Assembly (NCBI GenBank): GCA_001797335.1
Contig: MGPE01000015.1
Span: forward strand, 79,419 to 143,418
Direction: 5' to 3'
Origin: Deltaproteobacteria bacterium GWA2_38_16
GTDB lineage: Bacteria; Bdellovibrionota; JACOXK01; 2-02-FULL-40-11
Length of the DNA stretch: 64,000 nucleotides
The notes below the pieces were generated by a model. The model worked only from the letters and a program-made list of their open reading frames with translations, was not told the DNA's origin and did not search any database. The position numbers and the translations under genes are program-made. Positions 1 to 64,000 of the stretch are shown here, piece by piece; position 1 is the first letter of the stretch, and the number at the start of each line of letters is the position of its first letter.

Positions 1-4
1 CCCT

Positions 5-1816
5 GTGTTTTCTTATACAGCAGCACTGCTCCATGAAAATACGTTAATTATTGCCACCCCTCAAAGTGGGATTGATTTTGTTAATATGAGCGATCTTTCA
101 ATTGTAAGCCACATAGAACATCCCAATTTAAGTGCACTCTCCCTTTTACCGTATAACAATAAAACTTATGTAGCAGCGCTTGAATCGGGGAGAGAGAAAA
201 GCACCCTTTATATTTTCAGTAGTCATCCTGAGCCAGACATCAGTCATCCTGAGCAAAGCGAAGGATCTCTCCTTCTCTACTCACGTGAGCTCCCTTATGA
301 TGACGTCATGGCTCTCGCCATCACCCAACCCTATACCCTACACTGTGGAGATCATCGGCAGTATATTATTCTTGTGGCTTTGGGAAGTCCTCTATCCGTG
401 TGGTCTACGGATGATATTTTTTCATCAAGACCCTTCAATTTTATTTCCCACATATTCAATTACCAAAATACTAACCACCTGGACTTACATACCTCTTCTG
501 GTACCCAAGATCACATAAGCGACACTGATCACCTCTCTCTTGTCTCAATCCTCGGAGAAGCCAAAAAAATTCCCCTTCGAGAAGTCTTGTCCCAGGCTTT
601 TTCAAACCGAGATCAGCTCATTGCTGAAACCAAAGAAAAACATGAGCAAGGGATTAAAGAATACGAACAAAGTTCACAGTACCTGTGGGTAAAGATGTTT
701 AATATTGTCGATGGAATTCTTCAAGGCATTCCCCTCGACGATGACATGATTCCCACACTCATTAATTCAAAACTCATTGGCACCACTCCCAGGCTGATGC
801 TTAAAGACGATTTAAAAAATAGAGGGCTTCTTGAAAACTTTACTCAAGAAGACTATCAACGATTTAGTACCGCATTAAATCGTCCCCATCATGCGGCCGA
901 GTTCTTATCTACGGCTACTATTATTGCTGCTCCTGTTTTGATCAAAGGACGGCAGTGGTATCGAGGATATCAAGCCGCTAAAGCACGACAATTAGGCACC
1001 ATTGGAGAATATACTAGAAATCTTCTTCCTCAGGCAGCCAGAAGTGCTATTCCAGAAGTAGCGGCAGGAGCTGGAAAGGCATTGGAACGCCTCTCTCAGG
1101 CTGAAGCTCTCTGGACTCGCCCTTTTTATGTAAAGGTCGGCACTAAAACACTGGCTCTCGTAAAACAAGCCTTTAATCTAGAAACCGTTAAAATGTTTCC
1201 AAAAGTTCTTTTGGTGACAAACGCCACATGGGGATTTAGTGAAGTAGCCAACCAAGTTAAAAAACATGGCTGGGAAGCCACTCAATGGAATTTGGGACAA
1301 ATGACGTATAATGGCGTTTTTATTAATACCTTGACAGGCGCCATTATGATCATTTCTGCCTATAAGATGAATCAAGTTTGGAAAACCGTGGCCATCATTG
1401 GAACCATTGATGTAATCTCTCCCATCGCTCAAAAAATTGAAAATCGAGCCATTCATCATGATCCCACGAGAGCCTACGATCCCATGCAACCGACGTTTGA
1501 TAAAATGTATCTAGCTTTTTTTGCGCTTCCCAAAAGCCAATTGAACTACTACTTTCAACCTAAAGCCGTTAATGCACTTAAAAATCATGGTGCCCCAGCA
1601 TGGGTCCATGAATGGGTGGTCCCTATTGGCATGAATACCACCAGTGAATTTTTGGGAAATGGCGGCTATGCGTGGTCTGTCGAATGGGGAAAAGAACATC
1701 TTCACACGTTGGGAGATCCTGGAATTGAAATGGATCAATTTGATCTTCAAGAATTCTTAAATGCAAACATCCAGCTTCCCCCCATTCTCGAAGAATCCCC
1801 CACAGAGAATCAGTAA
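5..1816 (+). CDS. hypothetical protein, probably 5'-incomplete
   Basis: The frame is open to the left edge of the window and the track start is a GTG at base 5, so the gene very likely begins upstream. I do not recognise the family. The N-terminal ~150 residues are strand-rich and could be part of a propeller-like fold. The middle is helical, and residues ~400-470 contain two or three hydrophobic segments (for example around TLTGAIMIISAYK) that look membrane-embedded. Residues ~73-89 (SSHPEPDISHPEQSEGS) are encoded by a copy of the interspersed GTCATCCTGAGC repeat, which sits in frame in a likely loop. It ends 18 bp from a convergent lipoprotein gene. Its function cannot be inferred from the neighbours. 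Confidence 0.6.
   Translation: MFSYTAALLHENTLIIATPQSGIDFVNMSDLSIVSHIEHPNLSALSLLPYNNKTYVAALESGREKSTLYIFSSHPEPDISHPEQSEGSLLLYSRELPYDDVMALAITQPYTLHCGDHRQYIILVALGSPLSVWSTDDIFSSRPFNFISHIFNYQNTNHLDLHTSSGTQDHISDTDHLSLVSILGEAKKIPLREVLSQAFSNRDQLIAETKEKHEQGIKEYEQSSQYLWVKMFNIVDGILQGIPLDDDMIPTLINSKLIGTTPRLMLKDDLKNRGLLENFTQEDYQRFSTALNRPHHAAEFLSTATIIAAPVLIKGRQWYRGYQAAKARQLGTIGEYTRNLLPQAARSAIPEVAAGAGKALERLSQAEALWTRPFYVKVGTKTLALVKQAFNLETVKMFPKVLLVTNATWGFSEVANQVKKHGWEATQWNLGQMTYNGVFINTLTGAIMIISAYKMNQVWKTVAIIGTIDVISPIAQKIENRAIHHDPTRAYDPMQPTFDKMYLAFFALPKSQLNYYFQPKAVNALKNHGAPAWVHEWVVPIGMNTTSEFLGNGGYAWSVEWGKEHLHTLGDPGIEMDQFDLQEFLNANIQLPPILEESPTENQ
222..269 (+). repeat. interspersed GTCATCCTGAGC repeat inside a CDS
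   Basis: Two partial head-to-tail copies: GTCATCCTGAGC, then GTCATCCTGAGCAAAGCGA continuing into AGGATCT. The same unit occurs at 13975 and, as a full hairpin, at 32756. It is read in frame as SHPEP..SHPEQSEGS. Confidence 0.8.
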
Positions 1817-1834
1817 TAATAGGCCTTTCAAAAC

Positions 1835-2566
1835 TTATTCTACAATAGCCGTCAGCTGTGCAGGAATTATGATTTGAACATATACTTTTTCTGCGGAATT
1901 TTTCTTGCTCCTTGCCAATACTTTTGAATCTATTTTTACATCATATGTTGGGATCTTCTCACCTTTATCCTCAAGATCTAATCTAAGCTGAGCAGATATT
2001 TTTTCCAAAATTGCATCTGGATTTCTTGAAAACATCAATTCTGTCATCTTTTTAATAGCAAGAGGATTTGCATCAAAAATAGCATACCCTTCTTTAAAAC
2101 CACTCAAGACATCCGTTTGAATATCTATTTCTGGCTCTTCCCCTTCTTCTTTTGATTCTTTTTTAGTGATAATATTTAAAACAATCTCTTCATCATTTAA
2201 GGCAATTTCATACAACACTTGCTCTTTAATTTTATCTTTTGAAACCTTAAATGCTTTTTTATAAGCCTTTTTCAATGTGTCTTCAACATTGTGCATCTCT
2301 GAATCAGAAAGCGACATGCCCTCGGTATCTATTTTTAGGTCAATAGCATCGGCATCAAATACAATCGTATATTTCCCCATCATGCTGTGAAGTTTTTCCA
2401 CTAAAAGCGGATTTTCCTTTGCCGTTTCTTTTTCAGATTCAATGAAATTTTTTTCTAAATGCTTTTCAATAGCGGGGCTTTGATTTTCTGAAGAATTACT
2501 TCCACCACAGTTAACCAGTAGAAAAGACGTCATCAATACAAACAAAAATATTTTATAATTTTTCAT
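1835..2566 (-). CDS. predicted lipoprotein, function unknown
   Basis: A 243-residue protein beginning MKNYKIFLFVLMTSFLLVNC, a type II signal peptide with lipobox LVNC, so it should be exported and lipid-anchored. The mature part starts with a Ser/Asn/Glu-rich linker, followed by a charged domain of mixed helix and strand. I recognise no catalytic motif. AGGAGG lies just upstream of the ATG. The gene stands alone between a convergent hypothetical and the end of the fatty-acid operon. Confidence 0.7.
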   Translation of the reverse strand: MKNYKIFLFVLMTSFLLVNCGGSNSSENQSPAIEKHLEKNFIESEKETAKENPLLVEKLHSMMGKYTIVFDADAIDLKIDTEGMSLSDSEMHNVEDTLKKAYKKAFKVSKDKIKEQVLYEIALNDEEIVLNIITKKESKEEGEEPEIDIQTDVLSGFKEGYAIFDANPLAIKKMTELMFSRNPDAILEKISAQLRLDLEDKGEKIPTYDVKIDSKVLARSKKNSAEKVYVQIIIPAQLTAIVE

Positions 2567-2701
2567 ACATCCTCCTTTAAAGAGTTTTATTTATATATTT
2601 TGACAAACAGGTTTACTCTTGTGCAAAAATAGTGCCGTCTTTATTTAAGCTTAAAGATAATACAAAGGATATCTATCTTTTAATCACGGTGACAATTTAT
2701 G

Positions 2702-3502
2702 TCATTTCCCTAAAAACTTAGGGGGGCGTTTTTGGAGGAAGGCTTTAACGCCTTCTTTTTGATCTTGGGTTTCAAAGGTTTTAGCGAACGCCTCGCACTC
2801 AATTTCAAGCGCATCAGCCATTTCCTTATTATATCCCTCATCAATGGCTTTTTTGGCTTGAGCCAAAGCAACGGGTCCTTTTGTTAACATAAGCTTTGCT
2901 GTTTTCATGGCTTCATTCATGAGTTCTGATGCAGGGAAAACTTTATTTGCAAGACCAATCCGAAGCGCTTCTTGGGCATCAATCATTCTTCCTGTAAAAA
3001 TAAGTTCTTTGGCCATGGCTTTTCCAATAAGACGGGTAAATCGCTGAGTGCCACCAAAACCAGGAATAATTCCTAAATTTACTTCGGGTTGGCCAAATCG
3101 TGCCGTATCAGATGCATAGATAAAATCGCATGCACAGGCTAATTCACACCCTCCCCCCAAAGCAAATCCATTGACCACTGCAATCGTTGGCTGATTTAAA
3201 CTTTCAAGTTTATTAAAAACACTTTGTCCAAAAGTAGCAAATTGAATGGCATCATTGACCGTCATGGTTTCAAATTGAGAAATATCAGCTCCGGCCACAA
3301 AAGCTTTATCCCCTCCTCCGGTTAATACCACCACCCGAATCGTTGTACTTTTAGTAATCACATCTAATACAGAAGAAAGTTCCTGCATTAAATCTTGATT
3401 AATGGCATTTAATACTTTGGGTCGATTCAACGTTAGAATGCCAATGCCGTCTTTTTCTTCAAAGGTTATATTACGATAACTGCTTGTCTGATTTATACTC
3501 AT
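2702..3502 (-). CDS. enoyl-CoA hydratase (crotonase family)
   Basis: Hydrates 2-enoyl-CoA to 3-hydroxyacyl-CoA in beta-oxidation or butyrate-type metabolism. The crotonase fold is clear: LTLNRPKVLNAIN near the N-terminus, oxyanion segment AGADISQFE, and the two catalytic glutamates in GGGCELACACDF and FGQPEVNLGIIPGFGG. The track start at 3529 is rejected. The ATG at 3502 (MSINQ) has a strong GGGAGGGG site directly upstream and reduces the overlap with the preceding dehydrogenase gene to 32 bp. It is the last gene of a four-gene operon and gives ~266 residues, normal for the family. Confidence 0.93.
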   Translation of the reverse strand: MSINQTSSYRNITFEEKDGIGILTLNRPKVLNAINQDLMQELSSVLDVITKSTTIRVVVLTGGGDKAFVAGADISQFETMTVNDAIQFATFGQSVFNKLESLNQPTIAVVNGFALGGGCELACACDFIYASDTARFGQPEVNLGIIPGFGGTQRFTRLIGKAMAKELIFTGRMIDAQEALRIGLANKVFPASELMNEAMKTAKLMLTKGPVALAQAKKAIDEGYNKEMADALEIECEAFAKTFETQDQKEGVKAFLQKRPPKFLGK

Positions 3503-4343
3503 AGAATCCCCTCCCTGATTTTCGTCCATAAAATCCAGCTTCTACATATTTTTTAAGAAGTGGACAGGGACGGTATTTAGAATCTCCTGTATCACGATAC
3601 ATCACTTCCATAATAGCCTGTGCTGTATCAAGCCCCACATAATCTAACAACTCAAATGGCCCCATGGGAAAATTGCATCCCAATTTCATGGCCGTATCAA
3701 TATCTTCAACTGTGGCCAATCCCTCTTGAAGCGCAAACACAGCTTCATTAAGCATAGGAACTAAAATACGATTGACAACAAAGGCAGGCGCATCTTTGGC
3801 TTCGATAAATGTTTTCCCCATTTTTTGAGCTACTTCTCGAACCGTTTTAAACGTGTCGTCTGAAGTCCTTAAACCCCGAATCCCTTCTACGAGTTTCATG
3901 AGCGGTACAGGATTCATAAAATGCATTCCTGCTATTTTATCCGGACGTTTCGTAGCTGCTCCCACACGCGTAATAGAAATAGAAGAAGTGTTAGAAACTA
4001 AAATGGCCTCTTTTTTACACACTTCATCTAATTTTTTAAAAAGATCGAGCTTAATTTCTACATTTTCACTGGCTGCTTCAATGACAAAATCACACACTTT
4101 AAAATCAGAAATCTCGGTTGTGGATTTAATTTTTTTTAAGATATCTGATTTTTGGACATCCGTTATTTTCCCCTTTTGAACAAAACGAAGTAAACTTTCT
4201 GTAATAGCCAGCATTCCTTTTTCTAATCTTTTTTGATCCACATCTAAAAGCAACACATCAAAACCAAAGCTCGCAGCCACCTGAGCAATCCCATTTCCCA
4301 TAATGCCTGCTCCAATCACCCCCACAGTCTTAATTATCGGCAT
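3471..4343 (-). CDS. 3-hydroxyacyl/3-hydroxybutyryl-CoA dehydrogenase
   Basis: NAD-dependent oxidation of (S)-3-hydroxyacyl-CoA to 3-ketoacyl-CoA. It has an N-terminal Rossmann motif GAGIMGNGIAQ, the catalytic His in HFMNPVPLMKLVEGI, the NTSS segment, and the C-terminal helical dimerisation domain ending GRKSGRGFYEY. Its 290 residues match stand-alone Hbd/PaaH-type enzymes. It overlaps the upstream fadJ-like gene by 14 bp and the downstream crotonase, so translation is probably coupled. The operon therefore has two enzymes with the same activity, here and in the FadJ-like fusion, perhaps for short versus longer chains; that split is my inference. Confidence 0.93.
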   Translation of the reverse strand: MPIIKTVGVIGAGIMGNGIAQVAASFGFDVLLLDVDQKRLEKGMLAITESLLRFVQKGKITDVQKSDILKKIKSTTEISDFKVCDFVIEAASENVEIKLDLFKKLDEVCKKEAILVSNTSSISITRVGAATKRPDKIAGMHFMNPVPLMKLVEGIRGLRTSDDTFKTVREVAQKMGKTFIEAKDAPAFVVNRILVPMLNEAVFALQEGLATVEDIDTAMKLGCNFPMGPFELLDYVGLDTAQAIMEVMYRDTGDSKYRPCPLLKKYVEAGFYGRKSGRGFYEYKSDKQLS

Positions 4344-6450
4344 AAATTTTTCCTCCTTGGGCTGCTAAATTTTTAAAATAAGAAGCAGGCTTAAATCGTT
4401 CTCCATAACGACGATGTAAAATATCGAGTTCGCTTACCACTTTTTCAACGCCCAGTTTATGGGCGTATCGCATGAGTCCTCCTCTAAACGGAGGAAACCC
4501 AATTCCAAAAATCATGGCCATATCCAGTTCCCCAGGACTTGCCACAATTTTTTCTTCTAAACACAAGGCCGCTTCATTAATCATTTGAAATACCATCCGA
4601 GTTTCCCACTCATCAGAAATATATTCTTGTTCCTTGGGTTTAAATCCAATCACTGAATAAATCGCTTTATTTTCAACTCTGCGCTTTCCTTCTCTTTTAT
4701 AAAATCCTTTTTGATTTTTATTCCCATAGTAACCGGCCTGAATCACCTGATCTAAAATGGGATGCACTTTCATCCGATCCCCAAAAGTCTGATGCAATAC
4801 ATGCGCGGCTTTTTGTGCAATATCAATCCCCACGGAGTCTAACAGCGTAAAGGGCCCCATGGGCATTCCAAAATCCAGCATCACATCATCGATGATGGAA
4901 GGAGCAATCCCTTCTTCTAAAAGATACGCGGCTTCATTCATATAGGGCATTAAAATTCGATTTACCAAAAATCCAGGTTTATTTTTCACCACAACAGGAA
5001 CTTTTCCGAGTTGTTTTGTAAGTTCAACAATGGTTACCACCGTCTGGTCAGAGGTTATCGGATCTACAATAATTTCTACCAACGGCATTTTATGAACCGG
5101 ATTAAAAAAATGCATCCCCACCACTCGGTCTTTATACTGACACTGAGCTGCAATATCTGAAATAGAAAGAGAAGAGGTATTAGTAGCTAAAATAGCATCT
5201 TTAGAAACAGATGATTCCAAAGCTGAAAATAATTTTTGTTTTACCGCTAAGTCTTCCACCACGGCCTCAATAACCAAGTCCACCCGTTTAAACCCTCGAA
5301 ATTCTGTTGTTGGCCCAATAAGAAACATTTTTTGATCTAATTCCCTGCTGGTTAAATGCCTGCGGTCCACGAGTTCTTGATACAGTTTTCGACAAACCGC
5401 TAATCCTTTTCCCAAAGCCAATTCATTCACATCTTTAAGCCTTACAGAAATATTTTTAAAACTTAAAAGCTGGGCAATCCCGGCTCCCATGGCCCCCGCA
5501 CCGATCACAGCGGAATGCTTTATTTTTTGAAGTTTAAGACTTGTATTAGAAGATCCTGTTAATTTTTTAGTGGCTTCTCTTTGGAAAAAAAGTCCAATTA
5601 AATTTTTACAGGTTTCGGTTTCCACCAATAAGCCAAATCCTTCAGATTCTTTTTTAAGACCATCCGTTAGCCCTCGATCAAGGCATTCATAAATAACATC
5701 CAACGCTTTTAGAGGAGCCGGATAGTGCCCTCTGGTTTTTTGTAGAATCGACTCTTTGGCTTTTTTATAAATAAAACTTCGCCCTAAACGATTTTTTTCT
5801 AAAAGAAGATTCAATAAAGAAAATTTAGATTTTTTTCGTTTTTTCCAAAGCCCTTTTTCAATCACTTCGATTGCTCTGGATAAAAGCAGTTCTTTGGGAA
5901 CCATTTCATCGACTAACCCTGTTTTTAAACACTTGATAGCAGGCCATACTTTGGCTCCCAAAATCATATCTAAAGCGGGCCTAAGTCCCACCACTTCTGG
6001 AAGACGACAACACCCCCCCATCCCCGGTAAAATTCCCAAAGAAACTTCTGGAAGCCCAAGCTTGGTTTTGTCGCTATTGGTAGCAATACGATACGTAAAT
6101 CCCAAGACTAATTCTAACCCACCCCCCAAGCACGCTCCATCAATAGCCGCTACCGTTGGAAAAGGAAGTGACTCAATAAGAGTTGGTAAACGTTGAGCAT
6201 GGGCAGATTTTTGAATTCCTTCTTCAACATTTTGAATCGCCAAAATTTCATTAATATCCGCTCCCGCAATAAAAATATCAGGTTTACTACTGATTAAGAT
6301 CATGCCTTTTAATAGGGTTTGTTTGGAAAGCTCTTTAACAACTTTTTCTAATTCTTCACCCACAGGAGTAGAAATTTTATTAATTTTCTCTCCCTCGAGA
6401 TCAAAGTTCACAATGGCAATATTATTTTTAGTTTCAACGTGAAACGTCAT
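4330..6450 (-). CDS. fadJ: fatty-acid oxidation complex alpha subunit (FadJ/FadB-like)
   Basis: A 706-residue fusion. Residues 1-~190 form a crotonase domain with both glutamates (LGGGLELVLGF and GLPEVSLGILPGMGG). From ~310 there is a 3-hydroxyacyl-CoA dehydrogenase with GAGAMGAGIAQ, catalytic His in HFFNPVHKMPLVEI, and two C-terminal helical domains. It carries out hydration and dehydrogenation in one subunit and works with the thiolase encoded just upstream, whose stop overlaps this start by 4 bp. The length matches FadJ (~714) better than FadB (~729), and pairing with a FadI-length thiolase supports FadJ. The exact E. coli orthology is not proven. Confidence 0.9.
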   Translation of the reverse strand: MTFHVETKNNIAIVNFDLEGEKINKISTPVGEELEKVVKELSKQTLLKGMILISSKPDIFIAGADINEILAIQNVEEGIQKSAHAQRLPTLIESLPFPTVAAIDGACLGGGLELVLGFTYRIATNSDKTKLGLPEVSLGILPGMGGCCRLPEVVGLRPALDMILGAKVWPAIKCLKTGLVDEMVPKELLLSRAIEVIEKGLWKKRKKSKFSLLNLLLEKNRLGRSFIYKKAKESILQKTRGHYPAPLKALDVIYECLDRGLTDGLKKESEGFGLLVETETCKNLIGLFFQREATKKLTGSSNTSLKLQKIKHSAVIGAGAMGAGIAQLLSFKNISVRLKDVNELALGKGLAVCRKLYQELVDRRHLTSRELDQKMFLIGPTTEFRGFKRVDLVIEAVVEDLAVKQKLFSALESSVSKDAILATNTSSLSISDIAAQCQYKDRVVGMHFFNPVHKMPLVEIIVDPITSDQTVVTIVELTKQLGKVPVVVKNKPGFLVNRILMPYMNEAAYLLEEGIAPSIIDDVMLDFGMPMGPFTLLDSVGIDIAQKAAHVLHQTFGDRMKVHPILDQVIQAGYYGNKNQKGFYKREGKRRVENKAIYSVIGFKPKEQEYISDEWETRMVFQMINEAALCLEEKIVASPGELDMAMIFGIGFPPFRGGLMRYAHKLGVEKVVSELDILHRRYGERFKPASYFKNLAAQGGKIYADN

Positions 6451-7739
6451 GACATCTCTCTTTCAATCACCATGGCTCCCCCCTGTCCTCCTCCAATACA
6501 AATAAGTGCTAAGCCATACCGGACAGATCGTCGCTTCATTTCCTTGGCCAACGTTACAACAATCCGAGCGCCACTGGCGCCTACGGGATGTCCCAACGCG
6601 ATGGCCCCGCCATTCACATTTAAAATTTCTGGATTCATTTCTCCTAAGGGTTCAGATTGGCCTAAATAATCTTGGGAAAATTTTTTGCTCGCACTGGCTT
6701 TAAGAACAGCCAGCGTCTGTGCAGCAAAGGCTTCATTAATTTCAATAAGGCCAATGTCTTTTAAGGTAAGATGAGCTCGCTCTAAGGCTACTTTGGCCGC
6801 TGCCACCGGACCAATCCCCATGCGTTTAGGTTCAATGCCAAAAAATCCATAGGACCGAATCGTGGCCAAAGGGGTATAGCCCAAAGCATAGGCTTTTTCT
6901 TTATCCATCACCAAGACGGCCACAGCACCATCGGTAATTTGAGAACTATTTCCCGCCGTCACCGTTCCATATCGGCGATCAAAAAAAGGTTTTAGTTTCA
7001 TGAGCTGGCCCATTGTTTGATTTCTGCGAGGGCCATTATCCTCTGTAATCGCTTTAGAATATTTAGGAGGAATATAGACAGACGTTATTTCTTCTAAAAA
7101 CTTCCCTTCATCTTGTGCCTTTAAAACTTTTTGATGACTCTGAAGAGAAAACTGATCTTGCTCTTCCCGAGAAATCCCCCACTCCCTAGCCAAGACTTCT
7201 GCGGTTTGCCCCATGTTGAGACCACAAAAAGGATCGGTCAATCCTTCCATCAACGCAATCCGAGGCTTTAAATAAGAAAGTTTAAATTTGGTCAAAGTTA
7301 AAAGTTTTTGAAGGGGCGTTTTAGATCTCATGAGTTTATTTAAGAAATCAGCATAAGCCTTTGGAAACATAAGTGGAATATTACTCATGGATTCAGTTCC
7401 GCCGGCCATAATGACTTTTGCAAATCCCAAAGAAATTTTATCAAACGCTTGAGCAATGGATTCCATTCCAGAAGCACAGTTTCGTTGAACCGTATAGGCA
7501 GGGACAAAGCGCCCAATCCCGGCATTTAAGCTAACGACTCTGGCAATATTGGCAGCCTCGGCGGGTTGGCCGATGTTTCCAAAAATAGTTTCATCAATCA
7601 AAGAAGGATCAAGTTCTGTTTTGGCCAGAAGTTCTGAGACTACAATTCTTCCCAGCTCTTGAGCAGGCAACGTATTAAAATCTGTCGCCGCTTTAATGAA
7701 CGGCGTTCTTAATCCATCTATAATAACAGGTGTTGGCAT
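6447..7739 (-). CDS. fadI: acetyl-CoA acyltransferase (thiolase, FadI-like)
   Basis: Cleaves 3-ketoacyl-CoA with CoA, the last step of beta-oxidation. The nucleophilic Cys lies in NCASGMESIAQAF (~residue 92), the catalytic His in GHPVGASGARI, and the second Cys in CIGGGQGGAMVIE. At 430 residues it matches FadI rather than the shorter FadA. It is the first gene of the minus-strand operon fadI-fadJ-hbd-crotonase, with 4-32 bp overlaps throughout. No fadE or etf gene is in the window, but a CCG-domain protein that could take ETF electrons lies at 13.1 kb. Confidence 0.92.
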   Translation of the reverse strand: MPTPVIIDGLRTPFIKAATDFNTLPAQELGRIVVSELLAKTELDPSLIDETIFGNIGQPAEAANIARVVSLNAGIGRFVPAYTVQRNCASGMESIAQAFDKISLGFAKVIMAGGTESMSNIPLMFPKAYADFLNKLMRSKTPLQKLLTLTKFKLSYLKPRIALMEGLTDPFCGLNMGQTAEVLAREWGISREEQDQFSLQSHQKVLKAQDEGKFLEEITSVYIPPKYSKAITEDNGPRRNQTMGQLMKLKPFFDRRYGTVTAGNSSQITDGAVAVLVMDKEKAYALGYTPLATIRSYGFFGIEPKRMGIGPVAAAKVALERAHLTLKDIGLIEINEAFAAQTLAVLKASASKKFSQDYLGQSEPLGEMNPEILNVNGGAIALGHPVGASGARIVVTLAKEMKRRSVRYGLALICIGGGQGGAMVIEREMS

Positions 7740-7805
7740 ATGTCAGGCATAACACTTCTTAAAAACAATTTTCAACTTAAAAAGAATATGCCATAGTGGA
7801 GGAAC

Positions 7806-7895
7806 ATGAAAGCCATTTTAGTATATGCAGCCTGCCTTAGCGTCACCGCACTGGCCACCCTTCTTTTTTATTGCTGTCTTATAGCTCTTAGATAG
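7806..7895 (+). CDS. possible 29-residue membrane peptide
   Basis: Too short for the ORF track. The ATG is preceded by GGAGG (spacing 3) and opens a 29-codon frame, MKAILVYAACLSVTALATLL..., consisting of one hydrophobic span with three cysteines and a final Arg. It lies divergent from fadI and is followed directly by a MITE-like repeat. Composition and ribosome-binding site favour a real small protein, but nothing else confirms it. Confidence 0.35.
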   Translation: MKAILVYAACLSVTALATLLFYCCLIALR

Positions 7896-7904
7896 ATTTT
7901 TTTT

Positions 7905-8028
7905 TAGGCTGTTCAAAAAGGTTCAGATGTTAGGCGCCCGAGGAGATGCGACTGAGGCGTACTTAAACGGTACGTTGAAGGAGAGACGACGAGGGCAACG
8001 ACACAGATGAGCCTTTTTCAACAGCCTA
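7905..8028. repeat. MITE-like element with 17-bp terminal inverted repeats
   Basis: The ends are TAGGCTGTTCAAAAAGG and its inverse CCTTTTTCAACAGCCTA (16 of 17 match). The interior is imperfectly self-complementary, with core GAGGCGTAC...GTACGTTGA, so the whole 124 bp can fold back as a long hairpin. There is no ORF. It abuts the stop codon of the CpXC gene. A diverged relative lies at 47459. Confidence 0.75.
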
Positions 8029-8667
8029 TTAATGTAAGACGCGGGTTTTGTGAATACTGACATACATCCCTGAAGAAATAGGCTCTGTCGCCTTGGCTTC
8101 TTTTAAATCTTCATAATGATGCGAAGCAACCACCAAGGTCTGATTTAATCCTTTTTCAGTGCTTGAAAGGCTAAAGTGCATTTCCTCATCCTCTGGCATA
8201 TGGCGGCTAAAAAAAAGCTTTAAATCCGTCAGGGTTTTTAAAGATTCATCTTCGTTAATAATTTTTAATTTTATAATTTCAATAAGCCGATCGTTGAGAT
8301 TAACATCAAAAATTCTAATTTTTTCCAGCAATTCCTCTCGCCCAAAAACAAGCCTAAAATGATATTTTTTAATATGGTCATTATCTTTTAAATCTTTGCG
8401 ATATTCTTCTTCCAACTCTGCCCATTTGGGGCGGTCGGTTTGAGGAAGCATATGAAACCACAATTTTTTATCACTATCATGATAGAGCAAATTTTTTTCA
8501 ATATACGATTTCTTTTTGCACTGAGGACACTGGACTTGATTGACTTCGCCGCTTAAAAGCTTTGCTTTTAATTCTTTATTTTCTGTAACATTAATCGAAT
8601 CCCAGAGTTTCACTTTGTATTCTCGACCACAAGAACAGGATAACTGGAAGGGGCGATGAATGGACAT
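8029..8667 (-). CDS. CpXC domain protein
   Basis: Residues ~8-75 match the CpXC pattern: CSCGREYKV near the start, the conserved LLSGEVNQVQCPQC segment, and a tract like ..YHDSDKKLWFHMLP. The four cysteines in two CxC/CxxC pairs suggest a zinc-binding fold. The family's biochemical role is unknown. The C-terminal half is acidic and helical without recognised motifs. The gene follows efp on the same strand with 9 bp between them, so co-transcription is likely. Confidence 0.8.
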   Translation of the reverse strand: MSIHRPFQLSCSCGREYKVKLWDSINVTENKELKAKLLSGEVNQVQCPQCKKKSYIEKNLLYHDSDKKLWFHMLPQTDRPKWAELEEEYRKDLKDNDHIKKYHFRLVFGREELLEKIRIFDVNLNDRLIEIIKLKIINEDESLKTLTDLKLFFSRHMPEDEEMHFSLSSTEKGLNQTLVVASHHYEDLKEAKATEPISSGMYVSIHKTRVLH

Positions 8668-8676
8668 AAAGGGGGA

Positions 8677-9243
8677 TTACTTTTTCATCCTTTCAATATA
8701 CGTACCGGTAGTCGTGTCAACACGTAACACATCTCCTTCATTGATAAACTGAGGAACTTGTACGACAAGGCCTGTTTCTAAGGTTGCCGGCTTGGTAGAA
8801 GCTGTAACGGTGGCCGATTTAAGTCCAGGAACCGTAGAAGAAACTCTTAACGCTACCGAGGAAGGCAGTTCAAGACTAATGGGTTTTTCTTCATAAAACA
8901 CCACATGAACCATTTGATTAGATACAAGATATGAAGCCAGTTCTTCAATCGTATCTTTCATCATCGACATTTGTTCATGAGTTTTTGGATCCATAAAATG
9001 AAACTCACCTTGGTCTTCATACAAATATTCCATCTCTCGAAAATCCAAAGAAGCTTTTTCTACCCTATCTTCTGATGAAAACCGTTTTTCATATTGGACA
9101 CCCGTAGAAATGTTTCGTAATTTTGCTTGAATAAATCCGCGAAGATTTCCCGGAGTTTTATGCAGCGCATAGGTCACCCGAAAAAGTTCTTTGCCTTCTT
9201 TAACAATCATTCCTACTCTGAGTTGTGTTGCACTAATCACCAT
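8677..9243 (-). CDS. efp: elongation factor P, with Asn at the tip position
   Basis: EF-P relieves ribosomes stalled at proline runs. The KOW-like N-terminal domain and two OB domains are present at the normal length of 188 residues, including the C-terminal GDVLRVDTTTGTYIERM. The loop that enters the peptidyl-transferase centre reads TPGNLRGF. Aligned by its flanking P-G and F, residue 33 is Asn where E. coli has modifiable Lys34, with an Arg two positions later. Beta-lysylation as in E. coli is therefore not expected, and no epmA/epmB or earP gene is in the window. GAGGGAGA precedes the ATG. Confidence 0.92.
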   Translation of the reverse strand: MVISATQLRVGMIVKEGKELFRVTYALHKTPGNLRGFIQAKLRNISTGVQYEKRFSSEDRVEKASLDFREMEYLYEDQGEFHFMDPKTHEQMSMMKDTIEELASYLVSNQMVHVVFYEEKPISLELPSSVALRVSSTVPGLKSATVTASTKPATLETGLVVQVPQFINEGDVLRVDTTTGTYIERMKK

Positions 9244-9260
9244 CTGTATCTCCCTCTATA

Positions 9261-10481
9261 TTAAATGTGTAATCCTTCGTAAAGGAACTTTTCTTTATCT
9301 TGAAAACGATTGGGATGCAAGGATGTAGCATTAATCGTTTGGTAATGTCCATCTAAAATAAGTTCTGCCATGGAAAGCCCAACCCCATAAGACTGCATAG
9401 CCCCCCGCCCTGTAAAGGAATGGGCTTCATAAATAGAATAGGTTTTATCGACGCATCCCATGATCCCACTTAAATCGGGCGTTACAGAATAAAGTCCTGC
9501 CCATCCCGTTCGATGTTTTAAGGCCTGTGCTTTACTCATGCGGTGAGCCAAACGTGGCCAAATTTCTGTTTCAAAAAATAAATCCCCATCATATTTAAAA
9601 TTATATCCTGAAGACTCATGCGGAGTCGCGTAGCCTGCTAAAATATGATCTGCCTCGGCATGAAAATAAACACCACTCGTATCTACAATCATTCCATAAG
9701 AAGAAAGATTCAGTTCATGACAATCAAAAATACTAATTTGACGTCGAATAGGTTTACAATCCAAAGCATGCCCATAGAGCTTGGCTAATTTTACTGCCCA
9801 GGAACCGGCTGCATTCACCAAGAGTTGAGTACTTATTTTGATTTTAGGATAATCTGTGGGCATCTCTTTTCCACTTAAGATGTGAAAGACGTCCTCTTTT
9901 GTAACCTGATCATAGACAATCTCTAAAGAATGATCCCCCTTCTTCATGATTTCTTTCACAAAAGCTCTATCAATAAACACCACTCCAGCTTCTTTGGCCT
10001 GACTTCTAAAGAATTGCTTTAAAAGATTAGGATTAAAAATCCCATCTTTGGGTGAAAACGTGGCTCCTTCAATATCTTCAGTTCGATCAATAAAGGGAAA
10101 CCGCCTTGAAACTTCTTTGGGAGAGAGCTCTTCGATTTCGAGATGTTGGCATTTAAAATCTACCACATGGCTTTGATAGGTCTGCCACCCTTTTTTATCG
10201 TAAAGCCACAAATATCCTTTTTGCCTAAATCCAAATAAAGAGGGATTCGACGCTAAAAATTCAATCGTACTTTTTGAAAGCTCAATATTAATGTCGTGGC
10301 ACCATTCCATTCGGGCACCACCTGCATTCAGTTCAGAAGCAGAGTAAGTACCCTCAAAGTCTAAATCTAAAAGTGCAATCTTTATATTTTTCTTCGATTT
10401 TTTTTGAGTCAGATGATAGGCAATACTGCTTCCAATAAGCCCCGCCCCAACAATCACGATATCAAACTTTTGAGAAGTCAT
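9261..10481 (-). CDS. FAD-dependent oxidoreductase, DAO family
   Basis: The N-terminal dinucleotide site VIVGAGLIGSSIAYHL and the C-terminal GRGAMQSYGVGLSMAELIL identify a D-amino-acid/sarcosine/glycine oxidase-like flavoprotein (~406 residues). The substrate cannot be read from the sequence. The track start at 10502 is a TTG inside a long hairpin; the ATG at 10481 is preferred. It is divergent from nuoB, with the hairpin filling the shared intergenic space, and lies 17 bp upstream of efp on the same strand. Confidence 0.82.
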   Translation of the reverse strand: MTSQKFDIVIVGAGLIGSSIAYHLTQKKSKKNIKIALLDLDFEGTYSASELNAGGARMEWCHDINIELSKSTIEFLASNPSLFGFRQKGYLWLYDKKGWQTYQSHVVDFKCQHLEIEELSPKEVSRRFPFIDRTEDIEGATFSPKDGIFNPNLLKQFFRSQAKEAGVVFIDRAFVKEIMKKGDHSLEIVYDQVTKEDVFHILSGKEMPTDYPKIKISTQLLVNAAGSWAVKLAKLYGHALDCKPIRRQISIFDCHELNLSSYGMIVDTSGVYFHAEADHILAGYATPHESSGYNFKYDGDLFFETEIWPRLAHRMSKAQALKHRTGWAGLYSVTPDLSGIMGCVDKTYSIYEAHSFTGRGAMQSYGVGLSMAELILDGHYQTINATSLHPNRFQDKEKFLYEGLHI

Positions 10482-10491
10482 TTTCTTTTTA

Positions 10492-10539
10492 CGATGTAGC
10501 AAAATTCTCTTGATTTAACAAGATGAGATTGCTACATCG
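10492..10539. promoter_or_regulatory. long inverted repeat between divergent genes
   Basis: Arms CGATGTAGCAA and TTGCTACATCG enclose a second pair TCTTG/CAAGA around loop ATTTAA, giving a 48-bp near-palindrome that occupies almost the whole gap between the oxidoreductase ATG and nuoB. It could be an operator or a transcript hairpin. Confidence 0.55.
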
Positions 10540-10547
10540 AAAGAGAG

Positions 10548-11021
10548 ATGACAAGTCCTTTAGAAGATATTCTAAGCCAAAACGTTTTAATTACCACAGT
10601 GGACAAAGTAGCCAATTGGGCTCGTGAATCAGCCTTGTGGCCATTCACCTTTGGACTTGCCTGCTGCGCCATTGAAATGATGGCGGTTGGATCTCCTCGA
10701 TATGACTTAGATCGATTTGGAGCGGGCGTGTTTAGAGCTACCCCACGTCAAGCCGATCTCATGATTGTGGCAGGAACCGTTACATTAAAAATGGCCGAAT
10801 GTATTAAACGCCTGTATGACCAAATGGCTGAACCCCGGTATGTGATTTCCATGGGAAGCTGTGCCACGCATGGAGGACCTTACTGGCAATATGGATACCA
10901 TGTTCTAAAAGGGGTCGACCGCGTCATTCCGGTAGATATCTATACCCCAGGGTGCCCTCCCAGACCGGAAGCATTGATTGAGGGCATTTTAAAACTACAA
11001 GAAAAAATTAGAACGGCATAA
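10548..11021 (+). CDS. nuoB: NADH-quinone oxidoreductase subunit B
   Basis: Carries the N2 cluster, the last Fe-S centre before quinone in complex I. The four ligands are visible: adjacent cysteines in LACCAIEMM (~39-40), one in GSCATHGG and one in [10 protein letters not shown]. Length (157) and ending are normal. It is the first gene of a tight run nuoB-nuoC-nuoD-nuoI plus a CCG-domain Fe-S protein, with gaps or overlaps of 0-4 bp. nuoA is missing upstream, where the divergent oxidoreductase lies. A second NuoB-like protein is encoded at 20.3 kb. Confidence 0.95.
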
Positions 11022-11024
11022 GCG

Positions 11025-11513
11025 ATGCTTACCCCCACCATTCATGAAAAACTAACACAAAAATTTGAAAACGCTATTTTGCCATTGAAAGAACTTCCTC
11101 CGGGATCTCACTCAGATCCTTTTATTGCGGTTAACTCCTCCAAACTGCATTCTGTGTTAAAATATTTAAAAGAAGATTCTGATCTTTTATTTGATAATCT
11201 AATTTGTATCAGCGGAGTAGATTATCCAGACCGTATTGAAGTAGTGTATCATCTTTTTTCGTATAAACACCTTCATAAAGTCGTCATCAAATCCCTGCTT
11301 TCCGACAAAACAAAACCTGTTTTAGAAAGCACCTGTGATCTTTGGAAAGCAGCCAACTGGCTTGAGCGAGAAGTGTTTGACATTATGGGTGTGCATTTTA
11401 ATAACCACCCAGACTTAAGAAGAATTTTACTTCCCGAGGATTGGGAAGGCCATCCTTTAAGAAAAGATTATAAAACACAGGAATTTTGGCATGGAATTAA
11501 GGTAGGAATGTAA
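11025..11513 (+). CDS. nuoC: NADH-quinone oxidoreductase subunit C
   Basis: The 30-kDa subunit of the peripheral arm. The diagnostic C-terminal stretch is present: REVFDIMGVHFNNHPDLRR, then LLPEDWEGHPLRKDY. It is separate from NuoD, unlike the E. coli NuoCD fusion. The stop codon overlaps the nuoD start by one base. Confidence 0.94.
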   Translation: MLTPTIHEKLTQKFENAILPLKELPPGSHSDPFIAVNSSKLHSVLKYLKEDSDLLFDNLICISGVDYPDRIEVVYHLFSYKHLHKVVIKSLLSDKTKPVLESTCDLWKAANWLEREVFDIMGVHFNNHPDLRRILLPEDWEGHPLRKDYKTQEFWHGIKVGM

Positions 11514-12628
11514 TGGCTGAACTACAAACACAAGAACTCACCATTAACATGGGCCCACAACATCCCTCCACACATGGGGTACTGCGCATAGAACTCGTCA
11601 CTGATGGTGAAATCTGTGTCAAAGCCATTCCCCACATTGGATATCTGCATCGATGTTTTGAAAAACATGCCGAAAATGTGGATTACATGGGAGTTATGCC
11701 CTTTGTTGATCGGCTAGATTATGTTGCTTCCATGAATAATGACATGACCTATGCCATGACCGTTGAAAAACTCTTAGGAGTCGAAGTCCCAAAACGTGCA
11801 GAATATATTCGGGTCATCATGGTGGAACTCAATCGCATTGCCAGTCACCTGTTGGCCGTTGGAACCTACGGATTAGATATTGGGACTTTTACTCCTTTTA
11901 TGTGGGCTTTTAGAGATCGGGAGAAAATCTTAGATATTTTTGAAATGGCTTCGGGTGCGAGACTTCTTTATAATTATTTGTGGATCGGCGGCGTTTGGAT
12001 GGATCTAACCCCCGGGATCGAAGAAAAAATTCAAGAATTTTGCGACTATTTTGAACCTAAAATAGACGAACTTGATACTATTTTATCCTACAATCAAATT
12101 TTTATTAACCGAACCAAAAATGTAGGGGTCATTCCTTTAGATTTGGCCATTAGCTACGGTCTCACAGGCCCCAATTTAAGAGGTTCTGGACTCAAATGGG
12201 ATTTAAGAAAAAATGAACCTTATTCTATTTATCCAGAACTTGAATTTGATATTCCTGTGGGCACTGGAGAACAAGGCACCGTTGGAGATTGTTGGGATCG
12301 ATACATGGTTCGCATGCGAGAAATGCGAGAAAGTTTAAAAATAGTTCGACAGGCATTAAAGAAAATTCCCGAAGGACCTTTTCGAGCCAAAATGCAACGC
12401 GTTAAACCCGCTCCCGGAGAATCCTATGTCAGAACAGAAAATCCCAGAGGAGAATTGGGTTTTTATATTGTGAGCGACGGAGGATTAAAGCCCTATCGCG
12501 TAAAAGGAAAATCTTCCTGCTTTACTTCCATTAGCTGTTTAGATGACCTTTGTCACGGAGCCATGATTGCCGATGTGGTGGCCATCATTGGAAGCCTTGA
12601 TATTGTGCTAGGAGAAGTGGACCGATAA
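11513..12628 (+). CDS. nuoD: NADH-quinone oxidoreductase subunit D
   Basis: The 49-kDa subunit, related to the large subunit of NiFe hydrogenases, which forms most of the quinone cavity with NuoB and NuoH. N-terminal MGPQHPSTHGVLR, GYLHRCFEKHAEN and C-terminal DGGLKPYRVKGKSSCFTS and EVDR are all typical. As in all NuoD, the nickel-binding CxxC pairs of hydrogenases are absent. Its 371 residues lack only the extended N-terminus seen in some homologues. Confidence 0.95.
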   Translation: MAELQTQELTINMGPQHPSTHGVLRIELVTDGEICVKAIPHIGYLHRCFEKHAENVDYMGVMPFVDRLDYVASMNNDMTYAMTVEKLLGVEVPKRAEYIRVIMVELNRIASHLLAVGTYGLDIGTFTPFMWAFRDREKILDIFEMASGARLLYNYLWIGGVWMDLTPGIEEKIQEFCDYFEPKIDELDTILSYNQIFINRTKNVGVIPLDLAISYGLTGPNLRGSGLKWDLRKNEPYSIYPELEFDIPVGTGEQGTVGDCWDRYMVRMREMRESLKIVRQALKKIPEGPFRAKMQRVKPAPGESYVRTENPRGELGFYIVSDGGLKPYRVKGKSSCFTSISCLDDLCHGAMIADVVAIIGSLDIVLGEVDR

Positions 12629-13108
12629 ATGAAATCCTATTTTTTAGATATTTATACCGGGCTACTCTCTATCTTTAAAGGAATGCTCCTCACCTTAAAA
12701 GTAGCATTCCAACGAAAAGCAACTATTCAATACCCTTTTGTAAAACGAGAGCTTCCTTCTCGCACGCGAGGCCGCCTGAACTGTAATATTAAAGATTGTA
12801 TTGGGTGTAAACTCTGTGCAGTGGCTTGTCCTGTCGATTGTATTTATATTACAACTGTAAAACGCGAGCCTCCGGAAGAAATCCCTTTAACCTCTCCAGA
12901 ATCGGGCGCTAAGCAACGAAAATTTCATCTCCCACAATTTGATATTAATTTTACTCTGTGCTGTTGGTGTGGCCTTTGTACGGTGGTCTGTCCCACAGAG
13001 TGCCTCACGATGACCAAAGAATATGAATTTTCGGTTACCAACCAAAAAGAACTTGTCTGGCAATTCGGAGACAATCAAAGAGTAGGACCTAAAGAAAGCA
13101 CATCATGA
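12629..13108 (+). CDS. nuoI: NuoI-like 2[4Fe-4S] subunit
   Basis: Two ferredoxin motifs, CIGCKLCAVACPVDCI (~52-67) and CCWCGLCTVVCPTECLTM (~110-127), plus the NuoI N-terminal amphipathic helix and the basic R(E)LPSRTRGR segment. It would carry clusters N6a/N6b between the NADH module and NuoB. It starts one base after the nuoD stop and overlaps the next gene by 4 bp. In canonical operons nuoH precedes nuoI; here it is absent. Confidence 0.9.
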   Translation: MKSYFLDIYTGLLSIFKGMLLTLKVAFQRKATIQYPFVKRELPSRTRGRLNCNIKDCIGCKLCAVACPVDCIYITTVKREPPEEIPLTSPESGAKQRKFHLPQFDINFTLCCWCGLCTVVCPTECLTMTKEYEFSVTNQKELVWQFGDNQRVGPKESTS

Positions 13109-15012
13109 CACTTCGTTCCCTTTTGGTATTGTTTATCACCATCGGTGGATTAAGCTTAGGATTTTCTTTTTACTATCGTCTTTATCGATATCTTCGTCTG
13201 GGAAAAAATGAAAACCGCTTTGACCATCTTCTAGAGAGAAGCAAGATATTTTTCATTAACGTCATCGGCCAGAAAAAAATGTTTAAAGATAAAAAACCAG
13301 GGCTTGGGCATGCCTTTGTTTTTTGGGGATTTTGCATCATTACAATTGGCACTCTTGAAATGATTTTAAATGGTATTGTTCCTTCTTTTTCTTTGGAATT
13401 TATTGGACATGTCCCCTACCTCATCTTTTTTTATCTTCAAAATATTTTTTATATTTTGGTTCTTTTAAGCATTGCCTTCTTCTTCTATCGACGACTCGTC
13501 ATCAAACCCAAACGGATGGAAGTTTTAAGTACACATTCTGCTTGGGATGCTTATTTTATTTTAAGCCTCATTAGTATTTTAATGATCACGGCTATCCTTT
13601 ATAATGCGTTTTCAAATTTTTATATTCGAGAACTCTCTTGGTGGATCCACCTTCTTACTGTTTTAGGATTTTTTTGCTATCTCCCTTTTTCAAAACACTT
13701 GCATGTGGTGGCTGCTGCTCCAAATGTTTTTTTTACAACACTCACTCCTCGAGGCAGACTTAAAAAAATAGACTTAACCGATGAAACCCAAACCAGTTTT
13801 GGGGTCAATAAATTAGAAGATTTTACTTGGAAGCAGCTTCTAGATTCTTATGCCTGTACCGAATGTGGGCGGTGCAATGAATTTTGCCCAACGTATAATA
13901 CGGGGAAACCTCTAAAGCCCAGAAGCCTAATTGTCGATCTTCGTCATCATTTGGAAGCAAAGGGATATTCACTCCGTCATCCTGAGCGAAGCGAAGGATC
14001 TTCCCCCACTAAGATGATTGGAGAGATTTTCTCAGAAGATCTTATTTGGGATTGTACGACCTGTGGCGCTTGTATAGAAGCGTGTCCTGTCTTTATTGAA
14101 CACGTTGAAAAAATTGTCGACATGCGAAGAAATTTAGTCCTGATGCAAGGAAAAATGGAGCCCGAAGCCCAGAAAGTATTTACCAATTTTGAAAATTATT
14201 CAAACCCGTGGGGACTCCCACAATCAAGCCGAGGCGATTGGGCCAAAGAACTGGGCATAAAAACTTTGTCCGAGAACCCTAACGTCGAATATCTCTTTTA
14301 TGTAGGCTGCGCAGGATCTTATGACGCTCGCGCAAAAAAAGTAAGTATGGCTTTTGCCAAACTCCTTTTAAAAGCCAATGTTAACTTTGGGATTTTAGGA
14401 AGCGAAGAAAGATGCAATGGAGAATCCTGCCGGCGCATGGGAAATGAATACCTAGGGCAACAACTTATTTCTGAGAATATAAAAACACTTCAAAAATATA
14501 GTGTGAAAAAAATCTTAGCCACCTGCCCTCATTGCTTTAATACCCTTAAAAATGAATACCCGGATTTTGGTGCCAACTTTGAAGTCACAAATCACACTGA
14601 ATTTCTCATGAAACTCATACAAGAAGGAAAATTAAAGGTTCAAAAAGAAGTGCTTCAAAAAATCACCTATCACGATTCTTGTTATTTGGGGCGATATAAT
14701 GAAATTTATGACTCTCCCAGAAATATTTTAAAATCAATTGCTAGTGACACAAACGTCATCGAAATGAAACGAATAAAGTCTCAGGGCTTTTGCTGTGGCG
14801 CTGGGGGTGGTCGCATGTGGCTTGAAGAAAAAAGAGGCGATCGCATTAATGTAAATCGTGTTGAAGAAGCCTTAGGTACAGGAGCCAACGTCATTGCTTC
14901 TGCCTGCCCCTTTTGCCTCACCATGGTGGAAGATGGTTTAAAAGCCAAAAATCAAGAAACCACGATCCACGCCCAAGACATCGCCGAAATCTTAGCTGCT
15001 GCGGTTGTATAA
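13105..15012 (+). CDS. membrane Fe-S oxidoreductase with CCG domains (EMO/FadF-like)
   Basis: Residues 1-~215 contain five or six membrane segments with conserved histidines, resembling a NarI/HdrE-like haem-b domain. Next come two [4Fe-4S] motifs, CTECGRCNEFCP and CTTCGACIEACP, then two CCG (cysteine-rich) domains with GFCCGAGGGRMW and ASACPFCLTM. This architecture matches HdrD-like proteins, FadF of Bacillus and ETF:(methyl)menaquinone oxidoreductases. Such proteins pass electrons from acyl-CoA dehydrogenases through ETF to menaquinone, which fits the fad operon at 2.7-7.7 kb. Residues ~291-299 (HPERSEGSS) come from an in-frame interspersed repeat between the two ferredoxin motifs. The 3' end overlaps the convergent SCO1 gene by 21 bp. 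Confidence 0.87.
   Translation: MTLRSLLVLFITIGGLSLGFSFYYRLYRYLRLGKNENRFDHLLERSKIFFINVIGQKKMFKDKKPGLGHAFVFWGFCIITIGTLEMILNGIVPSFSLEFIGHVPYLIFFYLQNIFYILVLLSIAFFFYRRLVIKPKRMEVLSTHSAWDAYFILSLISILMITAILYNAFSNFYIRELSWWIHLLTVLGFFCYLPFSKHLHVVAAAPNVFFTTLTPRGRLKKIDLTDETQTSFGVNKLEDFTWKQLLDSYACTECGRCNEFCPTYNTGKPLKPRSLIVDLRHHLEAKGYSLRHPERSEGSSPTKMIGEIFSEDLIWDCTTCGACIEACPVFIEHVEKIVDMRRNLVLMQGKMEPEAQKVFTNFENYSNPWGLPQSSRGDWAKELGIKTLSENPNVEYLFYVGCAGSYDARAKKVSMAFAKLLLKANVNFGILGSEERCNGESCRRMGNEYLGQQLISENIKTLQKYSVKKILATCPHCFNTLKNEYPDFGANFEVTNHTEFLMKLIQEGKLKVQKEVLQKITYHDSCYLGRYNEIYDSPRNILKSIASDTNVIEMKRIKSQGFCCGAGGGRMWLEEKRGDRINVNRVEEALGTGANVIASACPFCLTMVEDGLKAKNQETTIHAQDIAEILAAAVV
13975..14002 (+). repeat. interspersed repeat in frame inside the CCG-domain gene
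   Basis: CGTCATCCTGAGCGAAGCGA followed by AGGATCTT, the same unit as at 243 and 32756. It encodes RHPERSEGSS between the two [4Fe-4S] motifs without breaking the frame. Confidence 0.85.
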
Positions 15013-15744
15013 ATTGATTCTAAAAACAATAAAAGTCAATGCGGCTATAAATCCGAAAAGAAAAAAGAGAAAAATATAAGAAGTCCATGTCTCTGGAGGC
15101 TTATTTCCCTGTGCTCTCTCTAATGCCCTTTTTAATTTTTTAATAGAATAACTGGTTCCATACAGATAAGAAGAAACTTTATGGTCTTTACCTAAAATAA
15201 TAATTAAATTGGGATGGGCAAAACCGCCTTCTTCTAAAGTCATAAACTTAAAATCAAGCGCATTTAAAAAAGGAAATAGATTTTCTTTTGTTGCACCAAC
15301 CACTTTCCAAAAAAAAGGAAGCTTTTCTTTTCCTTGAAAGGCTTTTAATGTTTTAGGCGTATCAGCCACATCAAAAGAAAGACTTATTACCCCATATTGT
15401 TTTTCAAATTCTGGGATATTTAAAATCACTTCTTTTAAACTTTGGGTAATAATGGGGCAGGTATAATAACACTGCGTAAAAATAGGACTGATGACCACAG
15501 GTTTCCCTAAAAAAGCGTCCAAACGAACACTCTGTCCTCTTTCATCAAAAAAAAGGGTATTGGGTACTTTTTGTCCAATGGTTTTACTCTCATCCGGAGG
15601 TAAAATAACAGTATCCGACATCGCCTTCATCGGAAAAAAGAGCACCATAAAAATAAAGAAAAAACAGATCCCCCGGTCAAGCCGTGGGATGACAGTCTTA
15701 TGGTGTAGGCAAAGGGCTTTGAGGCGTAAAACCAGCGGATCCAT
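14992..15744 (-). CDS. SCO1/SenC-type copper chaperone
   Basis: A periplasmic, membrane-anchored thioredoxin-fold protein that delivers copper to the CuA or CuB site of cytochrome oxidase. The copper-binding CxxxC lies in FTQCYYTCPIIT, and the distal His is in GGFAHPNLII. A second hydrophobic span near the C-terminus (FLFGFIAALTFIVF) may be an extra anchor. The start is uncertain. ATG codons at 15789, 15744 and 15648 are possible, and an interspersed repeat (15667-15695, encoding TVIPRLDRGI) lies between the last two. Only the 15648 start avoids the overlap with the oxidase gene, but it leaves a very short signal. It is last in the ba3 oxidase cluster. Confidence 0.88.
   Translation of the reverse strand: MDPLVLRLKALCLHHKTVIPRLDRGICFFFIFMVLFFPMKAMSDTVILPPDESKTIGQKVPNTLFFDERGQSVRLDAFLGKPVVISPIFTQCYYTCPIITQSLKEVILNIPEFEKQYGVISLSFDVADTPKTLKAFQGKEKLPFFWKVVGATKENLFPFLNALDFKFMTLEEGGFAHPNLIIILGKDHKVSSYLYGTSYSIKKLKRALERAQGNKPPETWTSYIFLFFLFGFIAALTFIVFRINLYNRSS
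15667..15695. repeat. interspersed palindromic repeat at the 5' end of the SCO1 gene
   Basis: GATCCCCCGGTCAAGC followed by CGTGGGATGACAG, of the GGATC...GATGAC palindrome family (others at 23089, 39857, 63822). Read on the minus strand it gives the peptide VIPRLDRGI. Confidence 0.8.
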
Positions 15745-17386
15745 AAAAAGTGGCTTGAATAACATCATACAGAGGTAACCCATAGGCAATCACAATTAAA
15801 ACAATGGCAATAATAATCCAGGGTTTAAAATTTTGGACAAAAGAAATATTTTCATCGTAATAGGTTTCAGAGGTAGGAAAATACAAATGGCCTTCCATTT
15901 TCTTTTTTGAACATAAAGTAGTGATAAAAACAAAAAAGAAAAAAACCATGGAAAGAGACATAAGCCCCCCTCCCAGAACTGACATGTTGCTCCACAGCAT
16001 TCCGAGCCCACGAAATATATCAGGTTGAGAGGTCATATAAGAAATGCCTAAATTGGTTCTTCTGGGAACTCCATAAATCCCCGCCACAGACATCCCTATA
16101 GAAAACGTTAAAACTCCCACCATCCAAAGATACGGAACCCACATATTTAATTTTGGAAATTGAATTTCTTTCCCTAAAAGTCTAGCTACCATAAAAAGAC
16201 TCATCGCAATAAAACTTAAAAAAACAGGCCCTCCCACCGTCGTATGAAAATGTCCAGGAACCCAAGACGTATTATGGATAACTGAATTCATTGTATAAGA
16301 AGCATTGATGAGCCCTGTAATTCCCCCAAAACTAAAAAGAATAAGACCGGAAATAAAATAAGGGAATAACCACTGCTCGTGGTTATCTTTATTAAAGTAA
16401 GGAAGCTTTGTCCACCATCGCAATAATCCTGTCCCTCCCCTACTTTTAGCGGCATATTCTAAAGAAGCACAGAGAGTAAAAAAGGTCATAAAACTGGGAA
16501 TCGCAATTCCAAATGTCAAGACAGTATGAAACCACTTCCAGCTGGATCGAATAGCTGGATCTGTAAATTGGTGATGGAGTCCCACAGGGGCAGATAAAAT
16601 AATAAAACACATAAATACAAAACGTCCCGCAAAGTCAGAATATAATTTTCCGCCAGACACTTTGGGGAGCATCACATAAAACATGATATAGGCAGGCAAT
16701 AACCAAAAATAAACCAAGGGATGCCCAAAAAACCAAAAGAGCGTTCGAGCCAACATAACATTGACCGTAGGCACAAATCCTAAAGACCAAGGAATAAGCA
16801 TTACCAAAACTTCATACGCCAAAGGGAGGGTTGCCATGAGCCACACCAAAAAAGTACTAAAAATACCCACAATGGCTAAAGGCGTTTTTTGATTCGCATT
16901 TTCTTTTCGCCAACTTCTATACAGAGGGATCCATGCAAAAAATGCAATCCAGGATCCTATGACCAGAAGTGTGGCCCCGATATAAAATAAGGGATGCGCT
17001 TTTAAGGGAGGATAAAAGGTATATAAAACAGAGGCCTTTCCAGAAAGAATGGCATAAGAGGCCAAGAGTGTTCCCAAAACCATAAGCCCACCAGAAATCC
17101 AAGAGAACAGAAGATGGGGTGTTTTTTTAAGATAAAAAAGAATGAGTGCATGTCCAAATGCCACAGCAAAAAAAGTGGTAAATACAATGGCATTTACAAC
17201 TCCATGCAACGTTAATCCTTGATAATAATCCAGCCCTAAAAAAGAGGTCGATTGAATCACGCCTGCCCGATACAAAACCTGAATAAACCCATGATAAATA
17301 CCCAAAACCAATAATAGAATAGGAAAAAGAAGTTCTATCAAAATGAGCCGGCGAAAACTTTTTTCAATTTTCATCTTTTCCATCAT
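15698..17386 (-). CDS. ba3-type (B-family) cytochrome c oxidase subunit I
   Basis: Reduces oxygen at a haem-copper centre in the inner membrane. About 13 membrane spans are visible. Haem and copper ligands: His in LTLHGVVNA (low-spin haem), FFGHPLVYFW (CuB His with the Tyr cross-link position), GLHHQFTDP (CuB pair), and VPGHFHTTVGG (both haems). The HPLVYFW pattern and partner subunits fit the ba3/B family rather than aa3 or cbb3. The track start at 17431 is replaced by the ATG at 17386, which overlaps the subunit II stop as AAATGATG. The C-terminal tail overlaps the possible SCO1 starts. Confidence 0.93.
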   Translation of the reverse strand: MMEKMKIEKSFRRLILIELLFPILLLVLGIYHGFIQVLYRAGVIQSTSFLGLDYYQGLTLHGVVNAIVFTTFFAVAFGHALILFYLKKTPHLLFSWISGGLMVLGTLLASYAILSGKASVLYTFYPPLKAHPLFYIGATLLVIGSWIAFFAWIPLYRSWRKENANQKTPLAIVGIFSTFLVWLMATLPLAYEVLVMLIPWSLGFVPTVNVMLARTLFWFFGHPLVYFWLLPAYIMFYVMLPKVSGGKLYSDFAGRFVFMCFIILSAPVGLHHQFTDPAIRSSWKWFHTVLTFGIAIPSFMTFFTLCASLEYAAKSRGGTGLLRWWTKLPYFNKDNHEQWLFPYFISGLILFSFGGITGLINASYTMNSVIHNTSWVPGHFHTTVGGPVFLSFIAMSLFMVARLLGKEIQFPKLNMWVPYLWMVGVLTFSIGMSVAGIYGVPRRTNLGISYMTSQPDIFRGLGMLWSNMSVLGGGLMSLSMVFFFFVFITTLCSKKKMEGHLYFPTSETYYDENISFVQNFKPWIIIAIVLIVIAYGLPLYDVIQATFYGSAGFTPQSPLPTP

Positions 17387-17820
17387 TTCACCATAATTTT
17401 TGCAGACATCATCTGATGCCCCATACCGCAATACTCATGACACAAAATGGAATATTCCCCCGCTTTTAAAAATTTTTTTTGAATATAGTTTACCGTCCCA
17501 GGAACTGCCATGAGATTAACATTCGTACCTAAAATATGAAATCCATGAATGACATCTAAGCTTGTCACATAAAAATCAATTGTCGCTCCAACCGGCACCT
17601 CTACGACAGCGGGATCGAAATTCCACATACGAGCCACATATTGGATCTCATATTTATCCTCTGTGTGCTTAATCACTTTTCCTGTTTTAAAAGGTTCTAC
17701 GGAAGTAATACAAGTAGGCAATAAAATATTAAGTTCTCGCACGGCATAAATCATCCCTATAAAAAAAAGAATCAGAAGAATACTTGAACAAAAGACAATA
17801 ATTTTTTCAGCTTTCGGCAT
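17383..17820 (-). CDS. ba3-type cytochrome c oxidase subunit II (CuA)
   Basis: One N-terminal membrane helix (~8-30) followed by a cupredoxin domain with the CuA site: a His in DVIHGFHI, then CHEYCGMGHQMM near the C-terminus. At ~145 residues it is short, as in ba3 oxidases. The track start at 17868 is a TTG inside the preceding small gene; the ATG at 17820 has AGGATAGGGG upstream and is preferred. It accepts electrons from c-type cytochromes; two multihaem candidates are encoded just upstream. Confidence 0.93.
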   Translation of the reverse strand: MPKAEKIIVFCSSILLILFFIGMIYAVRELNILLPTCITSVEPFKTGKVIKHTEDKYEIQYVARMWNFDPAVVEVPVGATIDFYVTSLDVIHGFHILGTNVNLMAVPGTVNYIQKKFLKAGEYSILCHEYCGMGHQMMSAKIMVK

Positions 17821-17828
17821 CGAAACCC

Positions 17829-17948
17829 CTATCCTCGGAAAGCCATAATGCGATACAACACGCACCAAACAACGACGTAAATAGCTACTAAAACAAAAAA
17901 AGAAGCAATCGCCCCTTTTGGAAAGAATTTGTTGTTATTGTTGATCAC
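17829..17948 (-). CDS. ba3 oxidase subunit IIa-like small membrane protein
   Basis: Too short for the ORF track. A GTG-initiated 39-residue frame, with N-terminal MINNNNKFFPKGAIASF, one membrane helix, and an ending VLYRIMAFRG. From memory, the PKGA...FxRG pattern closely resembles the 34-residue subunit IIa of the Thermus ba3 oxidase, which also sits just before the subunit II gene. It ends 8 bp before the subunit II ATG. A candidate extended -10 (TGCTATGGT) places the transcript start at the GTG, so the mRNA may be leaderless. Confidence 0.75.
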   Translation of the reverse strand: MINNNNKFFPKGAIASFFVLVAIYVVVWCVLYRIMAFRG

Positions 17949-17984
17949 GAACGCACCATAGCACTCATGAAGAATATTTCTTAA

Positions 17985-17996
17985 TGACTTAAGTCA
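17985..17996. promoter_or_regulatory. CRP/FNR-type palindrome upstream of the oxidase operon
   Basis: Perfect TGACTTAAGTCA (TGA-N6-TCA). Its centre is ~42 bp upstream of the inferred transcript start at the subunit IIa GTG, the classical class II activator position. Confidence 0.55.
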
Positions 17997-18024
17997 GCTT
18001 TCTACCGAAAATAGTGGAAGGATG

Positions 18025-18513
18025 TTATTCCCATGGAGGAGGTGGTGGTGGAGGAGTCCCTCCCCCAGCTAAATCCCAATGACAAACAGCACACATGAGC
18101 CCTTTATAGGGAGTTTCACCCTCTCGGTAATTATATCTAAAAAGCTTTTCCATATTAGCACTATGGGGATTGTGACAGGAGGCACAGCTAAATTCTTTTT
18201 CAGGATGTAGGGGATCTTTTTCTAAACTAGGAGGATGCTCATCCGTGAAGTGATCTATACTTCCTTGAGACGGCATATCATCATGGCAAGACAGGCAAAG
18301 GTCATTTATTTTTTTAGAAAGACGAGCAGGATTTTCAGTCGTGGCATTATGGGACACATGGCAAAAAGTACATTTTTTACTAATACTTCCATGAGTGTAC
18401 TTTTTTTGTAACTTTGTGGCATGGCAATATGCACACCACTCATTATCGTCTTGAGCTTGGGCACCATACAAAGGCCCAAGAACTAAAAACAGTATGAATA
18501 TTATTTTTTTCAT
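18025..18513 (-). CDS. periplasmic pentahaem cytochrome c
   Basis: Signal peptide MKKIIFILFLVLGPLYGAQA, then five CxxCH sites (CAYCH, CTFCH, CLSCH, CASCH, CAVCH). The spacing resembles doubled-CXXCH/NapC-like periplasmic carriers. The protein ends with a proline run, GGGTPPPPPPPWE, which is unusual for a small cytochrome and may be a docking tail. It overlaps the upstream cytochrome gene by 4 bp (ATGA), and the oxidase operon follows downstream, so donation to the ba3 CuA site is plausible but not shown. Confidence 0.88.
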   Translation of the reverse strand: MKKIIFILFLVLGPLYGAQAQDDNEWCAYCHATKLQKKYTHGSISKKCTFCHVSHNATTENPARLSKKINDLCLSCHDDMPSQGSIDHFTDEHPPSLEKDPLHPEKEFSCASCHNPHSANMEKLFRYNYREGETPYKGLMCAVCHWDLAGGGTPPPPPPPWE

Positions 18514-19061
18514 TTAACGTGACAATCTCCACATTTTTGCGGAGCTTTGGGATTACCTGAATCTTTATGGCACTTCCAACAAAGCACATGGGCTTTGTCT
18601 TTAATGGATTCAGTATCATTAAAAAATTTTGTAAACCCAGCTTCACCATGACATAGATCACATCTCCCTTTAGAGATATAAGCCTCCCCAGCTACATGCA
18701 TTTCATGATTAAACGAAACATTTCCTTTCGGATTTGTAAAAACAAAATGCTCTGGCTCTGAAGCTTGAGACCCTGGCAGCGTACCGGCATTAATCTCAGC
18801 AATATTGCTCTTACCGTCAGCATCCGAATCCAGTTCTTCGATAGATTTAAAATCAAGTTTCTTTTCTTTAACGGCCAGCCCATAGCTATTTAAAAAATCT
18901 TTTACAATGGGCATATGGCACGTGGCACACCCATTGAGTTTTGTTGCGCTCACCGTAGGATAGGCAGCAACAAAGGCTGTTTGATAACTGGGAGTGGCTT
19001 GAAGAATTGAATAGCTTCCAAACAAAAAGACAAACACAAAGATACGGGATATGTTTTTCAT
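18510..19061 (-). CDS. periplasmic tetrahaem cytochrome c with a calcium-loop-like segment
   Basis: Signal peptide MKNISRIFVFVFLFGSYSILQA. Four CxxCH motifs: GCATCHMP, RCDLCHGE, LCWKCHKD, KCGDCHVK. Between the first and second lies DSDADGKSNIAEI, a DxDxDG calcium-loop-like stretch seen in thrombospondin-3-type and dockerin repeats. The three C-terminal haems look like a cytochrome c7/c3 fold. It is first in a two-cytochrome operon with a good promoter at 19085-19113. Confidence 0.87.
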   Translation of the reverse strand: MKNISRIFVFVFLFGSYSILQATPSYQTAFVAAYPTVSATKLNGCATCHMPIVKDFLNSYGLAVKEKKLDFKSIEELDSDADGKSNIAEINAGTLPGSQASEPEHFVFTNPKGNVSFNHEMHVAGEAYISKGRCDLCHGEAGFTKFFNDTESIKDKAHVLCWKCHKDSGNPKAPQKCGDCHVK

Positions 19062-19084
19062 CGAAAAACCTCCTTATGACAATG

Positions 19085-19113
19085 CATATAAGAGGCGTAA
19101 GGTTTTATGTCAA
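19085..19113 (-). promoter_or_regulatory. sigma-70-type promoter for the cytochrome pair
   Basis: On the minus strand: TTGACA, 17-bp spacer, TATATG, ending ~24 bp before the ATG at 19061, with AAGGAGG between. Confidence 0.65.
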
Positions 19114-19119
19114 TGCAAA

Positions 19120-19890
19120 TTACGATTTATTAATTTTGAAGGAATTAGATTCTGGAATAATACGAGAAAGATTATGTGCAACTTCACGAAATGTTTTAGA
19201 AACGACAGAGGTTGAATCTGATACCACAATAGGAGTTCCACTATCTCCACTTTTTCGAATATCCGCCACCAAAGGAATGGCTCCTAAAAAAGGAACTTGC
19301 CAAAGGCTTGCTGCTTTTTCGCCTCCGCCAGATCCAAAAATATCTGAATCCATATTTTCAACCACTCCTAAAAGAGGAATTTTAACTTTTCGAAACATTT
19401 CAACAGCCCGTTTTACATCGACCAGCGCTACTTCCTGGGGAGTTGTCACCACCACAGCACCTGTTAAAGGAATAAGCTGGCTTAAAGAAAGCTGCGCATC
19501 GCCTGTCCCCGGAGGAAGATCTACAATTAAATAATCTAAATCGCCCCACTCCACTTTAGACAAAAATTCATCTAAAATTTTATGGATCATCGGGCCTCGC
19601 CAAATAATGGCTTGGTTGTCATCTGCAATAAATCCAATAGACATGGTTTTAATACCATGCGCTTCTAAAGGAATAATTTTTCCGGTATCATTAAATTTTG
19701 GTTTTTGTCCCTGAAGTCCCATCATGATGGGAATAGACGGGCCATAAATGTCGGCATCTAACAGTCCAACTTTAGAACCTTCTTGATGCAATGCTAGGGC
19801 TAGGTTTACTGCAACCGTTGACTTTCCAACTCCCCCTTTTCCACTCCCTACCGCAATGACATTTTTAAGATTGGAATTATCCGCAGCCAC
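19120..19890 (-). CDS. Mrp/NBP35-family Fe-S carrier ATPase
   Basis: P-loop ATPase of the ApbC/Ind1 group: SGKGGVGKSTVAVNLA (deviant Walker A), LLDADIYGPS, and DYLIVDLPPGTGDAQLS. It carries and inserts Fe-S clusters; mitochondrial Ind1/NUBPL serves complex I. The typical CxxC near the C-terminus is not evident. The track start at 20049 would overlap the upstream gene by ~170 bp. GTG codons at 19890 or 19896, preceded by GGAGCGG, give a normal ~256-residue protein and a short overlap. It is last in an operon with a NuoB-like protein and an A-type carrier. Confidence 0.88.
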   Translation of the reverse strand: MAADNSNLKNVIAVGSGKGGVGKSTVAVNLALALHQEGSKVGLLDADIYGPSIPIMMGLQGQKPKFNDTGKIIPLEAHGIKTMSIGFIADDNQAIIWRGPMIHKILDEFLSKVEWGDLDYLIVDLPPGTGDAQLSLSQLIPLTGAVVVTTPQEVALVDVKRAVEMFRKVKIPLLGVVENMDSDIFGSGGGEKAASLWQVPFLGAIPLVADIRKSGDSGTPIVVSDSTSVVSKTFREVAHNLSRIIPESNSFKINKS

Positions 19891-20296
19891 AACCACCGCT
19901 CCCACACCCACCACCACTGGTGCTCCCACCATGGCTATGCCCATGTTCACTTTCGCTCCCACTGCTGCATCCACATCCACTTCCACATCCCCCTCCTTGA
20001 CTTGCATTGGGATTTGAAATTTTAAATCCAGATCCGTTGGGTCCATCAATAAAATCTAAAGTAGCTCCGGTGACAAGCCCTAAAGATTCTGAATCAATAA
20101 AAACCTTTAATCCAAAAGCATCACACACCGTATCGCCTTCAGACGATTTTTCCTCTAGTCCCAGTTGATATTGAGGACCAGAGCATCCAGACCCTGCAAC
20201 TCGAATTCGAAGGCCATATCCGGATTTATTTTCCGAATCACTGATGGCTTTAATTTTAGTGGCTGCTGCTTTAGTTATTTCAAATACATTTCCCAT
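19877..20296 (-). CDS. A-type Fe-S carrier (IscA/HesB family) with a Cys-Gly-rich tail
   Basis: Core family features: RVAGSGCSGPQYQLGL (first ligand Cys), VFIDSESLGLVTGATLDFID, and GSGFKISNPNA. The usual terminal CxC region is expanded into GGGCGSGCGCSSGSE plus a His/Gly/Cys-rich tail ending GGCGCG, giving about seven cysteines and three histidines beyond the normal set. This suggests extra metal binding. The ATG at 20296 is chosen because AAAGGAGAAAAAC precedes it. The track start at 20344 lies in the upstream gene. Confidence 0.87.
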   Translation of the reverse strand: MGNVFEITKAAATKIKAISDSENKSGYGLRIRVAGSGCSGPQYQLGLEEKSSEGDTVCDAFGLKVFIDSESLGLVTGATLDFIDGPNGSGFKISNPNASQGGGCGSGCGCSSGSESEHGHSHGGSTSGGGCGSGGCGCG

Positions 20297-20312
20297 TGTT
20301 TTTCTCCTTTCT

Positions 20313-20798
20313 TTAATGAACGTTAAAAACTCTCGTTTTTTCAATTTTCTCTTGTATCTTCATGATGCCTTGAATCACTGCTTCCGGCGTTGGCGGACAT
20401 CCAGGCACATAAACATCTACTGGAATAATGTCATGAATCCCTTGTTTCACATGATAGGATCTATAAAATCCTCCCGAACTGGCGCACACACCCATGGAAA
20501 GAACCCACTTGGGCTCTAACATCTGATCATAAATTTTCTTAAGCACAGGAGCCATTTTTTCTGTGATGGTTCCTGCCACCACCAAAAGATCAGACTGCCG
20601 GGGAGAAAAACGCACTACTTCCGCTCCAAAGCGAGAGGCATCATAATGAGATCCTAAAACCGCCATGTATTCAATCCCACAACAGGCTGTCCCAAACGGC
20701 AATGGCCACAGAGAATTCTTTCGGGCCCACTTAATAAAAAATTCAGCTTTTGTCGTTAGAAAGCTATCTATAAATTGATGAAGTCCCACAGCACTCAA
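20313..20798 (-). CDS. second NuoB-like protein
   Basis: 161 residues with all cluster ligands of Nuo[33 protein letters not shown]. It differs from the 10.5-kb NuoB at many positions; for example the segment after the third Cys is SSGG rather than THGG. It is in an operon with Fe-S carrier genes instead of nuoC/D. It may be the N2 subunit of another complex I copy or a stand-alone hydrogenase-like small subunit. The lack of extra Cys motifs argues against a NiFe-hydrogenase small subunit. Confidence 0.88.
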
Positions 20799-20856
20799 AA
20801 ACCTACCAAATAGTATATATTAAGTCAAACATTCCTCCATCCGATAAGATACCTGT

Positions 20857-22485
20857 ATGGGAAATCTAACCTGGATTACGCTTTTTGGGGGACTTTGCAT
20901 CCTTATTTTTGGATTAAATCTCACCCGAGATCACCTGCAAAAAATTGCCGGGGATCGTCTCCGAAGCGTCTTAGCCAAACTAACAGAACACAGACTTCTG
21001 GCTTTTCTAACCGGTTTTTTGATGACTTTGGTACTCCAAAGTAGCTCAGCTGCCATTGCCATGATTGCAGGATTTGCCGCGTCAGCCCTTCTCACTCTCA
21101 CCCAAGCCATGGTTTTAATTTTAGGAGCAGATCTGGGGACTACGATTATTGTCCAGCTCTTGGCATTTCACCTAGCCGACTATTCGCTTTTATTCATTAT
21201 GCTGGGATTTATAGGTATTACGATTTTAAAAAATCAAAAACAAGCGTACGGATATTTTTTATTGGGAATTGGATTTATTTTTCTAGGCATGTGGCAAATG
21301 AGCACCGCATCTGCTCACTTTCAAAATTCTGAAATTTTGAAACTCGCCCTTGAGCTTCTCAAAGACTATCCCCTTGTCTCTCTCTTCATTGCAGCTGTCT
21401 TAACAGCACTTCTTCAAAGCAGTGCTGCTTCTATTGGGATTATGCTTTCTTTAGCACATTCTCATATCTTACCTATTTCTCAAGCCATCCCTCTCATTAT
21501 TGGAGCCAACATTGGCGGATGTGCTCTTCCGATGATCGTTTCTTTCAAATTGGGGGATCGAGGGAGGCAGGTCGCTATTGCTCATGTGCTGTTAAAAGTA
21601 TTGGGCGCCATTCTTATTCTTCCCTTTCTTTCTTCTTTCGAAAATCTGGTAGTACACACCTCCACAAGCGAAGCCCGTCAAATCGCGAATGCTCATTTTT
21701 TATTTAATGCACTCATGGCTTTTATTTTTACCCCTCTTACCCACATCGGTGCCAGTATCATCCAAAAATTGTACCCTCTAAAACCAGAGCCCGAAGCCTT
21801 TCGCCCTAAATATTTAGACCCTCAGGTACTCACCACCCCTTCTTTTGCCTTTGGGCAGGCTACCCGAGAAGTCATTCGTATGGCTGAAATTGTTCAAGAA
21901 ATGCTTGAAAAATCAATGCTGGTTTTTCGAAAAAACGATCTCATTTTACACTCTCAAATTGAAAAATTAGAAGAAAAATCAGACATTCTCTACCGAGAAA
22001 TTAAAAAATATTTAATTCAACTTTCCCAACAACCCCTTTCTTCTCAACAAGCTAATCAACAATCGGAACTGGTTATTTTAACCTGCGATCTAGAAAATGT
22101 GGGAGATGTTATTGTAAAATCTATTTTACCGCTGGCCAAAATAAAAATTCAAAAGAAACTTTATTTTTCAGATGAAGGGTTTAAAGAAATCAGAGAGTTT
22201 CATGAGCAGGTGATGCAAAATTTTCAACTGACCATTTCTGCCTTTACCAATCAAAATGTAGATCTCTACCGACAAGTCATTAAAAACAAAGATCAAATGC
22301 TCACCACAGAACTCGAACTTAGGGAAAACCATCTTATTCGACTAAGGCATGGTGTTAAAGAAGCTCTAGATACAAGCTCCATTCACATAGAACTCTTAAG
22401 CTACTTTGGACGGGTCAATGCTTTTACCAGCAATATTGCCTATCAGATTTCACAAAAAGAAAATACGAATAACCACAAACAATAA
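20857..22485 (+). CDS. Na+/phosphate cotransporter family protein (NptA/YjbB-like)
   Basis: Two inverted Na/Pi-cotransporter repeats carry the paired QSSSAAIAMIAGFA and LLQSSAASIGIMLS signatures, each followed by a G-A-[DN]-[LI]-G motif (LGADLGTT, IGANIGG). About nine membrane spans fill residues 1-~300. The C-terminal ~200 residues are a helical PhoU-like domain. It probably moves phosphate across the inner membrane coupled to sodium. It is transcribed alone, divergent from the NuoB-like operon, and ends one base before the convergent peroxiredoxin gene. Confidence 0.9.
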   Translation: MGNLTWITLFGGLCILIFGLNLTRDHLQKIAGDRLRSVLAKLTEHRLLAFLTGFLMTLVLQSSSAAIAMIAGFAASALLTLTQAMVLILGADLGTTIIVQLLAFHLADYSLLFIMLGFIGITILKNQKQAYGYFLLGIGFIFLGMWQMSTASAHFQNSEILKLALELLKDYPLVSLFIAAVLTALLQSSAASIGIMLSLAHSHILPISQAIPLIIGANIGGCALPMIVSFKLGDRGRQVAIAHVLLKVLGAILILPFLSSFENLVVHTSTSEARQIANAHFLFNALMAFIFTPLTHIGASIIQKLYPLKPEPEAFRPKYLDPQVLTTPSFAFGQATREVIRMAEIVQEMLEKSMLVFRKNDLILHSQIEKLEEKSDILYREIKKYLIQLSQQPLSSQQANQQSELVILTCDLENVGDVIVKSILPLAKIKIQKKLYFSDEGFKEIREFHEQVMQNFQLTISAFTNQNVDLYRQVIKNKDQMLTTELELRENHLIRLRHGVKEALDTSSIHIELLSYFGRVNAFTSNIAYQISQKENTNNHKQ

Positions 22486-22486
22486 C

Positions 22487-23071
22487 TTAGTTATGTTTCC
22501 CAAAATATTGTTTGGAGGCTGTCGGATTTGGCTTCATCGTATCTTTTCCAGGTGTCCAGTTAGCGGGGCAAACTTCTCCCGTTTTTTTGACTTGTTGAAT
22601 GGCCGCTAAAACACGAAGCGTTTCATCCACATTTCGGCCAATCCCTAAGTCATGAACAACGCTATATTGAACAACCCCTTCTGGATTAATGATAAAAAGT
22701 CCTCGAAGTGCAATACCAGAATCTAAAAGAACGCCATAATCACGAGCAATATTTTTAGTTAAATCAGAAAGGAGTGGATACCGAAGTTCTCCCAATCCCC
22801 CTTCTTTTCTGGAAGTATTGATCCATGCCAGATGGGTGAAATGGCTATCGACAGAAGCCCCAATCACTTCGGCATTGAGTTCCTTAAATTTCGAATAGGC
22901 ATCGCTAAAAGCAATAATTTCAGTGGGACATACAAAGGTAAAATCAAGGGGGTAGAAAAATAAAACTACCCATTTTCCTTTATAATCCGAAAGTTTTACC
23001 TCTTTAAATTCTTTTCCTACGACGGCCTGGCCTTTAAACTCAGGCGCTGGTTTTTGAACGAGTGTTGACAT
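22487..23071 (-). CDS. 2-Cys peroxiredoxin (AhpC/Prx1 type)
   Basis: Reduces hydrogen peroxide and organic peroxides. Peroxidatic Cys48 lies in [15 protein letters not shown] and the resolving Cys in GEVCPANW, so it is a typical 2-Cys enzyme of 194 residues. The track start at 23101 is rejected: the ATG at 23071 ([12 protein letters not shown]) has AAGGAGG upstream. A GGATC-type palindromic repeat lies immediately upstream, next to where the promoter should be. Confidence 0.93.
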
Positions 23072-23088
23072 ACAAATCCTCCTTTTTA

Positions 23089-23114
23089 GATCCCCGATCA
23101 AGTCGGGGATGACA
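23089..23114. repeat. interspersed palindromic repeat
   Basis: GATCCCCGATCAAGTC followed by GGGGATGACA, with arms TCCCCGA and TCGGGGA. Intergenic, just upstream of the peroxiredoxin ribosome-binding site. Confidence 0.85.
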
Positions 23115-23170
23115 GAATCATAGGCATTACTTACTTTTTTGTCAAGATTCTTCAGCTCAAAAGTGAGCGT

Positions 23171-23497
23171 TTAAAAATGGATAGCACCACAGCCCAACCA
23201 TGTACATTGCCACACATATCGTTGGAAAAAGGGATGATACACCCATACGGCTTGTGCATACGTATGATCCCATCCCCATCCTGCCCAATAAACATGATGA
23301 TGGTAGAGTGAACCAAAAGACCACACCCACGGATAACAAGGGCCAAAATGCCCCATGGGAACCGCTTGTTCAATAGACTGTCCCTGTGCCTGAGTTTGCG
23401 GAACCGCTCTTACTTCTTCGGAAAAAGAACTAAAAGACACCCCTAAAACTACAGTAAAAACAATAAGTAATAGGCTTAATTTTAAGTATTTATTCAT
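23171..23497 (-). CDS. small secreted Trp/His/Tyr-rich protein
   Basis: Signal peptide MNKYLKLSLLLIVFTVVLGVSFSSFSEE, a Gln-rich linker, then a ~60-residue domain extremely rich in aromatic residues and histidine (MGHFGPCYPWVW, SLYHHHVYWAGWGWDH, FFQRYVWQCTWLGCG), with three cysteines. I do not recognise the family. The composition would suit metal or haem binding at the membrane surface, which is inference. It is divergent from a multihaem lipoprotein gene. The AAGGAGGGATT site before the ATG supports translation. Confidence 0.65.
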   Translation of the reverse strand: MNKYLKLSLLLIVFTVVLGVSFSSFSEEVRAVPQTQAQGQSIEQAVPMGHFGPCYPWVWSFGSLYHHHVYWAGWGWDHTYAQAVWVYHPFFQRYVWQCTWLGCGAIHF

Positions 23498-23554
23498 AAT
23501 CCCTCCTTAAATGAGCCTTTTTATAGACCACCTTCCCCTAAAAATCAATATCTC

Positions 23555-23566
23555 TGACCTACATCA
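23555..23566. promoter_or_regulatory. CRP/FNR-type half-palindromic site
   Basis: TGACCTACATCA (TGA-N6-TCA). A -10-like TATATC at 23590 would put the transcript start near 23602, with the site centred at about -41.5 relative to it, and only ~5 bases of leader before the ATG at 23607. Confidence 0.5.
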
Positions 23567-23606
23567 TAAAAAAAAAGTTCCGATTGTTTTATATCTGCAG
23601 TACACT

Positions 23607-24368
23607 ATGAATATGAGGGGGATCTGTATAATAGGGTTTTTTACGCTGACATTGGTTTTAGGATGCACCAAATCCTCAAAACTTCCTCAAAGCGCCATCA
23701 ACACTCAACAAAATAGATCTCAAAGCGGTGAAGCCGTTTATCCACACTCAGATAAATTTAGAACAACAAAAGCTCATGGACTTGAATATTTTTCGAATCC
23801 AGAAGTCTGTAAGGGATGTCATGGAAAAGAACTCGACGGAGGTAGTGCTGAAGTGGCCTGTAATAGCTGCCATGGAATTTTCCCTCATACTACCGAATTT
23901 AAAACCACCACCACTCATGGAACAGAATATTTCAAAAATAAACTTTCTTGTACTCAATGTCATGGAGTGGATTATAAAGGGGGAGATTCCAACATTTCGT
24001 GTAAAAAATGTCACCCCTATCCTCATGAAGCTAAATGGACACTTCCCACAAATCATGGAGCTACTTATTTAGAAACATCAGACACAACAAAAACCTGTGC
24101 GAAGTGTCATGGAGAAGAAAATTCTTTAAAAGAAAGACATCCAGAAGAATTTATTTCCTGTGGGACGTGCCATCCCAAGATCCCTCATGATGAAGATTTT
24201 AAATATCCCTCTGATGCAACTGGCGAGCATGCCACCATGGCCAGAACTTATAAAGGCCAATGCACCCTTTGCCACTCAGATTATAAACGGCTCATGCCGG
24301 AGATGGGAGAAGATGGTTGCTACAGTTGCCACGATCAAGGGAAACTCCCCACCGTCCATTGGGAATAA
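23607..24368 (+). CDS. octahaem c-type cytochrome lipoprotein
   Basis: Starting at the ATG at 23607 (or 23613) gives a clean lipoprotein signal, MRGICIIGFFTLTLVLGC. The track start at 23511 adds a charged segment upstream and is rejected. Eight CxxCH motifs follow (CKGCH, CNSCH, CTQCH, CKKCH, CAKCH, CGTCH, CTLCH, CYSCH) in repeated ~35-residue modules of the type F..T..HG.EYF.....C..CHG, so it probably arose by module duplication. It is paralogous to the 25.0-kb hexahaem protein, sharing CKGCHGK(E/D)L and KGQCT.CH.DYK.LMP. It is probably anchored at a membrane surface as an electron carrier. Confidence 0.87.
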   Translation: MNMRGICIIGFFTLTLVLGCTKSSKLPQSAINTQQNRSQSGEAVYPHSDKFRTTKAHGLEYFSNPEVCKGCHGKELDGGSAEVACNSCHGIFPHTTEFKTTTTHGTEYFKNKLSCTQCHGVDYKGGDSNISCKKCHPYPHEAKWTLPTNHGATYLETSDTTKTCAKCHGEENSLKERHPEEFISCGTCHPKIPHDEDFKYPSDATGEHATMARTYKGQCTLCHSDYKRLMPEMGEDGCYSCHDQGKLPTVHWE

Positions 24369-24377
24369 CCTTAGCCA

Positions 24378-24860
24378 TCAATGAGCTGTTAGAGTCACCA
24401 TTCCCACAGATTTCCAATTTGCCGGAGCTGTATCAAATCCAGCTTTTAACAAGGCTTGAATAACCTCTAGCGTGTCATTTACTTTATAAATCGTTCCTTC
24501 AAAAGGACTGCCTGAAGTAGAATTGGCCACTGCTACAAAATACCATTTATGCGTCGGCCTTTCTAATTTATAGATTACTGACAGCTGTGAAAGTGTTTCC
24601 GATCGTGGAATGACATTCATTACTTGTTCTTTGGATTGATAGATTGTCTGCCCCAACACGGGGTTATCCAAATCCAAACGTACCAACGTAAAGTTTCCGC
24701 CCTCAAACAAAAGGTTCATTTTCCCGGTCATATCTGCCTTATGCATGGGCGTTTGAGGATGGATCATAAAGGGGCCATCATACCCCACCACTGTCTCCGA
24801 AAACACCTGTGGGACAGCCAAGAAACACACCAATGCGCACAAAATAATTATTTTTTTCAT
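24378..24860 (-). CDS. secreted protein of unknown function
   Basis: Signal peptide MKKIIILCALVCFLAVPQVFSE from the ATG at 24860 (AGGAGGTATCGTT upstream); the track start at 24884 lies before this site. The mature ~140 residues include HPQTPMHKADMTGKMN, which contains His and Met residues that could bind metal, then a strand-rich region. I recognise no family. It is convergent with the octahaem lipoprotein gene and divergent from the hexahaem one, so an association with periplasmic redox proteins is possible. Confidence 0.6.
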   Translation of the reverse strand: MKKIIILCALVCFLAVPQVFSETVVGYDGPFMIHPQTPMHKADMTGKMNLLFEGGNFTLVRLDLDNPVLGQTIYQSKEQVMNVIPRSETLSQLSVIYKLERPTHKWYFVAVANSTSGSPFEGTIYKVNDTLEVIQALLKAGFDTAPANWKSVGMVTLTAH

Positions 24861-24928
24861 AACGATACCTCCTAATTTCTTCATAAGACTTTAAAGCCCT
24901 TTCCTTCAATGGAATAACCATAAATTTG

Positions 24929-24940
24929 TGATCTGCGTCA
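24929..24940. promoter_or_regulatory. CRP-like palindrome TGTGA-N6-TCACA
   Basis: The inner TGATCTGCGTCA extends to TGTGATCTGCGTCACA, a perfect CRP-type palindrome. A candidate extended -10 (TGCTATATA, 24981-24989) gives a transcript start near 24997, about 62 bp downstream of the centre (class I spacing), and a very short leader before the ATG at 25004. Confidence 0.6.
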
Positions 24941-25003
24941 CAAAAAAAACAATTTTTTTGAAGGCCCGCTTATGCTACTATGCTATATAGATAACCACAA
25001 AAT

Positions 25004-25570
25004 ATGATTAAAAAAATTATCTATTTTGGATGTGGATTTTTTGTTTTATGCATGGTTATTTCATGTACGAAGCCTTCCAAAATCCCCAAAATAGGCACCT
25101 CTACAGATTCAACAGTGGGGACTGCCGCCATTTTCCCTCATACCGAAGAATTTAAAAGCACTCGCCTTCATGGCAAAGAATTTTATGGTAGACCCAATCT
25201 CTGTAAGGGATGCCATGGAAAAGATTTAGGAGGAGGAAATGTTAAAATTTCATGCCACACCTGCCATACCTCCCCTCATGAAAAGAAGTGGTCTCTCCCT
25301 CAACATCATGGAGTAGAATATGTAAAATCAAAAGAAGCCTGTATGGATTGCCACAGTAAAGATGGTTTTTTATCTTGCGGAAGCTGTCATCTTGAAATGC
25401 CACATGATGCAGAATTTAAAATAAATCATCCTAAAATAGCCAAAGATTATAAAGGGCAATGTACCCGTTGCCATACGGACTATAAAAAACTGATGCCAAA
25501 TACTGAAGGTGGATGTTACACCTCTAAATGCCACTCCGAAGGCACTCTTCCCATCATCAAATGGCGCTAA
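25004..25570 (+). CDS. hexahaem c-type cytochrome lipoprotein
   Basis: Lipoprotein signal with lipobox VISC (~residue 21). Five CxxCH (CKGCH, CHTCH, CMDCH, CGSCH, CTRCH) and one CX4CH (CYTSKCH) near the C-terminus. The paralogue at 23.6 kb has an ordinary CYSCH at the matching place, so two residues were inserted. It is first in a plus-strand operon with an 11-haem cytochrome, a tetrahaem cytochrome and an NrfD-like membrane protein. It could be the membrane-anchored exit carrier of that module. Confidence 0.87.
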   Translation: MIKKIIYFGCGFFVLCMVISCTKPSKIPKIGTSTDSTVGTAAIFPHTEEFKSTRLHGKEFYGRPNLCKGCHGKDLGGGNVKISCHTCHTSPHEKKWSLPQHHGVEYVKSKEACMDCHSKDGFLSCGSCHLEMPHDAEFKINHPKIAKDYKGQCTRCHTDYKKLMPNTEGGCYTSKCHSEGTLPIIKWR

Positions 25571-26802
25571 CCTTATATAAAATTTTATTCTTTTTATATT
25601 TCTTAGGAACAATGGGCTTATCTTTTTCTCTTCAAGCTAAAGTTCCTCCGAAAAATAAAGAGCCGATGAATTATGACACTTGTACTTCGAAGGGATGCCA
25701 TAGCAATTTAAAACAAAAAAAATATACCCATAACCCCATTGAAGCCAATGGGTGCAATCTCTGCCATAACCCTATTATGGGAAAACACAAATTTGAATTT
25801 ACCTCTCCCCCACAAGAAATGTGCATTGTGTGCCACGACAGTCTTGATAAAAGTAAATTTAAAAAAGTAGGAAATTCGATGGTGATTGAAGAAGAAAGCC
25901 AATCTTTTTCAACTCATCGAATCAGCCTTAAAGACTTTCCTCCTCATATCAAAAGAAAAATTTTATCCTGGGGCCTTACTCTTTACGATCAAGACTTAAC
26001 GTGCCTGACGTGTCATAATCCCCATAGCTCTGACAAACCCCGCCTGATTCGCCCCTTAAAAAACCAAGAGGATTTTGAAAAACCCCTCTGTGTCACGTGC
26101 CATGAAGAAAAAACCAAAACTCAAAATCACCCTTTAAAAGAAGACACGTGTTTTCAATGTCACAATTTTCATCAAGGCATGATTCAAACCCCTCTCTTAA
26201 GAATTGCTAAAAATAGAAGGGATCCCATTTGCCTTCAATGTCATAAAGAAAAAACATCTATTTTTAATACAAAACATGATTATTTCTTGTGGACAGATGA
26301 ACGAAAAAAAGAAGTTTCTGGTTTTTTTGATTACCCCACTCCCACAACAATTCGCTGTGAGCTCTGCCACACGATTCACCATACTAAAGCTCAAGGAAGT
26401 TTCCTTTTAACCAGCAAAGTAAGTCAAGAACCTCATAAAGTAATTGCTCTGTGCACAAGCTGCCATCACAACGAAAAAGCAAAGTCTATTCCTCAAATTA
26501 AATATATTTTTAAACATGTCCCCATTTTATTTTCGTCTATTCCTGATCCTAAAACTCGAAAAGAAATTACACTCAAATTTTTTAGTACTACAGGAAAAAG
26601 GATGAGAGGCACTGAAGAACCGTTTGAATTTTCATGTGCCACTTGTCATAATCCCCATGCCTGGGGAAAAGATTATATGCGTTCTTTTTTCTTAACCAAT
26701 AGCACTGAAACCATGAAGTTTTGCAGCAGTTGTCATGGGAAAGAAGCCAAAACTCTCTACTCAACCTTTCATGATCATAAACCCAAAGAACCCCATGAAT
26801 AA
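25561..26802 (+). CDS. periplasmic 11-haem cytochrome c
   Basis: Starting at the ATG at 25561 (overlapping the previous stop by 10 bp) gives a signal peptide, MALTLYKILFFLYFLGTMGL, cleaved after QA. Ten CxxCH motifs (CNLCH, CIVCH, CLTCH, CVTCH, CFQCH, CLQCH, CELCH, CTSCH, CATCH, CSSCH) plus one CX4CH (CTSKGCH) make eleven. Several occur as doubled-CXXCH units followed by NPH or FH, which may give distal His ligands. It is likely a periplasmic electron wire between the NrfD/FeS module and an outer-membrane acceptor (inference). No strong ribosome-binding site is visible; translational coupling is probable. Confidence 0.87.
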   Translation: MALTLYKILFFLYFLGTMGLSFSLQAKVPPKNKEPMNYDTCTSKGCHSNLKQKKYTHNPIEANGCNLCHNPIMGKHKFEFTSPPQEMCIVCHDSLDKSKFKKVGNSMVIEEESQSFSTHRISLKDFPPHIKRKILSWGLTLYDQDLTCLTCHNPHSSDKPRLIRPLKNQEDFEKPLCVTCHEEKTKTQNHPLKEDTCFQCHNFHQGMIQTPLLRIAKNRRDPICLQCHKEKTSIFNTKHDYFLWTDERKKEVSGFFDYPTPTTIRCELCHTIHHTKAQGSFLLTSKVSQEPHKVIALCTSCHHNEKAKSIPQIKYIFKHVPILFSSIPDPKTRKEITLKFFSTTGKRMRGTEEPFEFSCATCHNPHAWGKDYMRSFFLTNSTETMKFCSSCHGKEAKTLYSTFHDHKPKEPHE

Positions 26803-27301
26803 CTGTATTATCTTCTTCTTTTTTATTTTCTTTTTGGTAAGCCAGGTTGGGTTCTCTCAAGAAAAAATTCCACCTTTAAAAAAACGCCCACTCCCTCCGC
26901 GTCATAATCAGTGCCATCTATGCCATCTCAAAAAAGATAAATATTTTATTTCCAAAGCCAAACCCACTAGACGCGAACATACCGACCGACACCTTCAACA
27001 TGGAAAACTCAATATTTCTTGCCACCACTGCCATGACATTAATAACTCAAACTACTTAAGATCTTTTAGTCCTGAAGAACCAGCCAGTTTTGAAAATCCA
27101 TCTCCTGTGTGCATTCGTTGCCATCGGGAGCGTTATCGGGATTGGAAGAAAGGAATGCATGGAAAACGCATAGGTGGTTGGGACCCAAAATTACAAGAAT
27201 GGTATAGTTGTATAGACTGTCACGATCCGCATTCTGTTAAATTTAAACCCATGAAAGCAGTGCCTCCTCCCAAGAGGCCTCGCTTTGGAAGGAGTCACTA
27301 A
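26792..27301 (+). CDS. tetrahaem cytochrome c of the NrfD module
   Basis: The ATG at 26792 overlaps the previous stop as ATGAATAA and gives signal peptide MNNCIIFFFFIFFLVSQVGFSQ. Four CxxCH: CHLCH, CHHCH, CIRCH, CIDCH. The C-terminus, CIDCHDPHSVKFKPMKAVPPP..., closely parallels the minus-strand tetrahaem protein at 29485-30000 (CTDCHKAHMPKF.KLKAFPPP), so the two operons carry paralogous subunits. It ends one base into the nrfD-like start. By analogy with Cbc4 (CbcS) of Geobacter it may take electrons from the ferredoxin subunit. Confidence 0.86.
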   Translation, partial: PMNNCIIFFFFIFFLVSQVGFSQEKIPPLKKRPLPPRHNQCHLCHLKKDKYFISKAKPTRREHTDRHLQHGKLNISCHHCHDINNSNYLRSFSPEEPASFENPSPVCIRCHRERYRDWKKGMHGKRIGGWDPKLQEWYSCIDCHDPHSVKFKPMKAVPPPKRPRFGRSH

Positions 27302-28524
27302 TGGTTTCTTATATTCAATTTTGGATTCGGATGATCCTGTGGGCACTGAAGGGAAACACATCTTATTATTTATGGACAGGATTTTTACTCTGCCTCATTG
27401 GTTTAGGGGCTAGCCATTATATGGTTCAATTCACCCAAGGGTTTATTGCTACCAACATTTCTCAACAAGTTAGTTGGGGATCCTATATTGCCAATTTTAC
27501 CTATCTCGTAGGAGTCGCCGCTGCGGCCGTACTGCTTGTTTTTCCGTCGTATGTCTATCACAACAAAGCCATTAAGGAAGTGGTACTCTTAGGGGAATTA
27601 CTTGCTGTTTCTGCTATTCTTATGTGCCTTTTATTTATTGGGGTTGATTTAGGACGTCCTGATCATTTCTGGCATATTATCCCTGTAATTGGAAAACTCA
27701 ATTTCCCAACTTCTATTTTGGCCTGGGATGTGGTTGTTTTAAATATTTATCTCGTTTTAAACCTCTATGTGCCTGGCTATCTCCTTTATAAAAAATATGC
27801 AGGAAAACCTCCCACCGATAAAACCTACCTGCCATTTGTGTACGTCTCTATTATCTGGGCCATTAGTATTCACACGGTGACTGCCTTTTTATACGTCGGT
27901 CTCGGAGGACGACCCTATTGGAATGCGGCCATTTTAGCACCTCGATTTTTGGTGAGCGCATTTGCAGGGGGACCTGCCATTTTAATTTTAATTTTTAAAA
28001 CGGTTAATTATTTTTCGGAATTTAAAATTCAAGAAGCTGTTTTTGAATATCTGAAAAAAGTATTCCTCTATGCTATGCTGGCCAACCTTTTTCTACTGGG
28101 ATGCGAAGTCTATAAGGAATTTTATACACAAAGTCTTCATTTAGCATCGATGAGATATTTATTTTTTGGCTTACATGGACATCACATGTTGGTTCCTTAT
28201 ATTTGGTCTGCACTGACGATGGAAGTCATTGCTATTATTATTCTTTTATTTCCAAGATTTAGAAATAATTGGAAATATTTACGAGTGGGATGCGTCTTTG
28301 CCATTATTGGTATTTGGGTTGAAAAAGGCATGGGCCTTTTAATTCCTGGATTTATCCCTTCTTCTCTGGGCGATATTGTTGAATACACCCCTTCTATTCA
28401 TGAATTTTTTATTTGTCTTGGAATTTGGGCCTGCGGTGCCTTAGCCTATACGGTCATGGCAAAAATTTCTATCGCTATCCAGCTCGGGCACTTAAAAGAA
28501 GAAAATCAAAGGCATCCATTTTAA
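27301..28524 (+). CDS. NrfD/PsrC-family integral membrane quinol oxidoreductase subunit
   Basis: 407 residues with about ten membrane helices, including the family's conserved quinone-side region (WDVVVLNIYLVLNL; GLHGHHMLVPYIWSA). NrfD-like subunits oxidise menaquinol and pass electrons to a four-cluster ferredoxin partner, encoded convergently next door. The stop codon overlaps the ferredoxin stop by 4 bp (TTAA). No molybdopterin catalytic subunit is present, so this resembles NrfD/FeS/cytochrome complexes such as Cbc4 rather than a terminal reductase. Confidence 0.88.
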   Translation: MVSYIQFWIRMILWALKGNTSYYLWTGFLLCLIGLGASHYMVQFTQGFIATNISQQVSWGSYIANFTYLVGVAAAAVLLVFPSYVYHNKAIKEVVLLGELLAVSAILMCLLFIGVDLGRPDHFWHIIPVIGKLNFPTSILAWDVVVLNIYLVLNLYVPGYLLYKKYAGKPPTDKTYLPFVYVSIIWAISIHTVTAFLYVGLGGRPYWNAAILAPRFLVSAFAGGPAILILIFKTVNYFSEFKIQEAVFEYLKKVFLYAMLANLFLLGCEVYKEFYTQSLHLASMRYLFFGLHGHHMLVPYIWSALTMEVIAIIILLFPRFRNNWKYLRVGCVFAIIGIWVEKGMGLLIPGFIPSSLGDIVEYTPSIHEFFICLGIWACGALAYTVMAKISIAIQLGHLKEENQRHPF

Positions 28525-29483
28525 TCATCGAAATAATAAAAGAAACTGGGGACTGTATTCAGTTCTTCTTTTAAGACAAAAGCTTTTTTATTTCTTAAAA
28601 TCCGAGAGACTTCACTCTCAGGATCTAAAATATTTCCAAATTTCCTGGCTCCTGTCGGACACGCTTCTAAACAAGCAGGATATTGGCCTTTTCGAGTCCG
28701 ATGTAGACAAAACGTACATTTTTCCATTACCCCTCGTGGCCGAATCCGATTGCTTAAATACCCTTGGTTTGGGTTAATCTCTTCTTTTTTAATTTCAGGA
28801 TCTGCTAAATTAAAATGTCTGGCCTCATACGGGCAAGCCACCTGACAATATCGGCATCCAATACACCAGTCATAATCAATGACCACAATTCCATCAGGTT
28901 CTTTCCAAGTCGCCTGCACCGGGCAGGCTTTAACACAGGGCGGATTATCACACTGCATACACTGAGCCGGAAGATAAAATTTTCCGTCGTTAGGAACGGA
29001 TTCTCCCTCGTAATACCGATTGGATTTTTCCAAATTAAAAGATCCACGCTCTAATTCTAAAACTTTAATATATTGAATTTGAGGACTTCGACTAAGATTA
29101 TTTTCTTCAACGCACGCTTTCACACAATATCTAGAACCATTACAGGCAGACAAATTTAAACAATAGACAAATTTTACTCCTGGAATGGGCTGAGGATCAG
29201 AGACTTTCACCTCTACGCCATATTTTTTTTTAGTTTCACTTTCAATCCGAGCAAAAACCTTCTCTTTATCCCGAGGAGTCATTTCTTTATAATGTTTTTG
29301 AAAAAATTTTTCCCAGGTATATCGGTCCGTAATATAAGGAGAGGGATGTAATACTTCTGAAGACGCCTTGGCCACTGCAGCCACACCCCCTGTGGCTAGA
29401 GCACCTTTTAAAAAAGTACGGCGATTAACAGGCTTTTTTAACCGTTCTTCCAACAGTTTTTTAAGACGATCCGCCCAATCCAT
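28521..29483 (-). CDS. Tat-exported four-cluster ferredoxin (HybA/DsrO-like)
   Basis: The ATG at 29483 (MDWADRLKK; GGAG upstream) is chosen; the track start runs into the previous gene. A twin-arginine signal is present (NRRTFLKGALATGGVAAVAKA). Cysteine groups for four [4Fe-4S] clusters: CLNLSACNGSRYCVKAC, CMQCDNPPCVKACP, CIGCRYCQVACP, and CTFCLHRTRKGQYPACLEACP. It is the expected redox partner of NrfD-like proteins, linking quinol oxidation to periplasmic cytochromes. It is last gene of the minus-strand cytochrome operon and meets nrfD tail to tail, so the two subunits of one complex would come from opposite transcripts. Confidence 0.9.
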   Translation of the reverse strand: MDWADRLKKLLEERLKKPVNRRTFLKGALATGGVAAVAKASSEVLHPSPYITDRYTWEKFFQKHYKEMTPRDKEKVFARIESETKKKYGVEVKVSDPQPIPGVKFVYCLNLSACNGSRYCVKACVEENNLSRSPQIQYIKVLELERGSFNLEKSNRYYEGESVPNDGKFYLPAQCMQCDNPPCVKACPVQATWKEPDGIVVIDYDWCIGCRYCQVACPYEARHFNLADPEIKKEEINPNQGYLSNRIRPRGVMEKCTFCLHRTRKGQYPACLEACPTGARKFGNILDPESEVSRILRNKKAFVLKEELNTVPSFFYYFDD

Positions 29484-29484
29484 A

Positions 29485-30000
29485 CTAGTGTTCTCCTTTC
29501 TTCCTCCCAAATTTTGGAACTTTTGGAGGAGGAAATGCTTTCAGTTTTGGAAATTTAGGCATATGCGCTTTATGACAATCTGTGCAAATAGGTTTTATTT
29601 TTTGATTTTTCCAACTTCCTTCCAATCTCCCGTGAAGGCCTTGGTCCCATTCCCCCTTTTTTAATCCATGACATTGCCCACAAAGCAGAGGCACCTCTTC
29701 ATACTGAATGGTCTGGCCATCTAAAAGCACAAGGGTATCTGGATTTTTATGCCCATGACACATAAAGCAATCCATCACTTCAGGCATGTGTTTAAATTCT
29801 ATATCCTCATGAATACCTAAGCTTTTACGTGAAGTTCTGGGTTTAAGGGTCATGGCACTTAAAGAAGAAGGCTGATGGCAGCTGCTACAAGGATAAAACT
29901 GCATCTTGTCGATAGGAGAATGTGTAACCACGCTTGATTGAGCGTAGCACATAAAACTCACAAGATTCATCAAAAAAATGATCTTGATCATTATTTCCAT
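29485..30000 (-). CDS. tetrahaem cytochrome c
   Basis: The ATG at 30000 overlaps the upstream stop and follows GGAG; the long track N-terminus to 30165 is the other gene's frame and is rejected. Signal peptide MEIMIKIIFLMNLVSFMCYAQ. Four CxxCH: CSSCH, CFMCH, CGQCH, CTDCH. The C-terminus is Pro/Lys-rich (LKAFPPPKVPKFGRKK), as in the plus-strand paralogue at 26792. It is probably the immediate acceptor from the adjacent ferredoxin. Confidence 0.86.
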   Translation of the reverse strand: MEIMIKIIFLMNLVSFMCYAQSSVVTHSPIDKMQFYPCSSCHQPSSLSAMTLKPRTSRKSLGIHEDIEFKHMPEVMDCFMCHGHKNPDTLVLLDGQTIQYEEVPLLCGQCHGLKKGEWDQGLHGRLEGSWKNQKIKPICTDCHKAHMPKFPKLKAFPPPKVPKFGRKKGEH

Positions 30001-30524
30001 GGATGACACTCCCGGCAATTTTTTCGAAGCATTGGATCTGGATTTTTCTTTATAACCAATCCTTCCGGTAACAGAGGCTCTGGTTTGCTTATATGAAAGG
30101 AAGGGGAAGAAGGAGATTCTACCAAAGCAGCTTTTTCTAAAATAGCCCGATGGGGACGATGACAATCAATGCATAGAGCTTTCCCCCGATGCTCTACCAC
30201 ACCACTGTGAGGAAATGAATTGTGGCACAGAGCACATCGTCTGGGAATATCCGAATTTAAAACCATCTTTTCTTCTTTCACCCGATGGCATACTTTACAT
30301 TCGGGATGTTCACTCAATACGACCGATTTTAAATTTAACTCTTTCCCTCCATGAGGGTCTAAACGCTCTAGCTCTGACTCCTTTACTTCCGAAACCACGT
30401 CATCCCCGCGTGAAACGCGAGAATCTATTTTTTTAATTTTTACTTTTTTACTTTTAGAGAATACCATAGGTGATATCCCCATCGCTACACACAAAAAAGT
30501 AATCAGAATAACGTATCTCTTCAT
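29991..30524 (-). CDS. periplasmic tetrahaem cytochrome c
   Basis: Signal peptide MKRYVILITFLCVAMGISPMVFS. Four CxxCH: CKVCH, CALCH, CIDCH, CRECH. The N-terminal mature part contains KKIDSRVSRGDDVVS, encoded by an in-frame interspersed palindromic repeat (30398-30425). The haem part is separated by Pro/Ser-rich linkers. It overlaps the downstream tetrahaem gene. I cannot place it in a named family beyond multihaem cytochromes. Confidence 0.85.
   Translation of the reverse strand: MKRYVILITFLCVAMGISPMVFSKSKKVKIKKIDSRVSRGDDVVSEVKESELERLDPHGGKELNLKSVVLSEHPECKVCHRVKEEKMVLNSDIPRRCALCHNSFPHSGVVEHRGKALCIDCHRPHRAILEKAALVESPSSPSFHISKPEPLLPEGLVIKKNPDPMLRKNCRECHPWK
30398..30425. repeat. interspersed palindromic repeat in frame inside a cytochrome gene
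   Basis: CGTCATCCCCGCGTGAAACG followed by CGAGAATC: a GTCATCCC-type unit with arms CGCG around TGAAA. It encodes DSRVSRGDDV on the minus strand. Confidence 0.75.
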
Positions 30525-30538
30525 CTTAATTCCTCACC

Positions 30539-30823
30539 CTAATTTCCATTGGTCCCATGACACGTGCTACAAGAAGACTCCCCTTGTGCATCTACGGTTG
30601 GCTTTGCACTCGGAAAAAGGGCATGACCTATCCTATCCACTTCATGAATATTTGCCTTTATGTGGCAATAAAAACATTTGGTTTGACGAAACCCATGGGG
30701 ATGGTTTTGTTGTGTCAAGGTTAAATCCCAATCCGGAGGAAGATGATAATCTTCATATTTCCTCTCAACTCCGCAGCCAAGCCACACAACCATCATGCCC
30801 ATAACCAACATATATTTTTTCAT
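30539..30823 (-). CDS. dihaem cytochrome c lipoprotein
   Basis: Starting at the ATG at 30823 gives lipoprotein signal MKKYMLVMGMMVVWLGC. Two CxxCH: CFYCH and CSTCH. The mature protein is ~75 residues. It overlaps the upstream heptahaem gene stop by 4 bp. It may anchor the soluble carriers to a membrane. Confidence 0.82.
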   Translation of the reverse strand: MKKYMLVMGMMVVWLGCGVERKYEDYHLPPDWDLTLTQQNHPHGFRQTKCFYCHIKANIHEVDRIGHALFPSAKPTVDAQGESSCSTCHGTNGN

Positions 30824-31422
30824 CTCCGCACCTTCCCAAAATGACAATCATAACAAAAACTTCCATTCCGGTGACACGTCGTACACGATTGCGGATTTAA
30901 ACGAGCTTCAATCGAATGGTTTAATCTAAAATTGGCCCGATGCACGTTTGGATTCATCCGATCTAATTTCGTATGACATTGATCGCAGGTTTGTTGGGTA
31001 TGACATTTGGCACATTGATCCCGATCTATTTGAGCCATTTTGCCATGACGCTCTCGCCAAGAAATCAAATGATCTTTAGGTTTTAATACTTTGGCATTGG
31101 TATGACAAATGTTGCATTGATTGGGACGAGGAAAAGAAAGTTTTCCAAAATGACATTGATGGCACACTCCTTTTGGCCCTCTCGCAAAACTTTCTTCCAC
31201 AGGACGCCCTAAGGGGCCTTTTTTTTCACTCTTTACTAAAAAATTGTGGCAATCAGTACAAGTAATTCCCAATTCATCAAACTTTTTAATGTGATTTTTG
31301 TGAGAAAAAAGTGTCTTAAGAGGAAAAATAAGAGAAGATTCCGCCCTCTTTTCTTCTGCCCGAGAAAGAGCTGAAAGAAAAAAAATTAAAATAAAAATAT
31401 TAATATAAATAATGCGATACAT
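30820..31422 (-). CDS. periplasmic heptahaem cytochrome c
   Basis: The ATG at 31422 gives signal MYRIIYINIFILIFFLSALS. Seven CxxCH motifs: CTDCH, CHQCH, CNICH, CAKCH, CDQCH, CTTCH, CYDCH. The arrangement F.HK.H....F...GI.C.DCH at the start is typical of cytochrome c3-type folds, with HKNH supplying axial ligands. It overlaps the 3' end of the outer-membrane barrel gene by 23 bp, and this tight coupling suggests that the cytochrome and barrel act together as a porin-cytochrome unit (inference). Confidence 0.86.
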   Translation of the reverse strand: MYRIIYINIFILIFFLSALSRAEEKRAESSLIFPLKTLFSHKNHIKKFDELGITCTDCHNFLVKSEKKGPLGRPVEESFARGPKGVCHQCHFGKLSFPRPNQCNICHTNAKVLKPKDHLISWRERHGKMAQIDRDQCAKCHTQQTCDQCHTKLDRMNPNVHRANFRLNHSIEARLNPQSCTTCHRNGSFCYDCHFGKVRR

Positions 31423-32626
31423 AAGCAATGGCCCTGGCATCTAAATCAAATAAATGGTTTCTTTCTACCTCTGCAAACGTAGAGACTAATAACCGGGGAT
31501 ACAATCTAAATTCTAATCCACTTCTTCCATGATAAGCCCAGCTATTAATCCGATTAATTTTTTGGGTGTATGCAGCATCCGCTTCCCACCGAAGCGCTGC
31601 CCACCGACTTAAAGAATGTTTAAATACTCCCCCCCCATGTAAAATTTTTCCCCCGTAGGAATGAAGATATTGTGCCGTCGTACTCGCACTATAGCGATCT
31701 TGGGTCCACGTAAAACTTATCCCTGCCTGCTCTGCTGATTCTCGTTTACTCTGGGAGGTATAGCGAATGCTTTTTCCTGATACTTCTGTTTGAAATTCTC
31801 GGGTAGGACTCCAAGTAAGTGCTCCATTCCACGTTTTTTGATTGGTGAGTGAAAAGAGACGATATAAAAATTCCCCACTGCCAGGAGCCAACAAATTTCG
31901 TTTCTGGGAAAAATAGCTCACATCCATTCCAATGCTTTCAAAAGGATGAAACACCAAATCACCAATCCCTTGTTCTAAAGAATTTTTTTCTAAATTCATT
32001 TCTCCTCGAAAAATAAGAGAGGGGGTCCAAAAAATATTGTCCCACGTCTTCATCCAGGAGGCCTGCCCCAAGTGAAGATTATCGGTATTGGAGTGATTTA
32101 AAAAATATCCTGCTTTCCACTGCGCCCCTAAAAATTCTTGATGAATGGTTCCCCCATAGAGCTGATAATCTAAATCCAGTTTTCGTCTTTCTATAGATTC
32201 CAACGCACCCGCAGCAAGATTGATCCCTCCCGTTGAAGACCAATAGAGGGGGACCTGGATCCCATCAAACGCAGAAAGTTGAAATGTTTCAGAAAAAAGC
32301 TGTCTACCCAGTTGGATACGAGATTTTCGAAAGGGCGCATCTTCAAATCCTTGCGATAAGGGAATAGACCATGTTGCGCTATAGACATAAAATTTCCAAT
32401 AATCTTGAACCACATTGTTATTAACCCCAAAATTTAAAAGAAGTTCGGTAGCCCCCAGAGATTGCGTATAGTTCCAATAAAAATAAGCTGGCACATGGCT
32501 TTCTTGTTCCGCATCTCGATAAAAACCACTTGAAGCGGTACTTTGAAGACTCACAAAAGCAAAGAGAGAAGGAGAGATAAAACTCACCAGAAAACTTAAG
32601 AAAATTAAGTATTTAAACTTTTTCAT
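31400..32626 (-). CDS. outer-membrane beta-barrel protein (porin-like)
   Basis: Signal peptide MKKFKYLIFLSFLVSFISPSLFA, then ~385 residues of alternating strands rich in Trp/Tyr, with a C-terminal strand ending YVSHYLY, the usual barrel-assembly signal. It is shorter than MtrB/OmbB and lacks their N-terminal CxxC, so it is not clearly one of those. It is the first gene of the operon barrel - heptahaem - dihaem lipoprotein - tetrahaem - tetrahaem - ferredoxin. That context points to electron transfer across the outer membrane. Confidence 0.75.
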   Translation of the reverse strand: MKKFKYLIFLSFLVSFISPSLFAFVSLQSTASSGFYRDAEQESHVPAYFYWNYTQSLGATELLLNFGVNNNVVQDYWKFYVYSATWSIPLSQGFEDAPFRKSRIQLGRQLFSETFQLSAFDGIQVPLYWSSTGGINLAAGALESIERRKLDLDYQLYGGTIHQEFLGAQWKAGYFLNHSNTDNLHLGQASWMKTWDNIFWTPSLIFRGEMNLEKNSLEQGIGDLVFHPFESIGMDVSYFSQKRNLLAPGSGEFLYRLFSLTNQKTWNGALTWSPTREFQTEVSGKSIRYTSQSKRESAEQAGISFTWTQDRYSASTTAQYLHSYGGKILHGGGVFKHSLSRWAALRWEADAAYTQKINRINSWAYHGRSGLEFRLYPRLLVSTFAEVERNHLFDLDARAIAYVSHYLY

Positions 32627-32755
32627 TAAATTCTGCTAGTCTTATCATATACGTGGGATAAAAAACTGCTTCAAGTCATTTTTTAATAAAAAAATGAAAA
32701 GGGAAAAAACTATTTTACTTTTTCTTTATATTTCTAGTAAGATTCTGAGGATTAA

Positions 32756-32825
32756 GTCATCCTGAGCAAAGCGAAGGATCTCAGAGATTCTTCACTACGG
32801 GGCAAGCCCCTTCGTTCAGAATGAC
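32756..32825. repeat. full-length GTCATCCTGAGC hairpin repeat
   Basis: It begins GTCATCCTGAGCAAAGCGAA and ends CTTCGTTCAGAATGAC. The two halves pair imperfectly over ~28 bp, with an inner GGGGC/GCCCC pair. It lies between divergent genes and ends inside the false ATG at 32821. It is the parent form of the half-copies at 243 and 13975. Confidence 0.88.
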
Positions 32826-32844
32826 AAAAAAGGAGAAAATTTTT

Positions 32845-33387
32845 ATGAATAAAAATATTATTATCGTCATTCTGGCTTTGATTATTGCGGTAGGAGGAAT
32901 TTTCATTTATAAAAAATGCACCCACCAGGGCTGCCATTTTTTCCATAAAACATCTGCTGTACAGGAACACGCAGGTCAAGAGCATGCTGGCCAAGAACAC
33001 CCAGGAGCACCCTCTTCTTCTAAAGAATTTACAGCCAATGAAATTAAATCAACCATGACCTCTTATATTCAAGCACTTTCTCAAAACCATGGAGGAAGTT
33101 TTAAAATCATGGATGAAAAAACAAAACAAGCCCTCACCCTTAAATTTGTTAAAATTCATGATCCTGTTCGAAAAATTGAAGGAAAAGGATATTTTGCCTG
33201 TATTGATTTTGAAGTGGTGGGCACACCGGGGAAACTCTACGATTTAGATTTTTGGCTTAACCCTCAAGCCAATCAATTGGTTGTCACCGATACAAAGATC
33301 CACAAAGAACCAACCCTAGAAAAAGGACAGTGGGTTAAAAAAGAACGTTATACTTTTGTTAACGACAACCCCGTCGAAGTAAAATAA
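32845..33387 (+). CDS. membrane-anchored periplasmic protein with EHAGQ repeats
   Basis: The ATG at 32845 (AAAAGGAGAAAA upstream) is used; the track start at 32821 lies inside a repeat. One N-terminal helix (MNKNIIIVILALIIAVGGIF) anchors the protein. After CTHQGCH, a CX4CH that may or may not bind haem, come three tandem EHAGQ-like units, then a ~110-residue strand-rich domain of unknown family. It is divergent from the barrel/cytochrome operon, so a related role is possible but unproven. Confidence 0.6.
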   Translation: MNKNIIIVILALIIAVGGIFIYKKCTHQGCHFFHKTSAVQEHAGQEHAGQEHPGAPSSSKEFTANEIKSTMTSYIQALSQNHGGSFKIMDEKTKQALTLKFVKIHDPVRKIEGKGYFACIDFEVVGTPGKLYDLDFWLNPQANQLVVTDTKIHKEPTLEKGQWVKKERYTFVNDNPVEVK

Positions 33388-33405
33388 TTAACAATATTAA
33401 ATTAA

Positions 33406-34533
33406 CTACTCAACATTTTTATCTATAAGATGCCAATACGTTTCAGATAAAACATAATAGGAATCTTTTTTCCCCTGGCCTTGTCTTTTGATAAATCCTT
33501 CTTGAATCCATTTTGTAAGAAGGTCTCTGGCAGTTCTATCTTTGATATGAAAAAGAGAAGAGATATTTTTTGTTCTCACTTGTGGATGATGAGAAAAATA
33601 GGTCAGAACTTTTCTTTGCCTGGGGGTAATAGATTGAAGAAGCTTTATGTTTGCTTTGTTTTCTGGAAAAGAATATTTTTGGATTGCTAATAAAGTCTTT
33701 TCTTTGATCTCCTCAAACACGATTGCAACTCCTTTTGAAAAGTAATCCAGCCATCGTGTAATGTTTGGGCTGGAATTTTCGTAATAATGTAAACCTTGAC
33801 ACTCATGAAGTGCGGCATAATACCCTTTAAGATCTTCTGAGTAATAATTTTCCAAGGAGTATAATTGCTTTAAATCATATTTTTCTCGATAGAGAAGAAA
33901 TGTTGCCAAGGCTCTTGCCGTACGCCCATTTCCATCCATAAAAGGATGGATGGAAACCAATTGATAATGAGCAATCCCCGCTTTTAAAATGGGATGAGTG
34001 TCATTTTTTTGATTTAACCATTTTACCAATGATTTCATAAGGAGATGGACATCTTTGGATTCTGGAGGAAAATAAACAGCTTTGTTTGTTTGTGAATCAT
34101 AGATAGCATTTTGAGCCTCACGATATTGGCCACGCAGCTTTCCTTCCACAATATCTTTCTGAATAAGGCCATGTATTACTTTAATCCACTGTTCACTGAA
34201 AGGAACTCTTGAGTGACACATGCGATATATCCATTCCAGACAGTGGTAATAATTTCTAACTTCTAGTTTATCGATTTGACGAGCAATAATATCTTTCCCT
34301 GTCAAAAGTTCTTTTGTTTGTTTAAGGGTTAAGCGATTTCCTTCAATTTTCGTAGAATAATGGGCCATTTTAAAAGAGGCTTCCTGACGAAACTCCTTTT
34401 CAAGGCTTAGGGGCAGTGTTAAAGTATCAACGATTTCTTTTGCCGCTTCTATCTTACCAAGATATTTGATGATTTGGGGAGTCATTTGAAAGAGAGGATC
34501 ATAAGTCATAAATGAAGAGTCCTTGGGTTTCAT
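33406..34533 (-). CDS. Fic family protein with a C-terminal winged helix
   Basis: Fic proteins transfer AMP or related groups to protein hydroxyls. The catalytic motif HPFMDGNGRTAR (~residue 197) is complete. An N-terminal STKIEGN matches the autoinhibitory (S/T)xxxE(G/N) motif, making this a class II, self-restrained enzyme. The C-terminal ~80 residues (ITPRQRKVLTYFSHHPQ...RTARDLLTKWIQEGFI) look like a winged helix-turn-helix, common in Fic proteins that may regulate their own genes. Two direct repeats lie just upstream of the ATG. No antitoxin partner is adjacent. Confidence 0.88.
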   Translation of the reverse strand: MKPKDSSFMTYDPLFQMTPQIIKYLGKIEAAKEIVDTLTLPLSLEKEFRQEASFKMAHYSTKIEGNRLTLKQTKELLTGKDIIARQIDKLEVRNYYHCLEWIYRMCHSRVPFSEQWIKVIHGLIQKDIVEGKLRGQYREAQNAIYDSQTNKAVYFPPESKDVHLLMKSLVKWLNQKNDTHPILKAGIAHYQLVSIHPFMDGNGRTARALATFLLYREKYDLKQLYSLENYYSEDLKGYYAALHECQGLHYYENSSPNITRWLDYFSKGVAIVFEEIKEKTLLAIQKYSFPENKANIKLLQSITPRQRKVLTYFSHHPQVRTKNISSLFHIKDRTARDLLTKWIQEGFIKRQGQGKKDSYYVLSETYWHLIDKNVE

Positions 34534-34540
34534 GGTGCTT

Positions 34541-34572
34541 ATAAACCGCCGTTAAATAGCCGATAAACCGCC
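34541..34572. promoter_or_regulatory. direct repeats ATAAACCGCC upstream of fic
   Basis: Two identical 10-bp repeats (34541-34550 and 34563-34572), 22 bp apart start to start (about two helical turns), immediately upstream of the fic start codon. A candidate operator. Confidence 0.45.
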
Positions 34573-34652
34573 TTTAGTATAACTAAGTTTTATTAGGATA
34601 GCCAACATTAAATAAATGAAAAGTAAAAAACGAGGCCACAAAGGTCATTTGG

Positions 34653-34829
34653 TTGCGGGGGTAGGATTTGACTTACGGTCAAAATCGCTTTGCGATTTTG
34701 CCTCCAGTCGGGGCTCGCTCGCACCTGCTAAAGCAGGTAGCCGCTCAGCTGCGCCATTCAAATCACCCCTTTTGTCGCAAATAGTCCACTGGACTATTTA
34801 CTTAATAAAATTGCGGGGGTAGGATTTGA
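34653..34829. repeat. 19-bp direct repeats of the tRNA-fMet 3' end around a hairpin-rich segment
   Basis: TTGCGGGGGTAGGATTTGA occurs at 34653-34671 and again as the 3' end of the tRNA-fMet gene (34811-34829). Between them are 139 bp with three perfect or near-perfect hairpins: CAAAATCGC/GCGATTTTG, ACCTGC/GCAGGT and AAATAGTCCA/TGGACTATTT. The pattern resembles an attachment-site duplication or a small tRNA-targeting element. Confidence 0.6.
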
Positions 34830-34850
34830 ACCTACGACCTCCGGGTTATG

Positions 34851-35498
34851 CATACCAACTACAGCTTGCGCTGCCCCTCCTTCTTAAGAAAGGTTTGTGG
34901 TCTGGACTTTCTCTTCACCCCTCATCAGGGTGCCTACCATTAAGTCTCTACACCTTCTTCACTAGTTTTAAACCTAATGAAGCTTGGCTCGGGATTACCT
35001 CGCTACAGGCTTCCCCGAATTTGATAGGAGATCCCACATGGGTTTCCCTACGTGTCGCCCATTGCAGAATTAAATTCCAAGCGTCTCGGTATTCGGCAGA
35101 ACGCGGTTTGCGTTGACGTTTTTCCTCTTCTACAAGATGAATTTCACTGCCGTACTCAATGAACACACCTACAGGGAAAACATAGAAAATATTCTTACCT
35201 GCAATATAAATTACAGCAAAGTCAAAATCAGATGATTGATAAGCTTCTCGAATCATATCTCGTCGATTCGTCTTTGTTCGACGATTATCGACAACATAAT
35301 TCAAAGAGGATTCATCTAACCATGCTGATTTTACCTGAATCTTCACAAGAACTCCCTCCACATCAAAAACCAAATCGTAAGGAAGTCGATCGCCAACAGG
35401 CTTCAGAACTCCCCATCCCCGTTTCAATCCTTGAAGGACGGTTTCTTGTTCAGCTATGTCTCCTTTGAGTTTTGTATCCATAGTTAATTCTGCGGTTG
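34851..35498 (-). mobile_element. group I intron in tRNA-fMet
   Basis: Core elements are recognisable in order on the minus strand: P-like AATTCGGGGAAGCC (35022-35009), Q AATCCCGAGCCAAGC (34996-34982), R GGTGTAGAGACTTAATGG (34954-34937), and S GAAGAGAAAGTCCAGACC (34916-34899). The last intron base is G and the preceding exon base is U. This matches the tRNA-type (IC3-like) introns known from tRNA-fMet and tRNA-Leu of cyanobacteria. The intron encodes a homing endonuclease. Confidence 0.9.
34948..35481 (-). CDS. intron homing endonuclease, PD-(D/E)xK type (I-Ssp6803I-like)
   Basis: Begins MDTKLKGDIAEQ, 17 bp into the intron; the track start at 35556 reads through the tRNA exon and is rejected. 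RGWGVLKPVGDRLPYDLVFD and KIQVKSAW give a PD-(D/E)xK-like site with E11, D36 and Q49-x-K51. From memory this is closely similar to I-Ssp6803I, whose gene sits in the tRNA-fMet intron of Synechocystis and cuts intronless tRNA-fMet genes. At 177 residues it is ~27 longer than that enzyme as I recall it; the extra C-terminus (KFGEACSEVIPSQASLGLKL) is encoded by the ribozyme core, and the stop lies in element R. It should promote intron homing. Confidence 0.88.
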   Translation of the reverse strand: MDTKLKGDIAEQETVLQGLKRGWGVLKPVGDRLPYDLVFDVEGVLVKIQVKSAWLDESSLNYVVDNRRTKTNRRDMIREAYQSSDFDFAVIYIAGKNIFYVFPVGVFIEYGSEIHLVEEEKRQRKPRSAEYRDAWNLILQWATRRETHVGSPIKFGEACSEVIPSQASLGLKLVKKV

Positions 35499-35545
35499 AG
35501 CCCGACGAGCTACCAGGCTGCTCCACCCCGCGATAATGAAAGAAG

Positions 35546-35574
35546 TGGTAACACACCCTTCTTTATCCTGTCAA
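35546..35574 (-). promoter_or_regulatory. promoter of tRNA-fMet
   Basis: TTGACA, 17-bp spacer, TTACCA on the minus strand, ending 13 bp before the first tRNA base. The -35 is perfect; the -10 is weak. Confidence 0.5.
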
Positions 35575-35614
35575 TTCAATTGCCAAACCAATGGAAAAAC
35601 GCTAAAGCAAAAAT

Positions 35615-36682
35615 ATGCACACTATTTTTTTTACCGGTTTTCCTGGATTTATTGGAAAACAATTGGCTCTAACACTCCTCAAAAAATATCCTGACGTAAA
35701 ACTCATATTTCTCGTTCACCCAAGCCAGCTTGATAAAGCCAAAGCTGATTTTAAAGAACTGGGATTTTCTACTCCCCATGAAATTATTTCTGGAGACATC
35801 ACACAATCCAATTTAGGTATGTCACACGATAGTGCCCAAAAAGTTAAAAATGAAACTACCATCGTATTTCATCTGGCCGCCATTTATGACCTCACCGTTC
35901 CAGAAACGCTTGCCCAAAAAGTCAATGTCTGGGGCACACAAAACATGTTAAACTTTTTTTCTCAGGCTCCCAATCTAAAACGCTTTAATCACATTTCCAC
36001 CTGTTATGTTTCGGGAGATCAAAAAGGGCTGATTACTCCCGATAAACTTGAAGAACGCCCCAAAGAAAATTTAATGTTTCATAATTTTTATGAATTCACA
36101 AAACATGCATCCGAAGTTTTGGTAAAAAATAAGATGAGCGAAATCCCAATTACTATTTTTAGGCCTGCCATCGTCGTTGGAAATTCTAAAACAGGCCTTA
36201 CCGATAAATTTGATGGCCCTTATGTCGTTATGAAATTTCTTCACCAAATTCGTTTTCTCTTAAGGCTGGTTCCTAATCTTGGATTTAAAGAATGTGAAGT
36301 TAATACGGTTCCTGTCGATTATGCTGTAGATGTCATGGCCACTTTAGCTTTCCAAGAAAAATCCAAAGGTCAAACATATCAAATTTGTGATCAACATCCT
36401 CCATCGACAGAAGAATTTTTTGGATTCATCGTTCAAACCATTGGAGGCATTACTCCCTTCCAATGTACTTTCTTAAAAAAAATCATCCTAAAACTTCTAA
36501 GACTCCCCGGGGTTTCTAAAATCACCGGCATCACTTGCCAGCATTTGGACTACTTTATGCACGAAGGGCAATATCGTTCTCCCAATCTCACCCAAGATCT
36601 CGAAGGCTCTGGTATTACGCTTCCTCATTATAAGGATACCTATCCAACGCTTTATAATTACATGAAAAACCATCTTCATTAA
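35615..36682 (+). CDS. NAD(P)-dependent reductase/epimerase (NAD_binding_4, fatty acyl-CoA reductase-like)
   Basis: Extended short-chain dehydrogenase fold: TGFPGFIGKQLA (nucleotide-binding glycines), FHLAAIYDL, and catalytic Tyr/Lys in YEFTKHASE. The overall pattern, including NVWGTQNML and the RPAIVVGNSKTG segment, resembles the male-sterility/acyl-CoA reductase domain. The substrate may be an acyl thioester or a nucleotide sugar; nothing nearby decides. Its start lies 82 bp upstream of and divergent from the tRNA-fMet gene. Confidence 0.8.
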   Translation: MHTIFFTGFPGFIGKQLALTLLKKYPDVKLIFLVHPSQLDKAKADFKELGFSTPHEIISGDITQSNLGMSHDSAQKVKNETTIVFHLAAIYDLTVPETLAQKVNVWGTQNMLNFFSQAPNLKRFNHISTCYVSGDQKGLITPDKLEERPKENLMFHNFYEFTKHASEVLVKNKMSEIPITIFRPAIVVGNSKTGLTDKFDGPYVVMKFLHQIRFLLRLVPNLGFKECEVNTVPVDYAVDVMATLAFQEKSKGQTYQICDQHPPSTEEFFGFIVQTIGGITPFQCTFLKKIILKLLRLPGVSKITGITCQHLDYFMHEGQYRSPNLTQDLEGSGITLPHYKDTYPTLYNYMKNHLH

Positions 36683-36722
36683 AATCGCATGAGAAGTTTT
36701 TCTTACCGTCGATAAAATTTAG

Positions 36723-36750
36723 TTGAAGTCTCCTTTTTTTAAAGTATAAT
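36723..36750 (+). promoter_or_regulatory. promoter of the subtilisin-like protease gene
   Basis: TTGAAG, 16-bp spacer, perfect TATAAT. A small palindrome, AGTGT-taagt-ACACT, lies at the expected start site (36755-36769) and could be an operator. Confidence 0.65.
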
Positions 36751-36796
36751 TAATAGTGTTAAGTACACTTTCGGCACGTTTACAGGAGGTACGTTC

Positions 36797-39091
36797 ATGG
36801 ACAATCCATCAAGGCTCATTGTTTTGACACTTATGGTTATGGTGTGTGTTTTTTCTGTCGTTCTCATCTTTAAAGGAGAATTTAGGGAATATAAAGAGCG
36901 TGAAGTTGCCAAAGAAAAAATTTCACCTCAAAAACAAGAAGTCGCTAAACAAGAAAACATCCAATGGACGCCTTCTGTGTTGCCTCCTACACCCATCGAC
37001 CGCACCCCAGCTGTTATTGCACAAGAAGAAAAAAAATATGAAGAAATACCTGAGGACCCCAGGGAAATTATAAATCGCATGACAGATAATGAAGAATTTG
37101 AAGTCACTCGCAATGAACGTGGCCAAAAAATTATTGCTAATGATGTTATTGTAGCATTCTCCCGAGGCACTTCTTCATCCGAAGTAGAAAGCTTAGAAAA
37201 CAGATATGATATGATTTTAAAATCCTATGATTCAGTTACTGGAACAGCACGCTTTAAAGTTTCTTCACAAAGCGTAGCCCCTCTTAAAACACTTCAAGAA
37301 CAAATTCAATCTGAGAATCCTAAAGTAAGATATAGCGAACCCAATTATGTCATGCATGCAGATCTTACTACACTCCCCACTGAACTTACTCAAATTAATA
37401 CATCAGGAGGAGGAGAAAATAAATTATGGTTTTTAAATAATTCATCCATAAGAACAATTTTAAGTGGCCGCACATTCCCTTCTGTAATCGGCGTAGATAT
37501 TGCCCACGGGCAATTCGCATCTCTTTATTCAGCTCAAAATCCATGTGCACTGATTGCGGTTATTGATTCCGGTTTTGATATCACTTATCCAGATCTTCAA
37601 GGACGGATTTGGACAAACACTAAAGAAATCAACAACAATAGTATTGATGATGATAACAATGGCTATAAAGATGATTATTATGGAGTTTCCACTGCATTTG
37701 GAGATGGAGATCCCAGAATTTCAATCGGAAATTATCGAACGCAAAGCTTTTCCACACAAGGGCAAACACTCACTAATATTTTAAATAAAATAATAGAGCT
37801 AGGTAATCAATCTGGAACAAATAATGAAGCACATGATCAATATTTCCGCATCCATCTAGATCTTTTTCACGGAACCGCTACTAGTAGCCTTATTGTCGCA
37901 AATGGAAATAATTATGGCCTTGGCACTCAAGGTGTCGGCGTATGCCAAACAGGGAAGGTAATGTTAATTCAATCTGCAAAATTAAAACTTGAAAATGGCA
38001 TCCCTACATTGCTGAGCGCTTCTGAAGCGATTGCAGCAGGTATTCGATATGCTGCGGATCATGGTGCTAAAGTTATTAATGCAAGCTTAGGAGGCCCGTG
38101 GTTTGATGATACAGTTTCAAATCCTACTGCCTTTCCCACAGCAAGATGTACTACATATAATCAAAATACGTTTATGGTCTCATCACCTTGTCATATTGTA
38201 GATGCTGTACAATATGCTAATTCAAAAGGAGCTATTCTCATTGCCTCTTCTGGAAATGATGGAGCGAATAACGATGCTCTCCCAAAATTCCCAGCCAATC
38301 TTTCTTATGAAACCCCAGCTTTGGATGTCATCGCTGTGGGTGCACATACAGCAGATGGTCACCGATGGAATCAGTCTAACTATGGAGAACATTCTGTAAC
38401 TTTGGTAGCTCCGGGTGAAAATATATTTACCCCTACTCTATCGAGTAACTTTCAAAACCAATTGCCAAGTGGATATACTTTAAGCTCTCTTTTTGGAAAA
38501 CTTTTTCCAGGCAACAATAATGTATATCCAGCTTCTCTTTATGTGTATGCTTCTGGAACCTCTGCATCTGCACCCCTCGTTTCTGCAGGTGCAGCCATGG
38601 TATATCAAAGACTCTTAGTTCGGTTCGGATCCGACGCAACAAAAGATTATGCAAAAGCCGTTAAAGATATACTTAAAAATAGTACTCTGTCATTGTCTTC
38701 ACTGGGAGCATCCCAAGATGCCATTAATAGCATGGATAAAAAGTCGCAAACAGGAGCTTCCATTTTAGATATTAAAGGAAGTTTAGAAATGACACAAAGG
38801 TACGCTAGCCTAGATACTCTTGATATTGTTGGGAGTAATTTTACAACTACCGGAAGTGGAACTGATAATCCAGTCAGCGATGGTGGAAGTGGGGGAACAG
38901 GTATTACGGCTGGTGGTGATAGTGGAGGAGGCGGTGGTGGGGGTGGATGTGGATATATCGACACGGGCGATCACAACAACAATACACCCTCGGGCAATTG
39001 GCCGATACTGGTGCTCTATTTTATTCCTTTAGTATTGTGGCTCAGGAAAAGAGCCTTGGTTATGCAACGATGGAGTAACCGCCGTCGATAA
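36797..39091 (+). CDS. subtilisin-like (S8) serine protease with a C-terminal sorting-type tail
   Basis: An N-terminal membrane or signal segment (~7-25) is followed by a propeptide-like region, then the S8 triad: Asp ~257 in VIDSGFDITYPDL, His ~358 in HGTATSSLIV, Ser ~588 in GTSASAPLVSAG. The domain contains an insert of ~60 residues between Asp and His. The C-terminus runs Gly-rich (SGGGGGGGGCGY), then a polar linker, one membrane helix (WPILVLYFIPLVLWL) and a basic end (RKRALVMQRWSNRRR). This resembles the GlyGly-CTERM/MYXO-CTERM class of processed cell-surface tails. AGGAGGT precedes the ATG. The 3' end overlaps convergent fabL by 32 bp. Confidence 0.9.
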   Translation: MDNPSRLIVLTLMVMVCVFSVVLIFKGEFREYKEREVAKEKISPQKQEVAKQENIQWTPSVLPPTPIDRTPAVIAQEEKKYEEIPEDPREIINRMTDNEEFEVTRNERGQKIIANDVIVAFSRGTSSSEVESLENRYDMILKSYDSVTGTARFKVSSQSVAPLKTLQEQIQSENPKVRYSEPNYVMHADLTTLPTELTQINTSGGGENKLWFLNNSSIRTILSGRTFPSVIGVDIAHGQFASLYSAQNPCALIAVIDSGFDITYPDLQGRIWTNTKEINNNSIDDDNNGYKDDYYGVSTAFGDGDPRISIGNYRTQSFSTQGQTLTNILNKIIELGNQSGTNNEAHDQYFRIHLDLFHGTATSSLIVANGNNYGLGTQGVGVCQTGKVMLIQSAKLKLENGIPTLLSASEAIAAGIRYAADHGAKVINASLGGPWFDDTVSNPTAFPTARCTTYNQNTFMVSSPCHIVDAVQYANSKGAILIASSGNDGANNDALPKFPANLSYETPALDVIAVGAHTADGHRWNQSNYGEHSVTLVAPGENIFTPTLSSNFQNQLPSGYTLSSLFGKLFPGNNNVYPASLYVYASGTSASAPLVSAGAAMVYQRLLVRFGSDATKDYAKAVKDILKNSTLSLSSLGASQDAINSMDKKSQTGASILDIKGSLEMTQRYASLDTLDIVGSNFTTTGSGTDNPVSDGGSGGTGITAGGDSGGGGGGGGCGYIDTGDHNNNTPSGNWPILVLYFIPLVLWLRKRALVMQRWSNRRR

Positions 39092-39803
39092 TAATAGTTT
39101 GTCCGTGAATCATTTCTGAAAGATCACTGCAGAGAAATAAAGCTACTTTCGCTACATCTTTGGGCTCTACGAGCCTGCCGGCAGGAGTTTTTTGTTGAGA
39201 GTTTGAAATCAACTGATCTCGATTAGAAAAATGTTTTAACGCATCGGTATCGACTACTCCGGCGGAAATCGCATTGACATTAATTTTTTTAGAAGCCAGC
39301 TCTTGAGCCAAGTGCCGAACAATGGATTCCAACGCTGCCTTTGATGCTCCCACCAAGGTGTAATTGGGAATAGCCCGCACAGAACCCAGACTTGAAATTC
39401 CAATAATTTTTCCCCCATTTTTCATGAGAGGAACTGCTTTTTGAGCCAATGCCAAAAGAGCCCAGCTATTAATGTCCAATGTCCAATGCCAATGGTGAAG
39501 CGTAAGCTCCATCGGAGGTTTTAATACACCAGAAGCCGCATTACTAACCACAATATCTAAAGCACCCCACTCTTTTTGAATGACTTCAAACATGGAAGAC
39601 ACATCTTTTTCATTAGATACATTGCCCTTTAACAGCAAGGGTGGTTTTTTTAAATTTTTTGCAACATCTTCTGCTGCTTTTTTATTTCGTAAAAAATTAA
39701 TGGCTACGTCACAGCCGGCTTGAGAGAGTTCTTCTGCAATGGCTCGGCCAATACCGCGTGAACCCCCAGTTACCAACGCTTTTTTGCCTTTAAGTTCAAT
39801 CAT
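39060..39803 (-). CDS. fabL: enoyl-ACP reductase III (FabL-like SDR)
   Basis: A short-chain dehydrogenase whose pattern matches Bacillus FabL along its length: VTGGSRGIGRAIAEEL, NAASGVLKPPMELTLHHW, ISSLGSVRAIPNYTLVGASK (Tyr/Lys with the FabL spacing), DTDALKHFSNRDQL, and TPAGRLVEPKDV. It reduces enoyl-ACP in fatty-acid synthesis. The ATG at 39803 (MIELKGKKALVTGG) is preferred over the track start at 39839. There are no other fab genes in the window. Similarity to FabL is judged from memory; other SDR roles remain possible. Confidence 0.85.
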   Translation of the reverse strand: MIELKGKKALVTGGSRGIGRAIAEELSQAGCDVAINFLRNKKAAEDVAKNLKKPPLLLKGNVSNEKDVSSMFEVIQKEWGALDIVVSNAASGVLKPPMELTLHHWHWTLDINSWALLALAQKAVPLMKNGGKIIGISSLGSVRAIPNYTLVGASKAALESIVRHLAQELASKKINVNAISAGVVDTDALKHFSNRDQLISNSQQKTPAGRLVEPKDVAKVALFLCSDLSEMIHGQTIIIDGGYSIVA

Positions 39804-39821
39804 CAAAAACACCCTAACAAA

Positions 39822-39850
39822 TAAAAAAGGGAGATTCAACAGAATCTCCC
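39822..39850 (-). terminator. Rho-independent terminator after groEL
   Basis: Stem GGGAGATTC/GAATCTCCC, loop of four, then six T on the minus strand. The plus strand also has a T-run after the stem, so it could work both ways. Confidence 0.75.
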
Positions 39851-39856
39851 TTTTCC

Positions 39857-39884
39857 TGGATCCCGGATCAAGTCCGGGATGACG
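39857..39884. repeat. interspersed palindromic repeat
   Basis: TGGATCCCGGATCAAGTCCG followed by GGATGACG, with arms TCCCGGA/TCCGGGA. Intergenic, between the groEL stop and its terminator. Confidence 0.88.
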
Positions 39885-39896
39885 AATTTTTTCGGC

Positions 39897-41869
<1,973 letters not shown>

Positions 41870-41899
41870 AAGCATTTACCTCCTTATATATAAGCCGCT

Positions 41900-41927
41900 A
41901 ATATATGCATATTTTACCGGCTGTCAA
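41900..41927 (-). promoter_or_regulatory. promoter of groESL
   Basis: TTGACA, 16-bp spacer, TATATT on the minus strand, 30 bp before the ATG. It looks like a housekeeping promoter rather than a RpoH -35 (CTTGAA), although CCCTTGACA contains the CTTGA core. Confidence 0.6.
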
Positions 41928-41980
41928 GGGGGATGAAAAAAAGATGACTTTAAGCAGGTTTAGCCTTATATTACGACGTT

Positions 41981-42838
41981 ATGGCCAAAAATCATCATCT
42001 TCCTAAAGTTATCTCTCCCCCTGAGAAATATATGCAAGAAGTTCTACAATATCCGCTACTTACAAAAGAAGAAGAGATGGGTCTTGCCGTAAAATGGTTT
42101 AAAGATAAAGACCTTGAAGCCGCTCATAAACTGGTTATTTCTAATCTTAGATTTGTCATTAAAATTGCCAATGAATATGCAGGATACGGATTAAAACTCA
42201 TGGATATTATCCAAGAAGGAAATATCGGACTCATGCGGGCTGTCAAAACCTATAACCCTTATAAAGACACAAGACTCATTACCTATGCCGTGTGGTGGAT
42301 ACGATCCTATATCCATGACTATATTCAAAAAAACTGGAGTGTGGTTAAAATTGGGACTACCCAGGCGCAACGAAAATTATTTTACCGCCTTCAAAAAGAA
42401 AAAGAAGCTTTAGATCAATTAGACATTGAAGGAACCCCTAAACTTTTGGCCCAAAAATTAGGGGTTCGAGAAAAAGATGTGATTGAAATGGATCAACGGA
42501 TGATGCATGGACGAGATGTTTCCTTGGATGCGCCTATTAACAAAGATGATGAAGATAAACACACCCGGATTGATTTTATTGTAGACCAACAGGGCAATGT
42601 CGAGCAAGCACTCTCTGAACACGAAGAAGAAATCAATTTAAAAAACACCATGAATGAGTTTCAAAAAACATTAAAAGACAGAGATCTTTTTATTTTTAAA
42701 AAAAGGCTAATTGCTGAAAAACCCATGACACTTCAAGCCATTGCCGATAAATATAAAATTTCTAAAGAACGGGCCAGACAACTGGAAGAAAAAATTAAAA
42801 AGAATTTAAAAACCTTTCTGTCGAGTTTATCGAAATAG
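41981..42838 (+). CDS. rpoH: RNA polymerase sigma-32 factor RpoH
   Basis: A group 3 sigma of 285 residues. Region 2 (NLRFVIKIANEYAGYGLKLMD, then DIIQEGNIGLMRAV and AVWWIRSYIHDYI) and region 4.2 (LQAIADKYKISKERARQLEE) are clear. The RpoH box is present as QRKLFYRLQ. It directs heat-shock transcription, consistent with its divergent position next to groESL. A -10-like TATATT (41967-41972) lies so close to the ATG that the message may have almost no leader, and I see no ribosome-binding site. Confidence 0.93.
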   Translation: MAKNHHLPKVISPPEKYMQEVLQYPLLTKEEEMGLAVKWFKDKDLEAAHKLVISNLRFVIKIANEYAGYGLKLMDIIQEGNIGLMRAVKTYNPYKDTRLITYAVWWIRSYIHDYIQKNWSVVKIGTTQAQRKLFYRLQKEKEALDQLDIEGTPKLLAQKLGVREKDVIEMDQRMMHGRDVSLDAPINKDDEDKHTRIDFIVDQQGNVEQALSEHEEEINLKNTMNEFQKTLKDRDLFIFKKRLIAEKPMTLQAIADKYKISKERARQLEEKIKKNLKTFLSSLSK

Positions 42839-45800
42839 GGACATCAGTAACGGCTCTCGTTGAGACAGAAGATACTGATAGGCTTGCATTTTTTGAAGTG
42901 CTCGCCCCAAAGGTCCATGCCAACCTACCCAGCCGCCAAACCAATGATTAAAAAATTTCTCGGTTCGTATATTAGCCATGAGCCATACCAATTCATCTCG
43001 AGGATAAAGGCGATCTAAATTCTCAGCAAAATAGAACACCTCTAGATTCACCATAACGTCTTTAAACCGATCTTTAAATGCTAACTCACTAACTTTAGCC
43101 ACAGGAGATTCTTTTAAAACTAACAGGGCTTCTTCATACAGTTTTAATTGCACAACAAGAAGCTGACGTTCTTGAACCCTTTTTGTATTATTTTTAAGAA
43201 CTAATTTTGTCTGATCCCACGTCGCTGCTTTCCCAAAATTCGCCTCATGAAAAGACAGCTGACGCTTTAATAGGAAAATCCATTTCTCCACATATTTTTT
43301 AAGTTGTGGGACGGTCATCGATCGGTCAACAGCATTTAAATACGCTGCTTTTAATTCCCCCCCTGAAAGCATTAAAAGTTCATTGCCCGGTTTAAATGTC
43401 CAAAACCGGGTGGGCACAGAAAGTTTTCCCAAAGCAGAGGTAATTCCCACCCTTCGCGTCAAGGGAAGATATTGACTATACATACCATATCCAAAATTGA
43501 GCATCCCCTTTACAAAAGCAATTTGGATGGGAGCAAAGAGCAAAAAACTCCCCTGAGTAATTCTAAGCTCTAAACGACTTTTAATGATATCTCGAATTTC
43601 TCTTCCTGGATTTTTTGGGTCTTGACTATCGTGGTGCGCCTTTAAGACATCCACCACAGTGGCCGTTTGATCACTCCCCTCTGATTGCGTATCATACCAA
43701 TGTTCCAACGCTTCTACCGAATATCCTTCATCCCAAAATAAGCGTTTGGAATCTTGGGCCATCCACCACATGGCAAAGGGAGCAGCCCCAATACCAAACA
43801 CTTCAGACACTTTTAAAATACCATGAGGTACGCGTGGCATAAATCGTCCCCCTAACCATCTAGGCAGGCGAGACATAGGACCCGATAAAAAGGAAAGGCC
43901 AATAATGGTTAAAAAACCATAGCCCACCGCATTGTGAAAAGTCCCTTGATGAGAAACCTGCTCTTGAAAAGTATGAATCATGTCATCGTTAATCTTTGAA
44001 AAACCTTGGGAATCAGACACGCGAGAAAACGCTGCATAGCGAAAAAAAGAATTCGCCAGTAAAAATTTCATTCCCTCTTCAGAATTTAAATCTAACTGGC
44101 AAAAACGATCAAGTTCATATTCCACCTTGGTCTTTAAATCCCAAACGGCCCTTTGAACAAGATCTATTAAAATATCCTCAGACTCTCGATTGTCTTGGGC
44201 CAAAAGAAGTTGTTGATAGAGAGGGGCTTTAGAACCCATATATTTTATTTCTGTATCTAAAATAGGTTCTTGGGCCAAATAGCGGGCTTTCATAATTTCT
44301 TCAAACTGAATTCTTTTTTTAGGGTCCACAAAAAGACTCGCTAAAAATTGATAGTGATCAAGCCCCAAGGTTTGTGCCACTCTAATCACATCTTTTTTAG
44401 TCTGCGCTTCTCCCTCAAATGTCTTTAACCATTCTTGGTATCGATGATAAGCAGCATCATAAGTACTCCCCTCACTGGGGAATAATATTTTTTCAATCTC
44501 ATCAAAGGAATCTTTAGAAAAAGCCTCTCTTAAATCACCAGCAAAAACCAATGTTGCCAATCTAAAATTGTCTGGCGTATCTTCTACCGGAGAAAGTTTT
44601 AACCCATTCTTAAGATCACGAATACGTTGATCTTGCTCAGATATTTTTTTAGACATGTCTAGGGCATGCTCTAAAAGCCGCTGAGCAGATACTTTTGGAT
44701 TCATCTGATCAGCGACCATCTGTTCCACTTCTTTTACCTGTTGCGCGGCTGTTTCATGATGCTTCGTAATTTTAGTGGATAGTTCTAAAAAATCATCTTG
44801 ATGATCCCGAACTGTTTCTTCAACCAAAGCTAACAATTTCTCTTGGGTATCAGGCATCACCTCTGCACCGGAATCCACCAAAATTCTTTCAATCGATACT
44901 GATAAAAGAAGTTTCTTGGCTTTTAAAATATTTTGAAAAATATTTTTTTGAGAATATTGTTGAAATACCCAACTTAATCCATAACGTGCAAATAAATTTT
45001 CCATCGATTGAAGAGTGAATGTTAAATTATGAATAAGCTCCTGAGACATTTCACTGCTCACCTTTTCTAAGACCTCATACTCCCCTTTCCAAGCAGGAAT
45101 CATGCCAATGAGTTTTTGAGAAAGAAGATCTGAGGCTAAGACTGGAATCACTATTTCAGGATCACTACTCAATTTCATATAAAATTGTGCATCTAAAAGA
45201 GCTCGACTCGGAACATTTTTTCTTTCTTCTAAAAGGCTAGGAATGCTCAAAGGATGAATGCTAAAATAATGATTTTGGCAGAATAAAGGAAGAATAGACA
45301 CTCGTTGCCCAACAGGAAACCGCTCTCTCATCCACAGACTATCTAGGTGTACCCACCGATTGATGTATAAATCAATGGCGGCTCTTCTTAAAAGATTCTT
45401 CCAGTGTATTTCATCCGGTATTTCTCCCAAAGCTTCTTGCTCAATGTCCATGTCTTCAGAAAGCCTAGGAATAATTTTACTGCCCACTACATGATAATTT
45501 TGACGAGAAACAAATTGGTCAAAATCTTTTTTTCCAATGTCATTTAATTCTAGATTAAAACTATCAAAAAGAGAGAGGTCTTTATGCTCATCTTTTTCAT
45601 GAGCCAGAATTTGCATTTTTTTAAATGCTTTCAGAGTTTCTTGAAATTCCCAAAATACTTTTTCTTTCGAAATCAGAGAAAATGTTTCTAGTGCTTCACT
45701 GTTTTTATCCCAAAATACTCGTTGCTGAACATTTAACTTTCCAAATTTTTTAAAATCTTGGCTAAGACTATTTTCAAATTCAGAAATTAAAAAAGAGGAG

Positions 45801-46090
45801 GAAGCAGATTCCCAATCAATCGCTGGAGTATTTAAAATACGCTGGGCACTATTTTTAAGCCTTTGAAAAGATTCGGCCGTCAGCTCTTTATTGACTTTGT
45901 CTTGAAGCTCAAAAAAGTCATTCAAAATTCTTTCCCGAGAAGAATTTAGAATAACAACTTCGGATTCTTCCTCTTTATCCCCAAAAATTCCCCTTAAATC
46001 ATCTTCATTCTCTTTTTCATTGGCTAAGATTTGAGAAATCGGAGAAAGAATAAACGCAAGAATTAAAAACAACGAAAAACACTTTTTCAT
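42827..46090 (-). CDS. large secreted protein of unknown function
   Basis: Starts at the ATG at 46090 with signal peptide MKKCFSLFLILAFILSPISQILA; the track start at 46114 lies in the upstream gene. About 1087 residues, mostly helical and charged. A region at ~725-790 (GYGFLTIIGLSFLSGPMSRL...FGIGAAPFAMWWMA) and another at ~860-890 may enter a membrane. I recognise no domains. It overlaps the next upstream gene slightly and the 3' end of rpoH. With the 405-residue protein it forms a two-gene exported unit. Confidence 0.65.
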   Translation of the reverse strand: MKKCFSLFLILAFILSPISQILANEKENEDDLRGIFGDKEEESEVVILNSSRERILNDFFELQDKVNKELTAESFQRLKNSAQRILNTPAIDWESASSSFLISEFENSLSQDFKKFGKLNVQQRVFWDKNSEALETFSLISKEKVFWEFQETLKAFKKMQILAHEKDEHKDLSLFDSFNLELNDIGKKDFDQFVSRQNYHVVGSKIIPRLSEDMDIEQEALGEIPDEIHWKNLLRRAAIDLYINRWVHLDSLWMRERFPVGQRVSILPLFCQNHYFSIHPLSIPSLLEERKNVPSRALLDAQFYMKLSSDPEIVIPVLASDLLSQKLIGMIPAWKGEYEVLEKVSSEMSQELIHNLTFTLQSMENLFARYGLSWVFQQYSQKNIFQNILKAKKLLLSVSIERILVDSGAEVMPDTQEKLLALVEETVRDHQDDFLELSTKITKHHETAAQQVKEVEQMVADQMNPKVSAQRLLEHALDMSKKISEQDQRIRDLKNGLKLSPVEDTPDNFRLATLVFAGDLREAFSKDSFDEIEKILFPSEGSTYDAAYHRYQEWLKTFEGEAQTKKDVIRVAQTLGLDHYQFLASLFVDPKKRIQFEEIMKARYLAQEPILDTEIKYMGSKAPLYQQLLLAQDNRESEDILIDLVQRAVWDLKTKVEYELDRFCQLDLNSEEGMKFLLANSFFRYAAFSRVSDSQGFSKINDDMIHTFQEQVSHQGTFHNAVGYGFLTIIGLSFLSGPMSRLPRWLGGRFMPRVPHGILKVSEVFGIGAAPFAMWWMAQDSKRLFWDEGYSVEALEHWYDTQSEGSDQTATVVDVLKAHHDSQDPKNPGREIRDIIKSRLELRITQGSFLLFAPIQIAFVKGMLNFGYGMYSQYLPLTRRVGITSALGKLSVPTRFWTFKPGNELLMLSGGELKAAYLNAVDRSMTVPQLKKYVEKWIFLLKRQLSFHEANFGKAATWDQTKLVLKNNTKRVQERQLLVVQLKLYEEALLVLKESPVAKVSELAFKDRFKDVMVNLEVFYFAENLDRLYPRDELVWLMANIRTEKFFNHWFGGWVGWHGPLGRALQKMQAYQYLLSQREPLLMSLFR

Positions 46091-46091
46091 T

Positions 46092-47309
46092 TTATTTTGG
46101 CTTCTTCGCCTCACGAAATACTTCTCTTAAAAAGATATCTCGAATGGAAGCCCAGTTTCTCTCACCCAATATTTCACCTTCAGTTTCCACCATAAAAAGA
46201 GCCAAAGCGGTTTTTAAATTTTCATTATTTTCCAAATGCCGCGCATCAACTTCTACCACTCCTTCTAAAGAAGAACGCATCTCTCTTAAGGCTCGAACAA
46301 TATCGGGAGCTTCAGACATTCGTTCAATAAAGGAACGACTAAAAAAATCAGCCAAGATTTCTTGATTTGCTTTATCTAAATTAGAAATCCGTGTTCTCCC
46401 AGATTCTGAGCGGACATTGTGCATAACATCTCTTAATGCCCCCAAGAGTCGGCTACTTCTTGCGATGCGAAAACTATACACCGCTCGCTCATAATAATTC
46501 CCTCGACAAAAGTCATTCATCATTTCAAAAGCCAGTGATTTATCTTTAGACATTAAATCTTCAACCAATGATTGCAACACCGATAGAGAATCTTCTGAAA
46601 AAACTCTCAAGATAGCAGAAACACTTTTCTTTTCAGAACTTAACGTTATGACACACAAAACCGATTTTTCTGAGAGATAGTCCAACGCTCTAATTTGAAT
46701 CTGGTAAACTCCTTTGGGTTTTGAAGATAGGAGTCTTGGAGTCCCTTCATAGTTCCATGTATAAGTTCTCCCTTCAGAAGAAAAATGTTTTTCTTGAAAT
46801 AAAGATTCAACCGAACTACGCCATTTCAGGGTTTCTCGAACTGTAGGAAGATCCATGGGGTGTTCTACGGTAGAACTTTGAAATCCCCCTTCTGTCTGTA
46901 AAATCCTCAAGATTTTTGTTACATCTCTTGTATCTGTAAAATCAATAAATTCCGATAAAAAATGAGTACGAGAAGGTCCTCCATCAATTTCAACTTCTAC
47001 TTGAACTCGCCCCATGTGAGATCCTCGAATCACTTGGGTTAAGGAAGCAGGTGTTAAAAATTTTACTTTAAAGTTTTTCCCAGATTCCCTGAGGGTAAAT
47101 ACCTGATGCGTTTCCCCTTCTTGCGCTTGAGCATATCCATAGGATCTTAAAATTTCACTGATTGAACGATAAGAATCATCGTCACTAAAAAAGGTCTCAA
47201 AAGGTCGAACCGGAGGAAAATCATCTAATCCCTGTGGCTCTAGTTGAGCCAGAGCAGTTTGTCCCCCCAATACGATGATCGCACATAAGAAAAATTTAAA
47301 TTGTTTCAT
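46092..47309 (-). CDS. secreted protein of unknown function
   Basis: Signal peptide MKQFKFFLCAIIVLGGQTALAQ; mature protein ~385 residues. The first half is strand-rich (for example VFTLRESGKNFKVKFL), the second helical. No recognised family. GGGAGGGGATTATCC before the ATG is a strong translation signal. Its stop overlaps the start region of the downstream 1087-residue protein. Confidence 0.65.
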   Translation of the reverse strand: MKQFKFFLCAIIVLGGQTALAQLEPQGLDDFPPVRPFETFFSDDDSYRSISEILRSYGYAQAQEGETHQVFTLRESGKNFKVKFLTPASLTQVIRGSHMGRVQVEVEIDGGPSRTHFLSEFIDFTDTRDVTKILRILQTEGGFQSSTVEHPMDLPTVRETLKWRSSVESLFQEKHFSSEGRTYTWNYEGTPRLLSSKPKGVYQIQIRALDYLSEKSVLCVITLSSEKKSVSAILRVFSEDSLSVLQSLVEDLMSKDKSLAFEMMNDFCRGNYYERAVYSFRIARSSRLLGALRDVMHNVRSESGRTRISNLDKANQEILADFFSRSFIERMSEAPDIVRALREMRSSLEGVVEVDARHLENNENLKTALALFMVETEGEILGERNWASIRDIFLREVFREAKKPK

Positions 47310-47740
47310 GGATAATCCCCTCCCTGTTCGTTAAACTCAAGGCAAGATAAGCAAAATTTAGACCATTTTATATAGATGCAATAATTTTTATAACTATTTG
47401 AAATTGCTTAATATTTTAAACAATCCCTTATTCTATGCACCCTATAATTCTGTGTATCTTTTAGGCATTGTAAAAAGGTCATCCGAAAGTAATAGTAAAT
47501 TACTATGATAATAGTAGAGCTCACAAAGAGATACGAACCATGCTAGGAAGACAACGATGCACGTGCGAGGCGTACAGGGAAGTACGTTGAGAACGGGTGG
47601 AGGAAGCCCCTGACACAGCAGAGCGCACAGCGCGTATCTGAAGCGATTGGAGGCGGCGCGAGCGGACCCAAGGGAGCATATGCGACCGTATTCAAGAGAC
47701 GCTGCAAGCGGTTCGATGGAACGAGACGACGAGTGAAGCG
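47310..47740. other. gene-free region with a diverged MITE-like repeat
   Basis: 47310-47455 is AT-rich and should hold the promoter of the secreted-protein operon. From 47459 the sequence TTTTAGGCATTGTAAAAAGG resembles the left end of the 7905 element, and 47567-47591 contains its core (GAGGCGTAC...GTACGTTGAG). Near 47707 a sequence complementary to the tRNA-Cys T arm (AGCGGTTCGAT) appears. The 136-residue minus-strand ORF over this area is repeat- and tRNA-derived and not accepted. Confidence 0.5.
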
Positions 47741-47812
47741 AGGCGGCGAGCGGAATCGAACCGCTGCATGTCAGTTTTGCAGACTGACGCCTTACCACTT
47801 GGCAACGCCGCC
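47741..47812 (-). tRNA. tRNA-Cys(GCA)
   Basis: Acceptor GGCGGCG/CGCCGCC, discriminator T, anticodon loop CTGCAAA on stem TCAGT/ACTGA, T arm AGCGG TTCGATT CCGCT. 72 nt, CCA not encoded. Standard features for tRNA-Cys. Confidence 0.94.
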
Positions 47813-47887
47813 CAATAGAAAGAAGGTTTATTGTTAGTTTATTCGCTTGCATTTTTCAATAAGAAAAGCAAGATAAGTCCCCATCAT

Positions 47888-48289
47888 ATGCATTATCTCA
47901 CAACTAAAATTATGTTTTCTGCTTATCACAGACTTTGGAATCCTGAATTCTCTCAAGAAAAAAATGAAGAAATTTTTCAAGAATGTTTCCGGGGGCATGG
48001 GCACAATTATGTTTTAGAAGTCACCATTCAAGGAGAAGTCGATCCACACACGGGAATGGTCATGGATATTAAACGCTTAAAAAAATTTCTCATGAAAGAA
48101 ATCCATACATTAGTGGATCATAAAAATTTAAACTCTGATGTTGAATTTCTAAAAGATATTATTCCAACAGCAGAAAACATGTGCACTTCTCTTTGGAAAA
48201 TCATTTCAGAAAAATTAAAAGAAGCCAAGCTTTATCGTCTTAAACTCTTCGAATCTGAAAACAATATTGTTGAATATTTTGGAAATTGA
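47888..48289 (+). CDS. 6-carboxy/6-pyruvoyl-tetrahydropterin synthase family (QueD/PTPS)
   Basis: Converts dihydroneopterin triphosphate to a tetrahydropterin, for queuosine or biopterin-type cofactors. Zinc ligands: His in FSAYHRL and the pair in HGHNY. The QueD-type CxxxHGH is present (CFRGHGH). DHKNLN and PTAENM complete the family pattern. The track start at 47831 lies close to the tRNA-Cys 5' end; the ATG at 47888 (MHYLTTKIMFSAYHRL) is preferred. No other queuosine genes are nearby. Confidence 0.88.
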   Translation: MHYLTTKIMFSAYHRLWNPEFSQEKNEEIFQECFRGHGHNYVLEVTIQGEVDPHTGMVMDIKRLKKFLMKEIHTLVDHKNLNSDVEFLKDIIPTAENMCTSLWKIISEKLKEAKLYRLKLFESENNIVEYFGN

Positions 48290-48363
48290 TCTATTTTTGG
48301 GCACATAAATTGCATAATCTTTGAAAAAATATGAAACCTATAAATAAATCACCTTGTAACAAG

Positions 48364-49533
48364 ATGAATAAGTTAAAAACCATCCTCTTTATGGGCCTAA
48401 TGTGTCTAATAACTAAACAGGCATTTGCAGAAAATATCACTTTAAAATTTGGATCAGAAGTAGATAAGAATGAGCTTGAGAAAATATTTACAGCTCAAAC
48501 GGTTGACCAGTTCCTTCACCTTATTGAATCACCGGATTTAAAGGTCATTGGGATTCCAAGAAAGACATTTAGCCAATCTTTAATAACGGTTCCTGAAGAG
48601 TATTGGAAAAACACTCCTGAAAATATCATAAATCATTTTTTAGACGGTAGCTCTATGGAGAATGGGGAGGTTTTGATGGGGAAATACATTCCTCCACAAA
48701 CAAACAGTCTAAACAATGAGCAGGCATGGATTTTAATTCAACAAGATGCCAATTTAGAGGTGTGCCGACATGAATTTATACATTATCTTATTGATAAAGA
48801 AAGAATGAGGATTAAAACTAAAATTTATTCTTTTATAAAACAAGACTTTGTACCTAATGCTCGTGAATTAGCTCTTATAGCCAATGATTATGCCCCTATT
48901 GTTGCAAAGATATTGATAGAGCTCGAAGCAGATCCAAAGAATGAAAGAAAAAAGGTCAATCTATTTAATGCTAGTACGCCTCTATTTTTAGATAGATTAA
49001 TCAGTCCCTTTTTAATATTAAATGAAGAAATAGATATTGAATATTTCCTCTTCACACAGGCCGAAAGACTTCATACAACGCTCCCAGAAAAAGCTACACA
49101 TATGTATTACCTACTTAGGAGTTATCAAAAATTAAGAAATATTTTTATAGAAATAACACGACTGTATACCAAAAGTATCCGTTCAATTCAGAATATTAAA
49201 GATCCCTCGCTTGTGGAGCTGCTAACTGAGCCGGATAGAGTCAGCGCTATTCAAAAATTAGATATCCTTCTAAAAGCATTACCAAAAGTCATTGAAAAAA
49301 TAGAGGCATCCATCTCCGCATCGCTTGAAACATTCAAAAAACTTCGTCGGGGAGATTTAAATTTTGATGGGGAGGTAAATCCAAAAGATCGAGCGTTATT
49401 GGTTTCTGCTTTGGATGATACATCTTTTCAACTTCCTACTGTCGAGCTCCTCCATTTTGATCTCAATGAGGACATGAAAATTTCTAAAGAAGATTTAGCC
49501 ATATTGGACCACATTATCTCTGATCAACACTAG
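48364..49533 (+). CDS. secreted protein with HExxH motif and dockerin-like C-terminus
   Basis: The ATG at 48364 gives signal peptide MNKLKTILFMGLMCLITKQAFA; the track start at 48331 is less signal-like. A CRHEFIHYLID segment (~residue 135) carries HExxH, the zinc motif of many metalloproteases; a third ligand is not certain. The C-terminus holds two calcium-loop repeats typical of type I dockerins (GDLNFDGEVNPKDRALL and FDLNEDMKISKEDLAIL). No cohesin or cellulosome gene is in the window, so the dockerin may mediate other surface assembly. Confidence 0.7.
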   Translation: MNKLKTILFMGLMCLITKQAFAENITLKFGSEVDKNELEKIFTAQTVDQFLHLIESPDLKVIGIPRKTFSQSLITVPEEYWKNTPENIINHFLDGSSMENGEVLMGKYIPPQTNSLNNEQAWILIQQDANLEVCRHEFIHYLIDKERMRIKTKIYSFIKQDFVPNARELALIANDYAPIVAKILIELEADPKNERKKVNLFNASTPLFLDRLISPFLILNEEIDIEYFLFTQAERLHTTLPEKATHMYYLLRSYQKLRNIFIEITRLYTKSIRSIQNIKDPSLVELLTEPDRVSAIQKLDILLKALPKVIEKIEASISASLETFKKLRRGDLNFDGEVNPKDRALLVSALDDTSFQLPTVELLHFDLNEDMKISKEDLAILDHIISDQH

Positions 49534-49545
49534 CAAAAATAAAAA

Positions 49546-49618
49546 AGCGGGTGACCGGTTTCGAACCGGCGACCTTTTCCTTGGCAAGGAAACGCTCTAC
49601 CAACTGAGCTACACCCGC
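49546..49618 (-). tRNA. tRNA-Gly(GCC)
   Basis: Acceptor GCGGGTG/CACCCGC, D arm with GTAGCTCAGTTGGTAGAGC, anticodon GCC in CTTGCCAAG, T arm CCGG TTCGAAA CCGG, discriminator T. 73 nt, CCA not encoded. Confidence 0.95.
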
Positions 49619-49657
49619 AAACTTCTTAAATAAACTAAAAAACTTCTACCCACAGGG

Positions 49658-49674
49658 CAACTGAGCTACACCCG
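49658..49674 (-). pseudogene. 17-bp fragment of tRNA-Gly
   Basis: CAACTGAGCTACACCCG repeats bases 49601-49617 of the tRNA-Gly gene exactly, 57 bp further on. A remnant of a duplication or a recombination scar. Confidence 0.6.
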
Positions 49675-49678
49675 TATA

Positions 49679-50272
49679 CTATTTTCTTTCATACAGAACT
49701 TTAAAAAATAATTCAACATATTCAATGGCTGAATAGAGAGAAAATGCCAAAGAAATATATAAAAGTAAAAGCCCAATCAAATGAAAGTTGATTCCAAAAT
49801 AGGTTTCATGAATGGCCAATCCCCCAACGGCAATCATTTGAAAAGTAGTTTTATACTTTGCTGCTGTCTTTGCACCGATTACTAATCCATGACTAGAAGC
49901 AATGGCTCTAAGTCCGGTAATAAAAATTTCTCGACCAACAATAATAACCACTAAAACCGGATGAACTCTGGACAGGCCAATCATCATAATAAGCACCGCC
50001 ATCACCAGCGTTTTATCGACTAGAGGATCTAGTAATTTCCCCATATTGGTTTCAGATTTCCAATGACGTGCCAAATAACCATCTAAAATATCGCTCATCC
50101 CAGCAATAAAAATAAGTGTGGCTGTTAAAATTCCTACCCAAGGAGCATCGGTTAAAAGAAGAATCATGACAATGGGCACTAATAAAAAACGCCCAAAGGT
50201 AATAAGATTTGGTAGTTTAGACGGCGGTGTGCCCAAAGCCCCCTTCTCCTCTAATACTTTCTTTGAGTTCAT
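49679..50272 (-). CDS. pgsA: CDP-diacylglycerol-glycerol-3-phosphate 3-phosphatidyltransferase
   Basis: Makes phosphatidylglycerol phosphate in the inner membrane. The CDP-alcohol phosphotransferase motif is complete: SDILDGYLARHWKSETNMGK, then LLDPLVDK. Four to five helices are visible. The track start overlaps dut by 56 bp; a TTG at 50236 preceded by GAGGAGAAGG is an alternative with less overlap. Last gene of the long minus-strand translation operon. Confidence 0.9.
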   Translation of the reverse strand: MNSKKVLEEKGALGTPPSKLPNLITFGRFLLVPIVMILLLTDAPWVGILTATLIFIAGMSDILDGYLARHWKSETNMGKLLDPLVDKTLVMAVLIMMIGLSRVHPVLVVIIVGREIFITGLRAIASSHGLVIGAKTAAKYKTTFQMIAVGGLAIHETYFGINFHLIGLLLLYISLAFSLYSAIEYVELFFKVLYERK

Positions 50273-50663
50273 CTACTTCTTGCCATTGAACTTCAATGAC
50301 TTTTTGAAACACAAGCTGCGCAATGCGATCTCCCCTCTTAATCGCTACATTTTCATTCCCTAAATTAATTAAAATAATTTTAATTTCCCCTCGATAATCA
50401 GAATCAATGGTGCCTGGAGAATTGAGTGCCGTCACTCCTTGTTTAATAGCCAGTCCACTCCTCGGTCTAATTTGGGCTTCATATCCCCTGGGGATCTCAA
50501 GTAAAATACCTGTAGGAACTAAGATTCTTTCTTTAGGAAGAAGCGTAATGGGCGCTTCAATATCGGCCATGAGATCATATCCCGAAGCCCCTTCAGTCAT
50601 GGTCTTGGGTAACGGAAGAAGGGGTAAATCAGATCGAAGACGTTTGATTTTTACCGTGAGCAT
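50217..50663 (-). CDS. dut: dUTP diphosphatase
   Basis: Hydrolyses dUTP to dUMP. All five motifs are in order: GYDLMAD, RPRSGLAIK, NSPGTIDSDYRGEI, GDRIAQLVF, and RGEGGFGHTA. The ATG at 50663 (MLTVKIKRLRS) gives the usual ~148 residues and starts just after the pnp stop; the longer track ORF is rejected. Confidence 0.94.
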   Translation of the reverse strand: MLTVKIKRLRSDLPLLPLPKTMTEGASGYDLMADIEAPITLLPKERILVPTGILLEIPRGYEAQIRPRSGLAIKQGVTALNSPGTIDSDYRGEIKIILINLGNENVAIKRGDRIAQLVFQKVIEVQWQEVDELKESIRGEGGFGHTAV

Positions 50664-50667
50664 TGAT

Positions 50668-52848
50668 CTATCGTCTTCCAGGACCTCTTGATTTTCCATA
50701 GCGGTCTCTAGAATCCCTAGGAGGCGGTGGTTCTCGATGATGTTTCGTTTCATCATAGCCTTCCAGTAATACTTTATGACTTAATCGAATTTTTCCCTGG
50801 CGATCTATTTCTAATACTTTCACATCCAGTTCATCGCCTTCTTTAACTATATCTGTCACCTGGTTCACGCGATCGAGACTTAGTTCTGAAATATGCACCA
50901 GTCCTTCACGATTGGGCAAAATTTCTACAAAAGCTCCAAAATCCATAATCTTAATTACTTTTCCTTTGTACACCTTACCCACTTCAGGATCTGTCACAAT
51001 GCCTTTCACAATTTCAATGGCTTTTTGTAAAGCCTCTTCATTGTTGGAGGCAATATTAACAACCCCATCATCATCAATATCAATTTTTGCACCGGTGGCT
51101 TCAATAATCCCTCGAATCGTTTTTCCTCCACTGCCAATAACATCTCGGATCTTATCTTTTGGGACCGTAAGCTGATAAATTCGTGGAGCATGAGGAGAAA
51201 GATTGCTTCGACTTTGAGCCAAAGCTTCTTTCATTTTATTTAAAATAAATAAACGCCCTTCTTTTGCCTGAGCCAAGGCCGTTCTCATAATATCTTCTGT
51301 CACACCTTCAATTTTAATATCCATTTGAAGAGCCGTCACTCCGACTTGGGTCCCTGCTACTTTAAAATCCATATCTCCAAATCCATCTTCATCTCCTAAA
51401 ATATCGGATAAAACGGCAACCTGTGATCCTTCTTTAATAAGTCCCATCGCAATCCCAGCCACAGGAGCTACAATCGGAACCCCTGCATCCATCAACGCCA
51501 AGGTTCCTCCACAGACAGACGCCATCGAAGAAGATCCATTAGATTCTAAAATTTCAGAAACCACCCGAATGGTATAAGGAAATTTTTCTGCATCGGGCAA
51601 TATGCCTTGCAGCGCTCGTTCCGCCAAAGCACCATGACCAATTTCTCTTCTGCCGGGGCCTCTTAAAAATCCTGTTTCCCCTGTTGAAAACGGTGGAAAA
51701 TTATAATGCAGCATAAAAGACTGACTAGATTCTCCTTCAATAGAATCTATTCGTTGCTCATCTTCTGATGTGCCCAACGTAACAATGGCCAAGGCTTGTG
51801 TTTCCCCTCGAGTAAAAAGAGCCGATCCATGTGTACGAGGTAAAAGTCCCACTTCAATCGTAATGGGCCGAATGGTGGCATAGGAACGCTCATCAATTCG
51901 TTTTTTATTTTTTAAAGTATAAGATCTTGCATAGTGTTCTTTGGCCAAATCAAAAAAGTTTTTAATTTCTTCTTTTTTCGCTTCTTTTTCTTCTTCCGAT
52001 ACCGTAGCCAACAATTTTTCAACGACTTCTTTTTTAAGCTGACTTAATTTTTCACTTCGCTCACTTTTACCGGGCAAATGCACAATTTTTGAAAATTCCG
52101 AAACACAGAGTTTTTCTACAGATTCTTTTAAAGCCGTATTTTCTTTGGGTGGCGTAAATTCAGCCTTTTTTATTCCATATTGTTTTTTAAGCTCTTCTTG
52201 CCATTGAATCAGAGATTGCATCTCACGATGAGCAAATAAAATAGCCTCTAAAATATCTTCTTCTGAAACAATCTTGGCACCCCCTTCAACCATGGTAACA
52301 GCATGTTTGGATCCAGACACCAAAATCTCAATATCACTTTTCTTTTGAAGCTCTGGACCAGGATTTGCCACAAATTTTCCATCCACGCGCCCTACCCGCA
52401 TGGCCGCGACTGGACCTGAAAAAGGAATATCTGAAATCTCTAAAGCACACGATGCACCAATGAGAGCCAATACATCTGGATCATTTTCTCCATCGACGGA
52501 TAGCGTGGTCGCCACAATATGCACATCGTTAAAAAATCCTTGAGGAAATAAAGGACGAAGGGGACGATCAATAAGACGTGCCGTCAGCGTTGCTTTGCTG
52601 GAAGGCTTTGCTTCTCGTTTAAAAAATCCTCCAGGGATTCTTCCAGCTGCATAAAATTTTTCTTGAAAATCTACCGTGAGCGGAAAAAAATCCTGCCCTT
52701 CTCTAACGTCTTTCGACATTACCGCCGTCACTAAAACAACGGTATCTCCACATCGGATTAAAACAGCACCATTGGCCTGTTTGGCCACCTTGTGGATATC
52801 GATAGACCAGGTTTTTCCAAATAACTCACGTTTGACATGTGTATTCAT
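50668..52848 (-). CDS. pnp: polyribonucleotide nucleotidyltransferase (PNPase)
   Basis: Phosphorolytic 3'-5' exoribonuclease. Two RNase PH domains ([35 protein letters not shown] and [17 protein letters not shown]), a KH domain ([22 protein letters not shown]) and an S1 domain ([20 protein letters not shown]) are all present in 726 residues, ending in an Arg/Pro-rich tail. It follows rpsO, the usual order. Confidence 0.97.
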
Positions 52849-52900
52849 TATAATTTTTCCTTTTGTTAATCGTTTATATTAAAAAATGAAGATGAAATGT

Positions 52901-53137
52901 TTACTTACGAAGCCCTAGGTCTGCCACCACTTTTTGATAGCGGCTTTTGTCATGGGTACGAAGATAATCCATCAATCGTTTTCGGTGTCCCACGAGCTTT
53001 AAAAGACCTCGACGAGAACTATGATCTTTGACATGTGCTTTAACATGTTCTGTAAGACTGTTGATGCGAGCTGTTAAGATCCCTACTTGTACCTCAGGCG
53101 ATCCAGTGTCTTTCCTCTGTTCATCTGTAAATGCCAT
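52901..53137 (-). CDS. rpsO: 30S ribosomal protein S15
   Basis: [42 protein letters not shown] and LGLRK identify S15. Its 78 residues are ~11 fewer than E. coli S15; the missing part is the N-terminal helix, while the 16S-binding core is intact. It lies between truB and pnp. Confidence 0.96.
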
Positions 53138-53161
53138 GATTTTCCTTTCTTTTCCTTTCCT

Positions 53162-53881
53162 TTATAATGGTTGATTTTTTAGCACAGTCCCCAGGCGATT
53201 GTAAAGTTCTTTTATATCCTTATAATGAGGGGCAAACATCACATTTTGGGAATTTAATTTTTCAAATTCAATAGCCTCTTCCATTGATAAAATGCCCGTC
53301 CGAATACGTTTTAAGTCTTTGACACATGCATACGTTCCCAACTTTTTCCCTAAATCGCTGCACAGCGTTCGTACATAGGTTCCTTTTGAACAGTGCACGC
53401 GAAAGTCTACTTCCTTGTCTTTTCTAGAGAGAAACTCAAAATCAAAAATATGAATTGGCCGAGGCATTCTTTCTACTTCCTGTTGCTTTCGGGCATAATG
53501 ATACAAAGGTTTTCCTTTTTTTTTAATGGCAGAATACATCGGGGGAAGTTGTTGTTGGGGACCTAAAAATGTCTTCATGGCTTCTTGAATATCTAAATCG
53601 GAAATCACTACAGAGTTTTCCGCTATAATACGGCCGCAGATATCTTGCGTATCTGTCTCTACTCCTAAAAGAAAGGTTCCTTCGTAGACCTTATCGCTAT
53701 TTAAAAGATAGGAAGATAATTTAGTGGCTTGGTTAATAAAAATGGGAAGAACGCCTGTAGCCAATGGATCCAACGTTCCCCCATGTCCTACCTTCTTTAA
53801 ATTAAATCTTTTTTTAATGATCCCCACAACTTGGGCAGAGGTTAGCCCTTTGGGTTTATCAATGACCAGCATTCCATTCAT
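53162..53881 (-). CDS. truB: tRNA pseudouridine(55) synthase
   Basis: Isomerises U55 in the T loop of tRNAs. Catalytic Asp in GHGGTLDPLATGVLPI; KPKGLTS at the start and SKGTYVRTLCSDLG are typical. Its start overlaps the nrnA stop by 4 bp (ATGA). Confidence 0.95.
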   Translation of the reverse strand: MNGMLVIDKPKGLTSAQVVGIIKKRFNLKKVGHGGTLDPLATGVLPIFINQATKLSSYLLNSDKVYEGTFLLGVETDTQDICGRIIAENSVVISDLDIQEAMKTFLGPQQQLPPMYSAIKKKGKPLYHYARKQQEVERMPRPIHIFDFEFLSRKDKEVDFRVHCSKGTYVRTLCSDLGKKLGTYACVKDLKRIRTGILSMEEAIEFEKLNSQNVMFAPHYKDIKELYNRLGTVLKNQPL

Positions 53882-54837
53882 ACTAATACCGCGTGAACTT
53901 TTTCAAAAATTTTTTGAGAAACATCATCAAAGGACCCTTTAATAATACAGGCAGCCGCTTTTTTGTGCCCTCCTCCACCAAACGCCATACAAATTTGCGA
54001 GACATCTATATGGGTTTTAGATCGCATGCTGATTTTATAGGCCCCCTCGGGTAATTCTTTAAAAAGAAAAGCAACCTCAACCCCTTTAATGGCTCTGGGA
54101 TAATTAATAAAATCTTCCGTCACTTCATAACTTGTACCCACCTCTTTTAAATCTTTCTGATAAATTACAGACCAACTGTAGCGACCATCCGAAGATACTT
54201 TTAATCTATCTAATAAACGCCCCAAGAGCTGAAAAGCTTGATAGGGTTGAGATTCAAATAAATGGATGGATACCGTTGATGGATCTGCTCCCGCTGCCAC
54301 CATTTCAGAAGCCAATTTCAAGGTATGTTCGTTGGTATTGGAATACCGAAAAGAACCCGTATCGGTTACAAGCGTACAATAAAGATTCGTTGCAATGTCA
54401 GACGTCAGCTTACAGCCTGCCTTTTTTAAAACCTTCCATACGACCTCGCCAGAACTCGCTGCATCTGACAAAATATAATTAATATCTCCATAACGGTCAT
54501 TACTGGCATGGTGATCGACATTAATTATTTTTTTATACCCATGAAACTGGGCAAATTTTTTCCCCAAGCGTTCTAAAGCACCACAATCCATCACAAATAC
54601 AGCATCAAAGTTGAAAGTTTCTTTTAATTCTGTGATGACTTTTTTAGAGGCTGGTAAAAATCGGAGATTTTCAGGAACAGGGTCATGATTATAATAGGTT
54701 ACTTTTTTTTTAAGTTGCTCTAAACCCAACCCCATGGCTAATGTCGATGCCATCGCATCTCCATCCGGTCCCACGTGAGAACAAACTAAAAAATTTTTTC
54801 CTTTTTTGATTTCTGAAATAACGCTATTCATAGCCAT
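53878..54837 (-). CDS. nrnA: bifunctional oligoribonuclease/PAP phosphatase (NrnA-like, DHH family)
   Basis: Degrades nano-RNA and/or removes 3'-phosphate from pAp. DHH-domain motifs: SHVGPDGDAMAS, VMDCG, NVDHHASND, and the DHHA1 segment FGGGGHKKAAAC. It sits between rbfA and truB, a frequent arrangement in bacteria without Orn. Its start overlaps rbfA by 14 bp. Confidence 0.92.
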   Translation of the reverse strand: MAMNSVISEIKKGKNFLVCSHVGPDGDAMASTLAMGLGLEQLKKKVTYYNHDPVPENLRFLPASKKVITELKETFNFDAVFVMDCGALERLGKKFAQFHGYKKIINVDHHASNDRYGDINYILSDAASSGEVVWKVLKKAGCKLTSDIATNLYCTLVTDTGSFRYSNTNEHTLKLASEMVAAGADPSTVSIHLFESQPYQAFQLLGRLLDRLKVSSDGRYSWSVIYQKDLKEVGTSYEVTEDFINYPRAIKGVEVAFLFKELPEGAYKISMRSKTHIDVSQICMAFGGGGHKKAAACIIKGSFDDVSQKIFEKVHAVLV

Positions 54838-55177
54838 TGGCTTCTTTTAACAAACGATCAATTTTTTCAACATAATCTAGCGAATCATCCAACCCAAATT
54901 CAAGGTCTGGTGTAAAACGAAGTTTTAAGGCTTTAGCGATATTGGATTTAATAAACCCAGAAGCATTTTGAAGCCCTTTTAATACTTTAAGTCGCTTTTC
55001 TTTTTCTCCTAAAATACTCACAAAAACGCGAGCCAATTTTAAATCTGGCGTCATTTCAACTTTAGTAACGGTAATAAATCCATTGACTCTCGGATCTTTA
55101 AATCCTTTAATCACCAAATGCGCAATGACATCGCGAATTTGTTCAGAAGCTCTTTTGGTTCTTCTACCTTCAGTCAT
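54824..55177 (-). CDS. rbfA: ribosome-binding factor A
   Basis: A small KH-fold protein for 30S maturation. RRTKRASEQIRDVIAHLV, DPRVNGFITVTKVEMTPDL and LRFTPDLEFGLDDSLDYVEKI are typical. The ATGA overlap with infB supports co-translation. Confidence 0.94.
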   Translation of the reverse strand: MTEGRRTKRASEQIRDVIAHLVIKGFKDPRVNGFITVTKVEMTPDLKLARVFVSILGEKEKRLKVLKGLQNASGFIKSNIAKALKLRFTPDLEFGLDDSLDYVEKIDRLLKEANGYE

Positions 55178-57585
55178 GAAAGAACCCCTGCTATTTCTTC
55201 AACCATAAAGGCTTCAATCACATCGTTTTCTTTCACATCGTTATAATTTTCTAACCCAATTCCACACTCATACCCTTCCAAAACCTCTTTCGCATCGTCT
55301 TTAAATCGTTTCAGAGAAGAAATCTTTCCTGTGTAAATAACAACAGAATCTCTGAGTAATCTAGCCTTGGCCGTTCGAGTAATTTTCCCAGAAACCACAT
55401 TACACCCCGCAATAGCCCCCACTTTAGAAATTTTAAATACATTACGCACTTCCGCTCTTCCCAACACACTTTCTTTAAACGTTGGCTCTAATTGTCCCAC
55501 CATGGATTTTTTCATGTCTTCTAAAAGATCATAAATAATAGAATAAAGACGAATATCGACCTTTTGACTCTTAGCCAACTCTTGCGCTTTAATATCGGGT
55601 CTAATATTAAATCCAATAATAATAGCATTCGATGCTGAAGCCAGGTTGACATCCGATTCAGAAATGGCTCCCGTCATTGAAAAAATAACATTCATTTTCA
55701 CTTGAGGCGTACTTAACTTTTCTAAAGACTGACGAATCACTTCTACGGATCCTTGGACATCTGCTTTTACAATCAGTTTTAATTCCTTTACTTCCCCTTC
55801 TTGCATTTTTTCATACAGACCTTCCAAAGTAATTTTTTCAGGAGGAGTACCTTCTTTTTCAATGGCTTGTCTCTTTTGATCTATTCTAAATTGTACTAAC
55901 CGTTTAGAATCTTCCTCATTTTTAAAACAAAAAAATGGATCGCCTACCTGTGGCACACTGTCTAATCCTGACACTTCTACGGCGAAAGAAGGAGTGGCTG
56001 CTTTTAGTTGTTTTCCTCGGTCATCTAACAACAGTCGAACTTTTCCTGTGGTGGTTCCCGAAATCAATATATCCCCCTTCACCAACGTCCCCTGCTGAAT
56101 TAAAACCGTTGCCACCGGTCCTAACCCTTTAGCCATCTTAGCTTCTAAGATAACCCCTTCGGCTAAATGACTTGGACTGGCCTGCAATTCTAAAACATCA
56201 GCTTGCAATAAAATAAGCTCTAAAAGTTCTTTAATCCCTGTTTTACCTTTAGCCGAAACCAAAGCATAAATTGTTTTTCCACCCCAATCTTCTGGCATTA
56301 AATCCAAATCGGATAATTGTTTTTTTACTCTTTCCGGTTGCGCTCCTGGTTTATCAATTTTATTCACCGCCACAATAATAGGAACACCCGCTTCTTTTGC
56401 ATGGGCAATGGCTTCTTTGGTTTGTGGCATCACCCCATCATCCGCAGCCACCACTAAAATAACAATATCCGTTGTTTTGGCTCCTCTGGCACGCATAGCA
56501 GAAAAAGCTTCATGACCCGGAGTATCAATAAAAGTAATGCTCCTCCCATTGCCTATATCCACCATATAAGCCCCAATATGTTGAGTAATCCCCCCCGCTT
56601 CTCCTAATGCCACATCGCTTTTTCGAATAGCATCCAAGAGAGTTGTTTTTCCATGGTCCACATGTCCCATAATGGTTACAACGGGTGGGCGTGGTTTTAA
56701 ATCTGTACTTTTAATTTCTTCTCTTTTTAAAAGCTCTTTTTCTGAAATAGTTTCATTCAGAACTTCATACTCAAACTCACGGGAAACGAGCGTAGCCGTA
56801 TCCACATCAATGGATTGATTCAATGTCACCATCGATCCCATCGCCATAAGTTTTTTTATGACTTCACTACCTTTGACTTTTAATTGATCTGCAAGGTCTG
56901 AAACCAAAATATTTCCAGATATTTTAATAATACGTTTTGAGGCCTTGGGAGTCGTAAGTTGGGTTGATTGCATTTTGGATTTATCAACCGCCACTTTTTT
57001 CTTTTTGGGCTGATAAATTCTTTCTGCGCGATTAAATCCATGAATATCAAATTCTTCAGTTCTTTTTTGAATAAACGCTTTTCGCCGTTTACGTGCCAGT
57101 TCCTCTTCTTCATTTAACAAGGCTTTAGCAATTCTTTCTTTTTCTGCTTTGACCGCTTTAGATTCAGCAGTTTCAGCCTCTTTTGGAGCCTCTGCAACAA
57201 CATTAATTTTAGGAACTCGTGATTTCGTTGAGGAAGCGGGAACAGAAGGTACTTCTTTTTTTACTTCTGCTTTTGTCTCTACTGTTGGTTCTACCGTTGA
57301 CTCTGCCTTTAGCTCCTCCTTTGAAACAGAAGATGCCGGGGTCGGAGCTTTTCTTCGACGGATAACCGAACTTTGAACACGTTTTTCAACAATGTCTCCC
57401 TTTCGAACTTCTGTTAAAGATACGACTTTATTTTTTAAAGCGTTTCGAAGGACCTGTGCTTCTTCTTCTGTAACCATCTTTGCTCTTGAAGAAACCTTGA
57501 GTTTAAGCTCTCCACACTTTTTAAAGAACTCTTCGGCTGTCAGCGTAAACTCTATTAATAAATCTGAAATTTTAACTTTTTTCAT
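55174..57585 (-). CDS. infB: translation initiation factor IF-2
   Basis: GTPase that places initiator tRNA on the ribosome. G motifs: [36 protein letters not shown]. The N-terminal part has an IF2-N domain, then a linker rich in Glu/Ala/Lys, then the central IF2-N repeat ([18 protein letters not shown]). 803 residues is within the normal range. It overlaps nusA by 14 bp. Confidence 0.96.
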
Positions 57586-58909
57586 TGTCTCCTGTTTCCG
57601 GTGTTACAACAGCCTTTGCCTCAGCAGGAACTTCCCGCGGATTGACCAGCTTATCGGTCGTCAGTCCCTGATTCACAAGTGATTGCGCATCTTGTTTTAT
57701 GAGCTGCGCTTTCTCTTCTGTTTCCACTCCTGGGACCAACCTCAAATCTTTAATCTCTCCTTTGGCCACATCTTCAAACGTATCAAATCCATGCTGATAG
57801 AGCCCCATGGCCAGCGTATCTGTCATCTTGGGGATAGCCATGAGACTTTTCTTGGCCCGATTGGTTCTTTCTAAAATTTTTGACTCTGTAATAATATCCA
57901 GTTTCCAGCCGGATATCTGCATGGCCAGCCGTACATTTTGCCCTTTTTTGCCAATGGCTAAGGAGAGCTGATCATCTGGCACAATAACTTCCATGCTGTG
58001 GTTAATATCATCAATAATCACTTTTGAAATTTCAGCTGGTGCCAAGCTATTGACCACAAATTGCATATCGTTATCACTCCAGGGGACAATATCAATTTTT
58101 TCTCCTCTTAATTCTTGAACCACATTTTGAACCCGAGAGCCTTTAATTCCCACACAGGCCCCTACGGCATCCACATCTGGATCTTTCGAGGTCACAGAAA
58201 TCTTAGATCTAAAACCAGGCTCCCTGGAAGCCCCTTTAATAATGACAATTCCTTCCGATACTTCAGGGACTTCTAATTCAAAAAGTTTAATTAAATATAA
58301 CGGGGTAGATCTCGATAAAACAAGCTGAGGTCCTTTACTCGTGACATCTTGAACCTCTAAAAGATAGGCCTGCACTCGATCGCCAGCTCGGATATTTTCT
58401 CCGGGAATTTGTTCGCGGATAGGAATAATGGCTTCTGTTTTTCCCAAATCCACAATAATATTGCCTCTTTCAAATCTTCGAGCAATCCCTGAGATAATTT
58501 CTCCTTTTCGACCAATATATTCTTTATAAATAATATCTTTTTCAGCTTCTGCAACCTTTTGAACAATCACTTGTTTAATGGTTTGAGCGTCAATCCGGCC
58601 AAATTTTTTAGCATCCATTTTAACCCCAATGCTATCCCCCATGACCACTTCTGGATCTAGTTTTTTAGCTTCTGATAAGGTAATTTCCATCGCTTCATCT
58701 GCAATTTTTTCAACCACCACTTTAAATTGAAAAAGCTCTATATCATCAATCTCTTCATTAAAATGTGCTTCAATTTCCTTGGTTAATCCAAATTTTTTCT
58801 TTGCAGCTGTTAAAAAAGCTTCTTCAAGAGCTGAAATGATAATCTTTTTATCCATGCCACGATCTTTGGCTACTTGCTCAATGATACGTCCTAAACCTTG
58901 GTGTAACAT
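57572..58909 (-). CDS. nusA: transcription termination/antitermination factor NusA
   Basis: N-terminal RNAP-binding domain, S1 domain (GEIISGIARRFERGNIIVDLG), two KH domains (GACVGIKGSRVQNVVQELRGE; LAIGKKGQNVRLAMQ), and one C-terminal helix-hairpin repeat. 445 residues, shorter than E. coli (495), which has a second acidic repeat. GGAGGT precedes the ATG. A terminator-like hairpin sits only ~20 bp upstream, suggesting attenuation. rimP, usually just before nusA, is absent here. Confidence 0.95.
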   Translation of the reverse strand: MLHQGLGRIIEQVAKDRGMDKKIIISALEEAFLTAAKKKFGLTKEIEAHFNEEIDDIELFQFKVVVEKIADEAMEITLSEAKKLDPEVVMGDSIGVKMDAKKFGRIDAQTIKQVIVQKVAEAEKDIIYKEYIGRKGEIISGIARRFERGNIIVDLGKTEAIIPIREQIPGENIRAGDRVQAYLLEVQDVTSKGPQLVLSRSTPLYLIKLFELEVPEVSEGIVIIKGASREPGFRSKISVTSKDPDVDAVGACVGIKGSRVQNVVQELRGEKIDIVPWSDNDMQFVVNSLAPAEISKVIIDDINHSMEVIVPDDQLSLAIGKKGQNVRLAMQISGWKLDIITESKILERTNRAKKSLMAIPKMTDTLAMGLYQHGFDTFEDVAKGEIKDLRLVPGVETEEKAQLIKQDAQSLVNQGLTTDKLVNPREVPAEAKAVVTPETGDNEKS

Positions 58910-58928
58910 GTTACAAACCTCCGTCTCT

Positions 58929-58958
58929 TAAAAAAAAAGTGGGCAAAGCCCACTTTTT
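58929..58958 (-). terminator. terminator/attenuator in the nusA leader
   Basis: Stem AAAGTGGGC/GCCCACTTT with a three-base loop, then a run of nine T on the minus strand, ending ~20 bp before the nusA ATG. Too close to the ATG to leave room for a downstream promoter. Confidence 0.75.
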
Positions 58959-58983
58959 CAACTCCTAAAATTGATGGAAGTGG

Positions 58984-59011
58984 TTATAACAAACCTTATT
59001 TTGGCATGCAA
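58984..59011 (-). promoter_or_regulatory. candidate nusA promoter inside the rimI 3' end
   Basis: TTGCAT, 16-bp spacer, TTATAA on the minus strand. A transcript from here would have a ~65-nt leader containing the terminator hairpin. Confidence 0.4.
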
Positions 59012-59448
59012 GGGGAAAATGTCATTACCAAAGCATCTTCATGATTGGGATAGTAATTCTTTCTGATATACATTCCTTTAAAACCAAATTTTTCATAGAG
59101 TTTTTGAGCTGCGCTATTAGATGTTCGAACCTCTAAGGAAAATAATGAAATTGTTTTCCCCTTATAAAACTCTAAACAAAATTGAAGGAGATGGCTACCC
59201 ACCCCTTGTTTTAAATACTCTGGAGCAACACACAGATTTAATATATGAACTTCATCCACAATACTCCAAAAAATAATATATCCTACAATGTGATTTCGGT
59301 TATTTTTAGCCACATAAAAGCATTGGGAAGGATTATTTAAAATATCTTGAAATAAGGCTTCGGCCCAAGGGTCGGGAAAAGACTTTTGTTCAATCGCACA
59401 GATTTCAGCTATATCTGACTCTGCAGCCTTAACAATCATTACTCCCAC
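58996..59448 (-). CDS. rimI: ribosomal-protein-S18-alanine N-acetyltransferase-like (RimI)
   Basis: GNAT acetyltransferase of 150 residues. The acetyl-CoA loop appears as LKQGVGSHLLQF (Q/RxxGxG), with EVRTSNSAAQKLYEKFGF and the RimI-type ending KNYYPNHEDALVM. It overlaps the upstream SurA-like gene by 10 bp. RimI is the best match, but GNAT specificity is hard to assign by eye. Confidence 0.82.
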   Translation of the reverse strand: MGVMIVKAAESDIAEICAIEQKSFPDPWAEALFQDILNNPSQCFYVAKNNRNHIVGYIIFWSIVDEVHILNLCVAPEYLKQGVGSHLLQFCLEFYKGKTISLFSLEVRTSNSAAQKLYEKFGFKGMYIRKNYYPNHEDALVMTFSPCMPK

Positions 59449-60047
59449 ACGGTTTTAATCTGGCTTCTGGATTTTAGCCGTTTAATCCAGTCCTGCAGAT
59501 TTTCCTGAAGACGAATCTTTTTAAGCTCCAAGCGAGCCTGATTTAAATTTAATTTTTGAGAACTCTTTTTTTGAAATTCTTTAGTCTCTTCATCTGTTAC
59601 ATGAATATAAACAGACATGACTTTTTCTTTAATGAAACGTTCCACAATAAGGGGACGCATCAATGCTTTTTTTAATTCCGTTTCTTCCCACTGATATTGT
59701 TTTAAGAAAGATTGAAATTCCAATCTACCTTTAAATTTATGTTTAAATTGCTGATAAATTGTCTCTTCATCGGCCTTCGTCAATTCTCCTAATTTAAAAC
59801 TTTTCGCCTCGTCTCTGACCAAAAGATCAATAATTAATTTTTTGGTGAATTCTTTGAGTTCATTTGGAGTGACTTCTTTTTCACTGGGCTGGCCTTGTTT
59901 AATACGCTCTACCCTCATTTCTCTTTCAATATCCCAGAGAGTTAATACATCGTCATTGTACTGTGCGACTACCTTATTCCACAACACAGCATGGGCGGAA
60001 AAAGAATACAAAAAAATTCCTACTCCAATAATATGAGATATTTTCAC
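59439..60047 (-). CDS. SurA-N-like periplasmic protein without PPIase domain
   Basis: A GTG start at 60047 gives signal peptide MKISHIIGVGIFLYSFSAHA; the track start at 60125 overlaps the previous gene. The mature ~180 residues (WNKVVAQYNDDVLTLWDIERE...ELKEFTKKLIIDLLVRDEA) resemble the helical N-terminal chaperone domain of SurA/PpiC proteins, but no parvulin domain follows. It may be a stand-alone periplasmic chaperone, grouped with envelope genes. Confidence 0.65.
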   Translation of the reverse strand: MKISHIIGVGIFLYSFSAHAVLWNKVVAQYNDDVLTLWDIEREMRVERIKQGQPSEKEVTPNELKEFTKKLIIDLLVRDEAKSFKLGELTKADEETIYQQFKHKFKGRLEFQSFLKQYQWEETELKKALMRPLIVERFIKEKVMSVYIHVTDEETKEFQKKSSQKLNLNQARLELKKIRLQENLQDWIKRLKSRSQIKTVWE

Positions 60048-60064
60048 AATGAGAATACTATACC

Positions 60065-60772
60065 CTAATTCGAGACAACTCGTAAAGAAATAGGCGTTTG
60101 TGAAGATGAAAACTCTTCCTTCCAATTTTCATCTCCCGCATCAGAAGAAATCCGAAGTTCTCCTAAAAGAGAAAACGTATCTACTCGAAGATTAGGTCGA
60201 AGATTAGAAGAAACCCCCGGCTGGGGTTTATTTCCTAACATTACATCCCGAAAATCATACCTCGTCAGTAATACCACTAAAAGACCTGAGTATGGCCTGA
60301 CTTCAACCACTTTTCCCTGTTGAGGAGATAAAAGATTTCCCTCTTTCCATTGCTTCACTTCCACTATGACCGGAGCATGAATCCAGGTAGTCGATGAAAT
60401 TGGAGTAGTCACCCATTGATCTTCTTGCCAGCCTTGGAATGATTCTTCAATCTCGTCTTTCAAAGAACCATCAAATTCAACTTTCATATTCAAAGGGATA
60501 GATGATTTATTTTCCACAAGAATAGTGGCAAAAACCTGAAGGTTTGACTTTGGAAACATCGTTTGATTCTCTCCAAAAAATTCTTTTTTACTCATGGGAT
60601 AATTAAAACCCATGTCTATTTCAGGTAAATTGAGGGTTGTTTTTACCTCTGCTAATTTTGCCCGAGGCACATTGGCTGGAACATAAGGAGTCTCCGAAGA
60701 TGGCGGAGAAGACAACGGCGGCGAACACCCTTCCACCATCAGTAAACATAAAAAAAGAAAGAATTTTTTCAT
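60065..60772 (-). CDS. predicted lipoprotein, function unknown
   Basis: Starting at the ATG at 60772 gives MKKFFLFLCLLMVEGC, a lipoprotein signal; the track start at 60859 runs into the upstream gene. After a Pro/Ser-rich linker, the ~200-residue body is strand-rich (LNLPEIDMGFNYPMSKKEFFG...). No family recognised. Confidence 0.65.
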   Translation of the reverse strand: MKKFFLFLCLLMVEGCSPPLSSPPSSETPYVPANVPRAKLAEVKTTLNLPEIDMGFNYPMSKKEFFGENQTMFPKSNLQVFATILVENKSSIPLNMKVEFDGSLKDEIEESFQGWQEDQWVTTPISSTTWIHAPVIVEVKQWKEGNLLSPQQGKVVEVRPYSGLLVVLLTRYDFRDVMLGNKPQPGVSSNLRPNLRVDTFSLLGELRISSDAGDENWKEEFSSSQTPISLRVVSN

Positions 60773-60783
60773 AAACACTTCTT

Positions 60784-61182
60784 TCATGAGCACCTGAGTG
60801 AAATAATCACTCGATCTTTTTTCCCAGGGGAATAGGGAATGGTCACTTCCCCTGTACACAGGGGTTGATCTTCACAGGTTTTAGAAACTGCTGTTACGAT
60901 CACCTGCAATCTTTCATCAAAGGGAATACTTGGAAAAACATATTGCGCATAATCTCTTCTTGAAACTGGGATGGGGTTTAAGGGTGTAAAACTTCCCTTA
61001 AATGTAAAACAATAAAATTCTATTTTGTTTAATAAGGTTTCTCTCCCCTCTTCGGAAAATGTTTGTGGCAATTCTAGATCCAAAACCAACTGACTCATCG
61101 TAGGGGGAACCGCTTCTTCTTGCTGACCACAGGCAGTAAACAAAAAAAGCAGGGCTATAAGACTACTCATCTTCAACTTCAT
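60784..61182 (-). CDS. predicted lipoprotein, function unknown
   Basis: The ATG at 61182 gives MKLKMSSLIALLFLFTAC with lipobox FTAC. Mature ~115 residues contain LVLDLELPQTF and several cysteines (YCFTF, KTCEDQPLCTGEV, LRCS) that could form disulphides; the fold looks beta-sandwich-like. It lies between the Gly-rich protein and another lipoprotein, probably as an operon. Confidence 0.65.
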   Translation of the reverse strand: MKLKMSSLIALLFLFTACGQQEEAVPPTMSQLVLDLELPQTFSEEGRETLLNKIEFYCFTFKGSFTPLNPIPVSRRDYAQYVFPSIPFDERLQVIVTAVSKTCEDQPLCTGEVTIPYSPGKKDRVIISLRCS

Positions 61183-62248
61183 AGATTTTTCCCTCTTTAA
61201 TATCCATGCCACCTGCTTCTCCTTTTTCTCCATTTTCCCCTTCTAGACCGGCATATCCCTGGGCACCATTCTGTCCCTGAAAAGCCACTCCGTACCTATC
61301 ACGCCTAGTAGAAAGAGTCACATGCCTTGCCTGACCTCCAGCACCTCCCAAACCACGCCCTCCTCCTTCTCCTAATCTTCCGCCCTGATTCTCAATAAAA
61401 AATGTTTTATTTTTTTCCGCACTGTTATTTTCGCATTCAATGGACACAGAACCTCCACTGCCTCCATTACCTCCGCTACCTCCATTTCCACCTTTTCCGC
61501 CAGACGCTCCATTCAAAAATGGATAAATGGGACTCTCGTCTCCTAAAAATTCTGGGGGAGTACTGTTTGGATCAACCCCTAAACTATCTCCTCCATCACT
61601 TCCTGCGCCACCCGGTTCTCCTGCTCCACCATTTCCCCCCTTAGCAATAAAATATCCTCCCAAAAATGTTTTAACTTTAATGGTCAAATCCCCTGCTTTT
61701 TTCCCATTACCTCCATTTTTTCCGTTTTCACCGGAGATTCCTGGTTCAGCAAGATTACCCCCCTCTCTGGTTATATAAAGAGGCCGAGGAGCAAGATAAG
61801 CATTTCTTCCTTTGGGTTGGATCGTGGGAGGATGTTCTTGCCCATTTTTTCCATCATGGTAACCTTCTCTAAAACGGGTATCGATACGTCCCATAACTGT
61901 TTTCTTTTGATCTTGGGTTAAACTCAAATCATTGGGATTAAAATTAAGGACTAAAAATTCGTCAGTTTTAAGGGTGAGCGAATGCCCCAGAGTACTGATG
62001 ACACTGCCTGATTTTAAAATAATTCTTTTGGCATTAATCGTTACATCCTCGGCCAAATAAAGATCGGCTCCTTCTCCCACAATAAGTTCATTGATAAAAA
62101 AGGTAGGAAGTGTTTCCCCCGGTCGATGAATGGTTTTTACGACAGAAGCTAAAGAGGCTTGTGCATTCTTCTTAATAATGACATCAGGACGCTCTGCAGA
62201 ATAGACCAGTGAGGGAACAAAGGCAAAAAATAAAATCCAAAATCTCAT
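61163..62248 (-). CDS. secreted glycine-rich, collagen-like protein
   Basis: The ATG at 62248 gives signal MRFWILFFAFVPSLVYS; the track start is a TTG. Residues ~30-120 form a strand-rich domain, then long Gly/Asn/Ala tracts with GxxG and Gly-Xaa-Yaa-like repeats (GENGKNGGNGKKAG, GGNGGAGEPGGAGSDGGD, GGKGGNGGSGGNGGSGG) separated by short beta-type segments. It may form an extended surface structure. The repeat content is biased but the frame is intact. Confidence 0.7.
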   Translation of the reverse strand: MRFWILFFAFVPSLVYSAERPDVIIKKNAQASLASVVKTIHRPGETLPTFFINELIVGEGADLYLAEDVTINAKRIILKSGSVISTLGHSLTLKTDEFLVLNFNPNDLSLTQDQKKTVMGRIDTRFREGYHDGKNGQEHPPTIQPKGRNAYLAPRPLYITREGGNLAEPGISGENGKNGGNGKKAGDLTIKVKTFLGGYFIAKGGNGGAGEPGGAGSDGGDSLGVDPNSTPPEFLGDESPIYPFLNGASGGKGGNGGSGGNGGSGGSVSIECENNSAEKNKTFFIENQGGRLGEGGGRGLGGAGGQARHVTLSTRRDRYGVAFQGQNGAQGYAGLEGENGEKGEAGGMDIKEGKIYEVEDE

Positions 62249-62302
62249 GCTTGATGCGTGTAGTGGATGTTCCCTCAACCGTCAAGCCTAGATTTTGGGC
62301 AT

Positions 62303-62348
62303 AAAAAAACAGGTAGCGCTTACCCCCCTACAAATCTGCGCTACCTGT
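62303..62348 (-). terminator. Rho-independent terminator after the OmpW-like gene
   Basis: Stem ACAGGTAGCGC/GCGCTACCTGT (11 bp) followed by a T-run on the minus strand. A second small hairpin, TGAGC/GCTCA, lies at 62356-62370. Confidence 0.75.
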
Positions 62349-62396
62349 CTACCGCTGAGCACGACGCTCAATGGATTTTCTTTTTAACTTTTTTAC

Positions 62397-63233
62397 TTAA
62401 ATTCCAAAACTAATCCCGGCCATCATCGTCCAGTATTTATCATATGACCTAAAGCTGACAGGAGGATGCGCACTGGCACCTGACCCATCTGGCCCCCAAA
62501 AAATTTGTCCATTGTGATTATTAAGAAGCGATCCCACTTCGGTTCTTCCCACAATCGCTACTTCTTTGGATAATTTTAATTTCATCCCCCCCAATGCGGA
62601 TGCCCCATACACGGCTTGAGGAAAAGTCACTCGAACAGTTGGATTATCGGTTGTAATATACTCATTATCAAAATAAGAAATCCCTCCTCCAATAAAGGGC
62701 GTTAAAATAGAGTGTGGGAATAATTCATATTTTAAATTTCCTCCAATCATGAGCTGTCTCATATCTCCCAAAGGAATAATCGTAGCAGCTGATGGAGCAT
62801 TCAATGTCGATGGATAGGGAGATCCATAATTCGCCCCCATTACCGTACCCACCCCTCCTAAATTGACAGACACACTTTGTCGAATATCAAACAGAGCATA
62901 GCGAAAAACTCCTTCAATCGATAAATTCGGTGATAGAGGAATTTCTGCCGTAATCCCTGCCGAATATTTATTCCACAATCGTTGATTTCCATCGGCAGAT
63001 CCGATATAGCCATACAAAGGCACCACCCGAAGTCCCAATGGATTTCCACCTCGAAACACCTCTGTGTTAGAACTTGAATCATTGGGTACGTCTGTTTCAA
63101 TGATCATCTTTTTTGGAGCCTCAGGAGCAATCTCTAAGGGCGAAATTTCTTCTGCCCTCACATACTTTGTCCCTAATGCGAATGCCATCCCTGCAAAAGC
63201 CAAGACAGCCAAATGTTTATGGTTTAATTTCAT
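62397..63233 (-). CDS. outer-membrane beta-barrel protein
   Basis: Signal-like N-terminus MKLNHKHLAVLAFAGMAFALG...RAEE, then ~250 residues of alternating strands (VVPLYGYIG; GITAEIPLSPNLSIEGVFRYA; YFDNEYITT) ending in MMAGISFGI. It resembles the small eight-strand barrels (OmpA/OmpW-like, OMP_b-brl). Its role is unknown. It is the first gene of the minus-strand envelope group but has its own terminator. Confidence 0.72.
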   Translation of the reverse strand: MKLNHKHLAVLAFAGMAFALGTKYVRAEEISPLEIAPEAPKKMIIETDVPNDSSSNTEVFRGGNPLGLRVVPLYGYIGSADGNQRLWNKYSAGITAEIPLSPNLSIEGVFRYALFDIRQSVSVNLGGVGTVMGANYGSPYPSTLNAPSAATIIPLGDMRQLMIGGNLKYELFPHSILTPFIGGGISYFDNEYITTDNPTVRVTFPQAVYGASALGGMKLKLSKEVAIVGRTEVGSLLNNHNGQIFWGPDGSGASAHPPVSFRSYDKYWTMMAGISFGI

Positions 63234-63660
63234 TTCCCTTTTCCCCCTTTATTCATTCTCAAACGGTTAAAAACTGTTTCATTCGAGACGAAGCTTAGAG
63301 CAAAATATATGCCTAAATAGAAGGAATTTTATAACTTATTGATTTTATTAAAATTTTATATACTAGAGGTGTTTACTGAACGTTAAAAATACAAGGATCT
63401 GGTGTGCAAACTTTATTCAAATAGGTCAAAAAAATAGAAATTTAATATGTAATTATAAGTACTTATAACTTTTCAGAAAGCGCCCCTACAATGATTAATT
63501 TTTAATCAACAATTTTGGACGCCCTGTCAGAAGAATAACGGAGATAAAGTTTATACTAATAAAATCAATAAGTTAACATCTATTCAAGACACTTTAAAGT
63601 AACAAAAAATGTCTCTCAATAGGAAGGTCCATATAGAACCTGTTGAATTTACACACGTTT
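63234..63660. other. AT-rich gene-free stretch
   Basis: Holds the promoter region of the barrel gene and otherwise no convincing ORF, RNA or repeat that I can see. Several TA-rich tracts lie at 63350-63480. Confidence 0.5.
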
Positions 63661-63666
63661 TTTTGT

Positions 63667-63680
63667 GGCACAAGACTTGC
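63667..63680 (+). promoter_or_regulatory. sigma-54 (-24/-12) promoter
   Basis: TGTGGCACAAGACTTGCTTT contains GGCAC-N5-TTGC with GG and GC exactly 12 bp apart, matching the sigma-54 consensus TGGCAC-N5-TTGC. The transcript would start near 63692. Confidence 0.75.
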
Positions 63681-63691
63681 TTTATATTAAA

Positions 63692-63816
63692 AGTAGAAAG
63701 TTAGTGGTGGAAATAAAGGTAATGTTTTTAGGGTTTTTCCCTTTTCCCCCTTTTAAGGCCCCCAGCCTTATAATTCGTCCCTTTCCCTAAGGACATTACC
63801 TTCCACCCATTTTTTT
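63692..63816 (+). ncRNA. candidate sigma-54-dependent structured small RNA
   Basis: Downstream of the sigma-54 promoter lies a long stem: GGTGGAA/TTCCACC, AGGTAATGT/ACATTACCT, TTAGGG/CCCTAA (63706-63807), then seven T. The inner part is C/T-rich (CCCTTTTCCCCC) with a small AAGGC/GCCTT hairpin. There is no ORF. Promoter, self-complementary body and T-run together suggest a ~125-nt RNA with its own terminator. C-rich single-stranded loops could pair with ribosome-binding sites (inference). Confidence 0.6.
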
Positions 63817-63821
63817 ATTCT

Positions 63822-63848
63822 GTCATCCCGCACTTGATGCGGGATCCA
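63822..63848. repeat. interspersed palindromic repeat
   Basis: GTCATCCCGCACTTGATGCG followed by GGATCCA, with arms ATCCCGCA/TGCGGGAT. It lies directly after the small RNA terminator. Confidence 0.88.
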
Positions 63849-63939
63849 TCTAATGAAATTTTAAGAATTTTGAACTTTATCTTTTTAGCTCCTAAAGGTA
63901 AAATAATAAATAGTTGAACGTTTGTGGGAGAGTAAGTTC

Positions 63940-64000
63940 TTGTTTATTATTTTTAGAGTTATTTTTTTACTATTCATAACGAGCACTTTTTTTGCCTGTG
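63940..64000 (+). CDS. start of a lipoprotein gene, cut by the window edge
   Basis: A TTG codon preceded by GGGAGAG opens a frame that runs to the edge: MFIIFRVIFLLFITSTFFAC, a lipoprotein signal with lipobox TFFAC. Only 20 residues are visible. Confidence 0.45.
   Translation, partial: MFIIFRVIFLLFITSTFFAC

Follow-up and report, generated by a model that had tools for sequence, protein, structure and literature searches.

To our knowledge, stand-alone small RNAs (sRNAs) transcribed from sigma-54 promoters are few. Pxr of Myxococcus xanthus, a former 'deltaproteobacterium', is a stand-alone sRNA of 108 nt with three stem-loops that apparently has a sigma-54 promoter and adjoins the response regulator gene nla19 (PMC5568312). 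The RpoN-dependent CJnc230 (FlmE) of Campylobacter jejuni carries an anti-Shine-Dalgarno (anti-SD) stretch and represses by binding the ribosome-binding site (RBS) (PMC11187230). In Xanthomonas, the Hfq-independent sX13 uses C-rich loops to bind G-rich motifs close to start codons (PMC3771888). Similarly, RepG of Helicobacter pylori pairs the C/U-rich loop of its terminator hairpin with a G-rich leader (PMC8295292). The enterobacterial MicF and MicC genes lie opposite porin genes, and MicF binds a porin mRNA across its RBS and start codon (PMC5745476). NcS25 of Burkholderia cenocepacia is encoded beside a porin gene, shares its terminator with a convergent gene and is predicted to pair with a porin leader (PMC10117139).

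Here we describe a locus in the window, the whole 64,000-nt stretch of DNA analysed from Deltaproteobacteria bacterium GWA2_38_16, an uncultured groundwater bacterium, where a sigma-54 promoter is followed by a candidate sRNA beside an outer-membrane protein (OMP) gene (Table 1). The promoter, at genome position C15:143084-143098, sits directly 5' of the predicted RNA with no ORF between them. A near-consensus sigma-54 element had been proposed here in a sequence-only reading of this DNA, and genome counts bear this out. The exact pattern TGGCAC-N5-TTGC occurs 37 times in the 2-Mb genome compared with once for the reversed pattern used as a control, and in 28 of 30 inspected copies an ORF on the same strand follows 9-90 nt downstream. 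Based on these two counts, we conclude that the strict motif is a dependable promoter marker in this genome. Furthermore, the genome (2.0 Mb, 19 contigs, completeness rating 100%) contains an rpoN gene (220 bits), and the sigma-54 activator domain is matched ten times, with seven strong matches. Judged by N-termini rather than by profiling, genes for signal-peptide proteins, lipoproteins and Flp-pilin- or secretin-like (Tad-pilus-like) proteins often follow such promoters. The only feature downstream of a separate sigma-54 promoter, L067 (G000:C10:42180-42194), is a hydrophobic ORF of 24 codons, VRIIIPVLAIMVGIINIYLGLKRS, which may encode a small membrane peptide.

Table 1. Predicted features of the sRNA locus, in window coordinates.
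Feature	Position	Strand	Basis and remarks
Predicted target gene, 278 aa, probably an eight-stranded outer-membrane beta-barrel (OmpA/OmpX/OmpW-like)	62397..63233	-	Pfam, model, Foldseek
Predicted target site AAAGGGGGAAAAGGGAAA	63233..63250	-	SD through A of ATG, OMP gene
Perfect inverted repeat TGATTAATTTTTAATCA	63492..63508	.	174 nt before promoter; weak candidate for an activator or OMP-regulator site
Sigma-54 promoter TGGCACAAGACTTGC, TGGCAC-AAGAC-TTGC (-24/-12)	63666..63680	+	Motif, genome counts, conservation
Predicted small RNA, ~131 nt	63691..63822	+	Fold z -5.3; found by covariance model in four genomes
Lower stem, 5' arm GGTGGA	63706..63711	+	Fold; 6 bp, pairs with 63802-63807
Bulge, 5 nt, A/T-rich	63712-63716	+	5' side, between the two stem blocks
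Upper stem, 5' arm, 17 bp	63717..63733	+	Fold and compensatory changes; pairs with 63785-63801
C/U-rich loop stretch TTTCCCTTTTCCCCCTTT, predicted seed	63736..63753	+	Perfect complement of 63233-63250
Small inner hairpin (C-rich loop) within apical loop	63754..63770	+	Fold; one compensatory change
3' arms of upper and lower stem	63785..63807	+	Fold
T-run, intrinsic terminator	63810..63816	+	Sequence; L006 and L008 also have T-rich ends, L007 a weaker one

The self-complementary stretch noted earlier behind the promoter is real: positions 63690-63822 fold at -40.2 kcal/mol compared with -22.4 +/- 3.4 for shuffled sequences (z = -5.3), and none of 200 shuffles was as good. The three stem blocks first described resolve into one long stem in two blocks (6 + 17 bp), and the C-rich loop and T-run stand as described. 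The apical loop spans 51 nt, is C/U-rich and contains the small inner hairpin. Both ends of the RNA were placed from the sequence, with the start about 12 nt past the GC of the -12 element and the end in the T-run. A generic terminator scan misses the hairpin because of its 51-nt loop. Fold energy by itself does not single out the locus, as 82 of 6388 131-nt segments of the window are as stable; the stretches 3' of 30 other sigma-54 promoters are all less stable (the best at -32.8). Thus, the case rests on position behind the promoter and on conservation. The T-run is directly followed by a dispersed palindromic repeat, TGTCATCCCGCACTTGATGCGGGATCCA, at 63821-63848, which has a relative at 39857-39884 and more partial copies elsewhere in the genome.

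The same element was found in three genomes of another genus in the family (G002, G003 and G004, together g3; loci L006, L007 and L008), which the genome-collection scan describes as uncultured groundwater 'Deltaproteobacteria' MAGs. Their gene order is a divergent OMP gene upstream, the RNA and then a convergent pilin-like gene; the window contig stops 178 nt beyond the RNA, and the downstream neighbor is known from g3 only. Promoter, stem and loop are kept at the syntenic place in all three relatives, and the T-rich end is clear in two of them. The -24/-12 blocks are the same in all four aligned genomes while the 5-nt spacer varies (L006 TGGCACAGTCTTTGC, L007 TGGCACACTCTTTGC, L008 TGGCACGTTCTTTGC), and the fold z-scores range from -4.4 to -5.7. 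Additionally, a covariance model built on the three g3 copies recovers the window copy with E = 4.9e-13.

In the four-way alignment, all 116 of 116 pair cells are standard, and nine pairs changed on both sides compared with 0 to 2 in slid controls. Four of the nine, in helix 1, were discounted because of a one-base register shift in the alignment. The five that were counted comprise three at the top of the long stem, where GGG/CCC, GTC/GAC and AGG/CCT replace one another, a fourth at its base and a fifth, G-C to A-U, in the inner hairpin. We conclude that the covarying base pairs, seen among just four sequences, support a structured non-coding RNA. Four further changes are one-sided, and all give U-G pairs on the plus strand that would be A-C mismatches on the opposite strand. 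Such sense-only wobbles fit an RNA read from the sigma-54 promoter and make it extremely improbable that the promoter arose by chance and that the stem acts at the DNA level or belongs to the antisense strand. The antisense strand does fold well too, at about -47 kcal/mol; against this reading, the exact promoter motif is found in four genomes despite the variable spacer. The sequence-only reading had staked its sigma-54-driven sRNA on close relatives retaining both promoter and stem, and the three g3 genomes do so. Together with the strand-specific wobbles, this conservation supports an sRNA whose expression we infer.

The hairpin might instead be a mere terminator, possibly two-way, that serves the convergent gene and the sigma-54 transcript and has no function in trans. 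The g3 convergent gene does stop near the hairpin base, and a T-run follows the hairpin on the plus strand. However, the opposite strand has no T-run, the U-G wobbles suit the plus strand alone, and the conserved loop sequence and inner hairpin are unneeded for termination. Furthermore, the interval from promoter to hairpin is otherwise empty, so that the transcript would be the hairpin itself. We therefore regard this possibility as improbable. A dual-function or coding RNA appears more doubtful still. In g3, a 16-codon ORF (MMVEFKVMFLRFLFPL in L006) with an AGGTAGG SD runs from the 5' end of the RNA across the 5' arm and the C-run, and its SD and ATG are retained in all three members. In contrast, every codon difference among the three ORFs alters the amino acid. 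The window copy differs in length and has neither an ATG nor a clear SD, and the bulk of the reading frame would be buried in the stem. The claim that the window copy holds no ORF was nearly right: marginal short ORFs exist, which a coding potential check judged non-coding.

The RNA is single-copy. A search of the whole order and phylum (369 genomes, 365 beyond the four) under strict filters that may drop weak matches found no further copy in g2, g4 or the 363 other phylum genomes; a genome-collection scan using the OMP likewise gave no additional copy. An Rfam scan for a named family, suggested in the sequence-only reading, returned nothing credible for the RNA at gathering or relaxed thresholds. 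A viral miRNA match (18.8 bits against a cut-off of 100) was rejected as chance. The same database places a group I intron elsewhere in the window, at 34877-35077 on the minus strand (61.8 bits). Since no Rfam family fits, we file the RNA as a previously uncatalogued family whose general kind is already known. The literature searched, in which subscription journals were thinly covered, yielded no sigma-54 sRNA that targets a neighboring OMP.

The inverted repeat TGATTAATTTTTAATCA, upstream of the OMP gene, is conserved in g3 and degenerate in g2 and g4, which lack the sRNA. The genome holds three exact copies and one near copy, compared with none for the reversed control; three of the four are close to sigma-54-like promoters, and two of the four lie at gene ends. 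We consider the palindrome a weak candidate for an activator site.

The divergent neighbor, present in six of six genomes of the order, likely encodes an eight-stranded outer-membrane barrel. Its Pfam match to OMP_b-brl is weak (E 0.0015, under the cut-off), and its structural model, of low confidence (pLDDT 57), has a signal helix and eight strands. Foldseek matches of this model are NspA (1.4e-6), Ail, OmpA, OmpX and OmpW.

The SD of this OMP gene as the likely target of the RNA goes beyond the sequence-only reading, and the match was noticed after the fact, on inspecting the neighbor gene. The loop stretch (UUUCCCUUUUCCCCCUUU), predicted to be unpaired over nearly all its length, complements 18 nt of the OMP leader exactly, from the SD up to and including the A of the ATG. 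In the whole 2-Mb genome, the loop stretch and the OMP site are the only places with fewer than two mismatches to the 18-mer, and the next-best site for the loop has two. When ungapped helices were ranked across 400 sampled genes, the OMP leader came first at -30.0 kcal/mol compared with -19.5 for the next. Shuffling the loop equalled the real pairing in only 1 of 2000 trials and shuffling the leader in none of 2000, and the net pairing after opening both partners is -23.4 kcal/mol. Duplex and opening energies were used in place of co-folding the sRNA with the leader, which is blind to loop pairing inside a closed stem. A gapped duplex ranking, which put the OMP fourth, was set aside for ungapped helices as it was dominated by long internal loops. 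Because the exposed C-rich loop perfectly matches the OMP ribosome-binding site, the sRNA probably shuts down its neighbor. Additionally, a 5-nt insertion in the loop of the window genome (g1) adds CCC, and the g1 OMP leader carries an additional GGG, both of which are missing from g3. This is a single event and no more than suggestive of a link between loop and leader.

In g3, the loops pair with their own OMP leaders over only 9-12 bp. Loop shuffles were as good in 361 of 2000 cases for L006 and 1100 of 2000 for L008, both within chance, and in 54 of 2000 for L007, a modest result. When g3 genes were sampled, the OMP genes ranked near the top as loop partners, in company with others. Furthermore, the OMP genes of g2 and g4 retain the G5 SD with no sRNA beside them, which indicates that the G-run is not maintained for the sRNA. 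SDs of the AAAGGGGG type are also frequent in the window genome (29 compared with 7 in a control), and several precede secreted or lipoprotein genes. Taken together, the short g3 pairing, the G5 kept where the sRNA is absent and the common G-rich SDs suggest that the case for a dedicated OMP contact is strong in the window genome alone, and anti-SD action of the loop is plausible across all four genomes. These observations also bear on a rival reading in which the sRNA is a generic anti-SD RNA against many mRNAs with G-rich SDs and the long OMP match is incidental. The abundance of such SDs and the several good partners in g3 favor it, as do multiple UCCC/CCCC stretches along the RNA, which resemble those of sX13 (PMC3771888). 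We nevertheless hold it to be unlikely, since the OMP match beats every other sampled gene by 10 kcal/mol and belongs to the neighbor. A lipoprotein gene with a sigma-54 promoter and a AAAGGGGGGAAA SD (G000:C2:14843-14894; L040, L109) is a possible second sRNA target, and a secreted-protein gene of G002 (L108, 11966-13333), 6 kb from the sRNA, has an eight-G SD, AAAAGGGGGGGGAAUAUG, and is a strong partner of the g3 loops.

The reading we favor, with reasonable though far from full confidence, is that of a sigma-54-activated, Hfq-independent, stand-alone sRNA that represses translation of the adjacent OMP and perhaps of further genes whose SDs are rich in G. RpoN holoenzyme, triggered by an enhancer-binding protein, would transcribe the gene, and termination would rely on the hairpin and T-run of the transcript itself. 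The stem would present the long C/U-rich loop, which would form 18 bp with the divergent OMP mRNA at its SD and start region and block ribosome binding, so that the OMP is repressed while the sigma-54 promoter is on. Hfq would not be required; none was detected at E <= 1 in this genome rated 100% complete. In the relatives, the same loop with shorter anti-SD pairing may target the OMP as well as additional G-rich SDs. We propose repression by SD occlusion based on the undetected Hfq, the C/U-rich loop like those of sX13 and RepG and the MicF-like covering of the RBS. The promoter, the conserved covarying structure, the complementarity and the lack of a detectable Hfq are all facts at the level of sequence, from which we infer transcription, an activator and repression.

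In enterobacteria, sigma-E turns on envelope genes and, via an sRNA, lowers an outer-membrane protein. More tentatively, at somewhat less than an even chance, we hypothesize that sigma-54 here couples a secretion and pilus envelope program to translational shut-off of the OMP through a new Hfq-independent sRNA family, whose loop and leader co-evolved in one small lineage. If so, sigma-54 would take the part of the enterobacterial sigma-E, with envelope genes on and the OMP down via an sRNA.

Compared with the described systems, the RNA shares features with several. Like Pxr, it is stand-alone and has the same promoter type. In contrast, the three stem-loops of Pxr are replaced by one long stem with an inner hairpin, and the neighbors are the OMP and a convergent pilin-like gene rather than nla19; Rfam gives no match, and homology with Pxr is unsupported by any test. 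As in sX13- and RepG-type sRNAs, a C-rich loop that is predicted to be unpaired complements a G-rich leader here. However, sX13 has three stem-loops where this RNA has one long stem with a large loop, and RepG, alike in its C/U-rich loop and G-rich leader, comes from a distant lineage. Extended complementarity to an OMP SD and start codon, as for MicF, reaches 18 bp in this genome, whereas the Hfq partner of that type has no counterpart here at E <= 1. MicF and MicC themselves are Hfq-dependent, are not sigma-54 RNAs and target a porin other than the adjacent one. CJnc230 is processed from the flgE mRNA and has flagellar-regulator targets, whereas this RNA is stand-alone. The studied target of NcS25 is likewise not the adjacent porin, and NcS25 is reported as constitutive (PMC10117139). 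The present locus thus offers a candidate stand-alone sigma-54 sRNA, in a genome without a detected Hfq, that combines a promoter and a conserved structure with a concrete, testable target.
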